From: Acholoe squamosa
Lineage: Eukaryota; Annelida; Polychaeta; Phyllodocida; Polynoidae
Reading direction: 5' to 3'
DNA: 64,000 nucleotides
Assembly (NCBI GenBank): GCA_949317995.1
Contig: OX439045.1
Span: 2,513,174 to 2,577,173 of the forward strand
Shown: positions 1 to 64,000 of the stretch, in pieces
Numbering within the stretch: the first letter of the stretch is position 1
Layout of the letters: the number at the start of each line of letters is the position of its first letter
The notes under the pieces: generated by a model
The model's input: the letters and a program-made list of their open reading frames with translations, nothing else
What the model was told of the DNA's origin: nothing
The model's database searches: none
Translations under genes and position numbers: made by a program

Positions 1-470
1 TTTACAATTTCGCGTGTAATTGCGTTCAATTGACAATTTCAGTATGCAAATATATAATTTTTGCGTACATTTGGCAATTTGAGTGTGCAACTATATAATT
101 TTCGCGTATATTTGGCAATTTTAGTGTGCAAATATATAATTTCGCGTGCATTTGGCAATTTTAGTATGCCAATGTATAATTTTGCGTTCAATTGATAGTT
201 TCTGTATGTACAAATATAATTTTGCGTACAGCTTGGATACACATAGAAATGTTGATTTTCTAAAAATCTGACTTCAGTGTATGAATTGGGTACAGACATA
301 CAGTATAATGTGCAACATATAATTCAAATGTAAATTGGATACAACTTACAATCTAGTGTGCAAACATACAATTTTAGTGTGCAAATTGGGTACAAGCGTA
401 CAATCTGGTGTGCAAATATACAATTTTAGTGTGCAAATTGGGTACAAACGTACAATCTAGATTACACTAT
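1..470. repeat. AT-rich minisatellite
   Basis: Degenerate units of roughly 40-60 bp repeat the phrases GTGCAAATATATAATTT, GCGTACATTTGGCAATTT and, from about 300 on, GTGCAAATTGGGTACAA. Any ORF here is a by-product of the repeat. The array runs off the left edge of the window. Confidence 0.8.
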
Positions 471-1045
471 TCAATTTATGGGATTTGAGACAAATTTTTC
501 CGAGGGCCGGAAAAACAAAGTACTTCATGTACAATAGGCTTGTTTGTCTCTGAGTTACTCATTGATTTTGCTATATGGGTGTATTAATTGGCAATTTCGG
601 CAGTGGGCCGCTGCTTAATTGACTATTCCCCTAGCCTTTTGAGTATGTGTCCCTGAAAGAGATTTATTTGGTGAGTATCTTAAGTAAACATGTTTTATGT
701 CAACAATTTTCTCAACAATTTTTTTTTTTTTTTTTTTTTTTTTTCATTTTTCCAATAATTTTCTTGGATACCTAAAGTGTGTTACTTTAAGTAAACCTTG
801 GCATAGTATACAAGTGCTAGTGGGTACAAAAACTGTCTTAGTTATCTACCTGCATTCATGTATATTAACGTTAGATTTGTACAATTTTACAATTTGTAAT
901 TTGCAATTTCGCAATTTTGCGCGTATATGTGCGCATTAATCATTGATTTTTGTGAGAATACCATAGATTTTCATATTATACATCAACAAGTGGCTGTGTA
1001 TATAATTTTTTTTTTTTCTAATACTTTGATAATTTCATTGACAGT
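471..1045. other. AT-rich non-coding spacer
   Basis: No gene seen. It contains a 26-nt poly-T run (719-744) and a shorter T-run near 1008-1018. A pyrimidine-rich stretch ending in ACAG near 1042 could serve as a splice acceptor for the plus-strand ORF downstream, but this is only a possibility. Confidence 0.5.
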
Positions 1046-1271
1046 GGAGGTGTGTCAGGAGTGAGATGTGAGTCTCCTCCCTGGTGTGCTCATGCAGTGG
1101 TGGCACTTGAGGTGTTAGGTGCCAGATTTTGGCATGTGTCTGTGGCAGTGCCTAGCTTGGTGTCAGTGGACAGTTCAGGGTGGGGGGGGGGGGTGTGTGT
1201 GTGTCCATTTAAGGAGTGTGTGGCTGGTATTGGAGCATCAGTTCCTCTCTGGAAGTCACTGCTGTAGTACC

Positions 1272-1751
1272 ATGGCCCACCTACAAGCTCTCTTTGCTCT
1301 GCCTGTCCCCCAGGTGATGGAGGTGGGGAGTCCAGCTAGGGCCCTGGTTGAGTCTAACCAGACCATCCATTATGGGTACATAGTGAGTAATTTCAAAGAG
1401 ATCATTGAGCATGGTGATGTGATGGTCTGTAATTACTCCTGCCATTATTTCCTGGGCTCAGCCTTGCGTCGGGGGGCCACTGTGGCCCTTCTGACTAGGG
1501 CCTTGGGCAGTATGGGTTTCTGGCCCATGGATTATAACCTAGGGCCGCGGGAGCGAGTGCTATGGGATTATTTGTTGGCGGCATCCCTCCTCGATCTTGC
1601 GGCATCCGGGAATCCATCCACGGCTGCCGAGTATGGACTGGGGATGCTGGAGGCCCGGCTCGCTGAGTGGGAGCAGGATCACGGCCATATGTATGGCTCG
1701 GACTCGGCCCCGGACTCTCCCATTGATGTTGAACCCGAGGATCTGTGGTAG
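1272..1751 (+). CDS. Unknown protein, antisense to and convergent with env, with a histone-type mRNA 3' end
   Basis: I do not recognise this protein. The frame is open from 1119, but that part crosses a G-homopolymer and is low complexity. The ATG at 1272 has a good context (CCATGG) and gives 159 residues. A second in-frame ATG at 1317 lies just after a strong splice-acceptor-like tract (CTCTGCCTGTCCCCCAG ending at 1313), so a spliced form starting there (144 residues) is an alternative. The product has a mixed, non-repetitive composition, a helix-prone leucine/alanine-rich middle (DYLLAASLLDLAAS) and an acidic tail ending EPEDLW. No signal peptide, membrane span or zinc motif is evident. The segment is clearly more GC-rich than the AT-rich DNA to its left. 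A perfect histone-type 3' processing hairpin begins 47 nt after the stop, which argues that the plus strand is transcribed. The env gene on the other strand ends 149 bp away, tail to tail. It may be an accessory gene inside the retroelement or a neighbouring or captured host gene; the sequence does not decide. Confidence 0.5.
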   Translation: MAHLQALFALPVPQVMEVGSPARALVESNQTIHYGYIVSNFKEIIEHGDVMVCNYSCHYFLGSALRRGATVALLTRALGSMGFWPMDYNLGPRERVLWDYLLAASLLDLAASGNPSTAAEYGLGMLEARLAEWEQDHGHMYGSDSAPDSPIDVEPEDLW

Positions 1752-1795
1752 GATCCCGACTGACTGAAACCTAGGGTGTAAAAACCCGCCATCCC

Positions 1796-1814
1796 AAAGG
1801 CCCTTTTCAGGGCC
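1796..1814 (+). terminator. Histone-type pre-mRNA 3' stem-loop
   Basis: AAA followed by GGCCCTTTTCAGGGCC (1799-1814) fits the metazoan replication-dependent histone stem-loop consensus GGYYCUUYUNAGRRCC: a 6-bp stem GGCCCU/AGGGCC, loop UUUC, and the usual CCAAA-type 5' flank. The 3' flank (GGCAAA) departs from the usual ACCCA. A purine-rich CCGAAAAG at 1825-1832 lies where a histone downstream element would be expected. Read on the minus strand the hairpin does not fit the consensus, so it belongs to a plus-strand transcript. Such ends are recognised by SLBP and U7 snRNP and give non-polyadenylated, S-phase mRNA. Confidence 0.75.
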
Positions 1815-1900
1815 GGCAAATTGTCCGAAAAGTTCTGAATACTGTCTCTGATGTGTTGTCTCCTGGTGGTGGACTGGGGGCAGCTTAGGCTGTGGGCAGT

Positions 1901-4525
1901 CTAGGCTGTTTCCACAGTCACCGGGGAGGGCTGGTGGTTTAGAAAATTAGCAATAGTCTGCATGTTTGACCTTGCGGTCTCCTCCTGTTGTTCGTCAATA
2001 ATTATATCTGTTGTATTTTCCAGTGCTGTCATGGTCACCGGGCTGGTGCCACAATCATTCTGGAGAAGCATGGAGTAGTACAGTCCTTTGTTTTTAAGGG
2101 CTGGTATAGTGCTGAACCTAGTGCGCCAAGGTAGGTGTATCACCTGAGGGAGGTGATAAGCAAATTCTCCTCTCTGTGTTGTTATAACTACTGGTCCATT
2201 CCAGGTAAATATAGCCTTAGGTAGTGGGAAGGTTTTAACCACTATATCCTTATAGGTCGGGGCAGCTGCTGATTTAATCTCATCAAATTCATGTGGTATT
2301 GGCCTCAAGGGTAGCGCGAAGTTTGAGTCTCCACAATATATTTTAAAATATATTGTGGGGTTTGTGCGCTTGGCCACATTTTTCTTGCCACAGTGTGTCT
2401 GTGCAAATTTCTTAAGGTACTTCATTATTCTGTAGGCTGAGTAGATGGTCAGGGTGAATAATATAGCAATTATCAGGGTGTGGGTTTCCTGAATTGTGAG
2501 GAAAGGGGTGTGGGTTTCCTCTGTAGGGGTTAATTTGGTAGGATTCTTATCTGGGAGCAATTTGTGTAGGGGCAGCTCGGTGACTAGTCTGAATGCTTTG
2601 GCTGTAGGCAGGTAGGCTACAGTCCCTCCTAGTCTGTATAATTTGAGTAGTATGTATACTATAAAAATGTGAGCTGATATCCCTAGGATGAGTGCTAAGC
2701 TTTGGAAGATTGGATGCTCTGTAACTCGACGTAGGTATGATTCCTCGTAGCGCGTTTCCATTTCCTTATTAAGGTTGGAGGCATCTTTTAATACTGTTTT
2801 GGCAAAGGGCTCTAAATTTAGTTGAGTAATATCATCCATGATTGGATTTTCCTGTAGTTTTTCTAAGGTTCTAGAAAGGTTTACTACTGGGAAATTTGGA
2901 AGATTCTCTCTTTCATCTGGTTTGGTTTCAGAAATTTTGTTAAGTGCTGCCATGAATGGTAAATTAATTGTCTTGAGAATGTAATGAAATGATAAGGTTG
3001 AGTTACAGGGCAACCTTGTGTTTGGAAGAGAAAATTCTCCTACACTGATCGTGCACCCACAGGGTACACCAATGATTGAGTAGGACTGGGCCTTCCGAGT
3101 TTCAGACGTTTTACCATGGCAGTTGATAAAGTAATGGGGTTCATTAGTAGTGACCAGATACTCATCTTCAGAAATAGAAATAGCATGGGTGGTAGGTGCT
3201 TGCAGTGGTGAAACTGTAAACTTGCAATGTTCCTTAATCTGTTGAGCCTGGTTAGTAAAAATGGCTACAGGGCATGTAGGCCTGTGTTTATAGATTCTAC
3301 CATTTACATCTCTGCATACCTTTACTGTAGTACCTTCACATGCCTGCATATCTGCTGAGTCCAATTCGATGAATAATGATTCGTCGTAAGATACTGCTAG
3401 AAACTCAGTCGTGGTTTGTAGTTTGGTGACTCCTCTGGTGGGGGTCTCCTGTGTGTCTATAGGCATGGGTGATGTAATCATTTGGTACAGTTTAAAGGTT
3501 GAGGTGGTAGATTGTATTATAATGTCCAGATGAATATATATATGGTGAGCTGAGTAAGTGTATGAGGTCAGCTTCTGTGAATAATAGAAATCTAAGTCCT
3601 TAATTGCGACTTGTGCTCCAGGGTGTGTAATCCTAAGTTTGTTATTAATGTCAATTAGGTATCTAGCAAGGTCTGAGGGTGGTACTATATCAGGGGTTAG
3701 GATCCCTGATGATAGCATCCTCAGGGCTGCATTTGTCCTTTGCAGTGATTGGACTGTATTCATTCTTGCTGCTATGATAATTAGTGCATCATTTAATACT
3801 TGCATTTTCTCCCTTTGAGTTTTCTCGTGCCTTGAATATGAGTCAAGTGACCTGGACATGTTAGAGGCCCACAGGTTGACAGTGTCACCTATGGTGTTGA
3901 TTGTGCTGTCCAGTACTTTCTTATCTTGGATGTATGCTTTAACAAACTTATCTTGTCTGTCTGTGATCTTTTCAATGAGACTAGCTGCTTCCTGATCTTG
4001 TTTAGCAAATTTTCTTAGTATTTCATCTATGTTCTTGAGCTGTCCCATTACTTGGTTTACATCTTCTACTGTGGCTAGACCTAGCACACCGCGAAACAGG
4101 GGTGCTAGAAAACCCAGTATGGCCTCTCTTTTGGCCTTGTCCAATGTGTTTATGGGGTTGGATAAGAACAATTTGATGGAGGCTAGTGTTTCATTTATCT
4201 CCTTGTCTGCAATTTCCAGCAAGGTGTCTAGCTCCTTAGCTTGTTGGATAATTTGGCCAGAGGTATGATCTTGTAGAGTAGGAGTGGTCAAATGGAGTAT
4301 TCTATCCCTTATGGATCCTTGGGTAACGGGTGCCCGAGGTATCTTGTAGGGAATAGCTAACAACAGTGTTGTGGTTGTATGTCCATTGACCAATGGTTGA
4401 GGGCTAGGTTTGAATACTACTCCTATGTTTTGTCTCACCACAGGTGTATAGCCTGCAGTAAGTGGTTTTATAGTATATAATAACAGCATAGTTAGCAGTA
4501 TGGGTGAAACTCTCAGTCTCCCCAT
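1901..4525 (-). CDS. env: Retroviral-type envelope glycoprotein (errantivirus/baculovirus F-like)
   Basis: Membrane-fusion glycoprotein of the retroelement, expected on the cell surface and on particles. The ATG at 4525 (context ACCATGG) was chosen: the frame extends six codons further but only from a TTG. It gives 874 residues. Starting at this ATG there is a clear signal peptide (about 25 residues, hydrophobic ILLTMLLLY core). A dibasic KAKR site near residue 130-133 is followed by a glycine/hydrophobic fusion-peptide-like segment (LGFLAPLFRGVLGL) and a long heptad-like helical region, the order seen in F-type envelopes. A cysteine-rich section lies near residues 395-507. A transmembrane span (about 606-628) is followed by a second hydrophobic span (about 678-699) and a further 175-residue C-terminal part, which is unusual. 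Several NxS/T sites are present. The frame is intact. It lies about 800 bp downstream of pol, so expression by splicing is inferred. Assignment rests on architecture, not on a database search. Confidence 0.8.
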   Translation of the reverse strand: MGRLRVSPILLTMLLLYTIKPLTAGYTPVVRQNIGVVFKPSPQPLVNGHTTTTLLLAIPYKIPRAPVTQGSIRDRILHLTTPTLQDHTSGQIIQQAKELDTLLEIADKEINETLASIKLFLSNPINTLDKAKREAILGFLAPLFRGVLGLATVEDVNQVMGQLKNIDEILRKFAKQDQEAASLIEKITDRQDKFVKAYIQDKKVLDSTINTIGDTVNLWASNMSRSLDSYSRHEKTQREKMQVLNDALIIIAARMNTVQSLQRTNAALRMLSSGILTPDIVPPSDLARYLIDINNKLRITHPGAQVAIKDLDFYYSQKLTSYTYSAHHIYIHLDIIIQSTTSTFKLYQMITSPMPIDTQETPTRGVTKLQTTTEFLAVSYDESLFIELDSADMQACEGTTVKVCRDVNGRIYKHRPTCPVAIFTNQAQQIKEHCKFTVSPLQAPTTHAISISEDEYLVTTNEPHYFINCHGKTSETRKAQSYSIIGVPCGCTISVGEFSLPNTRLPCNSTLSFHYILKTINLPFMAALNKISETKPDERENLPNFPVVNLSRTLEKLQENPIMDDITQLNLEPFAKTVLKDASNLNKEMETRYEESYLRRVTEHPIFQSLALILGISAHIFIVYILLKLYRLGGTVAYLPTAKAFRLVTELPLHKLLPDKNPTKLTPTEETHTPFLTIQETHTLIIAILFTLTIYSAYRIMKYLKKFAQTHCGKKNVAKRTNPTIYFKIYCGDSNFALPLRPIPHEFDEIKSAAAPTYKDIVVKTFPLPKAIFTWNGPVVITTQRGEFAYHLPQVIHLPWRTRFSTIPALKNKGLYYSMLLQNDCGTSPVTMTALENTTDIIIDEQQEETARSNMQTIANFLNHQPSPVTVETA

Positions 4526-5349
4526 GGTGCTTGTGTAAAGCAAGTTTGCTGTTTAAAGTCTTGTCAAATTTGTAGTGATTTGGTGCTGGTAAAGTCTAAG
4601 TGTATGGTGTAACACTTTAAATGAAGTGGTTCAAACTGTACCTTTGCAAGATTGAGCTGTCTTGGCAATATGTCCGGTGAGTCTATAGAGGTTGACCAGT
4701 AAATGGTAAGGTCAGGTTGAAGGTGAAGTAGGTGTGTTCTTTATCCTAGTGCAGTCTCTCCTAATGGAGAAGTGGGCTGGCTAATTCCCAAGTGGGGTCC
4801 TGTAGACTTGTGTTCCAGACTGCAGCTGGATGAAGACTGATGGTGGGCTATGGTCCACAGTGCTTCTTATGTAGCCTACCCTACCCACATCCATTGTGGG
4901 CCTGGTATTGTTTCTCTGGAGACAATGCATTAATCTCCAGTGTCTGCTAACTGTGGGGTCTATTGTGTAGTCTGTGTACTGGTAATTAGCTCCTCCTGTC
5001 ATCCAGGACAGCCATTCATGACCGTCTAGACAGTTGTCTGAGGGTAGCTTATAAGGTCAATTGATCTCTATAGACTGCTGTGTTGGCATAGCGCGCTCTT
5101 TCATGTGGGGATTAGGCTTTAGACACTCCATTGTGTTACCCTTACTCTTCTTAGACTTCATGTCTGCTTTACTTGGGGGGTCCCAGTCTTTGACCCTTTC
5201 AGAGGCAATAACCTACTGATATATTTACAAATTTGATTGGCTTTATATACATAGTAATTCATTATCAGTCACACATGTCTTATGTGTGGATGAAGAGAAT
5301 TTGTAATACATTTTGAAAATCTTATGACTTTGGTATCTCAATCTTGTTT
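4526..5349 (-). other. pol-env intergenic segment of the retroelement
   Basis: About 820 bp without a convincing gene. It should contain the splice acceptor for env; AG dinucleotides occur just upstream of the env ATG (for example TTTACACAAG ending at 4530), but none is clearly best. The only ORF of note is a 73-codon frame described separately. Confidence 0.45.
4781..5002 (-). CDS. Small ORF between pol and env, doubtful
   Basis: 73 codons from a genuine ATG (weak context GGATGA), not low complexity, on the same strand as pol and env and in the same frame as env but separated from it by stops. It resembles no protein I recognise. It could be a short accessory ORF, a remnant of an env leader, or chance. 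Confidence 0.2.
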   Translation of the reverse strand: MTGGANYQYTDYTIDPTVSRHWRLMHCLQRNNTRPTMDVGRVGYIRSTVDHSPPSVFIQLQSGTQVYRTPLGN

Positions 5350-8300
5350 CTAATTTCTTGAAACTGCACCACACCTAGATGTCTTTCTTAGTATGTGGTG
5401 TGCAGGCCTAGGCTTGATAGGGCCTATGCCTGTGGTTTCTCTTGTAAGGGTGATATCATTTTTGTTCCTTACAATTTTGCTGTAGTATTTGGCCTCATGT
5501 GGAATAAGCCTGTGTGCAAATTCATTGTTTCTGACAGCCACAACCTTTTTCAGTCTGTCTATGTGCACTGGTCTGGCCACCAATAGATTGGTGTCCAAGT
5601 TTTTGAGTTTGGCACTTGTCAAACTAGGTCTATCTACTACAACATATTGTCCCATAAAAAGGGGTTGAAGTTTCTTACACTCTGTGTTGGTCAGGATTCT
5701 TGGTATGTTTAGGTACACCATGTCGGTGACCTTGATTTCCTGTGGTGTAAGTTTCTTATCATATCTATTTTTCCTTTCCTTTTGTAGCTTGGCGACCCTT
5801 TCTATAGCTTTCCTCCTAGAGGTATCTTGATTTGTTATCATGTTAGCTACATGGTCTGCTACTGTGGATATGTCTTCCTGTATTCCCAGCCCTAAGTCCA
5901 TTGGGGTGGCTGGGTTTCTTCCATGGAGTAGGAAGAAAGGGGTGAATCCTGTGGTTTGGGATTCAGTGTTGTTTAATGCAAAGGTTATGGGTTCAATAAA
6001 TGAATCCCAATTGTTTTGGTGCTTTGAGCAGAATGCTCTGAGTGCTGTGCCTATGCTAGCATTGAATCTCTCTACAAGCCCATTTGATTGTGGCCTGTAT
6101 GGTGAGGAGAATTTATGTTTGATCTTGAGGTGTTTAGTTAACTTTGTGAACTTTGCACCTGTATAACATGTCCCATTGTCTGTTTGAAGAGTGGCTGGTG
6201 TTCCATGATGACAAATTATATTCTTGTAGAACTCTGCTGCTGTTGTCTCAGCTTTTAAGTCAGTAGTAGCCCAAGCTGTTGCATATCTGGTAGCATAATC
6301 TATGCAGACTTGTATATGTTTGTTTCCCCTGGCAGTTGTGGGAAGTGGTCCCACCGCGTCTAGGTTTAGGAACTTCATTGGTGAAGTCATGTACTCTCTC
6401 ACTGTCATTGGTGTTTTGTGTGAGTGTACTTGCCTTTTTGCTGTGAGGCATGTGTGGCAGGTGGAAACATATTTTGTTGTGTCTGCTAGCATAGACTTCC
6501 AATATACCCTAGGTCGGAGTGCTGACAGCATCCTACTAGAACCAAGATGGCCGCCAGTAGGTGAGTCATGGAAATACTGTAGTGTACTTGTTATCCATTG
6601 CTGTGGTATAACAATTTGAAGTGGTACAGTATTGGTCTTTCTCCAATTTATGGGGCATATATGAACTAATGTACCATTTACCAAGGTGTATGTCTGGCCT
6701 TGGTTGATGATTCTATTTCCTTGTGCTTTTGGTGCAGGCAAGGTTCCATCCTCAAGATATTGTATGAGGGGCAATAGGTCCTTGTCTTTCCTTTGTTCCA
6801 AGCCAAGGTTTGTACCTGAGATGGATGTGTCGGGAATCTGATCCAGTAGTTGATTTATATCTAGCACATGTTGTTTTATTCTGTCTCTTTCTTTTTCTTT
6901 TTCATCGACTATTGGCCTATCTTGTGCCTTTTGTTGGGGTGTGTCACTCTTGTTTTGGTGTGTAGGCTCCTTTGGAGGGCCTATTCTCGCCTTGATGGGA
7001 GTGGCAACCTTTTTCTTTAAGGGCACAATTTGCTTTTTGTCATTCTTCTTTGTCTCAGAGTTCTTTGACTTAGTAGATGCAGTGTCTTTTGTGACATTGT
7101 TCCTGGCAGGTGGGGTTTTGGTAGGTTTGTTTCCTGTGACCTTTTTCTCATTTAGAATAGCTTGTGATTGTGTGGGGGGTTTTGGTGTGCCCTCCTGAAT
7201 CATTTCTCTAGTCTTTGAGCGTGTGGTCATAGGACACAAATGGTTTGATGTTTCCTCTCCCTGCATTGGTTCAAAGAATCTGACTGATTTAGAAGTTGCT
7301 TGAGTAATAGCATATATTGTGTCTTCTGGATCTTCATCATCTGAGTCAGGTGGGGTGAAGGGTGGCTCCTTAGGAGTTGCCTTCAGCATCTGATTGAGTG
7401 ATAAGAATTCAATAGGCTCGAAGTCATTATCTGGAAAGAGTTGTGAGTATTCTCTCTCACAGTGGCAAAACACATAGTGTGTAGATTGCTTCAAGATACC
7501 CCTAATGGGTGTCTCTGGCTTTTCAATGGTGTTGGGTGGATCATCCCTTTTGAATGGTACTTTCTTTGTTACTTTTGCAAACTTGGTTCTATTGGCTGCT
7601 CTAACTCTCCTTGGTGGGGGTGGAGGGTTAGTCATGGGTCCAGAGTCTGGGTATTCTCTTCTAGACATAGCATCTGGTGGTGTGTTATCATCACCTTTCA
7701 CGTGTTGGATGGTGAATGAAAATTGTTGTATGTCTAGAGCCCATCTGGCCCATCTATGTGTGAGTCCTGTATTGGTTAGCAGTGGGATTAGAGCTGCATG
7801 GTCTGTGTATAATTGGAAGTGTCTAGTCTCTAGATAGTGTCTGAAGTGTAATACTCCATACACTACTCCCAGTAGTTCTCTCTCTGTGGTATTGTAATTT
7901 CTCTCATGTTTGGAGAGGGTTCTACCTGCAAAGGCTACTGGTCTGAGCACTCCTTCATTATCTCTCTGTGAGAGTACAGATCCTAAACTCACATTGGAAG
8001 CATCAGTTGCCAAACTGAACTCTTTCTCATAGTTTGGATATCTGAGAAGAGCATTGGTACAGAGGGCATGCTTTAATGTTTTGAAAGCATTATCTGCCTC
8101 TTCTGTCCAGACAAATGCTTTGAGATGTGTCTGTAGATCATATAATGGTCTAGCAATTTGGGCATAACCTTTGATAAACTTTTTGAAGTATTGGCATAGG
8201 CCTGTGAAGGATCGGACATTTTTGACTGATTTTGGTGTTGGGAAGGTTTTGATTGACTCCACCTTTGTGGGAGATGGTTGTAGTCCCATGGGTGTGACTC

Positions 8301-10107
8301 TCATTCCCAAGAAGTCTATTCTGTCTATGAAGTATTCACATTTTGATTTCTTCAGTTTGAGTTTACCAATTCTTAGGCTGTTGAACACATCTTCCAGGTC
8401 ATGGAAGTGTTGTTCGATTGATGGTGATAATACCAATATGTCATCTAGGTATGGTAGGGCACATTTGTACTTGAGTTTGTTCAGAATTAATGTGACTAGA
8501 TGGCAGAATCCCGCCGGTGCCGTCGCTAAACCCATCGGCATCCTTTCATAGACATATTTTTTGTCATTTGCTATGAATGCGGTTTTATGCTGGTCCTCCT
8601 GTCTTATAGGAATTTGAAAAAATCCCTGTTGGGCATCTAGCTTACTGAATACTCTTGGTCTGAGTGACCCTATCATGTCTAGAGTGTCATCGGCCCGGGG
8701 TGTAGATAAGGCTTGATTTATCGTGTTCTGGTTCAAATAACGAAAATCTGTGACGAGCCGATGGCCTCCCGATGATTTTTGTACTAAAAAGGATCTGGAG
8801 GCCCAGGGGCCCTCGGCACATTCTCTCAGAATGCCCTGTTGTACTAGCCTTTCACACTCTTCCCCTATTGCGGCCTGTTTTTCTGGTGTTTGTCTATATG
8901 GTAGGAAATGACATGGTACTGCCTCAGGTTTTACATGTATTGAGTGTGTATACAGGTGTGTGGCACCAATGTCTCCATCTTTTCCTACAAATACATCATC
9001 ATACTTGGTCAGCAGTGATTTTAATCTATCATGCTGATCTTTGGATGTGAGCACAGATTTTGGTGGAACATTCTCTTCCAATTCTGGCTCGAGGTCATGT
9101 GCCTCACTATGTATAGCAGCTATTTCAGAGAGTCTGATTGAGTTGGGTTCAGGGTCAGCATATGTGGACTCACAGTCTGAGTCTGTGTCACTGAATTGAG
9201 TTACGTCCTCAGGCCGTATGGCTGAGATGGATTGATCAGTGTGTGGGGTAGTGTCTGACATCTGTTGAGGTTTTTCTAAATCAGATTCCTTGACTTCCTG
9301 AAATAGAGCTATGATGGCACCCTTTTTGATTTTATGTGGGCGCCTGCTGGTGTTGAGTAACACTAGGGGATGTTTGTTATTTTCCCTGGGGGTTACTGCT
9401 GCCCTTTGAACTAGATATGGGGCATTGTTGTTTCTTTGGAGGTTATCTACTACTCCAGTTTTGCCTTGCAGTGATTGAGTAGATGTGACCTTACCCAATA
9501 CTGCAAGTTCAGAGAATGGAGGGATGGTAAAATCCCTCACTGCCCTAATGGGTTTGAGAATTTGTTCAGGATCAACATTAAATTCAATTTGAGATTTTGT
9601 AGTGCTTAAGAAATCTGTGCCGAGTACAATGGGCTGTGTGAGGTTGGGTATTACAGCAAATTGGTATTGGAATCTGACACCTTGGATTCTAAAGTTCAGC
9701 ATAGCTGAATGTCTAACGTGACACACCGATCCATCTGCCAAGTGGATGTTGGTTTTAGATTTCCTCAGTTGGATATGGAATCTCTTTTGGAGATCCATGA
9801 GGAATGATTGTCTGACACAGGTGATAGTAGCACCCGTATCAACCAAACATTGTACATCCGAAACATCATATAGATTTGCATTGATACAGCCATTTTGAAG
9901 AAGTACAATAGAAAGCTTGGTACTCTCACCTGTATCCTTTGATGATGAATCTGGTGGGGTGATGTGTATCACTGATGGACGTCTCTGTCTGTTAGATGGT
10001 AGATTGGCACTAGCAATTGTCTCTGGTTGGATCTTTGTTAATCCTGATCGATTGTTTGTATTTGGGGTGTCACAGTGCACTGGCCCATCGGCACTGTGAC
10101 ATCCTAG
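5350..10107 (-). CDS. pol: Pol polyprotein: protease, reverse transcriptase, RNase H, integrase (Ty3/Gypsy type)
   Basis: Enzymatic polyprotein of the retroelement. The pol frame is open from 10191 and has no ATG near its beginning; it is entered by -1 frameshifting at 10107-10113. Residue numbers count from the GTG at 10080. Aspartic protease: DTGA at 81-84 and VLGTDF at 152-157. Reverse transcriptase about 385-600: LDAQQGF at 481-487 and the active site YLDD at 544-547. RNase H: D693 (ATDAS), E733/E735 (TERELL), D760 (YTDH), D803. Integrase: HHCC finger H1171, H1178, C1208, C1211, then the D,D-35-E triad D1241, D1301, E1337, and a GPY/F-like module near 1474-1510. Between RNase H and integrase lies an unusually long linker (about 810-1075) with proline, acidic and lysine-rich patches. 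No chromodomain is seen. All key residues are present and the frame is uninterrupted, so the copy looks young or constrained. Confidence 0.95.
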   Translation of the reverse strand, partial: LGCHSADGPVHCDTPNTNNRSGLTKIQPETIASANLPSNRQRRPSVIHITPPDSSSKDTGESTKLSIVLLQNGCINANLYDVSDVQCLVDTGATITCVRQSFLMDLQKRFHIQLRKSKTNIHLADGSVCHVRHSAMLNFRIQGVRFQYQFAVIPNLTQPIVLGTDFLSTTKSQIEFNVDPEQILKPIRAVRDFTIPPFSELAVLGKVTSTQSLQGKTGVVDNLQRNNNAPYLVQRAAVTPRENNKHPLVLLNTSRRPHKIKKGAIIALFQEVKESDLEKPQQMSDTTPHTDQSISAIRPEDVTQFSDTDSDCESTYADPEPNSIRLSEIAAIHSEAHDLEPELEENVPPKSVLTSKDQHDRLKSLLTKYDDVFVGKDGDIGATHLYTHSIHVKPEAVPCHFLPYRQTPEKQAAIGEECERLVQQGILRECAEGPWASRSFLVQKSSGGHRLVTDFRYLNQNTINQALSTPRADDTLDMIGSLRPRVFSKLDAQQGFFQIPIRQEDQHKTAFIANDKKYVYERMPMGLATAPAGFCHLVTLILNKLKYKCALPYLDDILVLSPSIEQHFHDLEDVFNSLRIGKLKLKKSKCEYFIDRIDFLGMRVTPMGLQPSPTKVESIKTFPTPKSVKNVRSFTGLCQYFKKFIKGYAQIARPLYDLQTHLKAFVWTEEADNAFKTLKHALCTNALLRYPNYEKEFSLATDASNVSLGSVLSQRDNEGVLRPVAFAGRTLSKHERNYNTTERELLGVVYGVLHFRHYLETRHFQLYTDHAALIPLLTNTGLTHRWARWALDIQQFSFTIQHVKGDDNTPPDAMSRREYPDSGPMTNPPPPPRRVRAANRTKFAKVTKKVPFKRDDPPNTIEKPETPIRGILKQSTHYVFCHCEREYSQLFPDNDFEPIEFLSLNQMLKATPKEPPFTPPDSDDEDPEDTIYAITQATSKSVRFFEPMQGEETSNHLCPMTTRSKTREMIQEGTPKPPTQSQAILNEKKVTGNKPTKTPPARNNVTKDTASTKSKNSETKKNDKKQIVPLKKKVATPIKARIGPPKEPTHQNKSDTPQQKAQDRPIVDEKEKERDRIKQHVLDINQLLDQIPDTSISGTNLGLEQRKDKDLLPLIQYLEDGTLPAPKAQGNRIINQGQTYTLVNGTLVHICPINWRKTNTVPLQIVIPQQWITSTLQYFHDSPTGGHLGSSRMLSALRPRVYWKSMLADTTKYVSTCHTCLTAKRQVHSHKTPMTVREYMTSPMKFLNLDAVGPLPTTARGNKHIQVCIDYATRYATAWATTDLKAETTAAEFYKNIICHHGTPATLQTDNGTCYTGAKFTKLTKHLKIKHKFSSPYRPQSNGLVERFNASIGTALRAFCSKHQNNWDSFIEPITFALNNTESQTTGFTPFFLLHGRNPATPMDLGLGIQEDISTVADHVANMITNQDTSRRKAIERVAKLQKERKNRYDKKLTPQEIKVTDMVYLNIPRILTNTECKKLQPLFMGQYVVVDRPSLTSAKLKNLDTNLLVARPVHIDRLKKVVAVRNNEFAHRLIPHEAKYYSKIVRNKNDITLTRETTGIGPIKPRPAHHILRKTSRCGAVSRN

Positions 10108-10113
10108 TTTTCC
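10068..10113 (-). promoter_or_regulatory. -1 programmed ribosomal frameshift signal (gag to pol)
   Basis: In the sense direction the gag frame ends ..CAG GAA AAC TAG. The heptamer GGAAAAC (10113-10107) directly abuts the gag stop. The pol frame is -1 relative to gag. After a 5-nt spacer comes an 11-bp perfect stem: TGTCACAGTGC (10101-10091) pairs with GCACTGTGACA (10078-10068), closing a 12-nt loop CGATGGGCCAGT. Heptamer, spacing and stem match retroviral -1 frameshift signals. GGAAAAC is not the commonest heptamer but is of the GGAUUUA kind used by mouse mammary tumour virus. Loop GGG could also pair with CCCC just after the stem to make a pseudoknot. Confidence 0.8.
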
Positions 10114-11741
10114 TGGTTCTGTGGGGTGGTTGAGATGCTTGCCACCAGGAGCTTGGAGATTTGATCCATCACATGAGGTGGTATTTGGGGGTTACTTTGT
10201 TGGTTCCCCTGGTAACCTCTTGTGTCAGGTTTGTAATCCTCCTGGCGTGGGTTGGAACCCTGGTTATATTGACCAGAGTTGCTGTATTGACCGGAGTTGT
10301 TGGATCTCTGGTTGTTGTAGGCGCCATTGTTGTTGTAGGATCCACTGTTGTAGTTCCTATGTGGACTCTGGCCCCTACTGTTGGATCCTTGACTATAGGA
10401 TCCAGAGTTGTTTGAACCCTGGCTGTTGTTGTAGGATCCAGAGTTGTTGTAGGATCCAGAGTTGTAGTTCCTATGTGGACTCTGGCTCCTACTGTTGGAT
10501 CCTTGATTATTATAGGATCTGCCATTACTTGGGGTTCTGTCTCTCCTATCACTGTATGAAGAGTTACCATTGTTGGAGTTGGAAGAGCTGTTGTCTTTCC
10601 TACTGTTGTGACCCCCCCGGTTGTTGTTGTTGCCCCCTCTACCTCTACCTCTATTGGATTGGTAGTTGGGGTCATAGTTATTTCCTCTGTATCTACCGGT
10701 AGGGTCTCTTGATGCAACCTTAGCTTCCTGTTGCCTTACATGGGCACTAGACATTAGGTTAACATCTTCATCTGAACTAGTGCTGATTTCCTGGACCTTT
10801 TTCTTAGTAGGCTGTGGGTTGGTTTCTGCATCCCTTACCTTCCTAGATCTCTCTTGGGTCTCAACCTCTAGGGCTAGGTCTAGGGCTTGGTCAAAAGAGT
10901 CTATTTTCTTGTTCTCAAGAGCTATAGAGATCCAGGGCCTCATGCCTTGGGTAAATGCCTTGCTTAGGGTTTCATCATTCTGGCGTTGGGCATTACACAC
11001 TTTCCTGAGATGGCATGCATAGTCTAGAACAGGTTCATCTATCTTTTGTGCACGGAGTGCAGTCCTTGAGATTATATTGTCTCGAGTAGCAAAATACTCT
11101 TTTAATTTATTCACTACATTGGTCCATGTCAACATATCAGGTGTGGCACTCTCCCTGAAGGATTCAAACCAAGCTAGTGCTTGTCCTTCGAGGTACTTGG
11201 GTAAATATGTTACCATGGTGTCACTGTCTGTCACTTTGTACTTATCCTTCAGATATTCTGGGAATTTGTGATCAATGAATAATGCTGTTGACATGAGTGG
11301 TGATGGGTGTGAAAAGGTTTTGGGTTTTGTTACCTCATGTATCCTGATCTTTCTGTCGTCCTGCTGTTTATTGTCTATGAGCTTGGTCATGTTGGACACC
11401 ATGGAGATTATGATGTCATCTTTGGATCCAGAGGCAGATGGTGTGACAACAGGTGTGATGGCAGGTGTGTGAGGTTGTGGGGTCTGGGATGATACCATCT
11501 TCATGAGATCTGCTATCTGTTGTTGTTGTCTCTCTAGGGACTTCCGCTGATCTTCCATGGCCTTCTGTTGAGCATCTATTGCTGCATTCCTCTCTGCCAG
11601 TTGTTGGTTGAGGATCCTCTCCCTTTCCTCCTGCTGGGACTTGTTGGTCTCTAGGGCAGTAACTGCATCTTGGATGGCCTTCTCATAGGCCCTTATCTTC
11701 TCAGCTGTCTGATTAGGTTGGGGGCCTTCATCGGTGTCCAT
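10104..11741 (-). CDS. gag: Gag polyprotein
   Basis: Structural protein of the retroelement particle. The first ATG of the frame, at 11741, has a strong context (ATCATGG) and gives 545 residues. In order: a glutamine/glutamate-rich coiled coil (about residues 14-83), a proline/threonine linker, a retrotransposon capsid domain (about 137-297, with the helix-rich WF..F and ALRAQK region typical of retrotrans_gag), a charged linker, then an RG-rich patch (about 352-377). A long Ser/Tyr/Asn/Gly/Gln-rich low-complexity region (about 395-512) follows, with repeated GSYNN-type motifs and two near-identical copies of a RGQSPHRNYNSGSYN-type block. There is no CCHC zinc knuckle; the nucleocapsid role is presumably taken by the RG/Asn-rich tail. 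The frame stays open upstream to 12161 without an ATG. It is followed at its stop by the frameshift signal into pol. Confidence 0.85.
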   Translation of the reverse strand: MDTDEGPQPNQTAEKIRAYEKAIQDAVTALETNKSQQEERERILNQQLAERNAAIDAQQKAMEDQRKSLERQQQQIADLMKMVSSQTPQPHTPAITPVVTPSASGSKDDIIISMVSNMTKLIDNKQQDDRKIRIHEVTKPKTFSHPSPLMSTALFIDHKFPEYLKDKYKVTDSDTMVTYLPKYLEGQALAWFESFRESATPDMLTWTNVVNKLKEYFATRDNIISRTALRAQKIDEPVLDYACHLRKVCNAQRQNDETLSKAFTQGMRPWISIALENKKIDSFDQALDLALEVETQERSRKVRDAETNPQPTKKKVQEISTSSDEDVNLMSSAHVRQQEAKVASRDPTGRYRGNNYDPNYQSNRGRGRGGNNNNRGGHNSRKDNSSSNSNNGNSSYSDRRDRTPSNGRSYNNQGSNSRSQSPHRNYNSGSYNNSGSYNNSQGSNNSGSYSQGSNSRGQSPHRNYNSGSYNNNGAYNNQRSNNSGQYSNSGQYNQGSNPRQEDYKPDTRGYQGNQQSNPQIPPHVMDQISKLLVASISTTPQNQEN

Positions 11742-12161
11742 GATGGAGGGTGTGGGGGAGGTGTCTCTGGAGGAGTGGCTGTCAAAGGCTGGAGCTGGGG
11801 TGGAGGATCTAGATGAGGGTGTGGATCCACCCCCTGAGGCAGATCCTTCTTCCCCTGAGGTAGATAGCGTGAGTTGGGCGTCCTGTAGAGATCCCTGGGA
11901 AATGTTGGATCCCTGAGAACTGGTTGTTCCCTGAGTAGACAGGGTGGGTGGTGTGGGGTCTACTGAGTGTGGGTCTGTTGTATTGGAGGCTGGTTTGCCT
12001 CCTGTGGGCCTCCTAGATCTTGGTGGGAGGGAGACCTCTTCAACAGGCCCCTGACTACGTAAGGTCTTTGTGTGTTGTTCTGCCAGCTTGACTGATAAGG
12101 CCTTGATGTGTGTGGTGGACCTCACTGACGTGTGGGAGACCTCACTGACGTGTGGGAGACC
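11742..12161 (-). other. Open in-frame extension upstream of the gag ATG
   Basis: The gag frame runs without a stop from 12161 to the first ATG at 11741, 140 codons, with a Ser/Thr/Pro-rich disordered composition. There is no ATG in it. It could be translated from a non-AUG codon or joined to an upstream exon by splicing, or it may be untranslated leader. Its distal end overlaps the 20-bp tandem array. Confidence 0.4.
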
Positions 12162-12515
12162 TCACTGACGTGTGGGAGACCTCACTGACGTGTGGGAGAC
12201 CTCTCTGACGTGTGGGAGACCTCACTGACGTGTGGGAGACCTCACTGACGTTTGGGAGACCTCACTGACGTTTGGGAGACCTCACTGACGTTTGGGAGAC
12301 CTCACTGACGTTTTGGGAGACCTCACTGACATATGAGAGATCTTACTGTTGTGTGAGAGATCTCATTGATGTGTGGGAGATCTCACTGATGTGTGGGAGA
12401 TCTCATTGATGTGTGGGAGATCTCACTGATGTGTGGGAGATCTCATTGATGTGTGGGGGATCTCACTGATGTGTGGGAGATCTCACTGGTATGTGGGAGA
12501 TCTCACTGGTGACCT
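12115..12515. repeat. 20-bp tandem array in the retroelement leader
   Basis: About 20 units. The block next to gag (about 12121-12320) has the consensus GACGTGTGGGAGACCTCACT. The distal block (about 12361-12515) has GATGTGTGGGAGATCTCACT, differing by C-to-T changes, with two degenerate units between. It sits immediately upstream of gag, where Drosophila gypsy carries its Su(Hw) insulator repeats. A regulatory function here is inference. Confidence 0.9.
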
Positions 12516-12577
12516 TGGTGGGTATGGTGTCAAGGTCAAGGTCACTGGGTGGGTGGAGTGGGTCTAACTGTGTGTAT

Positions 12578-12690
12578 GCGGTACCAGCTTTAATTTACTG
12601 TGTGCATGATTGTTCCCAGTTGCGGTACCAGCTTTAACTTACTGTGTGCATGATTGTTTTTAGTTGTGTTACCAGCTTTAAATTTTATGA
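12578..12690. repeat. 44-bp tandem repeat, about 2.5 copies
   Basis: Two full units (12578-12621, 12622-12665) and a partial third repeat GCGGTACCAGCTTTAA followed by ACTGTGTGCATGATTGTT. Part of the untranslated leader of the retroelement. Confidence 0.8.
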
Positions 12691-12721
12691 GCCTGTGAGG
12701 GATGGGATCTTAGTAGGATGT

Positions 12722-12948
12722 TCTCCACCACTTTGTCATACTAGTGATTGGCATGATCAGGTTGTCATATGAGAAATATCATAAGACTAGTGGTATATAG
12801 TGTAATTATCTCAAGGCTCTTATAAATAGTGTTATTTCCAGTTGTCACTGGTTTATTCAGCTTTAGGCAACATGTAAGAAATATCAATCATACAGTAGTT
12901 AGTATGTAGGTAATTTGTACATACAGTAAACATACAGTAATTTATAAA
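12722..12948 (-). promoter_or_regulatory. Candidate end of the 5' LTR (TATA box, poly(A) signal, PBS)
   Basis: Read in the sense direction: TTTATAAA at 12948-12941, AATAAA at 12857-12852, and TATGACA ending at 12734 as a possible LTR terminus. Then AAG and TGGTGGAGA (12730-12722), which is complementary to the last nine nucleotides of some tRNA-Ala species. Order and spacing suit a short R-U5 followed by a primer-binding site. With no second LTR to align, this is weak. Confidence 0.3.
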
Positions 12949-14180
12949 GTACAATGTTCAGTTCCACTCCACCTGTGAGGTATTAATAATACAGTGTCCA
13001 GCATGCTTCTAGGTGGGTTCCCACACCTAGCTCCTGACCTGCTGCTTAGAGGAATAATGTAATAATGAATAACTTTACCCTCTGGTGGAAGTCTTGAAGA
13101 AGATAGCCCCTGGCCACTAATGGTAGAAAACCAATGCCTGTCTAGCATAGTTTCACCATAGTGCAGTGGTATAGCGGGTAGCAGGAGATGACTGGAGATG
13201 TTACCTCTAGAGCGGTTCTTGGTGATGTGTCTTCCTGGAGGTGCAGACAGGCTATTTGTAGCAAATCTTGGAAAAGCACCTCCAGACTGACTGGAGCCAG
13301 CAGCATCTGCCTAACTCTACAATTGTTTGAGGGGACCCTTTCAAGTGTCACAGGGGGACAAAGGACCCCCATGGACGCCGCTATGGCCCCCATTGTCTTG
13401 GTCGGTTCTGCATCTTTAGACCCTCATATCTCGGCCGTTTATGCGTTTATAACCGCCATTTTGGGCATGCGCGGAGTTGAATATGCCAAGTTTATAATGC
13501 CCGCTGGATAGGCGCGTAATTTGCGCCGGTTTGTCTGTGGTGCACTCGGAGCTCCTTTCAGTCTCCATGGCATAACTTCCTTAATACTGGGAGTTCCGCC
13601 TTGATCTTGGGCTCATTCTGACCGTCTAATTATGGGCTTTCCATAGAATTTTTGATATTTGACCTAGGTTGCTCAGGAGCGACGCTAGAGCGACCGGAAG
13701 GTTATGGCGTCGTGCTTATGTAACCCATTGTTCAGTCCTTAGAGTGCTCAGACACTCATGACGGCGTCAGCGGTGCTCAGGCACCCGTGACGGCCGGTTG
13801 CATTCACTTACAAGTTATTAATTTGTGCATTGAACCATGAGGTCGCACACTGAGACCCTCATTTTTATTATATTGTGCAGTGAACCATTAGGTCGGAGCC
13901 TTTGATGTCATAAACTCTGTCTAACTGACTGTGGCTGGTGTGCAGTGGGGCATGAACGCTCTTATACAAAGTTTGAGCGCTCTTATAGCTCTTAGAACCA
14001 ACCTATGTATTAATTTCATAGATATTTCTTTGATTAATACAAAATATGTTAGAATTTATGGAACAATAAAATGGTATATCATAGATGCAGACAGTACATC
14101 TTTTACGTGGATATTTTTTATATAACCTTCAAAATAAAATAAAAAGTAAGAAAAGTTTCAATAGGGACAAAATTAGAAGC
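12949..14180. other. Probable U3/5' flank of the retroelement and adjoining spacer
   Basis: No gene seen. It has minus-sense TATA-like sequences at about 13446-13452 and 13489-13495 in a CpG-bearing stretch, and short local duplications (GTGCTCAG..CACTCATGACGG at about 13750-13795; TGAACCATGAGGTCG / TGAACCATTAGGTCG at about 13833-13893). The outer LTR boundary could not be placed. Confidence 0.35.
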
Positions 14181-14676
14181 ATAGAAATGGGAATGGGGCC
14201 GGGCTGTACCGATGTGGTTAGGCCCCCCAGTGCCAGTTTTTCTGGTAGTTTCTTACCTTTTCTTTTTCATTTTTCTTCATTTATTTTCTCTTCTTTCATG
14301 CAAGGGGGGTGGGGGTCACTGAAACCACCAACTGAATCCCCCCCCCCGCACTGATTCTTACAGAAACTGTAGGAGGGTCCACCCCACAGCAACGTACAAA
14401 AGGACGTATCGGTCAAACATAATTGAGATGAGTCTCATTATCTATCTGTTTTAAATCTGAAATATAAATCTATTCCGGGAAAGATAGTGTGTATTCACCC
14501 CCCTCCCCCCATCCCACTACTATGGATCTCTCCCTGTCTACCTATAGTGGGCGGGATGCGGCGGCAAAGAGGGTTATAACAACAAGGCTATCACAACAAG
14601 AGCAGACAGATAAGGAGAATTGTAGAAATACCTGTCTGCAATAGACCACTGATAAGGTGATGGCTAAATATACACC

Positions 14677-14876
14677 CTATTGGCCACTAGCTGGTCTGGA
14701 GCTGGTTCCGGCGGCACACACTGATAAGAACTGATAAGATGGGACGAGCATGTCCCTGGAAATGGGTGTTAACCAGGGACAAGGTACCCATCATGGTATG
14801 TCTTATCAGTGGGTTTTAGCTCAACCAGCGAAATTCAAGATGGTGGCTCCACGAGGCCTCCATACTGAGTCCTATA
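14677..14876. repeat. Dispersed repeat A, copy 1
   Basis: About 200 bp sharing most positions with 40454-40644, from GGCCACTAGCTGGTCT to CCATACTGAGTCCTATAG. It contains ACTGATAAG/CTTATCAGT inverted motifs. Class unknown. Confidence 0.8.
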
Positions 14877-14934
14877 GTCATAACACCATAACACAGCACA
14901 CATGGTGGCTCTACTGATAAGACCACACAGGGGT

Positions 14935-15320
14935 ATTGGGGGGGGGAGGGTATTGTGATTCTTTTTTGTACAGTGTTGTTACGGAATAACTGTCCTGCCA
15001 ATGTCTGCCTCTGGTTTTTCACAGAAACAGGTATTCCTGTCATTCCGCCACTTATCACAACACTGGCCAATTTCAATGTTTTTGTATTAAAAGAGAGAGG
15101 GCAGAGAAAGAGACAGGCGCAGAGATAGACATCAAGTGTCAAAGAGATGCAATGACAGTGACAGACAGAGAAACGGACACAGAGAGGGGGCGCAGAAAGA
15201 GGGAGACAGACGGACAGAGACAGACAGAGGGAGTGGGCAGAGAGAGGCCGAGAAAGAGAGGATGAAAATAGATAGGAAAGTTTAAACTGAAAAGCTAAAA
15301 AAAAAAAGAAAAAAAGAAGA
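14935..15320. repeat. G-run and purine-rich GA/GACAGA low-complexity tract
   Basis: A G-rich run at 14939-14950, then about 250 bp of AGAGA/GACAGA-rich sequence (15090-15320). No gene seen. Confidence 0.7.
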
Positions 15321-15618
15321 TATTACTGAAACAGGAAAGTAGGAAGATACTGTTATTCGATGGTGTTTTGCAAATTATGATTTCTTCTTGTGGCGTTTTA
15401 TATATTCCCACTTTAATTGCTTTTAGTAAATTGGCATTTGCGTTCCCTCACGCCAATTAGTCAATTAACCAATTAGCAAACATAACTTTAAATGCCCCCC
15501 CCCCAAACACACACCCTGCATGCTGTACACCTCTGTTAACATCAAAAGTAGCATCTCTCTGTCTGATTGAATTATCCCATACCCTGGGTACTATACTCAC
15601 CTTATACTGAACATTATA

Positions 15619-16485
15619 CAGTGAAACTTGTTTATAACAAACTTCCTTATAACGAAATTTGTTTATAACAAACAAAAATACCCAATCACAAACCATTCCT
15701 AAGCATTTCTATAGTAAATAAACTTGGTTAGAACGAAGTGCTATTGACATAAACTTGTTTATAACAAAGTGATTTTGACCCTTAAGGTTGGAAAAATGTG
15801 AAATAAAATGCAGTGCTTGGCCAGTGGAGAACCCCTAGCACACCCAGAGATGTCCTATCACAGCCCCTGTCACCTCAAGGACGCCGCCACCCCTACTGCC
15901 ACCCATAGTTCAATAGAGACGGGTAGGGATGTCCTTTCATAGCCCCTGTCACCTTTAGGACGCCACCCCCACCCCTACTGTCACCCATAGTTCAATAGAG
16001 ATGGGTGAGGATGCCATATCACAGCTCCTGTCACCTCTAGGACGCCCCCACCCCTACTGCCACCCACAGTTCAATAGAGACGGGTGGGGATGTCCTATCA
16101 CAGCCCCTGTCACCTCTAGGACCCCCCCCCCATGCCTACTGCCGCCCATAGTTCAATAGAGATGGGTGGGGATGTCCTATCATAGCCCCTGTCACCTCTA
16201 GGACCCCCCCCCTCCCACTGTCGCCCATAGTTCAATAGAGATGGGTGGGGATATCCTATCATAGCCCCTGTCACCTCTAGGACACCCCCCCTACTGCCAC
16301 CCATAGTTCAATAGAGACAGGTGGGAGATGTCCTATCACATCCCCTGTCACCTCTAGGAGATGCATGTGCATGACCAGCAAAGTCACCCCTCCCCCCTAA
16401 TGTTGAACTTGGTTACAACGAAATTTGGTTACAACGAATTTTTTTAAGCTTGCAACAAGGGGTTCGTTGTAACCAAGTTTTACTG
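15619..16485. mobile_element. TA-flanked pogo/Tc1-mariner-like non-autonomous element
   Basis: Terminal inverted repeats start CAGTGAAACTTG and end CAAGTTTTACTG, flanked by TA on both sides (15617-15618, 16486-16487). The subterminal regions repeat TTATAACAAA / GTTACAACGAA motifs. No transposase ORF is present. The interior is a minisatellite, listed separately. Confidence 0.75.
15840..16375. repeat. Minisatellite inside the TA-flanked element, about 78-bp unit, about 7 copies
   Basis: Units carry CACAGCCCCTGTCACCTC, then a C-rich stretch, then CCCATAGTTCAATAGAGA and GGGTGGGGATGTCCTATC. C-tract length varies between copies. Confidence 0.85.
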
Positions 16486-16576
16486 TAGAAACAAATGTAC
16501 AAACAGTACAAAACAAAGACAACAAACAACGCCTACGTGTAGCTACAGTAAGTAGCCACCACGTGACTACATGCTG

Positions 16577-17046
16577 GGTGGAAGGACCATGTGGCCAATG
16601 GACGATGTGGACACTGGACCATGTGGCCAAACCAAGGACTTTGTGGCCAAATTTCTGGACGATGTGGCCAAAAGTGGACCATGTGGACAATCTGAGGAAA
16701 TGGACGAAGTGGCCATTTAGAAGTAGATTTACCTTGTAACCACATCTGTTTCACTTTGGCCACATGGTCCATTGGCCACATCGTCTTTTGGCCACATCGT
16801 CCAAAGAGATTAGTGCACAAATTCGGGTTAGAATCGGGTAGAATATTGTAAAAATAAATACATGTATTATGTCCCGGGGTAAAATTATGTTAGTGCAGGT
16901 AAATGGGTTAGTTATAGAACCCTTGGGGGACCCATAGTCTTACAGCAGGTTGCATTATAAAACATTAGCCACATCGTCCACCCTGTTTGGCCACATAGTC
17001 CACAACTTTGGCCACATCGTCTTTTGGCCACATCGTCTACAAATCT
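16577..17046. mobile_element. Foldback element with arms of GGACGATGTGGCC-type units
   Basis: The left part repeats GGACCATGTGGCC / GGACGATGTGGCC. The right part carries the inverted form GGCCACATCGTCC several times. CATGCTG occurs at both flanks (16570-16576 and 17047-17053), a likely but short target duplication. No ORF for a transposase. Confidence 0.6.
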
Positions 17047-17634
17047 CATGCTGTGCCAAGTAGCCCCACAGTAGTAACCCTCCCCCCGAGGGGCCACTCT
17101 CCCATTTTTGGTAAATATAATACAAAAATGCATGACCTTAATTAGGGGAGGGTTTTAAGAAAGTAAAAAGGGAAAGGAGTATATATTCTTCTTGTGTTAG
17201 ACGTGTAGGCGGGAGTGAAGGATTCTCATCATATACTTGATTTGAAAGGTGGCAATTTCAAGCTAGAGATGGGGGGGGGGTATGCCATTTGTATCTAACT
17301 CCCAAAATAAGAAGTCAACAATTTGTCATATTCTCCTTTGTAAAACAGGGCTAAATCTGGGTGTTCTTCACACATAGAAAGTTTTGAAATAAATGAATGA
17401 AATAAAAAGATATAAACACGCCCCCCGCCCCCACCGACCCAGAAGTCATACCAGAGACAGACATAACCAATTGGTTAATTGGCTAAGATATGTACACACA
17501 CATAGACGGTGTACAAGACGGTAACTGGCGCCAATTAGGGATCAACAATCTCTGTAACATCACACGGTACACAATGTACACAACTATTGTACAAATACAA
17601 ACAGCTACCGCCTATAACTATTTAAGGACCACTA

Positions 17635-18030
17635 TAATGCATGTGTGCATCATGCCCATTGGTGGTTATGATGCATCTGTGCATCATGCCCTATTGGTGG
17701 TTATGATGCATGAATGCATCATGTCCATTGGTGGTTATGATGCATGTGTGCATCATGCCCTATTGGTGGTTATTATGCATGAATGCATCATGCCCATTGG
17801 TGGTTATGATGCATATGTGCATCATGCCCTATTGGTGGTTATGATGCATGAATGCATCATGCCCATTGGTGGTTATGATGCATCTGTGCATCATGTCCTT
17901 TGGTGGTCATGATGCATGAATGCATCATGTCCATTGGTGGTTATGATGCATGAATGCATCATGCCCATTGGTGGTTATGATGCATGAGTGCATCATGCCC
18001 ATTGGTGGTTATGATGCATGAATGCAGCTC
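17635..18030. repeat. 34/35-bp satellite derived from the GCATCATG motif
   Basis: About 11 units of CATCATGCCCATTGGTGG followed by TTATGATGCATGAATG. Alternating 34- and 35-bp units make a 69-bp (23-codon) dimer, which explains the 140-codon ORF across it. Confidence 0.9.
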
Positions 18031-19265
18031 TGAATGATCTACAAATCACCATAGATCCTCGCATATAAGACACACCTCACCATACGTCAGTCCTCAGTAG
18101 GGGCTTGATTTTGATCATGTTAGTAGTACATGTACTGTTCTATAATATTAAAAGTAAAATGCACCTGAGTCTAGATACGGCTTCTAATTACAGCGCTGCT
18201 GGTACAATCTGTGTGCTGCTGGACACATCTATGAACTAGGATTAGCGTTCATGTATCATGTCGATTCTGCTGGGCTGATGCACTCCTCGTAGCGGGCATG
18301 ATGTATTAATGCATCATGATGCCCCCAAAGGGTTTATTTCCATCTCTCTGTTTCTGGTCCCACGACATACTGACCCCTAGACTGGCCAATCAGTCGGACG
18401 CCCGCTGCCCTAATCTGTTTACGTAGAGATTTGTGTACACTGGACGCACCACAATAGCATTATGGGATGCGGGATGGAGATCAGAGGGAATTGTGGGTAT
18501 TTGGGGTCGTTTTTATTGGACAGAAGGGACGCTGTAGTTTAGGGACGCTTGGGTATCAATTCACACAGTCCGTAGTCCTTTTGTGTGGGATCCTGTAATT
18601 GGTCCAATTTGAGCACGTGACTTGTGCTTTGATGTTGCCGCTAAATGCCGCCAGGGGGCACCGGAAGTCACGGTGTGGGATTTCTAGGAATTCTGGGAAT
18701 ACTCACAGGAATAATTAGCAGTGATTGGCTTAGCGTTGGTATGTTTAGTGTTACACATCCAAAGGTTGTTTTTTTTTTATATATATATAAAAGTCCCTGG
18801 AGGACTCCCCTCCATAGATGGGCGAAACAACAAAATTTTAAGTTTTGAATGTACATGAATACTTGTCTTTGCTGCGATTTGTTTCACTTGCGGGAGAAAT
18901 AATTGCGTCTGTGGATTTATCCCGATTTATGAACTTATGTAGACACACCTAGGATTGGAGCCCATGTGAAAGTGCAGTTCAGTTGTTTTTGAATTTCCCT
19001 TTTTAGCAATTCCATGCATATTATCCCCTTATTTACAGCGTCAATTAGACTTATAGGTTGTTGTTATTCCGCTAATTAGCTGTAAGTTATTCACACTCAC
19101 TGTTATTGTAAAACAACCAGTGACCACGAATTAATGTCAACTACAGCAGATACTCAGTCCAAACCACCCCCACCTCTACCCCCCCCCCCCGTCATCTCTA
19201 CCTCCCCACCCACAGTAATTTTATTTCAAATAGCGCATGTGAGGCCTACACCGCCCTACACCTAC
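18031..19265. other. Non-coding spacer
   Basis: No gene seen. It holds a short CGCATATAAGACACACC remnant (about 18058), a GCATGATG..CATCATG scrap (about 18296-18320), T/TA runs near 18768-18790 and a C-run near 19179-19190. Confidence 0.4.
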
Positions 19266-19273
19266 TCATGATG

Positions 19274-19547
19274 TACGCAATACCCCGCGTATAAGGCGCA
19301 CCTCGCGTATAAGGCGCACCCAGACTTTGGGTATGTGATATATATATATAACTTTTGTTCTTATCTATTGATTTTCAAAATTTGAAGACCTAGGCTATGG
19401 GTATCTTGGACCTATCCCCACCTGATTCTACTACTGTATATTTAGATTTTAGTGGAAAGCATCCCCTGACTTTTGGTGCTTCTATAAGGTGCACTAGGGG
19501 TCCACCCTCGCATATAAGGCGCGCCTTATACGCGAGGTATTACGGTA
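19274..19547. mobile_element. GCGTATAAGGCGC-terminal MITE
   Basis: Inverted ends TACGCAATACCCCGCGTAT and ATACGCGAGGTATTACGGTA, with internal GCGTATAAGGCGCACC repeats. Same family as 43482-43718 and the fragments near 56274 and 60312. Confidence 0.7.
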
Positions 19548-19549
19548 CA

Positions 19550-20440
19550 TATTTTAGAATCACAGAAGGATGTACATATACGGTGTGTTGGATTGTGGTC
19601 TAGATTTTTTGGTAAAGGCAATTACAATCAGAAGGCAGCCATCTGTTAGCTTATATATGACAAATGAAAAGTTTAGAAATGTCTAAATATCCTCAAACAT
19701 TTATGACTCTAGAGGTCAGAGATATTTGAATGGGACTTTACATGTATACTGGCGCATGTCAGATGTTTTATTGGAAATGGTGAATAATTAATTGGGTCAT
19801 ATCGTAGTAGACATCAAAGGCATCACATCAAACGGCACATACAAGTGATGTTTTATTGACATGTTTACAGAGAATATAGCATAGTGGTGTGACCTGTTTG
19901 ACCTTTGCTCCATGTACCACCTGCTATATGATTATTTCTGTAAGGCCAGATTTAGATGTTAGATGTGAGAATTGGACTGGGTGTATACCGTATATAGAGG
20001 GTTTTTGTGCCTACCAAAACAAAGGTTATTTCCAGTTATCCAACCGACCCTAGCTTTTCGATTTTAAGAATTTTAGAGGATTTTCAAGAATTTTCTCCCT
20101 ATTTTTCACAAATTTCCATCCATTTGCATTTTCTATAGTTCTCGAGTCATATCTTAACTAGATGATTATATTGTCACATTTCTCACGTGTTTGTCATATT
20201 TTTACGTAAATTCAGAAAGGAATCTGGAATATCTGCCCATACATTTGTATATAAAACCAATTCTCAAAAAACACTTTGATGAAGGGTCTTGGTAGGGCTG
20301 ATAACCCTATGGTGTCCATGGGTATGGCAGTGTGACCGGGGAGAATGTTGCCCCACTCCTAGCAGCTAGTGCCGTAAAGTGAACATCAAAGACACCCAGG
20401 GGGGTGGGCGGGGTTTTATGGTGCTGGGAGGACAGAATAA
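19550..20440. other. Non-coding spacer with an element end
   Basis: No gene seen. TTTCCAGTTATCCAACCGAC at about 20030 matches the left end of the element at 45201-45479. Confidence 0.4.
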
Positions 20441-20451
20441 AGGGGTATAAC

Positions 20452-20699
20452 CATTTAATGTGTGAATGGTGCATTGATGCATCATGTCCATTGGTTGTCA
20501 TAATCCATCAATGCAGCCATGGCGAGTAACTCACCATGGCTGCATTCATGCATCATGCCCACCCTATGGGGTTGGTGCACTCTTGGAGAAGTCGGCTTGT
20601 TGCTTAAATAAATTGCTGGCGAGTACTCTTAGCATTTCATTGGTGCACCATGACAACCAATGGGCATGACTCCTGTATTAGCGGCCCGTAAAGGGTTAA
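20452..20699. mobile_element. TTAA-type GCATCATG MITE, copy
   Basis: The hairpin TGCAGCCATGGCGAG/CTCACCATGGCTGCA and the second half TTTCATTGGTGCACCATG are recognisable. It ends GTAAAGGGTTAA. The central part is diverged. Confidence 0.75.
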
Positions 20700-21915
20700 A
20701 CTAAAAGGATACCCCAGAAAGCGGAGGGGCAATAAAAGGTCGTACAGAGGGGCACAGTAGCATGGGGCGTTGTGTTGGGGCATTCAGTAAGGGTGGCTGA
20801 AAATGGATGTGTACATATAGGGGGGTAACCCTTGCAGGATAACAGAGGCCTATATGTGCGGCAGGTCGTTGGACCTTGAATAACACTCAGTTATCAAAGG
20901 TTTGAGGTAATAATTAAGCATGGTTGAAATTTAAAAGTGGTGGGGGGGGGGCTTCTGCAGGCTAATACGGTACAAGAATGCACCATCACGTGACCATGGG
21001 CCTTTGAAGGGTTAAAGGTGAAAACTGAAGACACGTGGTCTCCAGTAATAGAAGGGTTAATTCACCCTCCATACGGGGTTCTGTGGCTAAATGTCCCGGA
21101 TGTAGGTTAATGTCTGATTTAATGGCAAAGGTCAGCCAGGTTAGAGACCAGAGGTCAAACTCGAGATGACGGGTCAATACGTGAAAACGTGTTAATTGGT
21201 CGAAAATACATATTCTTTATTGACGTCTTTGGCGGATCAAAACCTGTAGTAATAAGCGTACATTTTTGTATGACTGTTAAAAAAGAAAGAAAGAAACAAA
21301 AAAAAACTGATCTTTAATAAGATTGGGTCCCGTTTCCCATACATCTATTTCTCTAGGACGTGTGTGGGCCTGTGTGAGTTCTTAGTACACGTGACCAATA
21401 ATCTCAGGCCGATGCCACACCGATCCATTTGTCTATACCACAAATAGTGTGTATGGCAGAAAATAATTGGCAATATGAGATCTCAATGAATGACTAACGA
21501 TAAGCCGCCAGATTAGAGATTACACATGAACATCTATTTAATGAGTATATAGGATTACTTGAAATGCTATCCCATGTAAAATGACTAGGGGGTAGCGCCC
21601 TCCCAGATCCCCCGTCCAAGACACTATTATGCATTACAATGATATAACCAAAGCTAATTACTAAATCTATAGGATTACATGAAATCCAATCCCAGATTTA
21701 CCAATAAGGGTATCACCATCCAGAATACACCATTTAGCTTTAGCCACTAATACACAGACATTGAGTACATAAAGCGAGGGTATGAGTCTGTACGGTGAGA
21801 CCTTAATGTGTTTTACATCTGTTGTTGGCGTCGTTAGGCGTCACTAGACGCACTATGACGACGCTATGTGGCGCCACCAGAGTCTGAGACGCTGTACGGA
21901 CGCTACTCTTACATC
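20700..21915. other. Non-coding spacer
   Basis: No gene seen. A G-run at 20941-20950 and a CpG-bearing stretch at about 21828-21900 rich in GACG/GACGC words. Confidence 0.4.
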
Positions 21916-21926
21916 AACATTAGCTT

Positions 21927-22175
21927 TAACCCTTTAGGGGCCGCACAAAGTGGATGATTGCATCATGCCCTTTGGTCGTCATGATGCATCAATGTTAGTC
22001 AGTCTACTTGCAAATGCTGCACTCGAGTATCATGGCAATCTAACCGGGTAGATACCGTCTCGTAGGATCGGCATGATACATCAAAGAAGTGCTGGCCTGC
22101 ACTTCATTGGTTGCTGCATCATGAGGACCTACGGGCATGATGCACTGATGCATCAATGGCCCCTTAAAGGGTTAA
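21927..22175. mobile_element. TTAA-type GCATCATG MITE, diverged copy
   Basis: Begins TTTAACCCTTTAGGGGCCGC and ends GGCCCCTTAAAGGGTTAAA, with GCATCATGCC and GGGCATGATGCACTGATGCA inside. The hairpins are mostly decayed. Confidence 0.75.
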
Positions 22176-22204
22176 ACATCCCCCCCCCTCCCTCCTTTCC
22201 CAGC

Positions 22205-22445
22205 CCCTCCCCTGTCCCCTTGTAGTTTCTCCGTCACTGTCCCGTGAACAACCCGGTGTTGTTTGTTGTTTGTTATGACGGTGTTTTATCGTCCCTCCGT
22301 GACGTAGCGTCCGTCCTACATCAAAGGTCGCCGCCCTGCGTCCCTGTACACGACGTAACGCCCCCTAGCGGACTGTGGCCGCGTCAATCAGGTGTGACGG
22401 ACGCCGCCCTCGAGGCTCCAGGTACAGGACGCTGAGGTGACGGTA
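22205..22445. promoter_or_regulatory. CpG-rich segment, possible promoter
   Basis: A local concentration of CG dinucleotides (for example GTGACGTAGCGTCCGTCC, CACGACGTAACGCC) stands out from surrounding DNA that is poor in CpG. It is compatible with an unmethylated promoter, but there is no TATA box or gene model to support it. Confidence 0.2.
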
Positions 22446-23245
22446 GAATGTGTTCTGTAAAAGATGGCGAATTAAACTCTCTTTCTTTTAAGGTTTAGGG
22501 GAAACCTGTGAACACCTAGTAAATAGTGCTAACAGGGTTCTTAGGGCAAACCACGAATCTGAAAAATGCCCCTTATGTGTTCATAACCGAACAGCGAGAC
22601 TCTCAAACCATTTTGACTGTTGAGAGATACGGTAGTATATTTTTATTTCTCTCTTGATTACATTTATCAAACTTTTAGTAAAGCTTGGAATACTGGAAGG
22701 CCTTGAATATACCCCAGCTGTTCAGTTTTTGTTAATCATTCATGAGAATACGTTATTTATGGACAAGTTAGGAAAAGGTAAATCTCGATTTCACCTAAAG
22801 TTTGGACTCAGCTTTACCCAAATGCAATCCGAATTCCCAGCACCTCGTGTTGTACCCACTATAGCCCCTTAGTTCCATCAAGCGCCGCCAGGAGGACACA
22901 CGGCTGGTGTGTGGCTGTGTACTGGAGCGTCAAAGGCCCGCCACAGGTGTGTGTGTGGGGGGGGGGGGGGGGGTATAGACCTAAGGCTAGCCTCAGTCCC
23001 TGACTGCTCCCATAACACCAGTGGGTACCGCTCAGACGGGCGGCCAGACACAGGGGAGACTGGGAGCTACTGGATGTACCACTGTGTTACCTACACTCCC
23101 CGACCTACACTGCACCCACTACATTATACCAACACACAGGAGGCCAGTGTAGCTGTAAGCCCTGGAGGATACATAGAGGCACGTGACTGGTCAGCAGTCG
23201 ACCCTGGAGGAGGAGTTATTACAGTGTGTGCCGAATCCCGTGTGT
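22446..23245. other. Non-coding spacer
   Basis: No gene seen. An 18-nt-class G-run lies at about 22955-22972. Short ORFs here are not convincing. Confidence 0.4.
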
Positions 23246-23249
23246 AGGT

Positions 23250-23734
23250 CGTCCACACACATCACACACAGCCCTCCACTCACCCACACACCAGTACTGG
23301 AGGAGTAGGGAGGCGGGGCTTGCACCACACGGCAGCAGAGCTCAGACTTATCAACAAGTCTCTGCTTCTAGTTCTGGATTGCTCGTCCTCAGTCTGTCTG
23401 TGTCTGAGCTGGAGGAAGGAAGGAGCCCCTTGTTGTTCTTGTTCTGTGGTGACATCTCTGTGGACCATCTCTGTGCATTATATGATATATACATAACGTC
23501 TACCACCACTGAAGTTGGTTCCTGAAGTTCCCCATTTACCGGAGGGTTCTATAAACCACTGGAGTACTGCAGATACCTGTAGGTCCCTTTAAGGCCTGCT
23601 ACCACCCATCCACCTGGAGTACCACCAAGTTATCGCACCTGGAGGATTTACCTAACGTTAATACCTAGGCCCCTTTACCTGAGCCTGAGGCTGACAACTA
23701 CTACAGTACTGGAGGTACCAACTACAGGGACAGG
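23250..23734 (+). other. Possible non-coding 5' exon, doubtful
   Basis: GC-richer stretch ending in CTACAGGGACAG followed by GTATGTTAG, a good splice-donor sequence at 23735. It follows the CpG-rich segment by about 0.8 kb. There is no coding potential and no partner exon that I can identify. Confidence 0.15.
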
Positions 23735-24229
23735 TATGTTAGACTACGAGCTTTATGCCACAATTTATGGATTATTTATGAATCCTGGGGCTTAGAAAGT
23801 ACAGTCAATTATGGTCTTTATGTGGGTTCCACTCGGGAAACGGACAGTTCGACAGATTGCCGATGCGACAGGACGATTCGTCAGGATAATTGGACAGAAA
23901 TTGAAAGGACTATTGGACAGATTTTTGGGACAAACTCAACAGGTTAAGTTTTTATAGAAAGAGCACTTTAAAATGATTATCTTTTTGCACTCTGAGCCTG
24001 GGATCTATCTGGGACTGGAGTATAATAATTATTGGGGTTGTGGGATAGATGGGGGTAGGCTTGTTATGAAATGTCAGATATGTAGACTGTAGTCTACGTC
24101 ATGTAAATATACGTAATAGGGGGTTGTTATTGTAACACTGCGTGTACTGTTAGTTACATGATGTGGACATGAAACATGAATAATGTACATGTAACTTGGT
24201 TATGTCGGGGTTATGTGTGATATTTGTGG

Positions 24230-25200
24230 AATGTGGGACCGATGGCCCTAGGGACAGTTGGCCCGGGACTGATGGCCCCAGAAAATGAGACTGATGGCCC
24301 CACTTTTGGGACTGATGGCCCCACTTTCAAATTTGATGCCCCTGTGTATAATATGATCAAATAATTCATATATATTTGTTATAGAATGAATATTTACATG
24401 ATGTTGACTGCTTGGTGTATTTTAGCACAAGTTTGGAGGTGTTAGAGCCACAATAACCAATGCCTACCCACTGAGGCAGTGTGTGTAGCCCTGTGGGGTG
24501 GGTGCATGGGGATTAGCTATGACACCTTTCAGCTTGCAGCACTGACTGGGCACACTGTAGTGACTACATAGTGACTAAGAGAAATCAAAGAGAAATGGAT
24601 TAATAAAAAATGAAATTAAAAAAACAAACATATTAAAAATAAAGGAAATTAGTTAGAAATTGAAAAAAAAACTAAATTGAAAAAAAAAAATGGAATATAC
24701 AAAAAAAAATCACATTCTTCACAACTAGGAAGCTACTACTTTCACACCTGAATACACAAGAAATTGATAAGAAAAGAAATAAAAATAGAGGAAATTAAAT
24801 AGAAATTGAAAAAAAAAAACAACCATTCACACCTGATTTCTATTATTTCATTAAAATGGCAAATAAATCATAGAATATATGGTTAAAACATGAAGGGTAA
24901 GACATGTGATTTAATTGTGTTTATGTATGGATTCAATATAGGAAGCACATCTGAAATTTTTTTTTTTTTATAATTTTTTCAACATTTTTTCTTAATTTTC
25001 TTTTTTTCATATAATTTTCAATCAAGTGTAACATGGAAAGTGCCATAGATATGCATGATTAATGAAGATAGGTGATAGATGTGGGATGGACCCTGGTTTA
25101 AGAGTTGGGGCCATCAGTCTCATTTTCTAGGGCCATCGGTCCCACTTGGGGCCATCGGTCCCCGGGGCCATCGGTCTCTAGGGCCATGGGTCCCGGTACC
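24230..25200. mobile_element. Foldback element with arms of GGGACCGATGGCCC units
   Basis: The left arm (about 24234-24350) repeats GGGACTGATGGCCCC. The right arm (about 25105-25197) repeats the inverted form GGGGCCATCGGTCCC. ATATTTGTGG occurs directly at both edges (24220-24229 and 25201-25210), giving a 10-bp target duplication. The interior is A-rich without ORFs. Confidence 0.75.
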
Positions 25201-25470
25201 ATATTTGTGGCAGGGAATGATATTACATTTCATAACTTTACATGGCGTTATGAAATGCCAAATCGCGACAGTGTAACTAGATACATTAAACAATATGTAA
25301 TACACATACAGTGTGCAACGCTAAACATTGAGCCTGTCTGGTGTTATAAGTTTACTGTTTTAGTAGAATATTTAGTTATCTAATTATAATGTAGTATTAT
25401 GAAAAATTACCCACGCCACGGTCTGAAGTAGTAAAGGGACAGCTAGATCTAGGAAACCAGGTCTAGGAGG

Positions 25471-26159
25471 AATACATGAACGATGATCCCAAGGAACGAT
25501 GATCCCAGAACGATGATCCCACCTTTTGAGGAACCATGATCCCATCCTAAATAAATGATTGCCCCAGTTTTCAAATATACCCATATTGTATTTCTATCCC
25601 ATCCCTGAACATGTTATTGACAAAGTGGTATTTAGATGAAGATTTTTCCATGAAATCTAGGAAGAATTTGAGAGTGACAGGATAGTGACAGTAGGCTAGT
25701 GACTAGTACTAGTAGTGTGTGTGTAGATACAGTACTCACAGTTTGTCTGTTAATCCATGACAATCCTATAAGTATTCCATGTAGATGATGTGTATCTCCA
25801 ATAATTAAATGAAATTAATGTGTAAAATAAATATCTATAAAAAAATATCTATAAAATAAATAAAATATTTACGAAAAAATCACTCCAATAATAGATTTCT
25901 TCTATAGCCTAGGTGTAGGCCTATACAGAAAATATACTCCTGGGAAATTTTCCCAGTATCAACTCCACTGTTATATCCAACAAAATCACCAACAAATCAT
26001 GAAATACTAGTGCACAGGGGTCAATAAACATTAGGGATGAGAGATATTCTAAAGTGGGATCATGATTCCTTAAGATGGGATCATTGTTCCTGAGTAGCAG
26101 AAAATGGGATCATCGTTCCCGTGGGATCATCGTTCCTTGGGGTCATCGTTCCAGTAACC
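25471..26159. mobile_element. Foldback element with arms of GGAACGATGATCCC units
   Basis: The left arm (25477-25555) repeats GAACGATGATCCC. The right arm (26060-26152) repeats GGGATCATCGTTCC. TCTAGGAGG flanks both sides (25462-25470 and 26160-26168), a 9-bp target duplication. It sits about 270 bp from the related element at 24230-25200. Confidence 0.8.
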
Positions 26160-26213
26160 TCTAGGAGGGGTTGAACTGAAGTAAAGGGGCGTGTCCTGGG
26201 CTGGGAGGAGCAC

Positions 26214-26728
26214 CAGGGGCGGATCCAGAAGGGGTGGTCTAGGGGGGCACAACCAAGAAAATATTATCTATGGGGGGCACAAGCGGATTTTCGGGCCACG
26301 TTTCCCATTCTCGGGAGCAGAACCCTGGTTGGTAGGGACCTGACAAATGGTCAAATTATATAGACAATGGTTCTAGAAAAAGTAACCTTCTTGCTGTTTT
26401 CTTTTCTAATGTTGGGATTAGAAATGGGAGAAATTAGTGCATCAAGTATGTCGTGCAGATTTTTAATATCTTTCAGGTTTTGTAATGCATTTTGCTGTGG
26501 GGTGCTTAGATCTTTTCTGATAAGGCTTTTAACACCCTTTTCTAGTACATTTCCTATATAAAATAACCCTTCCTTATGAAGTTCATTAGGATTCTTATCA
26601 GTAGAGAGAAAAGCCTGAAAAGGGCCGCGCTGGTTGCTATGACGTCACTGCTGCTCCCAAGAATAGTTAAGAGTCATAGACTGGAACGTGCCCCCTAGCC
26701 TCCCCCCCTGGTCCTGGATCCGCCCCTG
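26214..26728. mobile_element. CAGGGGCGGATCC-terminal element, 5-bp duplication
   Basis: Ends CAGGGGCGGATCC and GGATCCGCCCCTG, flanked by AGCAC at 26209-26213 and 26729-26733. 515 bp, no transposase ORF. A hAT-type relative with 5-bp duplications is the likeliest source. Confidence 0.8.
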
Positions 26729-26734
26729 AGCACA

Positions 26735-28340
26735 TGACCAGGATCACATGTCCACCCAGGTTTGAAGGCCTAGTCCAGGCCTAGGTATGTCTAATTCTGG
26801 GTTTCTAGCTTGGCTCTTCTAGCTTAGCCTTAGGCAGTTAGGCCTTAGGGAGTTAGTAACTAGCCAGTGTTAGTAGAACAACTATTATATCATCACAAAG
26901 AAATTCAGTATTCCAACATCATGACAGCAGATTACCTCTCTACCCAACCAGACTGTGAGCCCTAAGTCAATCTACGCCTTAGACTAAAGCTAGGAATACA
27001 CGTCAGACTAAGCTGTCTGCCATCTGGATCGATCCATCCATGATCAAGTAAATTGGGATGAGAAAGCCCAGGACAAGAGACCGTGTAGGGAGACGTGGCT
27101 GCCGGGCGGTGGTGCAGGGTGAGCCGGCAGGGTCTGGGGTCTGGGCCGTGAGGCTTGGTCGGGGCTCGGTCGGATTCCTCATGTGGGTAGGTAGGGGTGA
27201 ATTTATGATCTTACTAGTCCTGGAAAAGGTGATTTTAATTCTCAGTCATAAATATTGTACTGCAGGTAGGGATACCACCATATTAGACCGATTAAACCGG
27301 TATCTACAACAATACTAAGGGCTGTCCACCCTTTTTATTGCACATTCCTGACGGATAAGTCACCAACCTTGAACGATGCCCCATATGGGGCGACGACCAG
27401 CCCTCACTATAGTCTATACAATCACCATCCACAGCAAATTTTACAATTACATGTACTACATTCACCCTACCCCCCCCCCCCCCACACACACACCCTTCCA
27501 ACCACTGGTACATGTGTATTTCTCCATTACACCACCCTCCAAACACCCTGTGTACTGACTGCATAGGTGGCCTGTAGAACAGGGACAGATGGTGCCAGAA
27601 CACTTCCTGTAGCACCACATACCAAATACACAGACATACAGGGTAAATCCAACCATCTCAAGCTTCAGCTCTTGTTGTTAGGGGAGGTCAAGGGGAAGGA
27701 GAAGGGAGGAGGTTGGCGGCGGTATCAAAGACATTCTTCATGCATTTATGGATGAATGAGATAAAAGTGAAGGCTATAGTTTAGGTCACTATTCTATGGA
27801 CAAATATCAAAATCTAAGCTGTCGACTACAAGGTCAAATTAGCTAGGCCTCGGTCTGAAAGTAGAACTGCATATTTCTTCATTAAAGCTGAAGTCATACC
27901 AGCGAGAAAGTGCGATTCAATTTGTAACTTGGAAATAGAATGACCCCCCCCCCCCGAAGCCCCCATTTGTCAATATTATTGAACCATACTTTTCCCATGT
28001 GATTGGGAGACATTGTGTAAAGGGGAGGGAGAAGTTAAGGTTAAACCTTTAAAAATTAAACTCATTCACCCCAAATCACACCTGGGCAGGTGTGAAGTGT
28101 ACCCTCCCCCCCTGCCCACCCCACACCACCATATACAGGTATAAGGCAGCACCTGGGTGGGTGGCATCTCAGTAGGTGGGATGTTTGCCTCCACATGTGG
28201 TGTATATGGCACAGTAGGTGGGGCCTTGTCCCTAGGTGTCCCAAACAGAACCCCACTGACACTGATACAAGGGGTGCTAGTAACTGCTACAGGGGTATTG
28301 AGGTGTCAGTCTCCACACACCTGTAGTCTGCTGATCAAGG
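26735..28340. other. Non-coding spacer with homopolymer runs
   Basis: No gene seen. C-run plus CA repeats at 27471-27492 and a C-run at 27944-27955. Confidence 0.4.
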
Positions 28341-28344
28341 ATCG

Positions 28345-28610
28345 GGAGGGGGTCAGCTTGTTAACAGGTGTTGATTGGGGCTTAGGCCTTCCCCTTTAAG
28401 TCAAGGGCCACATGATGCCTCCAGACTCATGTTCTTTGGTCACCATAATGCAGCAATGCAGTGCTGGGGGGGGGGGGGGGGTCAGCTTGTTAACAGGTGT
28501 TGATTGGGGCTTAGGCTTTCCCCTTTAAGTCAAGGGCCACATGATGCCTCCAGACTCATGTTCTTTGGTCACCATAATGCAGCAATGCAGTGCTGGGGGG
28601 GGGGGGGATC
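28345..28610. repeat. Tandem duplication of about 130 bp
   Basis: Two near-identical copies (about 28351-28478 and 28480-28608) run from GTCAGCTTGTTAACAGGTG to CAATGCAGTGCTGGGG, each ending in a G-run. The inner CATGATGCCTCCAGACTCATG relates them to the 51-bp array at 62185-62760. Confidence 0.9.
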
Positions 28611-28764
28611 TAGCAGCAGGAGTCTGACACCTCCACAGGTATTCACATGTATACCTACTACTGCACCCCCCCCACATGCACATACACAGGTACACCCTGC
28701 AGGTACCCCCAGCAGGCACCCACTGGTCACCCTATGGGCCTGTTCTCCTCATCGTGCATTAGTG

Positions 28765-28985
28765 ATAACCCTGTATGGGCCGGCATGATGCACCAATCAA
28801 GTGCTGGCATGATTACCTGCCAGAATTTCATTGGAGCATCATGCTGACCCCAGGTGTATAGATACATGTATAAACCCCATAGGGTCGGCATGATGCCTGA
28901 ATGCAGCCCTGGCGAGTAACTCCTGCATCATGACGACCAATGGGCATGATGCATAAATGCATCAGCGGCCCCCAAACGGCTAAAG
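28765..28985. mobile_element. TTAA-type GCATCATG MITE, rearranged copy
   Basis: Contains GGCATGATGCACCAATCAAG, TTTCATTGGAGCATCATG, GAATGCAGCCCTGGCGAGTA and the right end ATGCATCAGCGGCCCC. The order of the two hairpin halves is altered. Confidence 0.7.
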
Positions 28986-28997
28986 GGTCATAAGGAC

Positions 28998-29066
28998 CAG
29001 GGGCGGATCCAGAAGGGGTGGTTAGGGGGCGCGTGCCCCCTAGCCCCCCCCCTGGATCCGCCCCTG
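28998..29066. mobile_element. Minimal 69-bp CAGGGGCGGATCC element
   Basis: Little more than the two inverted ends joined through a C/G-rich loop. Flanked by AGGAC at 28993-28997 and 29067-29071. Confidence 0.8.
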
Positions 29067-29071
29067 AGGAC

Positions 29072-29935
29072 TATGCAGAAATTGATAACCTCTAGGGTGT
29101 TAAACCCATTCAGGGATGCACATGGCTCTAAAGGGTTAATCCTACTTTAACCCCTGCTGGTCTCATCCCAGGATTCTGTATTTGAGTTCTCCTGGGTGAG
29201 GTGTCAACGTTTTGTTTAAACAGGTGACTTTGTGTCTACCATAATACCATCAGGATTTATATCTAATCCCTTCCACTACTCACGGACCTCCATTCTCATG
29301 TCAATTTCTCATGTCACTTATGCAGCTTTCACAGACTTCCCATATTCGGTTAAATCCCTATTAACCCCTTTAAAACTTCTTATAGAAAAATCCACATTAT
29401 TTCCTAAATAAGGGGCATTATAATGTACTTGAATATGCCAGAAATACGGATTTCTGTTTCTGTGTTTCTACCCCCCCCCCCTCCCCTCCTTCAGTGGACT
29501 TGCAAGAACCACCCGGGCTAGAATGTAATACCTCAAACTAATCCGTGACAGGAGACGGTCAAGAAACACTTTAGATTCATATTTTTGTATGCAAACCAAG
29601 CACTCTCCTCTCTTCATTCTCCCAAATAGAGACATAAAGCTAAATTCAAGGTGTTTAATTTCCCTAACAGAGACATCCATTCCATCCCTCCAATCCCAAT
29701 CTGTGATTGACATTTAAAAGAGAATGGAATGTTGTGACTATTTTCAGTCTTGTATTTGTCTTCAGCTTAAACTCTTCAGGAAATACCTCTTCCACCCACT
29801 CCATCCCTCTTCAGATTCTCAGACCATCAACTCTCCTCGATCCTCTTCCTTCTGTTCCTCCACCTAAAAACTTCCATCTCCACCTTCAAGTTCCCTACTC
29901 CTATACTGACTTCGCTGAAATAATCCTAACTATTC
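29072..29935. other. Non-coding spacer
   Basis: No gene seen. C-run at 29471-29482. ORFs are short and pyrimidine-biased. Confidence 0.4.
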
Positions 29936-29939
29936 ACTG

Positions 29940-30045
29940 CGGTCCTCTCGGGGGCAGTTGGTACCCATCTGATAGCTGATAGTGATATATCAGTGATAAC
30001 CGCTGGTAATCAGCTGCAGCAATGGCCGTGCCCATAGGACAATCC
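29940..30045. repeat. Dispersed repeat B, copy 1
   Basis: Inverted relative to 49440-49560. Shared words include GGTCCTCTCGGGGGC and TTGGTACCCATCTGATAG. Confidence 0.7.
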
Positions 30046-30118
30046 GCTACCTCCATATAGGGTAGCGACTTGACCCCCCCCCCCCCCACCGCCACTCTAT
30101 CTTTTGGCATCTATCTCT

Positions 30119-30270
30119 GACTCTGTGTCTCTGCCTCTCTCAAACTGTCTCTCTGTCTCTGTCTGGCTCTCTCTCTGTCTCTGTCTGTCTCTCTGGCTCT
30201 GTCTCTCTGGCTCTGTCTGTCTGGCTCTGTCTGTCTCTCATTCTCTCACTCTCTCTCTCTCTCTCTCTGG

Positions 30271-30314
<44 letters not shown>

Positions 30315-30336
30315 TTCTCTCTCTCTCTGTTTTGGC
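30119..30336. repeat. TCTC/TCTG microsatellite
   Basis: About 220 bp of CT and TCTG repeats. The serine/leucine-rich and Glu/Arg-rich ORFs on the two strands are by-products. Confidence 0.95.
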
Positions 30337-30850
30337 CTCGACCAGTCAACTAAGGCTCCTTCCCGTGGCTCCTTTCCTGCCATGCTCCGTGGTTGAAAAA
30401 AAGAAGAAAGATATAACAAAAAGGATTAGATAAATATGTATGTAAAAGATAAATAAAAATAGATTTAGATAAAAAAAACCTTTGAAATATTAATAAAAGA
30501 GTTTGAAGTGGACTAGGTCTGGAAGCCGTGCTGGTTCAGAGTAGGGGCCTTGGCAAACGGGAGTCTGTTTCTCTATTTGTATTTATCCTGATACCCTTTA
30601 TGCCTGTGTATGTGTCCTTGTGTGTCTTCCCCTGTCTGAGAGTGTGCAGGTTTTGTACCTCAGTGTTCAGGTTTTGTGTCAATGTGTGTCTGTTTAACAG
30701 AGGTCTCGTGTTGTCACATACTGGGTGGATTGTTAATGTAGCCTCTCGGAGTTTGATGTTGGCTTTAGGTTGAACTTAGAAGTAGGAAGTGGGATGAACA
30801 CTAGGAACAAGTGGTCCTTTTGTACAAGAGGGGGGCCCTTGATGGGGGGG

Positions 30851-30970
30851 GGGTCCCCATGTCCCATGTCGATTTTAAGAAATTGCCATGTCACTGTGTC
30901 GATTTTAAGGAATTGGCCATGTCACATGTCACTAGGCCAAAAAATGCTCATGTCACCATGTCGATTTTAG
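30851..30970. repeat. Short tandem repeat with CATGTCGATTTTA units
   Basis: Three to four units of about 40-45 bp with CATGTC[AG]... and TCGATTTTAAG. It resembles one arm of a foldback element but no inverted partner was found. Confidence 0.6.
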
Positions 30971-31525
30971 GGGTCTAGAGCCATAAGAGGGACAATTGTG
31001 GCTTCTGAATGTGGATTGAGGATTTACATATTTGTACGTTTAAGTCCTGTGTCATGCATTCTTGAATTGTATCATTGTCTGGACTCATTTCAAGCTATAT
31101 TCTCACCTTTAAAAACCATACATTAACAATTGAAGATTGTTTCATCAATTGGTGTTATTTTAGAATAATTTTTTGATATAGTTTACATTTATGTCGGTAA
31201 AAGATATTGACCCCATCCATAGAAGAAAAAGAAAGCAACAAAAAACAATTTAAAATAACATTAGTACTGACATCTCCACCAGAGAAAGCCAATAAAGGTG
31301 GTATTCGGGAAAATCCTGTAGCGTCTGTTCTTGGTCACATGACCCCGTATGTGACGTCACAAGACGCTAGCTACTTCTTGGCGTCCACTTTCATTACCCG
31401 ACATGCCTTTCACCGGGCGTACAATTAATTAGACCTCTTGGTAATTGAGGGTTAATTGGTCATTAATTATCTTAGCTCATTCTTTGATGTTTCCCCGCCC
31501 CCTTTTAGCAGCCCCTTCAGAAGCT
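30971..31525. other. Non-coding spacer
   Basis: No gene seen. Mostly AT-rich. Confidence 0.4.
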
Positions 31526-31529
31526 GCTA

Positions 31530-31752
31530 GGTTAAACCTTTGGCGTCATGATACATGAATGCAGCCCTGGCGACTAACTCGCCAGGGCTGCATTCATACA
31601 TTATGCCGACCGTACAGGGTTGATACATGCCCATAGGGTCGGCATGATGCACCAATGAAGTACTGGTGAGCAGACTCTCCAGCACTTCATTAATGCATCA
31701 TGTCGACCAATGGGCATGCACCTTGGGGTATCAAGGGGCATCTAAAGGGTTA
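31530..31752. mobile_element. TTAA-type GCATCATG MITE, copy
   Basis: Both hairpins are present: AATGCAGCCCTGGCGA/CTCGCCAGGGCTGCATT and CACCAATGAAGTACTGGTG/CCAGCACTTCATTAATGC. Right end TAAAGGGTTAA. Confidence 0.9.
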
Positions 31753-32032
31753 AGATGCCCCTCCAGAAGCCACTAGGTAGCACGTATGTCGGTAAAAGTT
31801 GCTGACAGAGAATGAGGGATGGACGAGCCTGGGGCCTGCATTTAGAGCCGTAAAAGACAACTGATACATGATGCCAGCCCAGCATTTATACACTTGCCAA
31901 TTCAGATGAGCTTTGATGAGTCAAGACTCTTGGTACAAACAGAACAAAAACACAAAAAATAGTTTGTGTGCACGTGCTGGTGCCTCCCCCCGGGGGCTAT
32001 TCTGTGTACTAACCACACTTACTGTTTGATTT

Positions 32033-32130
32033 TAACCCTTGAATGACCACACGATACATTAATGCATCATACCCGGTACTCATGATGCACATGCTGTATT
32101 CATGCATGCATGCTCCCCTTTATATATGTT
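32033..32130. mobile_element. TTAA-type GCATCATG MITE fragment
   Basis: Starts TTAACCCTTGAATGACCAC and includes TTAATGCATCATACC. The right side is lost. Confidence 0.6.
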
Positions 32131-32394
32131 TTTTTTTTCTTTGCACCCAAAGGGTTGGTTTGATGCAACATAGAGTGCAAAGGGCTCCATGTCTCCATGG
32201 ATGCGCCAATTGATGCAGTTGTGGAAAGTCAAAACTTTTATGGTTTCAGTAACATGAACCAGAGGGAACGTCAAGGGCTAGTTAGACATATCCAGGGCCC
32301 TGGGGAAGTAGCCAATCAACTCTACAGTAGGAAAATGGACCAATTAACCCTTTCCTCCCCCACCCAAACATACACTCACCACCTCTGTCTGACA

Positions 32395-32638
32395 TTAACC
32401 CTTTTAGGACCCAGAGTGTTTTTATATAATGCCCCCCCTTTCTTCATGGTAAATTATTTATCATCGCAAATAACTCATCAGGACTACATTCATGCTTCAT
32501 TCTCATCTTACAGGGTCGAAGGGTCGGCATGATGCACCAATGAAGTGCTGGCTAGCAGTCTCACACGCACTTCATTGGTGCATCACACTGACCAATGGGC
32601 ATGATGCACTCCTGCATCAGTTGTCATTAAAGGGTTAA
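32395..32638. mobile_element. TTAA-type GCATCATG MITE, copy
   Basis: Bounded by ATTAACCCTTTTAGG and CATTAAAGGGTTAAT. The second hairpin AATGAAGTGCTGG/..GCACTTCATTGGTGCATC is clear; the first is decayed. Confidence 0.85.
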
Positions 32639-32639
32639 T

Positions 32640-33900
32640 TAGCCCCCTTGATGCTCCACCCAGTATGGGGTGGTTTATATTACGCAGTATGTGGGGTTTA
32701 TAGAGGTGTAATTCACACCTGCAGCCCTTTGATGCCCCTTATTGCAGTGGTATAATAAAGCTGCCCCTTGTTTGGTTGCTGTGTGAAAGGTGTGACCATG
32801 TGTCCCATATGAAGGGATGTAACAGGTTATTGTGTGTTGGTCAGTACAAGGCTGTGCATTTGCTAAATAAAGCAGGCCATTCAGGGGGGACTGACCCAGG
32901 AGGCGGATGCTGTGCATTGTCTGTATCAAAGTATCAGATCGATTTCAAATGAATTTTTAAAAGAAAGTTAATATCTGTGTTAATGTCTTTACACAGCATT
33001 GTGTCACAAAGTCACATGTTGAACTCAAACACGAGTACCATACATCAGTCTTTTTGAAGTTATCTAGTTGACCTTATACTCGTGTAACTGGTCAAGCCCA
33101 CCAGTAATGAGAAAATGGATAGAAAAATAACTTGAAAAACAGGTAAATCTAGGAAAGTACAGAACATAGCGTTTTATTTCATCCACCCATAACCTTTAAC
33201 ACCCCCCCCCCCGTGTGATTGATATTTCCATGTTGGATCCCTGTGTGCTGTGGATCCTTAGTAAAGTGCCCTTTTCCCTGTACTTAAGAGTTTACCCAAC
33301 TTTTTTTTACCCTAGAATTTAGGCAAACTTAGGGGCTAAATGAGCCCCCCCCCCCTTTTTCAAAATCCTGGATCCGACCCTGTCACTACACACGCGTGAA
33401 ATGATCATTATGCTGCACCGATGCCGTGCTGGTGAGAAGTGCACATATTTGTAAAAGGACCTTAACTTTCTTTCTTAGTATTGCCCTTACTATTGGCCCA
33501 CTGTGTTGGAAACGTCATTGACCCAGCCGCAGGTGATTCATTTGACCATGTTTGGAAATATTTACCACTTGAGAAGGATTATGGCAGGAAAATGAACAAA
33601 GACGTCATAGTCATCATCCCCACCTCTAAATTATGGTATACTTTTTACGACTGTAGTTGTGACTTCCAGGCAGACTCAAGAACTCGATCTGAAGCATTAA
33701 TATACACCCCCCCCCCCAAGAAAATGCATGCCCCCAGGGTGTGAGTGGCGACACCAAGTGGTATAAGAAGTGTTAAGCACGTGCCCGGGGCACGGTGCCT
33801 CCGGGGGTGGAGATCTAATATTGACAATCTACTGAAGCAACTTACAGGAAGTTCATGTAAAGTTATCTCGTGGAATAGGGGAAGGGGCATCAGAATCGCA
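32640..33900. other. Non-coding spacer
   Basis: No gene seen. C-runs at about 33201-33212 and 33343-33355. CCTGGATCCGACCCTG at about 33368 is a lone decayed end of the CAGGGGCGGATCC family. Confidence 0.4.
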
Positions 33901-33905
33901 CACAG

Positions 33906-35666
33906 GGTCTCAGTGAAGGAAATCCCGCAGAAAACCGGAAGTCATATACGATTGTGGTCAGAAGTGAATACTGCAGGCACACTGCTTTGGATAAAATACC
34001 AGGAGGGCATTTCTCAAAGTGCTTACCCATTTTTTCAAAGGTTAGATTGGAAATAGTGAATCTACATTTTATTCAGTGCAGATTTAGGCAGAATCAGGGT
34101 GTTTTTACGCGATAGTCCAGTGCTCAAAATTTTCGTGGTCAATTCATATTTTAAGTCAGCCTATATTATGAAGGAAAGATGTATCTATTAATTCTGGGGT
34201 GATTTTTAGAAAATGAACATGTTCCAATGGGTGCTATCGCGTTTCGCGCTACATTAAATTATAGTGCGGAACCAATTCCTTCTGTGAGACCTAAAGCATA
34301 CATGGGGGATTAGCATGAAGAAGGAAAAAACCCTTCAAATCAGTTCTTTTCTATATTAATTATTTAGAGAAGGATTGGTTTTGCCAAATTCTATGGAAAA
34401 TATGTTCATAGGTCTCTAAAATGTGTCCAAAATCAAGGAAAAATCATGTTTATATTGCTGTCGGAGTGGTCTGCAGGCCACGCTGCAGGTTCATTTCAGT
34501 CTAGGCCCACTGGCATAGTGCAGATTATTTTGATAGGCCCGATTTATTTTTTACCTTATTCTTAACAGGGTATGCATATCATATCTGTGTAGTATTGGCC
34601 ACTTACAGCTAGTCTAGGTAGTACAGAGAGGGGTTATTTTTGCGCTTTGACATATCATCTGTATTAGTTAAGTTAGGCACTGACACCGCAAATGGTATAT
34701 CTACCGCTTCAAGGAAACTATCCAGGGTATAATATTTTGGGACATTTCTTTGAAATCATCTAGAAATGTAGTATTGTATAACCCAGTATCCATGTTATGT
34801 ACTCTCACAAATCTTCCCAGGCATGGCATGTGAATATTGTGTACTTTTTGCAGTGATTTTTATGTATTTTTCTACAATTTTTCATAATTTGTCAATTATA
34901 TCCACAGTAAACTACAACAAGGACACTTACACCATATAGAGCAAGATCAAAAGAATATCCATGCCAAATTTGATGGTCCTAGAGGCACTGCTTGTCATGA
35001 AAATGACTCAAAGATGAAGAGGGCGGTGCCTCGGACAGAGACATAGAAATCAGGCTGATTTTGGGTATAACTTGGCCCGAAAAGCACCCTATATCATGAG
35101 ATAGAGTGGTCCAAGGAGCATAAAACCTAGGGGCCTGTGTAAAAACATCTATTGGATTATAAAAATCTCAATTATAGACAAGACATGCACACAGCCCATT
35201 AATAGTAGGTCTCAGTGAAGGAAATCCCGCAGAAAACCGGAAGTCATATACGATTGTGGTCAGAAGTGAATACTGCAGGCACACTGAATGGTCAATAACC
35301 ATGTTGAAAATAATGCCAATAAATATAAAACCACTACACATGTTGTTGAACATTTGCTGCTTTGGATAAAATACCAGGAGGGCATTTCTCAAAGTGCTTA
35401 CCCATTTTTTCAAAGGTTAGATTGGAAATAGTGAATCTACATTTTATTCAGTGCAGATTTAGGCAGAATCAGGGTGTTTTTACGCGATAGTCCAGTGCTC
35501 AAAATTTTCGTGGTCAATTCATATTTTAAGTCAGCCTATATTATGAAGGAAAGATGTATCTATTAATTCTGGGGTGATTTTTAGAAAATGAACATGTTCC
35601 AATGGGTGCTATCGCGTTTCGCGCTACATTAAATTATAGTGCGGAACCAATTCCTTCTGTGAGACC
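33906..35666. mobile_element. 1.76-kb element bounded by identical direct repeats, 4-bp duplication
   Basis: Terminal direct repeats at 33906-34291 (386 bp) and 35208-35666 (459 bp) look identical apart from a 73-bp segment present only in the second (about 35286-35358). Each repeat begins GGTCTCAGTGAAGGAA and ends TTCCTTCTGTGAGACC, an imperfect inverted pair. ACAG lies outside both ends (33902-33905, 35667-35670), so the whole unit moved together. The interior (34292-35207) has no coding frame. It may be a small non-autonomous LTR-like element, although TG..CA ends, a convincing primer-binding site and a polypurine tract are lacking. Confidence 0.7.
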
Positions 35667-35850
35667 ACAGAGGAGGGAAATGTAGGATATACTAAGTAAC
35701 ATTTTCACTTCTTTACATGGGAAGGCTTGGGATCATACTTCCATTGGACATTTACTCCCATTAACCTACTCTTTATATAGCCAACATTGTTTCAATGCAT
35801 TGACTTAGTAGTTAGAAGACCACAAGTAAACTTGCGGCCCACAAAGAGCT

Positions 35851-36105
35851 AAAACCTTGAAGGGCCACTAATGCATTAATGCACCATGTCCATTGGTCTT
35901 CTTGATGCATGAATGCAGCCCTGGCGAGTCAGTCACCAGGGCTACATTTGTGCATCATGCTGACCCTATACGGTTAATACACTGCCAGAGGGTCGGCATG
36001 ATGCTCCAATGAAGTGCTGGCGAGCAGACTCACCAGCACTTCATTGGTGCATCATGCCGACCAATGGGCGTGATGCACTCCTGCACCATCTGTCTTGATA
36101 GGTTA
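35851..36105. mobile_element. TTAA-type GCATCATG MITE, copy
   Basis: Both hairpins and the central GCTGACCCTATACGG/..GAGGGTCGGC inverted pair are present. Terminal CCTTGAAGGGCCACTAATGC. Confidence 0.9.
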
Positions 36106-36690
36106 AAGACACATGTGAGGGGCATGGTAAGTCACCCTGGAGTGTGCAGGGTTAACCCTGGAGGGTTTTAGGGTTAGTGAGGGTGCAGCTGGAGGTTTGT
36201 GTGTGTGAGGGGGGGGTGAGGGTTGTTTAGAGAAGTGTGGCACTTCAAAGGCTGCCGCAGGTGCCGCCCCCTATCAGTGTCCAGCACAACTATACTCCTC
36301 TCCTCACCTCCAATTAAGGTCTCACAAACAAATATTTAGTACATGATAACTTTCTGGTATTGGATGGTGCTCAAGTACGTCCACCTACAGGTCTTACAAT
36401 CCAATATTTATTGTAAGATAATTTCTACATGTAGTATTGAATGGCAGTGAATCTGAGTGATTCAAGTACCTCCAGGAATGTCTCACAAACCAATATCTTT
36501 AATATGAGACCCTAATGATTCATCATCCCAAAATTCAATGAATTAAAGATAATTGCAATGTTTCAGGAATTAAGAACAATTGCTTTAATGTGTAAATCCT
36601 GCACAAGTTGATGGAGTTTGTGAAAGACACATTGTTTGGGACCATAGAATGCCCTTGACAGGCCTTGTAGTATGCTCAGTGAACTGCTCA
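36106..36690. other. Non-coding spacer
   Basis: No gene seen. Contains three diverged AAGTACNTCC..GTCTCACAAACCAATAT-type phrases (about 36320-36510) suggesting an old short tandem repeat. Confidence 0.35.
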
Positions 36691-36694
36691 GGTG

Positions 36695-36975
36695 TGTGAT
36701 GGGGCAGGGGGTGAGCTGACTCTGGGTGGAACAGGAGCACTTGGTGCTAGCTTCCTAACACTTCTTCTTAGTTCAGAAACCATAGGGTGCCTCTAGGTTC
36801 ATGTCTGCATGTCCTCATGATGCACAATCAATGAATGGTGTCCTGGCGAGTAACTCGCCAGGACGCCATTCATGCTTCATACCATGAATATGGTTTCTGA
36901 ACTCAGAAGTGTTAGGAAGCTAGCACCAAGTGCTCCTGTTCCACCCAGAGTCAGCTCACCCCCTGCCCCATCACA
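36695..36975. repeat. Long near-perfect inverted repeat (hairpin)
   Basis: Arms 36695-36784 and 36889-36975 match over about 70 consecutive bases, then after a small indel over GTTCAGAAACCATA. The loop holds a short palindrome related to the GCATCATG MITE (GTCCTGGCGAGTAAC/TCGCCAGGAC). Transcribed from either strand it would fold into a dsRNA stem of about 85 bp. Confidence 0.9.
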
Positions 36976-36979
36976 ACCA

Positions 36980-37920
36980 GTGCTATATTCATGAGTGAAA
37001 TAATGTAGTATGCTGTTCTGAAAGAGTAAACGTAAACCCTGCTCACCCTCCTTGGTCTCCCCTGGAGCGTGTAACATGGTTTAAGATAACCCTGTGAAGT
37101 GGGACTGGCTGTGTGATCATGTCAGAAATTGGCTAATCACCTTGAAGATTGACCCTTGTTTTACCAAAGTCATTCCTGGGGTTTAACATGGAGGAACATG
37201 CAGTAAACCATGAGAGTGAGAGATGTAGATCATATTAGAGAGAGTACATGTAGACCTCCTTGATCACTCCCTGATTTTGACCACTTTGGACAAGATGGAA
37301 AATTAAAAATATCTATGATTGGAGAGTGTATTTATGAGCAGCTCATAAAACCTGCTAGGCTGGTTGGAGAGTGTGGGGCGGCAGAGATGAGAGGAAACCC
37401 GTCACCAGGTGTCTCTCCTTTACCACACCATCAATCACCTTTATAGGCACAGTGTGAGCTGCTCTCATTCACTCACACCTACCCTACACTCACTCACAGC
37501 CACTCACGCCTCATTCTCTCACCTCCCTTCAACGCCTGAGAAGACTAACAGGGGTGGAGTCTGCACAAGGGTTTGTCTGTTTAACTACACAGCTTATTAT
37601 TACTGAAAATTCTACAATATAACTCGGGGAGTGGGGCAATACATGTACCTGAAGAAAAAACTGCTCACTGAAGCGAGAAAGTGAGCAACTCAACCTTCAA
37701 ACTGATGTTTCGGTGAAAATGTATACAGATGGGCATGGATATGGTGGAAGATGGACAACATGTACCCAGTACTAGAGCTTGGTGATAGTTCAGAGAAGAC
37801 CTCGTCAGACGTGCTTGGTAATGCTCAGATCCTCCGATTTCACCCCGATTTCACAGATACACGTCCTAACTATACAGCTCCAAACAACGTGATGACAGAC
37901 CCCTTCCCTATATACCTGTC
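36980..37920. other. Non-coding spacer
   Basis: No gene seen. Pyrimidine-rich around 37430-37530. Confidence 0.4.
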
Positions 37921-37926
37921 CTTATA

Positions 37927-38147
37927 TTAACCATAGAAGGGCGTTTGATGCACCAGAGGACCAACGTTGCATCCTGTCTGTTGGAGTATCATGTATCATG
38001 CTGAGCCACCAGCAGTGCATCAACCCCGTAGGGTCGCCATGATGCCTGAATGCAGCCCTGGCGAGTAACTCGCCAGGGCTGCATTCATGCATCATGACGA
38101 CTAATGGGCACGATGCATTTAGTCCAACAGCGGTCTTTAAAGGGTTA
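37927..38147. mobile_element. TTAA-type GCATCATG MITE, copy
   Basis: The perfect hairpin GCAGCCCTGGCGAGTTA.. type is at 38050-38092, with right end CAGCGGTCTTTAAAGGGTTA. The left half is diverged. Confidence 0.85.
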
Positions 38148-38590
38148 AGTGTCACTACAGAAGACAGAGATAGGAGTAAAAGTGCTGATAAAGTGACCAG
38201 ATAAGGGGACACTGAGGGTTAAAGGACCATGAAAGCCTCGTGAAACTGGAGACCGTAGGAGGTAAATGGGACTTGTAAAGGGACACCAGGAACTGCGGAC
38301 AGACTGCTGTTATGGGGTACATGGGGCCCATAGGGTGCAACTATTATCAAACACATAGACGTAGGCTCAAAGTCCCTTAAAAAGATGTAATTCCAGGCAA
38401 ATTAAGCACCGCTGCATAGGGAAAAATGCCTGGAAGAAATCTTTCCCAGTTTGGGGTTAATTTTGGGGGTAATATTCAACTGCCTGTGCCTCGAGCTCTG
38501 TAATTATATTGCTTCATGTTTTACACAAATGCTGCTCATTGAATATCAAACTTGTGAAATGCCTCGTTGACTATATTATAGATCTTTTAA

Positions 38591-38593
<3 letters not shown>

Positions 38594-38640
<47 letters not shown>
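38594..38640. repeat. (GA)n microsatellite
   Basis: About 23 GA units. Confidence 0.98.
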
Positions 38641-38643
<3 letters not shown>

Positions 38644-38660
38644 ATATAAGAGTGAGGTAA

Positions 38661-38894
38661 AACCCTTTAAAGGCCACTAATGCATCAATACATCATGCCC
38701 ATTGGTCGTCATGATGCATGAATGCAACCCTGGTGAGTAACTCAAGCATCATGCCGACCCTACCGGCTTGATACACTCCCTGAGGGTCGGCATGATGCAC
38801 TAATGAAGTGCTGGTGAGCAGTCTCGCCAACACTTCATTAGTGCATCATGCCGACCATGATACACTCCTGTATCAGCGGTCTTTAAAGGGTTAA
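38661..38894. mobile_element. TTAA-type GCATCATG MITE, copy
   Basis: Ends CCCTTTAAAGGCCACTAATG and CAGCGGTCTTTAAAGGG. The second hairpin CACTAATGAAGTGCTGG..CAACACTTCATTAGTG is almost perfect. Confidence 0.9.
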
Positions 38895-39095
38895 AACGGG
38901 TCGGTAAGTACGTGTAGAGGTGGGACGTAACGTGATACGTGTAGCTACGTGTCTCTACACGTACCAATGTGTGTATACTTTGACACTTGGTGAGGTTTTT
39001 CACGTTTTTTTGTTGTTGTTTTTTTTTTTGTAAAATGGCTCAAGTCCCCTGAAATGCTATATGTAATCCCCCTTGAGGGTTAATAGCATACACTT

Positions 39096-39337
39096 AGAAA
39101 ATATTCTTGCTCACATGAGTCTAGATCCAGACTCAGGCAATGTCGCCAAAATGAGTATTGTTTGAGACTCAGCCTGGTCCTTGAATGATACTCAGGCAGA
39201 TCCTGAGGCTGATCCTGGGATGATATGCTGGCTTTGACTGAGTATCAACCAAGGATCAGGCTGAGTCTCAAACAATACTCATTTTGGCGACAATACCTCA
39301 GTCTGGATCTAGACTCATGTGAGTAAGAATATTTTCT
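39096..39337. repeat. Inverted repeat / foldback, about 95-bp arms
   Basis: AGAAAATATTCTTGCTCACA at the left pairs with its near-complement ending GAATATTTTCT. Inside, AATGAGTATTGTTTGAGACT pairs with AGTCTCAAACAATACTCATT. No ORF or clear target duplication. Confidence 0.85.
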
Positions 39338-39339
39338 CT

Positions 39340-40015
39340 GTGTAAATCTGAAATATTTCTAAAAATCAAGGATCATACAATGTTCAAAACCGCGAATATC
39401 CTGTTCTGTTTTTGATTTTAGAAATTCTTTTTTTCATGGGAGAATATTTTAATTGAAAAAAAAAAACGGAAAAAAACATAAATATGATGATAAAAGCCTT
39501 TCTCAGCAGCCATTTCGACAATGACAGAATTAGTAGTAGTAGAAAATGGTTGCTTATTGCTATCTGATTTAGTCTGCAATGAGCGTGAACCATTACCCAA
39601 CAGTTTAACAGCCTTTATTAGATGGATTTCATATTTTAGCCCTCGACCATCACATGTAAGTGGCACCCATCTACATGGATGGTCTCCCACTATAGGGAAA
39701 AATGTCGATTTTAAAGATTAACACTCAAATCAGAAAAAAAAAACCCTTAGTGAATGGGGAATTGTACCCGGGGAAGGGTATATAGCAGTGCACAGACAGA
39801 TTTGGAAAATTGTGTGCTAGATTTTCACTGTGGGACCATTCTAATTTCTTTGTGGGAATTCTGTCTGTGGAAGGACACTTTATTTATATTATTCTTAGTA
39901 TGAAATTTAAAAATAAAAACGACCAACACCTTCTCAGTTACAAGATTGGCAAAGGTTCAACTTTACTTCACGCTTCAATTCCCTCCTTTTTTCCAGTTGA
40001 TGAGAAAGCTGTACC
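39340..40015. other. Non-coding spacer
   Basis: No gene seen. AT-rich with A-runs at 39458-39467 and 39733-39744. Confidence 0.4.
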
Positions 40016-40016
40016 T

Positions 40017-40215
40017 GTTAACCCTATACGGGCCGCTGATGCATCAATGCATCATGCCCAAAGGGCTGCATTCATGCATCATGCCGACCCTACCAGGGAT
40101 TGATCCACTCCTGAAGGGTCAGCATGATACTCTGATGAAGTGTGAGGAAGCAGTCTCACCAGCACTTCATTGGTGCATCATGACGACCAATGGGCATGGT
40201 GCACTCCTGACAAGT
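40017..40215. mobile_element. TTAA-type GCATCATG MITE, shortened copy
   Basis: Starts GTTAACCCTATACGGGCCGC. The first hairpin has lost an arm; the second half CACCAGCACTTCATTGGTGC is intact. The right terminus is missing. Confidence 0.8.
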
Positions 40216-40453
40216 CTGTTTCCGCTTGTTGAAACACCTTCACCCACTGCTCCCAATACAGGTTCACTTCTCATCTCTCCATCTTTTTCCCCCTTTCCAA
40301 TTCCAGTTCCTGTCAAACTAACTTGTTTCTTCCTCTCTGTCCTCCCAGGTGTGGTCGTTGTTAGGATCAATCTTGTTCACCCCTTCTCACCACCTACCGA
40401 CTTCAAGGTAAGTCTGTTTCCACCACAGCGTGTGTGATGGGTTATTAGAGCCG

Positions 40454-40644
40454 TATTGGCTACTAGCTGGTCTTGAGCTGGTTCCGGCGACACACACTAA
40501 TAAGATGGGACCAGCATGCCCCTGGAAGTTGGTGTTAACCAGGGACAAGGTACCCATCATGGTCTGTCTTATCAGTGGGGTTTACCTCAACCGGCGAATT
40601 TCAAAATGGCGGCTCCACTAGGCCTCCATACTGAGTCCTATAGG
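40454..40644. repeat. Dispersed repeat A, copy 2
   Basis: Same orientation as 14677-14876; begins TATTGGCTACTAGCTGG and ends ACTGAGTCCTATAG. Confidence 0.8.
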
Positions 40645-40749
40645 CTGCAAGCGGGACTTGGGCTCATTCTGGCGGTATTTTTGCCAGGTTTGACTGAACC
40701 AGCAAAGGTAAGAAATGTTGACCCACTGGTATGGGTCTCGATATAAGGA

Positions 40750-41745
40750 GTGAATGCAGTTTGATTCCCAGGGCTGCATTAATGCATCATGGCAGCCATA
40801 GGGCATGATGCATGAATGCAGTTTGATCCCCAGTGCTGCATTAATGCATCATGGCAGCCATAGGGCATGATGCATGAATGCAGTTTGATCCCCAGTGCTG
40901 CATTAATGCATCATGGCAGCCATAGGGCATGATGCATGAATGCAGTTTGATCCCCAGTGCTGCATTAATGCATCATGGCAGCCATAGGGCATGATGCATG
41001 AATGCAGTTTGATCCCCAGGGCTGCATTAATGCATCATGGCAGCCATAGGGCATGATGCATGAATGCAGTCTGATCCCCAGGGCTGCATTAATGCATCAT
41101 GGCAGCCATTGGACATGATGCATGAATGCAGTCTGATCCCCAGGGCTGCATTAATGCATCATGGCAGCCATTGGGCATGATGCATGAATGCAGTCTGATC
41201 CCCAGGGCTGCATTAATGCATCATGGCAGCCATTGGACATGATGCATGAATGCAGTCTGATCCCCAGTGCTTCATTAATGCATCATGGCAGCCATAGGGC
41301 ATGATGCATGAATGCAGTGTTTGATCCCCAGGGCTGCATTCCGGGGCTAAATTAATGCATCATGGCAGCCATTGGGCATGATGCATGAATGCAGTTTGAT
41401 CCCCAGTGCTGCATTAATGCATCATGGCAGCCATAGGGCATGATGCATGAATGCAGTTTGATCCCCAGTGCTGCATTAATGCATCATGGCAGCCATAGGG
41501 CATGATGCATGAATGCAGTGTTTGATCCCCAGTGCTGCATTAATGCATCATGGCAGCCATAGGGCATGATGCATGAATGCAGTGTTTGATCCCCAGGGCT
41601 GCATTCCGGGGCTGCATTAATGCATCATGGCAGCCATTGGGCATGATGCATGAATGCAGTTTGATCCCCAGTGCTGCATTAATGCATCATGGCAGCCATA
41701 GGGCATGATGCATGAATGCAGTTTGATCCCAAGGGCTTAATGCAT
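40750..41745. repeat. 62-bp satellite derived from the GCATCATG motif, about 16 copies
   Basis: Unit contains CATGATGCATGAATGCAG, TTTGATCCCCAGTGCTGC and ATTAATGCATCATGGCAG plus CCATAGGG; it is itself close to a palindrome. Two units (near 41320 and 41585) carry the same extra GGGCTGCATTCCGGGGCT insertion, evidence of a higher-order repeat. Confidence 0.95.
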
Positions 41746-41764
41746 GCATCCCAGCAAATTGTCG

Positions 41765-42255
41765 TTATCTGTCGCCATGATTGGTCATCAATGGTGACTC
41801 CTTTCTGAGTGATAACTCACTGCGTCATCTTTCGCCACTGTGTGTCAGTCTCACATGGCATGGCGATTTATCACAACAGTTGCCAACATGATCTCACTCA
41901 CTGCGTGAGTATGTGCCACCCCTTGTCATCCCTCACAAAGCATGGTAACTTATCACCACCATCGCCAAAATGGATCTAACTCACTGCGTGAGTATGTGCC
42001 ACTGCCTGTCAACTCTCAGTCAGAATGGCAACTTTTCACCTGCATTGCCACATGGCTCTCACTCACTGCGTGAGTGTGTATCACTCTTTGTTAATCTTCT
42101 CTCAAAATGGCGACTTATCACCACCATTGCCAACATTGGTCTCACTCAATACGTGAATTTGTGTCACTCCAAGTCAATGCTCTCTGAGGATTGCATCATC
42201 TGTCACTCACTCTCACTCACAGTGGCAACTTATCACCACCATTGCCAAAGTTGTT
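41765..42255. repeat. Degenerate tandem repeat, about 80-bp unit
   Basis: Units share TCTCACTCACTGCGTGAGT, GTGTCA and CTTATCACCACCATTGCCAA. About six diverged copies. Confidence 0.75.
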
Positions 42256-42624
42256 GAGACAGCACCACTGTTCAACATGTAGCCTATCTAGGAAGTGTGG
42301 GCATGAAGTATAAGTCCCATACGTATCAAATGTTCTTTGTTTCACGCTGATTTCCATGTAATACTTCAGAGTTGAATCAAACAAGATTATATAGAGAGAA
42401 TATCAATTGAATTTAGATAGAGTTATCTCTAAAATGAAAGCAACTATCCATAAACACCTTTTCTCTGGTTACAGGAAAAATACATAGGGGAATATCAACA
42501 TGAACACCTTGTCTGTGGTAAGAGGGAAGATACATATGGCAATACCTTCTCTGGCAAAACATACTTTGATCTGGCAGATGTGAGGCTGCATGATTACCAA
42601 TGTCGATGATCATGAGCTTTTCAT

Positions 42625-43205
42625 CTAACAAGGTGAGTGATCACCAGCGTCGCCATCCCTGGTGAGTCTGAGTGATCACCACTCTCGCCATCCATGGTGA
42701 ACCTGCACTATGACGTGGTGCGCGTTTCATCTAGTGAGGTGAGTGATCACTCGTGTCGCCATCCCTGGTGAGTGTGGGTGATCAAGATCCTCACCCTCTG
42801 TGGTGAACCTGTGCTATCACGAGGTACGCGTTTTATCTAGCGAAGTGACTGGTCACAATCCTTGCTATCCGTGGTGAATGTGTATTATGACGTGGTGTGC
42901 ATCTCATCTAGCGAAGTGAGTGATCACTCATGTCGCCATCCCTGGTGAGGATGAGTGATCACTCATGTCGCCATCCCTGGTGAGGATGAGTGATCACGAT
43001 CCTCGCCATCCCTGGTGAACCTGCGCTATGACGAGGTGCGTGTTTCATCTAGCGAGGTGAGTGATCACCCGCGTCGCCATCCCTGGTGAGTCTGAGTGAT
43101 CACCATCTTCGTCATCTGAGGTGAGGCCATGTGATCACCACCATTGCTATTCCTGGTGATCTTGTGCTATAGCGACGTCGTGTTCCATCTAGCGACATGT
43201 GTAAG
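42625..43205. repeat. Degenerate tandem repeat rich in GTGATCAC and CGCCATCCCTGGTGA
   Basis: About 108-bp units with GAGGTGAGTGATCAC, GTCGCCATCCCTGGTGAG, GCGCTATGACG and TTTCATCTAGCG, plus local expansions. About five units. No reading frame runs through. Confidence 0.8.
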
Positions 43206-43225
43206 CCACTTCACACAGGTTGACG

Positions 43226-43312
43226 AGGAGTCACGACAATTTGCTGGGATTCATCAAACCAGTGCCAATGGGCATGATGCAGTAACGCACCACGTGGTCC
43301 TGAAAGGGTTAA
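43226..43312. mobile_element. TTAA-type GCATCATG MITE, right-end fragment
   Basis: CCAATGGGCATGATGCAG followed by GTCCTGAAAGGGTTAA. Confidence 0.7.
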
Positions 43313-43481
43313 TGGTGCCTGAGTGTGCCTGTTACTGCCACCTGGTGGGTGAAGAAGACACTAACCATCTGGTCACAAGGAAGTCACCATTGTAAAATTG
43401 TACCCAAAACTCCTGAGAGGCATGCCGTCATATTTACATAGAAACACAAAATGGGGAGTTGTTTTGGGAAAAAAGGAAAAC

Positions 43482-43718
43482 TACCGTAATCTCTCGCGTA
43501 TAAGACGCGTCCTCTACGCCAAACAAATCCCTACTGGGTCTTATAGGATTTCCTCAAGTTTGGGGTGCGTCTTATACGAGAGGTAATTTTACTATAGAAA
43601 TGTACTTATCTTACAGATTTCAGCCTTAAAATGTGCGTCTTATACGCGAAAATGCATGTGCTGAGTTTGGGGTGCGTCTTATACGTGCAGCGCGCCTTCT
43701 ACGCGGGAGATTACGGTA
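43482..43718. mobile_element. GCGTATAAGACGC-terminal MITE
   Basis: Inverted ends TACCGTAATCTCTCGCGTAT and TACGCGGGAGATTACGGTA, with several GCGTCTTATACG words inside. Confidence 0.85.
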
Positions 43719-43904
43719 TTAGCAATTGTGGGGTCAAAATAGAAAATTCAAAAAAGGTAGAAAAGAACCAAAAAAGAAGACTTTCCTTAAGCAGCCACTA
43801 TGAATAACATGAAGAATACCTATGACACCTGACTTTATGTCACCTGTAGCCCCATTTCTGTCTTTGTACATGCTTAGTCCCATTATAATTATGTTGACAC
43901 CTTG

Positions 43905-44253
43905 CAGGGTTCTCCCCACACTGCAATGACACCGGCGGGCCGCCGGCATTATTTTTACCACTGCTGGTGTCAAATAACCCCAGAATCGCCGCCGGTGTCA
44001 TTTTAGCTCTCTGTAGATGTTTAAATTTTGAAAATCCATCAATTAGAACCAAAGTTATGCCCCTTTTAACACTTTTCCTGGGTCAAAACATGTAATTTCT
44101 TGTGAAAAAGATGGAAAAATCTCCTAATATGAATATCTTAACCACCATATATCACTATAATGGGCATCAAACCCATTATTTTTTTTATCGAAAGTTTGCA
44201 CATCGTGTCGCTCGGTGTTTACGGTGTGATTTTTGAATCTGCGGAGAACCCTG
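43905..44253. mobile_element. CAGGGTTCTCC-terminal element, copy 1
   Basis: Ends CAGGGTTCTCC and GGAGAACCCTG, flanked by CCTTG on both sides (43900-43904, 44254-44258), a 5-bp duplication. Collinear with 60827-61139 but with an extra segment near 43940-43990. No transposase. Confidence 0.85.
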
Positions 44254-44259
44254 CCTTGA

Positions 44260-45195
44260 GGTTTTGTTGTTAAGCCTTAATTAACACCATTCAGGTGTCA
44301 GAGTCAAGAGCTGTCAGTTGTAGACCTATACAGTTAAATATGCTTAATGCAGCTTTAGCCAGTTGTAGAGTTTAATGCAGGACTCATGTGGATTGTGTAT
44401 GTTTGTGGGGGGAGGCGGCTTATGCTAGGAGGAAAGTTAAGTAGAGCCATGGAGTGTGGGCGAAGGTGGATATCCATGGAGGCCATTGGCCTTATGCATT
44501 TGAAATGTTGTCCTTTTTTTTCTTGGCCCTTCTGGACCACCGTAGCTATGTGAGAATAGGTATGTAGCACTGCTGTCAGTAGTATGTCAGTCTGTCACAA
44601 CTGATATCTCCCTGACACCTTCCACAGACGGTGGTCATATTGGACACACGTGCATACTTACAAACTCATTACTCTTATACCCTACACGTCCCACCCTACA
44701 CGGGGCAGGAAGTGGATCTTTGATAGTGCGTACCAACTGCGAAACTACACCCCCTTATTGCGATTTTACAGCCCCTTAAACAGAAGCTCCCTTTTTCATG
44801 TAACCTATGGTTCTTTGACATTAACATTCCAGAATTTCACAGTCCTAGAGTGATTACATGAAATCTTAAAGTTACTTCCTTTCCATGCAAGTTATAACAG
44901 GTGTCAACAGTTAAAATGCCATTGACAGCCACCACTCCCCGGGTCGATATCACAGTTGGTACTCAAAACAAGGCCAAGTAGGTGTAAAGTGCCCCCCCCC
45001 CAGCCCCCTCCTGACATCAGCCAAACCCTCATTCCCTGCATATTACCCCCTTCCCCTAGCCACATTTCACACATACATGTACAGAGGATCATCTTGCCCC
45101 AACCCTTCTCCCTATACATACTGCACTCCCATGTCTCTCTGACAAGCCCAAGGCCTACCTACATTCTGTTTCCCATTTTCACATTAGGCCTAAAA
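44260..45195. other. Non-coding spacer
   Basis: No gene seen. C-run at about 44992-45001. Confidence 0.4.
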
Positions 45196-45200
45196 AAAGG

Positions 45201-45479
45201 TTTGTTTCCAGTTACCCAACCGACCCTCATGCAATTTTCATATCTTTTCATCAATTTTTCATGGGGCTTATCTAGGTCGTCATTTATTGGTATACAGTTC
45301 ATAACAGTCACTCATATCTTTTACATGTGCTTCACATTTCTTGTGTTTTTCATAATTCTACTGTAAAATCATATAATCCAACATGTCTGCCTATACATTT
45401 CTATGCAAAATCAAAAAAAAAAGAAGAAAATCCCACCTACCGACCCTATATATTTGAGGTATGTAACTGGAAACACAAC
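45201..45479. mobile_element. TTTCCAGTTACCCAACCGACCC-type TIR element
   Basis: Left end TTTGTTTCCAGTTACCCAAC, right end GTAACTGGAAACACAAC, with CCGACCCT near both ends. A related end lies near 20030. Confidence 0.6.
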
Positions 45480-45664
45480 TTCATCTTTTTTTTTGCCTTA
45501 CACATATGATTGGATAATTACATAGTGACTCTGAACAGAGAGGAAGGACCACGCAGAGTGTAGCCTCTTTGCACTGAACTATGACTAAAGCTGTTTACAC
45601 CCCTCTTTGGCCATATGTCATATGTTATTAAGATGGTCCACTAGGGATTTGACCAGAATTCAGC

Positions 45665-45775
45665 AAACTAAATACCCCCACCCCACCCCCTTAGCTCAAA
45701 AACTTTGCCCCCACCCCACCCCCTTGGGTCAAAAACTTTGCCCCCACCCAACCCCCTTAGGTCAAAAACTTTGCC
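45665..45775. repeat. 33-bp tandem repeat
   Basis: Three to four units of AAAAACTTTGCCCCCACCC followed by CACCCCCTTAGGTC. The multiple-of-three unit produces ORFs on both strands. Confidence 0.9.
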
Positions 45776-45779
45776 CCAC

Positions 45780-47075
45780 ACTACTCCAGGTTGAGAAGAA
45801 TACAGCACCACACTGGCCATTACTATAAAGACAGCGAAAGCTGCTGCCTCCAAATGCCTCCTTGTGAAGCAACGTCCATACTTTCAGTACCTAGGCTAAG
45901 GCCCACATGTCTCTAGTCTTAACTCAGACTTTATTTGCCCCCCCCCCCCCACACACACACACACACGCCGTGTATATAACATACACGTGTCAGTCCAAAT
46001 CCTGTATTAAATCTGTATCAATACACCGATTATACGCCACCTGCAGTGCTGCCCCTACCGGCAGTTAGCGGTACTTAGCCGTGTTTGTTACTACTCCTGG
46101 CAGGGGGCGGTCTGAGCGTGCGCCGCGCATGCGTCAGGATCAGAGGACTTCCTGGAGATCTTGTAGGGATCCAGGAGAGAGTTTATTTTGTGAGGGTAGG
46201 GGCTCAGGGGATTTTTTTCCCATCATTTTCTTTGGGTTGGGGACTTCCTGCATTAGGATCAGGAGACTTCCTGTAGATCCAACAGTGTTTTCTTGATACA
46301 GACATATTTACCGATAGGCCCTATAGGGCATGGAAAAGTCCCTTCTTTGGCTGATATATAGAAATAAAATTTAGTTTTAAACAATATTGATAATCTTTGG
46401 CTAGAACTTATGTAAATCCTGGTAAAAACACCCCCCCCCCCTCCAGTAGCAGCCTACATTGTATTGAAATGTCCAAAGACTAAAAGGTGTCCTCCTGGTT
46501 CACAACAGCTATCGAGTCTGACAATTGCCATCAATATAACAATGGTGTGGCTTAAAACAAAGAGGCCAACTCAGGGTGCGCCTTATATTTGAGATGTTAC
46601 TAAAGTACAGTATAGATGGGAACCCGAACCCTGTACACGAGCCTCACTCCTTCCCCATCAGGTTCTCACCTCACCTTGACAACCTCTCACCTCCCCTCCA
46701 TCCTCCCCCCCCCCACGTCTCATGAAGCCTCACAGGTAATTCTCTACACGTGTCCACAGGAAGTAGAGGTTTAGAGTGTAGCCCTCCAGGGGTCGCTGTT
46801 GCATCCCGTCCACGGTCCAGTGGTCAACATGATGCTCCAATGGTTAAGTCATTGAACTCCCTCTTACAGAGCCTCCACTCCTTTTCTAAAACTGAGTCAC
46901 TCTGTCCAGTATGACGAGACCAGCACGTCATTGGTGCATCATGCCGACTCTGCAGGAGTGTATTAGTCCAAGAGGGTCATAATAATGTATAAACATAGTC
47001 CTGAGGACTTATTGACTATTGCAGCATTCATGCATCGTGACACCAAAAAGTCATGTTGCATGAATACCAGGGGCC
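45780..47075. other. Non-coding spacer
   Basis: No gene seen. C-runs with CA repeat at 45938-45966 and 46431-46442, and a decayed GCATCATG-MITE scrap at about 46830-46975. Confidence 0.4.
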
Positions 47076-47080
47076 GGGAT

Positions 47081-47264
47081 CAGGAGCGGATCCAGAAGGG
47101 GTGGTCGGCAGGGGGGGGGGCACACTTAAGGAATCTTGGTTGGGGGGCACAAGCAGGTTTTCGGGCCACGTTTCCTATAGTTAAGAGTCATAGCCTGGTC
47201 CAATTTCAGGGGTCTAGGGGGGGGGGGCACGTGCCCCCTAGCCCCCCCCCTGGATTCGCCCCTG
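47081..47264. mobile_element. CAGGGGCGGATCC-family element, diverged
   Basis: Ends CAGGAGCGGATCCAGAAGGG and GGATTCGCCCCTG. No duplication remains visible. Confidence 0.7.
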
Positions 47265-47269
47265 AATAC

Positions 47270-48030
47270 AGTATCCAGCCCTATCCACCCCCGTAAGGGT
47301 AACTGGCGGTCAGCACTAGGGGTAGTTAGGCAGGAATTAGGGTTTGGGTACCAGGTTATGTCAGGCATGGAGTGCGCATGCCTAGAACCATATGGAGGCT
47401 GTAGACAGGAAGTGTGGTTATTGACCCGGAAGTAGTTATAATATGCTGTATCCAATATGGCTGCCAGAGGGAAACACGTGTAAGTAGGCTATAATGTATA
47501 ACTAAACTCATTAAAAAATGAGTCTGTTGATTTTGGATTCTGGGGCGGGGTACCATCTTCTAGGCCTGGTGAAATTCATATAGGTAACTTAAAATAACCA
47601 CAATTTTTGATGGAACGATATCTTTAAGTGGAGTGATCAGATTGTGAAAATATATGCACATCTTCCCCAATTTTCATGATACATGCCGCTCGCTAAGCGT
47701 TAATCCCTTGACCTTCATGTGACCTTTATATGACCTTGGCCCTTTGATGTTTGGGTGAGATCAAGACCCTGACCCTAATGTTCCAATGGGTGCTCATCCA
47801 CAGATGCCAAGGTCTCACCAGCAAAGAACACCGAAATAGACACTTCCCTGGGGGTAAATATTTTTCTCTTAGAAATGTTTAAAGGAAAATGGAATTCCAT
47901 CATTTTTGGGTGTCCTGGTTGGTGTCTTAGCAAAGTGATAGATATGGCTTTGGGCGAAATAATTACCATGAAAAGGTTAGAACAGCGATTCAGAATTAGG
48001 AGCATGGGGGTCATGTGTTTGTAATAACTG
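47270..48030. other. Non-coding spacer
   Basis: No gene seen. Confidence 0.4.
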
Positions 48031-48032
48031 AC

Positions 48033-48529
48033 CTTAACGCTTTGAGGGCCGCTGATGCATTAATGCATCATGCCTATTGGTTGTCATGATGCAAAAAGGA
48101 ACTGCTGGCAAGACTACACACTGTGGTATAAATGTACAATATGAGGAATCTCTGTGAAAAGAGCAATGGGTCTCTGACAACTTCGAGGCAAGGATTTTGT
48201 GTTATTTCAGCGACATGTTTTTCTGACAGTCTACAAGGCCCTACATGGTGCTGTGCACGTCGTCCACCTTCTGTATATGAGATTAATGTGGTATTAACAA
48301 CAAAAACACGGCTAATATTACAGACGCTGAAGTCTATCGTGTTTATTTCATTACGACACTTTGAACATTGGAGCATCATGCCAACACTCGGGGGATTTGT
48401 GTATCAACCCCGAAGGGTAGTCATGATGCATGAATGCAGCCCTGACGAGTTACTCACCAGGGCTGCATTCATGCATCATGCCAATCAATGGGCATGATGC
48501 ATTAATGCATCAGCGGTCCTTAAAGGGTT
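48033..48529. mobile_element. TTAA-type GCATCATG MITE interrupted by dispersed repeat C
   Basis: Left part TTTGAGGGCCGCTGATGCAT, right part with the hairpin GCAGCCCTGACGAGTTA.. and end AGCGGTCCTTAAAGGGTTAA. The centre (about 48110-48357) is replaced by dispersed repeat C. Confidence 0.85.
48110..48357. repeat. Dispersed repeat C, copy inside a MITE
   Basis: Reverse-complement relatives lie at 51245-51395 and 51775-51860. Shared words include GAGATTAATGTGGTATTAAC, ACAAAAACACGGCTAATATT and GTGCTGTGCACGTCGTCCAC. In one frame both copies encode GPTWCCARRPPSV..INVV. Confidence 0.8.
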
Positions 48530-49435
48530 AATATCTGCTTGTGTCCATCCCCGCCTGCCCCTACCACCCAGTCCACACGTGTGATGTCTGGTAAGGTTAT
48601 TACTTAGCTGACAGAACATAAGGACCAATGGTAAACCAATTTGGGAAATGTTCATTTGCCACCAAAAAAAGAAGATTAATGGGGGAAGGAACATGGAAAG
48701 AGAATATGGTATAAGAAATGTGGTTGAGAAAAATGTGTAAGATAAGGGTAATGAATGCTAGGAGGGACTGTCGTCGTGGGAGAGGCCAGGGAGCTACATA
48801 TGTAACAGTTGACTGTGGAAAGACAAGTGGCAACAGAAACAGAAATCAACTGTCAAGGAGGGGGTGATGTCAAGGATACTAGAGCTTGTTGGTAATGATG
48901 AAAGCTAAAGACATGTACAACATAGTCATCAATCCCCATGATGCATTACACACACACAGAAAGATCTGATTGCAAATATTTCATTGGACACCCCAACCAA
49001 CCCCAAATAATAGGACCTGTCCAACTTTTCTTTTTCATCATATATGTACACAATTCAAGTTGATCTTTAATATCTGTTGCTAAAACCAATCAAGTTCAAC
49101 AGATGTGATATCCAATAGCCATTGGCCTGTGGCAGCAAGGTCTAGGTCGTCATGTTTGAGTGACCAAGGTCATTCAGGGTCAAATGAAGGTCAGACGACT
49201 GTCCACAGCAAGTATATTTTTACATGTGTATCAAGATGACTGGATGACATTGACATGACATTGAAATGACCTTGAGATGACCTTGAGAGGTCATGGAACA
49301 CTTAAGGGTGAGAAGTAATCAGACAACATTCACCTATCACCACATACTTTTAATGTGAACTGTCAGATTTTGGTATGGTAGGAGAGGGTAGGTATATTAC
49401 CATAAAACTATTCCAGAGGTATTCCAAGTTAGCCG
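48530..49435. other. Non-coding spacer
   Basis: No gene seen. A cluster of TGACATTGACATGACATTG / TGACCTTGAGATGACC words at 49240-49290. Confidence 0.4.
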
Positions 49436-49439
49436 GTTG

Positions 49440-49560
49440 TCCCATGGGCGCCGCCTTTGCTGGGGCTTGTTACCAGCGAGTTCTACTGATAACACCTATC
49501 AGATGGGTACCAGTTGGCCCCCGAGAGGACCACAGTGAATAGCTGGTGTAATTTCATTGG
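49440..49560. repeat. Dispersed repeat B, copy 2 (inverted)
   Basis: Contains CTATCAGATGGGTACCA and GCCCCCGAGAGGACC, the complement of 29940-30045. Confidence 0.7.
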
Positions 49561-49922
49561 CTGATAATCTAACCAGCTAAGTCCGTATACTGTAGCCATA
49601 GAATCTTCGTGAAGTCTAGGTGTTGCTTATATGTCGGTTTGTATGGTAGCAACTGATTCTAGATGTTTTAGTATGTAAGGATAGACGCGACTTTAGTTTG
49701 GGGATTGGTGAAGGTGAGTGTTTCTCCTGTGGATAGAATTAATATCACATTTACAGACCTCTGTTTGAATACAAATCAACTATAGTCGTGTGAGCATGTG
49801 CGACACAGCCCTACATATGGATATGTAGACATCACATTGGCATTTCCACCCAAAATTATCTTATATAGACCCTGACCACTCGACACTACACTATATGAGA
49901 TCATTGGGACATGGGACATAGC

Positions 49923-50107
49923 GGGCTTCCCTAGCCCACTTAAAAGGGTCTATATCTTCTCTTTGCTATCCTCTCAGGATGTGTGTGGAGCACATATGCG
50001 CAGGCACTGACACATTCCTCTGTGAAATTGTGTAATGTCGTTCTCGCCATGAATATGACCTTAGCTGTCGAAATGGCGTTAAACATCTATTACTCACTCA
50101 CTCACTC
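49923..50107 (+). mobile_element. SINE with 12-bp target duplication
   Basis: 185 bp flanked by ATGGGACATAGC at 49911-49922 and 50108-50119. The 3' part carries AATGGCGTTAAACATC and ends in ACTCACTCACTC, the tail style common in molluscan SINEs. The 5' end is short and no clear tRNA A/B boxes were seen, so it may be 5'-truncated. Confidence 0.8.
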
Positions 50108-50786
50108 ATGGGACATAGCCTCTAGAGTAGACTTGCTCAAGTCTCTCAATTTTAATGCCAGAGAATTGAAATAAAAATTGAAATGATTTCAAGTTTTAAA
50201 CAGAAAAATTAAGACGACCTCTAGTGAATTCTACCACCAGAGTGACATGGACATTTTCTAGATCTGTGTGTGACATAGAAACTAGGGACATGGGACATTC
50301 ATGAATATTTCCTGAGGCCCACATGGGACATTTTGTACCTTAAAATGTCAAGGAGATCATTAAATTAGACCGGGGGCAATGCCCCCCTCCCCCCCAGAGC
50401 TCATTCTAACAGCAGGACTTTATAAGCACAGTTGTCGACAAAAACTAGCACACAGACTATAAGTGACCCTGTCAGTTGTTGAGTAGTTTCTCATATATAA
50501 ACCTGTCCTGTGTGTAGAGCAGAAGATGATAAGAGACAAGTTTCTGTCTCCCTAAAAGAGTCATTATTGTCCAGCTGTTTGTAATAAAACATGACAATTG
50601 TACACAAAACATGCCTCATTATGAGGCGTCTGACAAGGTTAGGGTCACCACCCCCGTCAATTTTTAAAACTCTCTATTTCCTGACTACCCATAGTGCATT
50701 TGTATATCCTGTTCTGCTCATGGGTATGCCCCTCCGTCGTTTTACTACGCCCGTGTCAGGGGCCTCTCAAGGGGTAATACATAAGC

Positions 50787-50935
50787 AAAGGTTCACGAGT
50801 TGGAGGAATGTCGGGGGGTTATCGCACGCGCCGATCAGGTGCTGTATCGCACGACGCCCGCAGGGCGGAGTGCGATGCGGCACCTGATCGGCAAGTGCGA
50901 TAACCCCCCGACATTCCTCCAACGAGTGTGCCTTT
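50787..50935. repeat. CpG-rich long hairpin
   Basis: GAGTTGGAGGAATGTCGGGG pairs with CCCCGACATTCCTCCAAC; inside, GGTTATCGCAC pairs with GTGCGATAACC, and GCCGATCAGGTGC with GCACCTGATCGGC. Another GGTTATCGCAC..GTGCGATA scrap occurs at 51083-51109. Confidence 0.85.
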
Positions 50936-51239
50936 GCATTTATTTCATGTTATTTTCATCTAAATCAGATAAATAGAATCAAATTTACCAGAATGACTCC
51001 CCGTGCGCACTGTTTACATCGCCATATTGGACCTATGACGTCATCAAATGGTCACGTGACCTTGGCGTGTGATATTTTCGCGGGTTATCGCACGGGAGGT
51101 GTGCGATACGGCCCTCGAGTGCTAGAGCTATGGGCTGTCAGTATCTCGGGCATATCAACATGAAATAAAGAGGTATTGCTTGCCTTGTGATTATTTTACA
51201 GTAGTCCTTGTTCTCAGTTACATTGCTCATGGACTGTGG

Positions 51240-51860
51240 AGGTACTCATCTTGGCTGAATGATGATGTTGTAATGGAATGAACACGATGTATACTTCAGC
51301 GCCTGTAATATTAGCCGTGTTTTTGTTGTTAATACCACATTAATCTCCTGTACAGAAGGTGGACGACGTGCACAGCACCATGTAGGGCCTTGTCCCAGCC
51401 CCTGCACTGAGTGACTGTAGGGTACGTCACCTGCGTTACCAAAAAGGTGGAATGAGGGTTCTATTTCAGTCATTTCCAATGTCCTTGAAATCCAAAATAA
51501 GGGGTGTTTTTGGTTTTGGTGGGAAGGACTCCCCTATCAGTATTGTGAAATCACTAATGATGGGAAAGAGTCGTTCTTGTAATCTTACATTAGTGTTAAA
51601 GCATGTCAGCGTTTTCAAAAATAAGGGGTGTTTTTAAGGCCCCAAAAATAAGTGTTTACCTAAAATAAGGGGTGTAATTTTGGCCCAAAATCAGTGGATA
51701 ATGGGGTACGTTTGAAAGCTGGTAACGCAGGTGATGTACCCTTTTATTAGAGAGTGTTCACTGTAAAAAGGAAAATGTCATTTAAATAACACAAACTCCT
51801 TGCCTCGAAGTTGCCAGAGACCCATTGCTCTTTTCACAGAGATTCCTTGTACATTTGTAC
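51240..51860. repeat. Dispersed repeat C, interrupted copy
   Basis: Homology to 48110-48357 (inverted) at 51245-51395 and again at 51775-51860. The middle is occupied by the TIR element 51420-51741 and unrelated sequence. Confidence 0.75.
51420..51741. mobile_element. GGGTACGTCACCTGCGTTACC-terminal element
   Basis: Ends GGGTACGTCACCTGCGTTAC and GGTAACGCAGGTGATGTACC. The interior repeats AAATAAGGGGTGTTTTT three times. Target duplication not evident. Confidence 0.85.
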
Positions 51861-53540
51861 CACTGATTCATTGTAGAAACTTCAATGTTTCACTACCAAT
51901 TTGTCCCGCGATGGATAGATATTAACACTTACATGGCCTCCCAGTTCATGTCCTTGCTTTAAGACAGCTGGTTTGTATTGCACGATTCACTGTTAAAAAA
52001 TTGTCATTGATTAACATTGAAATCCTTGTTCCAAAGTTCCCAGGGATCCATTGTGATTTTCATAGAGATTCCTTGTACCAGAGGGTGTGCTGTACTGCTT
52101 CATTGTGGAAACTACACTGGTTCACTATATGGTGGTTCATTGTTCAGTTTCACAAGGATCCCTGGTAGCTTCAACAGTTATTACTTAGAGTGTAGGGAAT
52201 TTAGGCCACATGTGAAACAAGGATTGGCTCTACTATGGATCGAAGCTCAAACTGGTTACATCCATGTAGTATTGCCAATCTTTGTTTCACATGGCAAGGG
52301 AAGGGAGGGGGGGGGAGAAAAGTTTACCTTGTAATTTTTAGAGGTTGTGTATTAAATCCATCAATATTATGCCCCAGACCAAACTGGAATGTAAAAATTG
52401 AGCCAAGCAAAGTAAAGAACCCCCTCATGAGAACCTTGGATCTGCTACTGCTGACAGTTCAAAGAGGCTAGCCTGTACTCGTCTGACATGGAGATACTCT
52501 AATGTTGCCAATCAAGTCTCAGGATGCTCACTGTAGTCATATCACATTTATATACAACTGCCAACCCCAACCCTGATACCCTGCCATCCCCTTCCCAATT
52601 CCATATAGTACGACTTCCCCAAGGGGTGTGGTAAGTGGATTCAAAGAACAGAGGATGCAAATGGGGTTGAGCCATTTCTTCCTATATGGCATTGGGGAAT
52701 GTTACTGTTTGGATATGATACGAAAAAAAATAGCTGAATAAGTGCAATGAGATACAAGGACGCAGCTGAGTAAATCTTGCGGACTCAGTCACCTTTTCTC
52801 TGCACCAACTAACCACCGTCTGAGAGACAAACTGACTGTCTCACCACTCGGCATTCTCCACATTAGGGCAAAGGATAATATTTAGATGACATGCACATGA
52901 TAAAAACTAGTGCACTTGTGATGGCGGAATGCTCTCTCAGGCCACTAGTAGACCAGAAGTAGAAGGCCACGCCCTTCTTCCATATAACGTCAATGAGTAA
53001 TGATTAATCGCTGTTTCTTTGGAAAATGCCTGGGGTACCCCCAACCCCGGGGGAAAACGCTGTTCCTAAAGAGGATTACAGTAAGTCGTATATAGGTTAC
53101 TACAGAGGAGGGAGAAGACTGAGGAATCGACCAAATTGTGAATCTTGAAATTGGCAGGGTCATTTTGCTTTGCGATAGGAAAATATGAAATTATAACAAC
53201 GAGAGAAATGTCATGGGGGGGGTAGTGGAAAAAATTACATGCATGAAATATTTAAGGGACAGGTTGCAGTCCCGGAAGCGGAAGAGCTGCATTCATTCCC
53301 ACAGCATAGGACTTCTAAAAGCAGACTTAAGTATTTTACCGCTCTGTTATTCCTTAGGTAATCACAGTATTTGTAGACCTCCAAATAATCAATTATACGG
53401 TCACAAATGCCATCCTTAAATCAAAACTTAACTTTACTTAACAATAAGTGTAGGTTTCAAAACCACAAGAGCTGTAATTTAACAGAGTGTTCTGCACAGG
53501 GGAGGTACCAAAAGGATCTCTCATTTCTACACTTTATTTA
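51861..53540. other. Spacer with dispersed repeat D
   Basis: No gene seen. 52015-52170 (ATTCCTTGTACCAGAGGG.., GAAACTACACTGGTTCACTA) matches 54310-54432 plus 55733-55800, and more weakly 51780-51900. Confidence 0.5.
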
Positions 53541-53546
53541 CGACTC

Positions 53547-53880
53547 ATTTAACCATTTAAAGGCTGATGATACTATGGACATTTGCCGTCATGATGCATG
53601 AATGCAGCCCTGGCGGGTTACTCACCAGGGCTGCATGCATTCATGCATCATGACGATCCTATGGGATTGGTACACCCCCATGGGGTCGTCAATGAAGTGC
53701 TGGCATGCCGATCCTACAGGGCCGAAACTCGCCCAGAGCGTCGTCATGATGCACCAATGAAGTGCTGGCGAGCAAACACACCAGCACTTCATTGGTGCAT
53801 CATGCCGACCAATGGGCATGATGCACTCCAGTACCAAAGCCCCTTAAAGGGATAAAGAGGTGAATCTCTTAAAGGGTTAA
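53547..53880. mobile_element. TTAA-type GCATCATG MITE with internal duplication
   Basis: Left end ACCATTTAAAGGCTGATGAT, first hairpin at 53600-53640, second hairpin CACCAATGAAGTGCTGGCGA..CACCAGCACTTCATTGGTGC, and a duplicated AATGAAGTGCTGGCATGCC in between. Right end CCTTAAAGGG. Confidence 0.85.
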
Positions 53881-54432
53881 GGACCTTGTATTATAAAGTA
53901 CCATCTTGAGTCTCTTTTATATCTACCTGAGGTTATGCTGAGTATCCGCTTGGTGATTCATTACCGAGGATCTGTTTAGAGACTGATGACAATCTGTGCT
54001 TGGTGATTGATGACGTCTCACGTGACCAGAATAGAAACGTGATCCGGGTACTTTTTGTTCTATAATCCTATGACACTGGTATTTTACCCCTTCAGGAATT
54101 TTAGCAGTACCTGTGCAAAAAATGATTTAAACTGCATCTGTTTTAATACTCATACTATAAACCTTTCACATTTGGAGAACTTGGGAGTAAAAGTCAATGT
54201 TGGTCAATGGAGAAGATCCTACTAGAATTCGTTAATATCTTTGGAAGTTGATAAAATAACAATACTGTTTTACTAACTGTAAAAGTACATTGTCAAAATA
54301 ACGACCAAATTCTTGACCCAAGGTTGCCAGAGATCCTTGATTATTTTCACAGAGATTGCTTGTACCACCGTACTGCCATCTGGGCCTTCATTGCAGAAAC
54401 TACACTGTTTCCCTGCAATATGACTGTGGTGG

Positions 54433-55732
54433 CCCGGACCAAAGTTCAGTAGTTATTAAGTATAGAAGGAGTATAGGAAAAGTATCCTTTGGGAGTATTG
54501 GTAGAGTATTCTTTCAGTATTACATAAAGATCAGACACATCCAAGCCAGAAATGGAGAAGTGGGACTCCAGTATTCAAAGAGTATATTGCAAGTAGCCAA
54601 TTAGTAGTGAAAAAGTATGTCCGAAATATTTAAATGAGGTAGGAGTATAGGTTAAGTATGATACTAAAAGACTACTAACATGCAGTAGGAATTCAGTATT
54701 GTCTGAGCCTATACCTACTCTTAGCTACTCTTTCAATACTCCTCAAGAGTATAGGAAAAGTATAGCTAAGATATGCAAATGAGCTGGTACTATAGGGTCA
54801 GCATGGTGCACAATGCAGTGCTGGGTTTAGGGTGATTTTAGTGTTATCAAGTAAGAAATGCTAAAAAAAAAGAAAGAAAGAAGTTGAATAAAATTGCCCT
54901 CATCCAATTATCTGTGGATTGGTGAATGATACGAAACTGAGTAGTATTAAATCGATGATATTTGAAATAATCAAATCAGCTTATTAATTAGAGATAGATA
55001 CCCAGAGACTAAGTTGTACATCACTCTCCCTGTAACCAATGTACCCCCTAGGCCTATAGCTAACATTATACTTCAACCTGATAGTGGTCGAACCCATGAC
55101 CCCCCCACCTTCCCTTAGACTATGACTTCAGCTTATTGTGTTAGGAACTTTACATGCCTATTTATTACATGTTGTAAATGTCTGATTTACTTACCATAGT
55201 GGACTGTTTCAATGTGCCCAGTGTGGGCACGACATGTTCACTGTACTGTGTGTCCATTCCTGTCAAATTGTACTGGTTCCTTGATAGAATATTCCCAAGA
55301 AATCTGCTCCCTATATGTTCCTGTCTTAGCCCCAGTACATTTTGGCGCACTCTGTATAACTGCCAGGTCTTAATATGTCTACTAACCCAGATAAAACGTA
55401 CTAAGGTGACCTTGGGAAATAAGTATAGAATCAGTATAATACTAAAGTCATACTGCAGCGCTCCCTGTCAACTATTTGCCAGGAGTATCATATTAAAGGA
55501 GTAGTCTTGAAGGTAGCTCAAAATAATCTATGTCACAGGAGTATAAGATAAGTAGGGTGTGTAAAATACTCATCTTATTTTAGTATACATTAAGTAGGCT
55601 ACTCTTTGAGAAGTAGGGAATGGGCTAAATCCTGGAGTATTTATTCAGTATATACTGAACATTTCAGTAGTCATATCAGTAGTGATTTCAGTACTACTGA
55701 CTGCAGGAGTAACTACTGCCTTCTGGTCCGGG
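54433..55732. mobile_element. 1.3-kb CCCGGACCA-terminal element inserted in dispersed repeat D
   Basis: Ends CCCGGACCA..AGTAGTTATT and AGTAACTACT..TGGTCCGGG. It splits a repeat that is continuous at 52015-52170. The interior repeats GAGTATAGGAAAAGTAT-type words but has no transposase frame. Confidence 0.75.
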
Positions 55733-55996
55733 TGTTCACTGTTCAGTTTTGCGAGGACACCTGATAGATTTAACAGGTATTTCTTAGAGTTAGACTACAG
55801 CATTTCTCAGCAGGAAACTCAGCCATGTGGCTGTTACTCTTAGAAGAGGAAGGAGGAGGTTAGGGGTTGTTCCCTGGGGGGTGTTAATGTAGTTGTAGCA
55901 CATACACACTATCTTTTATATAAGAGTTAAAATGAGGGGGCGGGGACTCCCCATTCATCCTTCCTTCCACACTATTACTTTGATCCTTTCACATAT

Positions 55997-56362
55997 ATCA
56001 TGCCCTGGCCCTTCAGAGGCCGCTGATGCAGGAGTGCATCATGCCCATGGGTCGTCATGATGCACCAATGAAGTGCTGAGGTGTACCGAGAGGGTCGGCA
56101 TGATGCTCCAATGAAGTGCTGGTGAGTCTGCTCGCCAGCACTTCATTGGTGCATCATGACGACGCTCTGGGCGAGTTTCAGCCCTGTAGGATTGGCATGA
56201 TGCATGAATGTAGCCCTGGCGAGTTATTCAGCAGGGTTGATACCATGCATTATAGTGACGATTTCGAATGATGTACCGTAATCCCCCACGTATAAGGCGC
56301 ATCCCGTGTATAAGGCGCACCTAGAGTTTGGTATTAATGCACTGTTGGCTCTTAAAGGGTTG
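55997..56362. mobile_element. TTAA-type GCATCATG MITE, rearranged, with an inserted GCGTATAAGG fragment
   Basis: Contains GAGGCCGCTGATGCAGG, CTCCAATGAAGTGCTGG..CCAGCACTTCATTGGTGC, and near the right end TACCGTAATCCCCCACGTAT (56274) followed by ATAAGGCGCACC. Confidence 0.8.
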
Positions 56363-56364
56363 AC

Positions 56365-58365
56365 TCCAGAGTTAGATAGTGGGACAGAGATGTCACCTGT
56401 CACCATCCTATGCTTCTAACTGTCCATCTTATATTCTAAAGGTATGTGCTAGTTTGACAAAAACTCACATTGTCAGTAACAATCAATTACATACACCTGC
56501 TATGTTGAGAAATGCCTTCCTGAAATTGTTACTTGAAATGATATGAGTTTTGTAGTCGTAGAATGTTGAGAAAAAACCACCCAATGTATTAGACACCCTT
56601 AGGGCCCAATTATGGTGTTTTCATTACATGCACACACAGAGATAGGGAAACTTGGGAGAATTACTCAATTTGTGACAAACTGAGAAAGAAATCATGACAG
56701 GACCTACAGTAACTGTTATACTGATGTTCTCTAATGTCCGAAGAAGTCTTTGAATCATGGTAGCTCCCCCTTCTGCCTTTCTCTTCACAATCATTTCTGA
56801 TCATTTTAGATAATACAGACTTACAAAGAAAGAGTCCACACAGTGCGTCTAGCTTAGGGCACTAGATCTCTAACATTCATATGAGAAATATGATAATTCA
56901 TCTTCACAATTCTAATGTTGCAAGTTGTCCCATAGCCTATTTCTTTACATATTCACGGTCATGTGGAACTGTTGGTGGATAATTGTGATGACATATTCTC
57001 TGAGCCTTTCAAGCTGTCATAGATGGTTATTCTCTCTCTGTGCAACTGCAGGGCATATTCCTAACTTTAAAGGTACAAACTAAAAAGCTGGAAACTACTT
57101 TCTTGTTTTTCTTTCAAATTACACACCAGCAGGTGCTGTGGCCTGATAATCTATGGCCCTTTGCCTTCTCTCAACGTTACCATGTTATTCTTATCCTACC
57201 TGTTTCGTCGAGATTTTGATTATATTATTTCATGATAGCATTCATAAAACAGTTTACTGATGATGCTATCATTAACTTTATTGACCAGTATAACTTTACA
57301 TATCCCCAAGAATGGGAGTGTTATTTTGTGATGGCTAAATGTCAAATTAATTGTTTGGTCAAATAAAAGTTTAAATTGTTCAAAAAAAAAAAAAAATGGT
57401 CCAAAATTTAGGTCTGGGATTTACCACTTATACGTTGTAAGGCCTTTTAAAAAAAGCTGTGTCTCCCGTCACATGGTAAAAAAGATGAGGTTAGTAGGTC
57501 GGATTTATTATTTTTTTTTTTTAACCAAAGCCTTATATAGTATCATTTTGCTTGGATTTGAGTTGTAGTTGTTAGAAATTGTCATTTCCTGCATAGTATT
57601 TGAGAAAACGATGGGCAAACATGTGCATGTATGTCAAACAATATTTGGGAAAAGGATCTAGAAAGATTTAAAAAAGTCTTTAAAAAACATCAAAAGATTG
57701 TCAAAAAATCAGGAAAAATTTGGGCTGAGGTTGGTCAGGTGACCGGAAACAACCCTTTTTTATTTTTTTGGCCTAAGCTCTATCCTAGTAACCTGTATAA
57801 ATATGAAAAGTACATTAATTCAAAACTTTTAAAAAAGGCAGTCCAATACATATATACGCGGATGAGTATATCGATTGGATCGTTGAAGCGCAAGACTCCT
57901 TAATAAGCACTGATCTGAAATAAGCATAGATGGGAGTCGAAACTACCACTGAAAATAATATTCAAATGAATGTCATTCTCAAATAAGTAAAAAAAAAAAT
58001 AAAAAATCAAATAAGTAATGGCTGTACAGGACATTGAGATCTATAAGTGCTCGGGTTACTTTGTTACTTAGCTAGGAAAGGCTTATAGGGCGATATTAAA
58101 GGTAAGTATTGAACGGATTCCACCCAGGACATTCAGGGTGTACATGGGGTGGGCCTAGGAAAAAAAGAGACTTTTAGAAACAAACATAGACCCTGAGGTC
58201 GTCTTCAGGTGAGAGAAAGGTGAGGGAAAATAAACAAGTAGAAGAGCAGCTCACCACCAGGTCAAAGAGCGGCTCACTACAGGTAATACCACCCACAGAG
58301 AGGCCAGGTTTACACAGGTGGGTGCTGTCACTCCTCTCACCACCTACCACCCCCCCCCACCCACC
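56365..58365. other. Non-coding spacer
   Basis: No gene seen over 2 kb. AT-rich with A-runs at 57382-57395 and 57989-58006 and a C-run at 58350-58358. Confidence 0.4.
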
Positions 58366-58367
58366 CA

Positions 58368-58648
58368 TTAACCCTTTAATTGCCATCACTGTAACCCTTT
58401 CATCCCCATTGGTTTGGGTCATGCCCATTGCTTGTCATAATGCATGAATATAGCCATGGTGAGTAACCGGCCAGCCATACATCATGACCACCCTATGGTT
58501 ACCTATGGGGCTCATACACAGACTCTCGGAGGGTCGGCATGATGCTCCAATGAAGTGCTGGCAAAAAGTCTAGCCAGCACTTCATTGGTGCATCATGTTA
58601 GCCGATGGCCTTGATGCACTCCAGCATGAACGGTCCTTAAAGGGTTAA
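58368..58648. mobile_element. TTAA-type GCATCATG MITE, copy
   Basis: Perfect TTAACCCTTTAA left terminus and CCTTAAAGGGTTAA right terminus. Second hairpin CTCCAATGAAGTGCTGGC/GCCAGCACTTCATTGGTG. Confidence 0.9.
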
Positions 58649-58832
58649 CATACCCACACACAGACACACCTCAACGTCCTCTCACTCTTGATCTGCCTTC
58701 ACGCATGCGCGTTGCCTCTCAGTACCTACTTCCGGTCTAGCACTTTTACCCGGACAGTCTCACACTGTACACATACAGGCACTTCCGGTGGGTGAGAATC
58801 ACCATACATCACACACCAGCTTGCTGTTCCCG

Positions 58833-58836
<4 letters not shown>

Positions 58837-58888
<52 letters not shown>
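58837..58888. repeat. (CT)n microsatellite
   Basis: About 25 CT units. Confidence 0.98.
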
Positions 58889-58889
<1 letters not shown>

Positions 58890-60660
58890 TTAACCCTCGC
58901 TAACTTCACTTCTCTCCCTTTTCTCTCTTTTTACTGAACTTACCATAACCTAGCTCAACCCTTGGGAACAAATCTAATTCATATCTTACATTTGAAATAT
59001 CTAGATGTATGAAGCTCTTTCATACTAAGACCAAGCTTTCAAAGTAAGAGACACACAAGGCATTTAGCTCCCAATAATGGTATGCAGTTGACAGGCTCCC
59101 TTGTCATGTTTCAAGTACCCGGATGAAGCTCTCATCTCCCTCTCTACATACACCTACATGTAAAACCCTGCATATAAGTGGCAGCTTATAGACCATTTCA
59201 GACAACTGGTGTGGCTTTTAGGTAAATCCTAAATTCAGAGTGCGGCTTATACCAGGACTATATATCTAGACTTTACTAAGAAATGGGCACCATTTCAGAC
59301 GGTACTGCTTTTAGTATTCTCCCAATGTCAGGGTGCGGCTTATATATCGGTGCGGCTTATACACAGTATTTTATGGTACATGTCAGTGCACCTTTGTCAT
59401 GTTGAGTATTTGTAATACCTATCCTCTCCACACAGCCCCTCCTCTCCACTTCTCATATACACTGTAAAAGGGCCCCTGTAAAGGTTGTGCTGTAAAAATA
59501 AAACTGGGATTTAACTTTCAGATAAAGCTTTCATCTGTATCTTCAGGGGGATTTCTCCTATTAAACACACAGTTATATTGTATAGTTTTTGGAGCTTCAC
59601 TGTAGAGTTTACACGGTCCCACCTGTTTCAGGGGTAGGTGAAATGCTTTTTGAATTAAACCTGCCCCCCAAAACTAAAGCTTTGATGACTCAGACTCGGA
59701 AAAGTCCAGGTGACAGGCTTCCTTCTCAGCTTAAGTGTATCTTCAGACATGTGCACACAACACAGATATGAGCACACAGTACATTGCCTACCATTGTCAC
59801 CTGTGTTTGTCTCTACTCATGCTACATGAACCTCTCCCCTTCCCCCCTCCCCACCCAACACTATACCTGCTATAACCTTGCTCCTCAACCCTCAGTACAC
59901 CAATCTCACTCAGCTACCTCTGAGAGAAGATGGTCCATTTTCGAGTTTCTGACCAGAAATGGACTGAGAAAAACCTGTCTTAATCCATGATAGATGTGCA
60001 CCTCACATATAAGGCTCATAATGAGTTCTTTCTAGACCTGGCAGACCTGGGTCATATCTTGATGATTTTACAGATTCATATCTAAAAGGCCTCACAATCA
60101 CCTGAAGTGAACATTGCCAAATAAAGGTTTTGACGCTGAGAATGCTGCACCCATAGACTACCATAGTCATACCCAAAGTCATATTATGACATAGATGGCT
60201 CCAGTGGTGTCTGGGAGGCCAGAGCTACATATAGCTTTTTAAATTTTGAAAATCCATTCAGTAGAAGAAAAGCTATGAATATTTCATTCTTTTGGGCATA
60301 ATCCAAAACTCTAGGTGCGTCTTATATGCGCACTGCGTCTTATAAGCGGGAGATTACGATAGATAATATTTTATGAACTGCAATGGATCATCATGCTGCC
60401 GCAGCATGATACCTAAATGCTGTACTATAAAATTAGGTTTATATGTATCATGGTGTCAAAATGGTGACCAAGGATTGTAACCTGTGTTTTCTTTTAATCC
60501 TGCTCTCAGTTTACATCAGTCTCCTTGTGTTACAGTTGATTTGTATGTACGAGTTGGACATAGACACAGACATGAATATTCACCCCCTACTTGGTGTACC
60601 TTTTTACTGTAAATGTAAAGCTAAACCCGTCTGTGCTGTATGTATTATATTACAGCTGTA
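58890..60660. other. Spacer with decayed GCGGCTTATA element
   Basis: No gene seen. 59165-59380 has CATATAAGTGGCAGCTTATA and GTGCGGCTTATACACAGTAT, and 60312-60362 has GTGCGTCTTATATGCGC and GCGGGAGATTACG, both remnants of elements like 43482-43718. Confidence 0.5.
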
Positions 60661-60666
60661 TTTACC

Positions 60667-60790
60667 ATTTAAAGGCCGCTGATGCAGGAGTGCATCATGC
60701 CCATTGCTCATCATGATGCACCAATGAAGTGCTGGCGAGCAGTCTCGCCAGCACTTCATTGGTGCATCATGCCGACCCTCCGGGAGTTAA
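60667..60790. mobile_element. TTAA-type GCATCATG MITE, short form with a single hairpin
   Basis: Left end TTTAAAGGCCGCTGATGCAG, then one perfect palindrome (GATGCACCAATGAAGTGCTG and its complement around GCGAGCAGTCTCGC). The other hairpin is absent. Confidence 0.9.
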
Positions 60791-60826
60791 CCTGTGTAAG
60801 ACTACCTGGCCGTGATGTATGTAATA

Positions 60827-61139
60827 CAGGGTTCGCCCCACACTGCAATGTCACACCGGTGGGCCGCCGGTGTCATTTTAGCTCTCTGTTGATGTTTGAA
60901 TTTTGAAAATCCATCAATTAGAACTAAAGTTATGCCCCTTTTAACACTTTTCTTGGGTCAAAACATGTAATTTCTTGTGAAAAGGATGGAAAAATCTCCT
61001 AATATGAATATCTTAACCACCATATATCAATATAATGGGCATCAAACCCATAATTATTTTATCGAAAGTTTGCATAATGACTCGCACATCGTTGCGCTCG
61101 GGGTTTACGGTGTGATTTTTGAATCTGCGGAGAACCCTG
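60827..61139. mobile_element. CAGGGTTCTCC-family element, copy 2
   Basis: Starts CAGGGTTCGCC, ends GGAGAACCCTG, flanked by TAATA (60822-60826 and 61140-61144), a 5-bp duplication. Over 200 bp nearly identical to 43905-44253. Confidence 0.85.
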
Positions 61140-62165
61140 TAATATATATCATGTGTAATAAATCAGTAGAACGCAGTACAATGGGCACTCTCCACACCCT
61201 CTTAAAGCCTTAAGTCCATGATTACATCATGTCCTGTTGTCGTCATTGCACATGATGCATGCAGTCCTCCATCTACGTATCAACAAGACATACTGCTTTC
61301 AGTTTACATCTCCAAAATTCACAACAGCCATATCTGACAGATAACTGGCCTTTATGACCGAACGACCTTATAAGGAATCTGTGCACAACCCCAGGCACAA
61401 CCACTATCAAGGAGCATATTATGATATATGTTCCTTGCCACTATCCAGTATCTTCTGTCTGCACCCATCACTCCCTCAGCTATTGATGTACTTGGTGAGT
61501 GGCCGCATTCAGGTACTCACCAGGGCATAATTATACATCGACCTTAAAGGGTCTAAGGACAGGCCTCACAATGACTATCTTGTTTCACAAACTAAAATTA
61601 AAAAGAACTTTAATAAAACTTGTAGCGAGGATAAGAGAGAAAAACGTCAGTTTTGATGAAGTGTTGCTGTCATGTGTTGTGGTGTCTCCTCTTGCCGCTA
61701 GGGGTAAGTTTTAAGTCACTTGACCTACTGAGACGCTGCCTGACGGTGTGTGGGGCAGTTTGTGGTTCATGTAACGGCCGCTAGGGGTAATGTGCTTTAT
61801 GCGCCTTATAAAACATAGGGGAATATATGAATCGATGGCTGCTTCACATACGTTTGGGAACCTGTTTAAATCGATGTTTTACACAGTCTAGTAGTTATTT
61901 TCCCTTTGTCCAAAACTGGTCTTTAAAATTCTGGCCAAAGTCGCAAGAATTGACCAATATCAAAGGTCAGTTGGTAGGGCTTACTGCAATGGGACCCCCC
62001 ATATATCTACTAAAGTACAGAAAAGAAGACAATAAAGACAAATCAAGCAAAGGAGTGAGGGTGAAGGCAGTGTAACAAAGTGTCCATTGTTGTTAAATGT
62101 ACCTGTATCACAGTCCAACCTCTCCCCCCCCCCCAACTCCCAACCTCCTCCATGGACCCCACATG
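61140..62165. other. Non-coding spacer
   Basis: No gene seen. Weak MITE scraps around 61205-61260 (GATTACATCATG, GCACATGATGCATG) and a C-run at 62127-62135. Confidence 0.4.
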
Positions 62166-62184
62166 TACTGCACGCCATCCCGCC

Positions 62185-62760
62185 AAGGGCAGCACGATGC
62201 CTCCAAGTTCATGCTCCTTGGTCGTCATGATGCACCAATGCAGCATGATGCCTCCAAGTTCATGCTCCTTGGTCGTCATGATGCACCGATGCAGCATGAT
62301 GCCTCCAAATTCATGCTCCTTGGTCGTCATGATGCACCGATGCAGCATGATGCCTCCAAATTCATGCTCCTTGGTCGTCATGATGCACCGATGCAGCATG
62401 ATGCCTCCAAATTCATGCTCCTTGGTCGTCATGATGCACCGATGCAGCATGATGCCTCCAAATTCATGCTCCTTGGTCGTCATGATGCACCGATGCAGCA
62501 CGATGCCTCCAAGTTCATGCTCCTTGGTCGTCATGATGCACCAATGCAGCATGATGCCTCCAAGTTCATGCTCCTTGGTCGTCATGATGCACCGATGCAG
62601 CACGATGCCTCCAAATTCATGCTCCTTGGTCGTCATGATGCACCAATGCAGCATGATGCCTCCAAGTTCATGCTCCTTGGTCGTCATGATGCACCAATGC
62701 AGCACGATGCCTCTAGGTTCATGTGCCTGGGTTGGCATGATGCACCAATGCAGTAATGAT
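62185..62760. repeat. 51-bp satellite derived from the GCATGATG motif, about 11 copies
   Basis: Unit contains TGCAGCATGATGCCTCCA, AGTTCATGCTCCTTGG and TCGTCATGATGCACCAA. Since 51 is a multiple of three, long ORFs appear on both strands (up to 303 codons). They are tandem-repeat by-products, not genes. Confidence 0.97.
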
Positions 62761-62809
62761 GGGCAGATTTGGCAGTACTTCATTGGTACATCATGAAGAC
62801 CAATGGGCA

Positions 62810-62988
62810 CAGGGGCGGATCCAGAAGGGGTGGTCCAGGGGGGCACAGCCAAGAAAATTTGGGGGGTTTTCGGGCCATGTTTTCTATAGTTAAGAGTCAT
62901 AGCCTGGGCCAATTTTAGGGGGTCTAGGGGGGCATCAGGGGGTCTAGGGGTCACGTCCCCCTAGGCCCCCCCCGTGGATCCGCCCCTG
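62810..62988. mobile_element. CAGGGGCGGATCC-terminal element, 5-bp duplication
   Basis: Ends CAGGGGCGGATCC and GGATCCGCCCCTG, flanked by GGGCA at 62805-62809 and 62989-62993. It lies directly next to the 51-bp satellite. Confidence 0.85.
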
Positions 62989-63150
62989 GGGCATGATACA
63001 CTTATGAAGAAGCAGTCTGTAAAGGACTATAATGGGACATTGTCCATAAAAAGCCAACCACTAGGGTACAGAGTAGGGTATAGCCTTACCAACAGATACC
63101 GTCATAAAAACTACTGATAACCGTTATTTGTGGTACCGGTACCAAACATG

Positions 63151-63519
63151 CCCACTTGGCAGAAAAACGTTTTTTTGACGTCAAAAAAACGTTTTATTTT
63201 GGTTCCTAAGTTTGCAAAACGTTTTTTTTTTCAACGTCAAAATAACGTTTTTACATGTACTCAAAAAAACGTTATTTTGACGTTTTTATAAAAACGTTTT
63301 TATATCAGGTTAAAAACGTTTTAGAAACATAAATAAAAAACGTTTTTATTTGGTTGAAAATTGGTTGAAAAAGCAAACGTTTTTATTTGGTTGAAAATTG
63401 GTTGAAAAACATTTAAAAACGTTTTTTTATTGTCAAAATAACATTTTTTAAAAACGTTTTTTTCCCAAACCAAATAAAAACGTTTGCAAATTTTATAAAC
63501 ACGTTTTTTGCCAAGTGGG
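63151..63519. mobile_element. Foldback element packed with AACGTT palindromes
   Basis: Ends CCCACTTGGCAGAAAAACG and CGTTTTTTGCCAAGTGGG. The 369 bp between contain more than a dozen AAACGTTTT cores, so nearly the whole element can self-pair. No target duplication found. Confidence 0.8.
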
Positions 63520-63589
63520 TGTCCACCCACATCAGCTCAAGTACAAAGGGTGGGGAAGCGATATTCGCACAGGATGCCCATGAGAATAA

Positions 63590-64000
63590 GAGTGTTTTTC
63601 GCACGGGATTTTCTAGTACACAGGACATGGGAATTTGGGAAACAGGACTGTCTTGATGAAAATTGGGAAATGGGACTGCACATGGGAATTTGGGAAAAGG
63701 GACATATACCTTATCACGGGAATAGGGCATAGAAATTTGGGAAACAGGACTACATGAGAAAATTTGGGAATCAGGACTAAACCAGAAATTTAGGAAACGG
63801 GACATAAAGATTTCAGACACAGGACATGAATGTTGTGCACTTCTAAGATTGTGATGTCCTGTTTATGAGATGTCCAATGTACTAGAAAACCTTGAGCAAA
63901 TACCATTGACTGCTTGGTTATTGTCCCATTTCTGAAATGTCCCGTTTCCAAATTTTCTTTGCTTTTGTTATTTGCACGAGATTCCCGTGCAAGTATCATC
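63590..64000. mobile_element. Foldback element with GGGAATTTGGGAAACAGGAC units, cut by the window end
   Basis: Left arm repeats GGGAATTTGGGAAACAGGAC-like units (63620-63810). The inverted form TGTCCCGTTTCCAAATT appears at about 63938-63955. TTCGCACGGGATTT (63598) is mirrored by GCACGAGATTCCCGTGC near the end. Its right boundary may lie outside the window. Confidence 0.55.

Follow-up and report, generated by a model that had tools for sequence, protein, structure and literature searches.

Can a gene carried by a retroelement end its mRNA in the manner of a replication-dependent histone gene? This question is raised by a stretch of 64,000 nucleotides from the polychaete Acholoe squamosa (the window, which is the whole stretch analysed), in which a plus-strand open reading frame (ORF) converging with a retroelement env gene is followed closely by a hairpin of the histone type. 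A first, sequence-only reading had drawn attention to this arrangement and had offered two settings for it, a gene inside the retroelement or an unusual host gene. To our knowledge, the histone mRNA 3'-end pathway has so far been thought to serve almost histones alone, and we know of no gene of a mobile element or virus, captured histones aside, that has a histone-type 3' end; judged by their titles and abstract openings, the papers listed by a literature search likewise report no such end in a retroelement. The ORF is probably an antisense accessory gene encoded by the element, with an mRNA that would be cut by way of U7 and SLBP and not be polyadenylated.

The retroelement and its antisense ORF

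The window by itself shows no LTR pair, and the 3' LTR was found in the flanking sequence to its left (-1722..-371, minus strand; L009:3778-5129). Comparison with the 5' LTR (1352 bp; 12734..14085, minus strand), to which it is identical at 1349 of 1352 bases (three differences), reveals an env-bearing element of the Ty3/gypsy type, about 15.8 kb long. The element is flanked by a target-site repeat, GATG or AGATG as judged by eye, and in all five of the other copies fetched over this stretch the 3' LTR match starts within two bases of the same place. On the minus strand lie gag (10104..11741), with a Ty3-type capsid just over the cut-off, pol (5350..9798), with reverse transcriptase, RNase H and integrase over the cut-off and a weak match only to protease, and env (1901..4525, stop codon 1901-1903), which encodes 874 residues. 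The assignment to the Ty3/gypsy-type LTR elements is made on the LTR pair, gag and the reverse transcriptase-RNase H-integrase domains, and for env on its relatives only. Tandem repeats were also observed: a 20-bp array between the 5' LTR and gag (12033-12568); imperfect 41- and 52-bp repeats between the antisense ORF and the 3' LTR (1-477), whose copy number seems to vary among copies of the element; and, at 62043-62900, a short tandem repeat that makes up long ORFs on either strand and is probably a minisatellite.

Its relatives make a baculovirus F-type fusion protein the most likely identity of env. Seven related proteins were found, among them P0001 and P0002 (ENA entries without a name), with 60% and 56% identity to env across 97% and 99% of its length, and P0006 of Argopecten irradians, which is 22% identical; the Pfam model Baculo_F scores over its cut-off in P0001 and P0006, but not in P0002 or in the env of the window itself. 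Viral contigs contained no relatives of env. We know of no errantivirus with an extra antisense gene. The element resembles errantivirus-type metavirids with a baculovirus F-like env in its gag-pol-env order, in its Ty3-type gag and pol and in the two env relatives that match Baculo_F; it differs from them in that its own env falls below the Pfam model and in the additional antisense gene. The Troyka elements of marine animals are also LTR elements and have molluscs among their hosts; in the passages seen of their description they have CG..CG ends and 3-bp target-site duplications (PMC12440569), from which the ends of the present element and its 4- or 5-bp repeat (by eye) differ.

The antisense ORF (1272..1751, plus strand) has 159 codons and ends 47 nt before the hairpin, as the sequence-only reading had described it; it begins in the context ACCATGG, and its stop codon is TAG (1749-1751). 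Because the LTR pair brackets the ORF and nothing lies between the ORF and env, the ORF is inside the element, antisense to gag, pol and env, between the env stop codon and the 3' LTR. The first of the two earlier settings, in which no 3' LTR separates the ORF from env, is therefore the correct one. The other, a unique host gene, does not fit the locus, because this segment belongs to an element with many copies, and a solitary host gene adjoining the element is rejected on the LTR pair, one member of which lies outside the window.

A longer ORF starting at an ATG at 1134 was considered. Thirty-eight copies of the element family to which the window belongs (family A) were aligned, namely the window itself and 37 loci selected for their similarity in DNA or protein, and since two of these loci (L003 and L038) are the same, 37 are distinct. 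Among the 38, a G/GT tract at 1178-1206 varies from 24 to 30 nt; this start is disfavoured because the varying length of the tract breaks its frame.

The product of the 159-codon ORF has a computed mass of 17.5 kDa and is acidic, with a computed pI of 4.6. No relatives were found among 5.8 billion proteins, whether a single sequence or an alignment of seven family members was used, nor among viral contigs. Pfam gave no match at E<=1, and thus no histone fold domain, and no Pfam family scored over its cut-off in any of the seven members; among solved structures there were weak matches only, the best at E 0.051 and 0.69. With low confidence, we suggest that the protein may serve the element as a regulator or accessory factor and be tied to dividing cells.

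Copies, families and selection

In the genome (1.48 Gb) a search with the 159-residue protein gave 1,670 candidates, the best 150 of which were scored. None of these 150 has a stop, 138 encode the identical protein, and all are 99-100% identical to family A. In each of the 38 aligned family A copies the ORF is open, as are the last 399 codons of env. Every genome search was scored from the best match downward (40 of 1,469 matches in one; 150 of 1,670 for the family A protein; 150 of 1,672 for the family B protein, below; 75 of 291,945 for the Rfam hairpin), so intact and similar copies are over-represented in these counts.

The Rfam histone hairpin search (best 75 of 291,945) returned host H1 genes and, in addition, a second family (B) of the antisense gene, whose protein has 161 residues and is 65% identical to that of family A. 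When the B protein was used in turn (best 150 of 1,672), 34 matches had 95-100% identity, 33 of them without a stop, and 116 had 75-89% identity, most of them with one stop; four of the 116 were read, and three of these four have a stop, which in each case is where the ORF naturally ends. From these, six representatives were picked by hand: the window (A), one of 22 B loci and the four C matches (C1-C4). Sequence past the 3' flank was examined in family A and in part of family B. All six representatives have intact ORFs of 157-161 residues, the five diverged ones being 65-79% identical. Every one of the 15 pairwise Ka/Ks values falls within 0.14-0.41, with Ks up to 0.95, and the excess of synonymous changes is significant (Fisher p below 1e-10) in all 4 of the 15 pairs that were put to this test. 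Purifying selection has thus acted on the ORF between families, the absence of which would have told against the sequence-only reading. A decayed relic (L047), excluded from the Ka/Ks counts for its broken frame, has lost the frame and kept the hairpin with AAAAG at 13 nt; ORF and hairpin have therefore probably been associated for a long time.

The 34 family B matches of 95-100% identity (best 150 of 1,672 scored) are spread over 20 contigs, each no more than about 345 kb from a contig end; for the small contigs C21, C36 and C38 the distance is that from base 1. Two of these loci (L054 and L055) were compared with the window by BLAST and contain the antisense gene and, of env, its final part only. 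The B matches, as represented by these two, are a subtelomeric amplification of a fragment made up of the antisense gene and the end of env. A domesticated host gene was considered for these copies and is unsupported: 22 subtelomeric copies have 11 non-synonymous and 6 synonymous variable sites, with no clear sign of selection.

Where did such a gene come from? It is possible, if somewhat unlikely, that a replication-dependent host gene was captured by an ancestral element, with promoter, ORF and 3' end as one block, and is now a passenger or a modified accessory gene. Its layout is like that of two host loci with histone-type ends (L048 and L052, described below), and the GC content of the ORF exceeds that of its surroundings, as this origin would have it. 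Against this, all of the scored matches belong to the element families (99-100% to A among the best 150 of 1,670; 75-100% to B among the best 150 of 1,672, a sampling in which a distant host gene would be hidden), the databases hold no relative beyond the weak structural matches, and purifying selection opposes the form in which the gene is a mere passenger. Capture concerns the origin of the gene and is compatible with an element-encoded accessory gene as its present state.

A second possibility concerns function. By analogy with HBZ of HTLV-1, the product might be a regulator of latency and proliferation that holds down sense expression and maintains division of the host cell. This is unlikely. 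The two genes share a position class, antisense in the 3' part of a provirus, and the predicted link to S phase and the acidity of the protein would suit such a role; HBZ has a bZIP domain, however, and neither bZIP nor any other domain scores over the Pfam cut-off in the seven members. More generally, the element gene resembles the retroviral antisense genes (HBZ, APH-2 of HTLV-2 and ASP of HIV-1) in that it is an antisense protein-coding ORF in an env-bearing provirus, and differs from them in its predicted internal promoter, in its histone-type end and in belonging to a Ty3/gypsy-type element rather than to the Retroviridae. According to the passages seen of one article, retroviral antisense transcripts start mainly in the 3' LTR (PMC10186651). 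In plants, the passages seen of another describe a conserved antisense ORF before the 3' LTR of the Ty3/gypsy elements Retand, Grande and RIRE2, a regular feature of Retand elements that mostly carries a TRP28 domain (PMC11963269); unlike the present element, these have no env in that region, and those passages mention no histone-type end. Antisense ORFs in proviruses and plant elements are therefore already known, and the new part is the histone-type end.

The histone-type 3' signal

The 3' ends of animal replication-dependent histone mRNAs have a 6-bp hairpin (GGYYYT-loop-ARRRCC) with an AAA flank shortly after the stop codon and a downstream element at 13 nt. All of these features are found behind the antisense ORF. 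The hairpin (GGCCCTTTTCAGGGCC; 1799..1814, plus strand) has six base pairs, the loop TTTC and the 5' flank CCAAA, in agreement with the sequence-only reading. It is followed by a 13-nt spacer (1815..1827, plus strand), the length found in the host H1 gene L049, and by AAAAGTT (1828..1834, plus strand), a putative histone downstream element (HDE) that the earlier reading had not included. By the known histone reaction, the cut would presumably be made near 1819, some 5 nt past the stem. The plus strand contains no AATAAA or ATTAAA at 1272-4600; variant poly(A) hexamers occur downstream (TATAAA at 2660 and AGTAAA at 3254).

How unusual the hairpin is varies with the strictness of its definition. 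A strict definition (six perfect pairs and a histone-like loop) finds one in the 64-kb window and none in 300 simulated windows of the same size and dinucleotide composition. A loose pattern gives two matches in the window, which are the same palindrome on both strands, where 0.42 are expected and 17 of 100 shuffles reach two. The earlier claim that a chance match in 64 kb is very unlikely is thus strong under the strict definition and weaker under the loose one. The 6-bp hairpin of consensus sequence and its AAA flank are present; the window copy scores 23.5 bits against the Rfam Histone3 model (RF00032; E 4.3e-4 for 729 bases), below the gathering score of 34, and an Rfam scan of the whole window at the gathering threshold gave nothing. 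The alignment to RF00032 is weakest just behind the stem, where the window copy has GGC and the model ACC. The hairpin of family B (GGCCCTTTTTAGGGCC) reaches 34.3 bits, over the cut-off, on the strand of the ORF. The hairpin is therefore real, and by the Rfam model the window copy alone is borderline.

The signal has been retained with the ORF. A 35-nt block of hairpin, spacer and AAAAGT, with three two-fold positions, has 1,161 matches in the genome, and its reversed control has none, so that in the other copies of the element, where the sequence-only reading had proposed to look for them, ORF (in the best 150 of 1,670) and hairpin are kept rather than lost. Both the hairpin and AAAAGTT are identical in all 38 family A copies. 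Among the six representatives the stem is the same in all and AAAAGTT stands 13-14 nt behind it in all; the loop of C4 is longer by one T (5 nt), and the hairpin lies 39 nt past the stop codon in B and 47 nt in A. There are no compensatory changes among the six, as the stem is invariant, and its pairing thus lacks that form of proof.

Comparison of A with B shows how far this conservation can be read. The hairpin is conserved at 19 of 21 positions and the HDE region at 18 of 20, only modestly above the immediate flanks (81-83%) because the tail of env is conserved too (92%). The 3' signal as a whole is 90% alike and the ORF 73%; upstream, 1131-1195 is 91% alike and 1060-1130 only 45%. Ks between the two families is 0.95 in the ORF and 0.18 in the env tail, a contrast that points to recombination between element lineages, and if so the Ks of the ORF gives no direct measure of how strongly the 3' signal is conserved.

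The host genome provides its own examples of this signal. The host histone genes compared were two H1 genes (L046 and L049); each has the hairpin, then ACC, and AAAAGTT at 14 and 13 nt, respectively. The arrangement of the 3' signal in the element is the same, save for the nucleotides just behind the stem, which are GGC in A and C1-C4, AAC in B and ACC in both H1 genes. AAAAGTT is also found 12-14 nt behind the hairpins of loci L050, L051 and L052, with AAAAGTG in L048 and AAAGGTG in L053. Host SLBP is represented by two adjacent matches on contig C9 (58.4 and 29.7 bits, cut-off 27). For U7 RNA nothing in the genome exceeded the Rfam cut-off, and a U7-like pattern had one match in the genome and two in controls. 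Like replication-dependent histone genes, the element gene is short and has no visible intron, and it shares AAAAGTT with the two H1 genes; unlike them it encodes a non-histone, acidic protein without a Pfam match, is present in high copy number inside a retroelement, and has GGC or AAC in place of ACC.

Several of these host loci are of interest in themselves. The H1 gene L046 has three tandem hairpins past its stop codon, and AAAAGTT follows the last one only. L048 (C1:85146222-85149267, minus strand) contains an acidic non-histone ORF of 152 residues that is followed first by a near copy of the hairpin and then by a full histone hairpin, with AAAAGTG at 13 nt; the genome has a single full copy and, on C5, a weak match of 34% (E 0.88), and Pfam gave no match. 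L052 (C6:10806708-10809753, plus strand) has a TATA box upstream of a non-histone ORF of 108 residues, whose only Pfam match is below the cut-off, and a histone hairpin 92 nt after the stop codon with AAAAGTT at 12 nt. L050 and L053 share an identical hairpin and spacer (ACCAGATATTCAC) and are 85-92% similar upstream; neither has a long ORF directly before the hairpin, and they may be remnants of another histone-type gene. The view that the signal is rare outside core histones is to be qualified accordingly, as this genome has two other small non-histone ORFs (those of L048 and L052) with a hairpin and AAAAGT.

Might the hairpin serve the other strand? The ORF could be real and the hairpin a structural or regulatory element of the sense genomic RNA, or an incidental palindrome, the antisense mRNA being polyadenylated further on. 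The palindrome does match on both strands, the env side is conserved as well, the window copy misses the Rfam cut-off, and the variant hexamers downstream could serve such an mRNA. We nevertheless consider this very unlikely: the histone-like loop, the CCAAA flank and AAAAGTT at histone spacing all lie on the plus strand, the hairpin keeps its place 39-47 nt after the stop codon in B and A, no canonical hexamer occurs at 1272-4600, and in family B the hairpin scores over the Histone3 cut-off on the same strand as the ORF. An origin of ORF and hairpin by chance, in non-coding DNA of the element, can be dismissed, since, even if ORFs of at least 159 codons arise in 8 of 500 shuffles of region 1001-1900, the idea is contradicted by the Ka/Ks values in all 15 pairs, the intact ORF in all six representatives, the lack of strict hairpins in the simulations and the number of pattern matches in the genome.

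A proposed route to a non-polyadenylated antisense mRNA

Sequences upstream of the ORF suggest where its transcript may begin. A weak TATA-like box (CATTTAAGG; 1206..1214, plus strand) is followed by an initiator-like TCAGTT (1238..1243, plus strand), which is kept in family B, may act as the initiator and places the predicted start of transcription at about 1240. Positions 1204-1212 are identical in all 38 family A copies (37 distinct loci) and 1234-1245, which include the initiator, in 37 of 38. Family B has TATAAAAGG at the place aligned with the box and TATCAGTTCC at a TATA-to-initiator distance from it, to which the weaker CATTTAAGG and CATCAGTTCC of family A correspond; the family A box is a poor TATA, and the segment from TATA to ATG is 75% alike between A and B, hardly above the ORF. 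With TATA box and initiator, ORF, hairpin and HDE, the locus would have what is expected of a compact gene in the histone style, and its mRNA is predicted to be about 580 nt long.

On the preferred reading, the element has a fourth gene on its antisense strand, between env and the 3' LTR. RNA polymerase II would start at the internal TATA/initiator promoter, near 1240, and a short intronless transcript would run through the 159-codon ORF. The host histone machinery, with SLBP on the hairpin and the U7 snRNP on AAAAGTT, would then cut this transcript about 5 nt behind the hairpin, and because its end is made by this cut, the mRNA would have no poly(A) tail. It would be exported and translated with SLBP and without splicing, mainly in S phase; expression confined to dividing cells would be a likely consequence. 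An end at about 1819 would stay clear of the convergent coding region of env, whose stop codon begins at 1901. It would also avoid the inefficient polyadenylation and largely nuclear location that are described for antisense RNAs of HTLV-1 and HIV-1 in the passages seen of one article (PMC10186651).

Taken together, these findings suggest that a retroelement lineage of the infectious type has probably adopted the replication-dependent histone mRNA pathway for a gene of its own, making a non-polyadenylated S-phase mRNA by means of host SLBP and the U7 snRNP and so tying a regulator of the element to host DNA replication. If this is true, a gene of a mobile element uses the histone mRNA 3'-end pathway, antisense proviral genes can be ended in a second way that needs no poly(A) signal, and expression of the provirus has a direct molecular link to S phase. 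The element would also offer a natural set of diverged signals with which to test which features of the hairpin and downstream element matter. For the host, which has 1,161 signal blocks in its one genome, the element may represent a load on the SLBP/U7 machinery.
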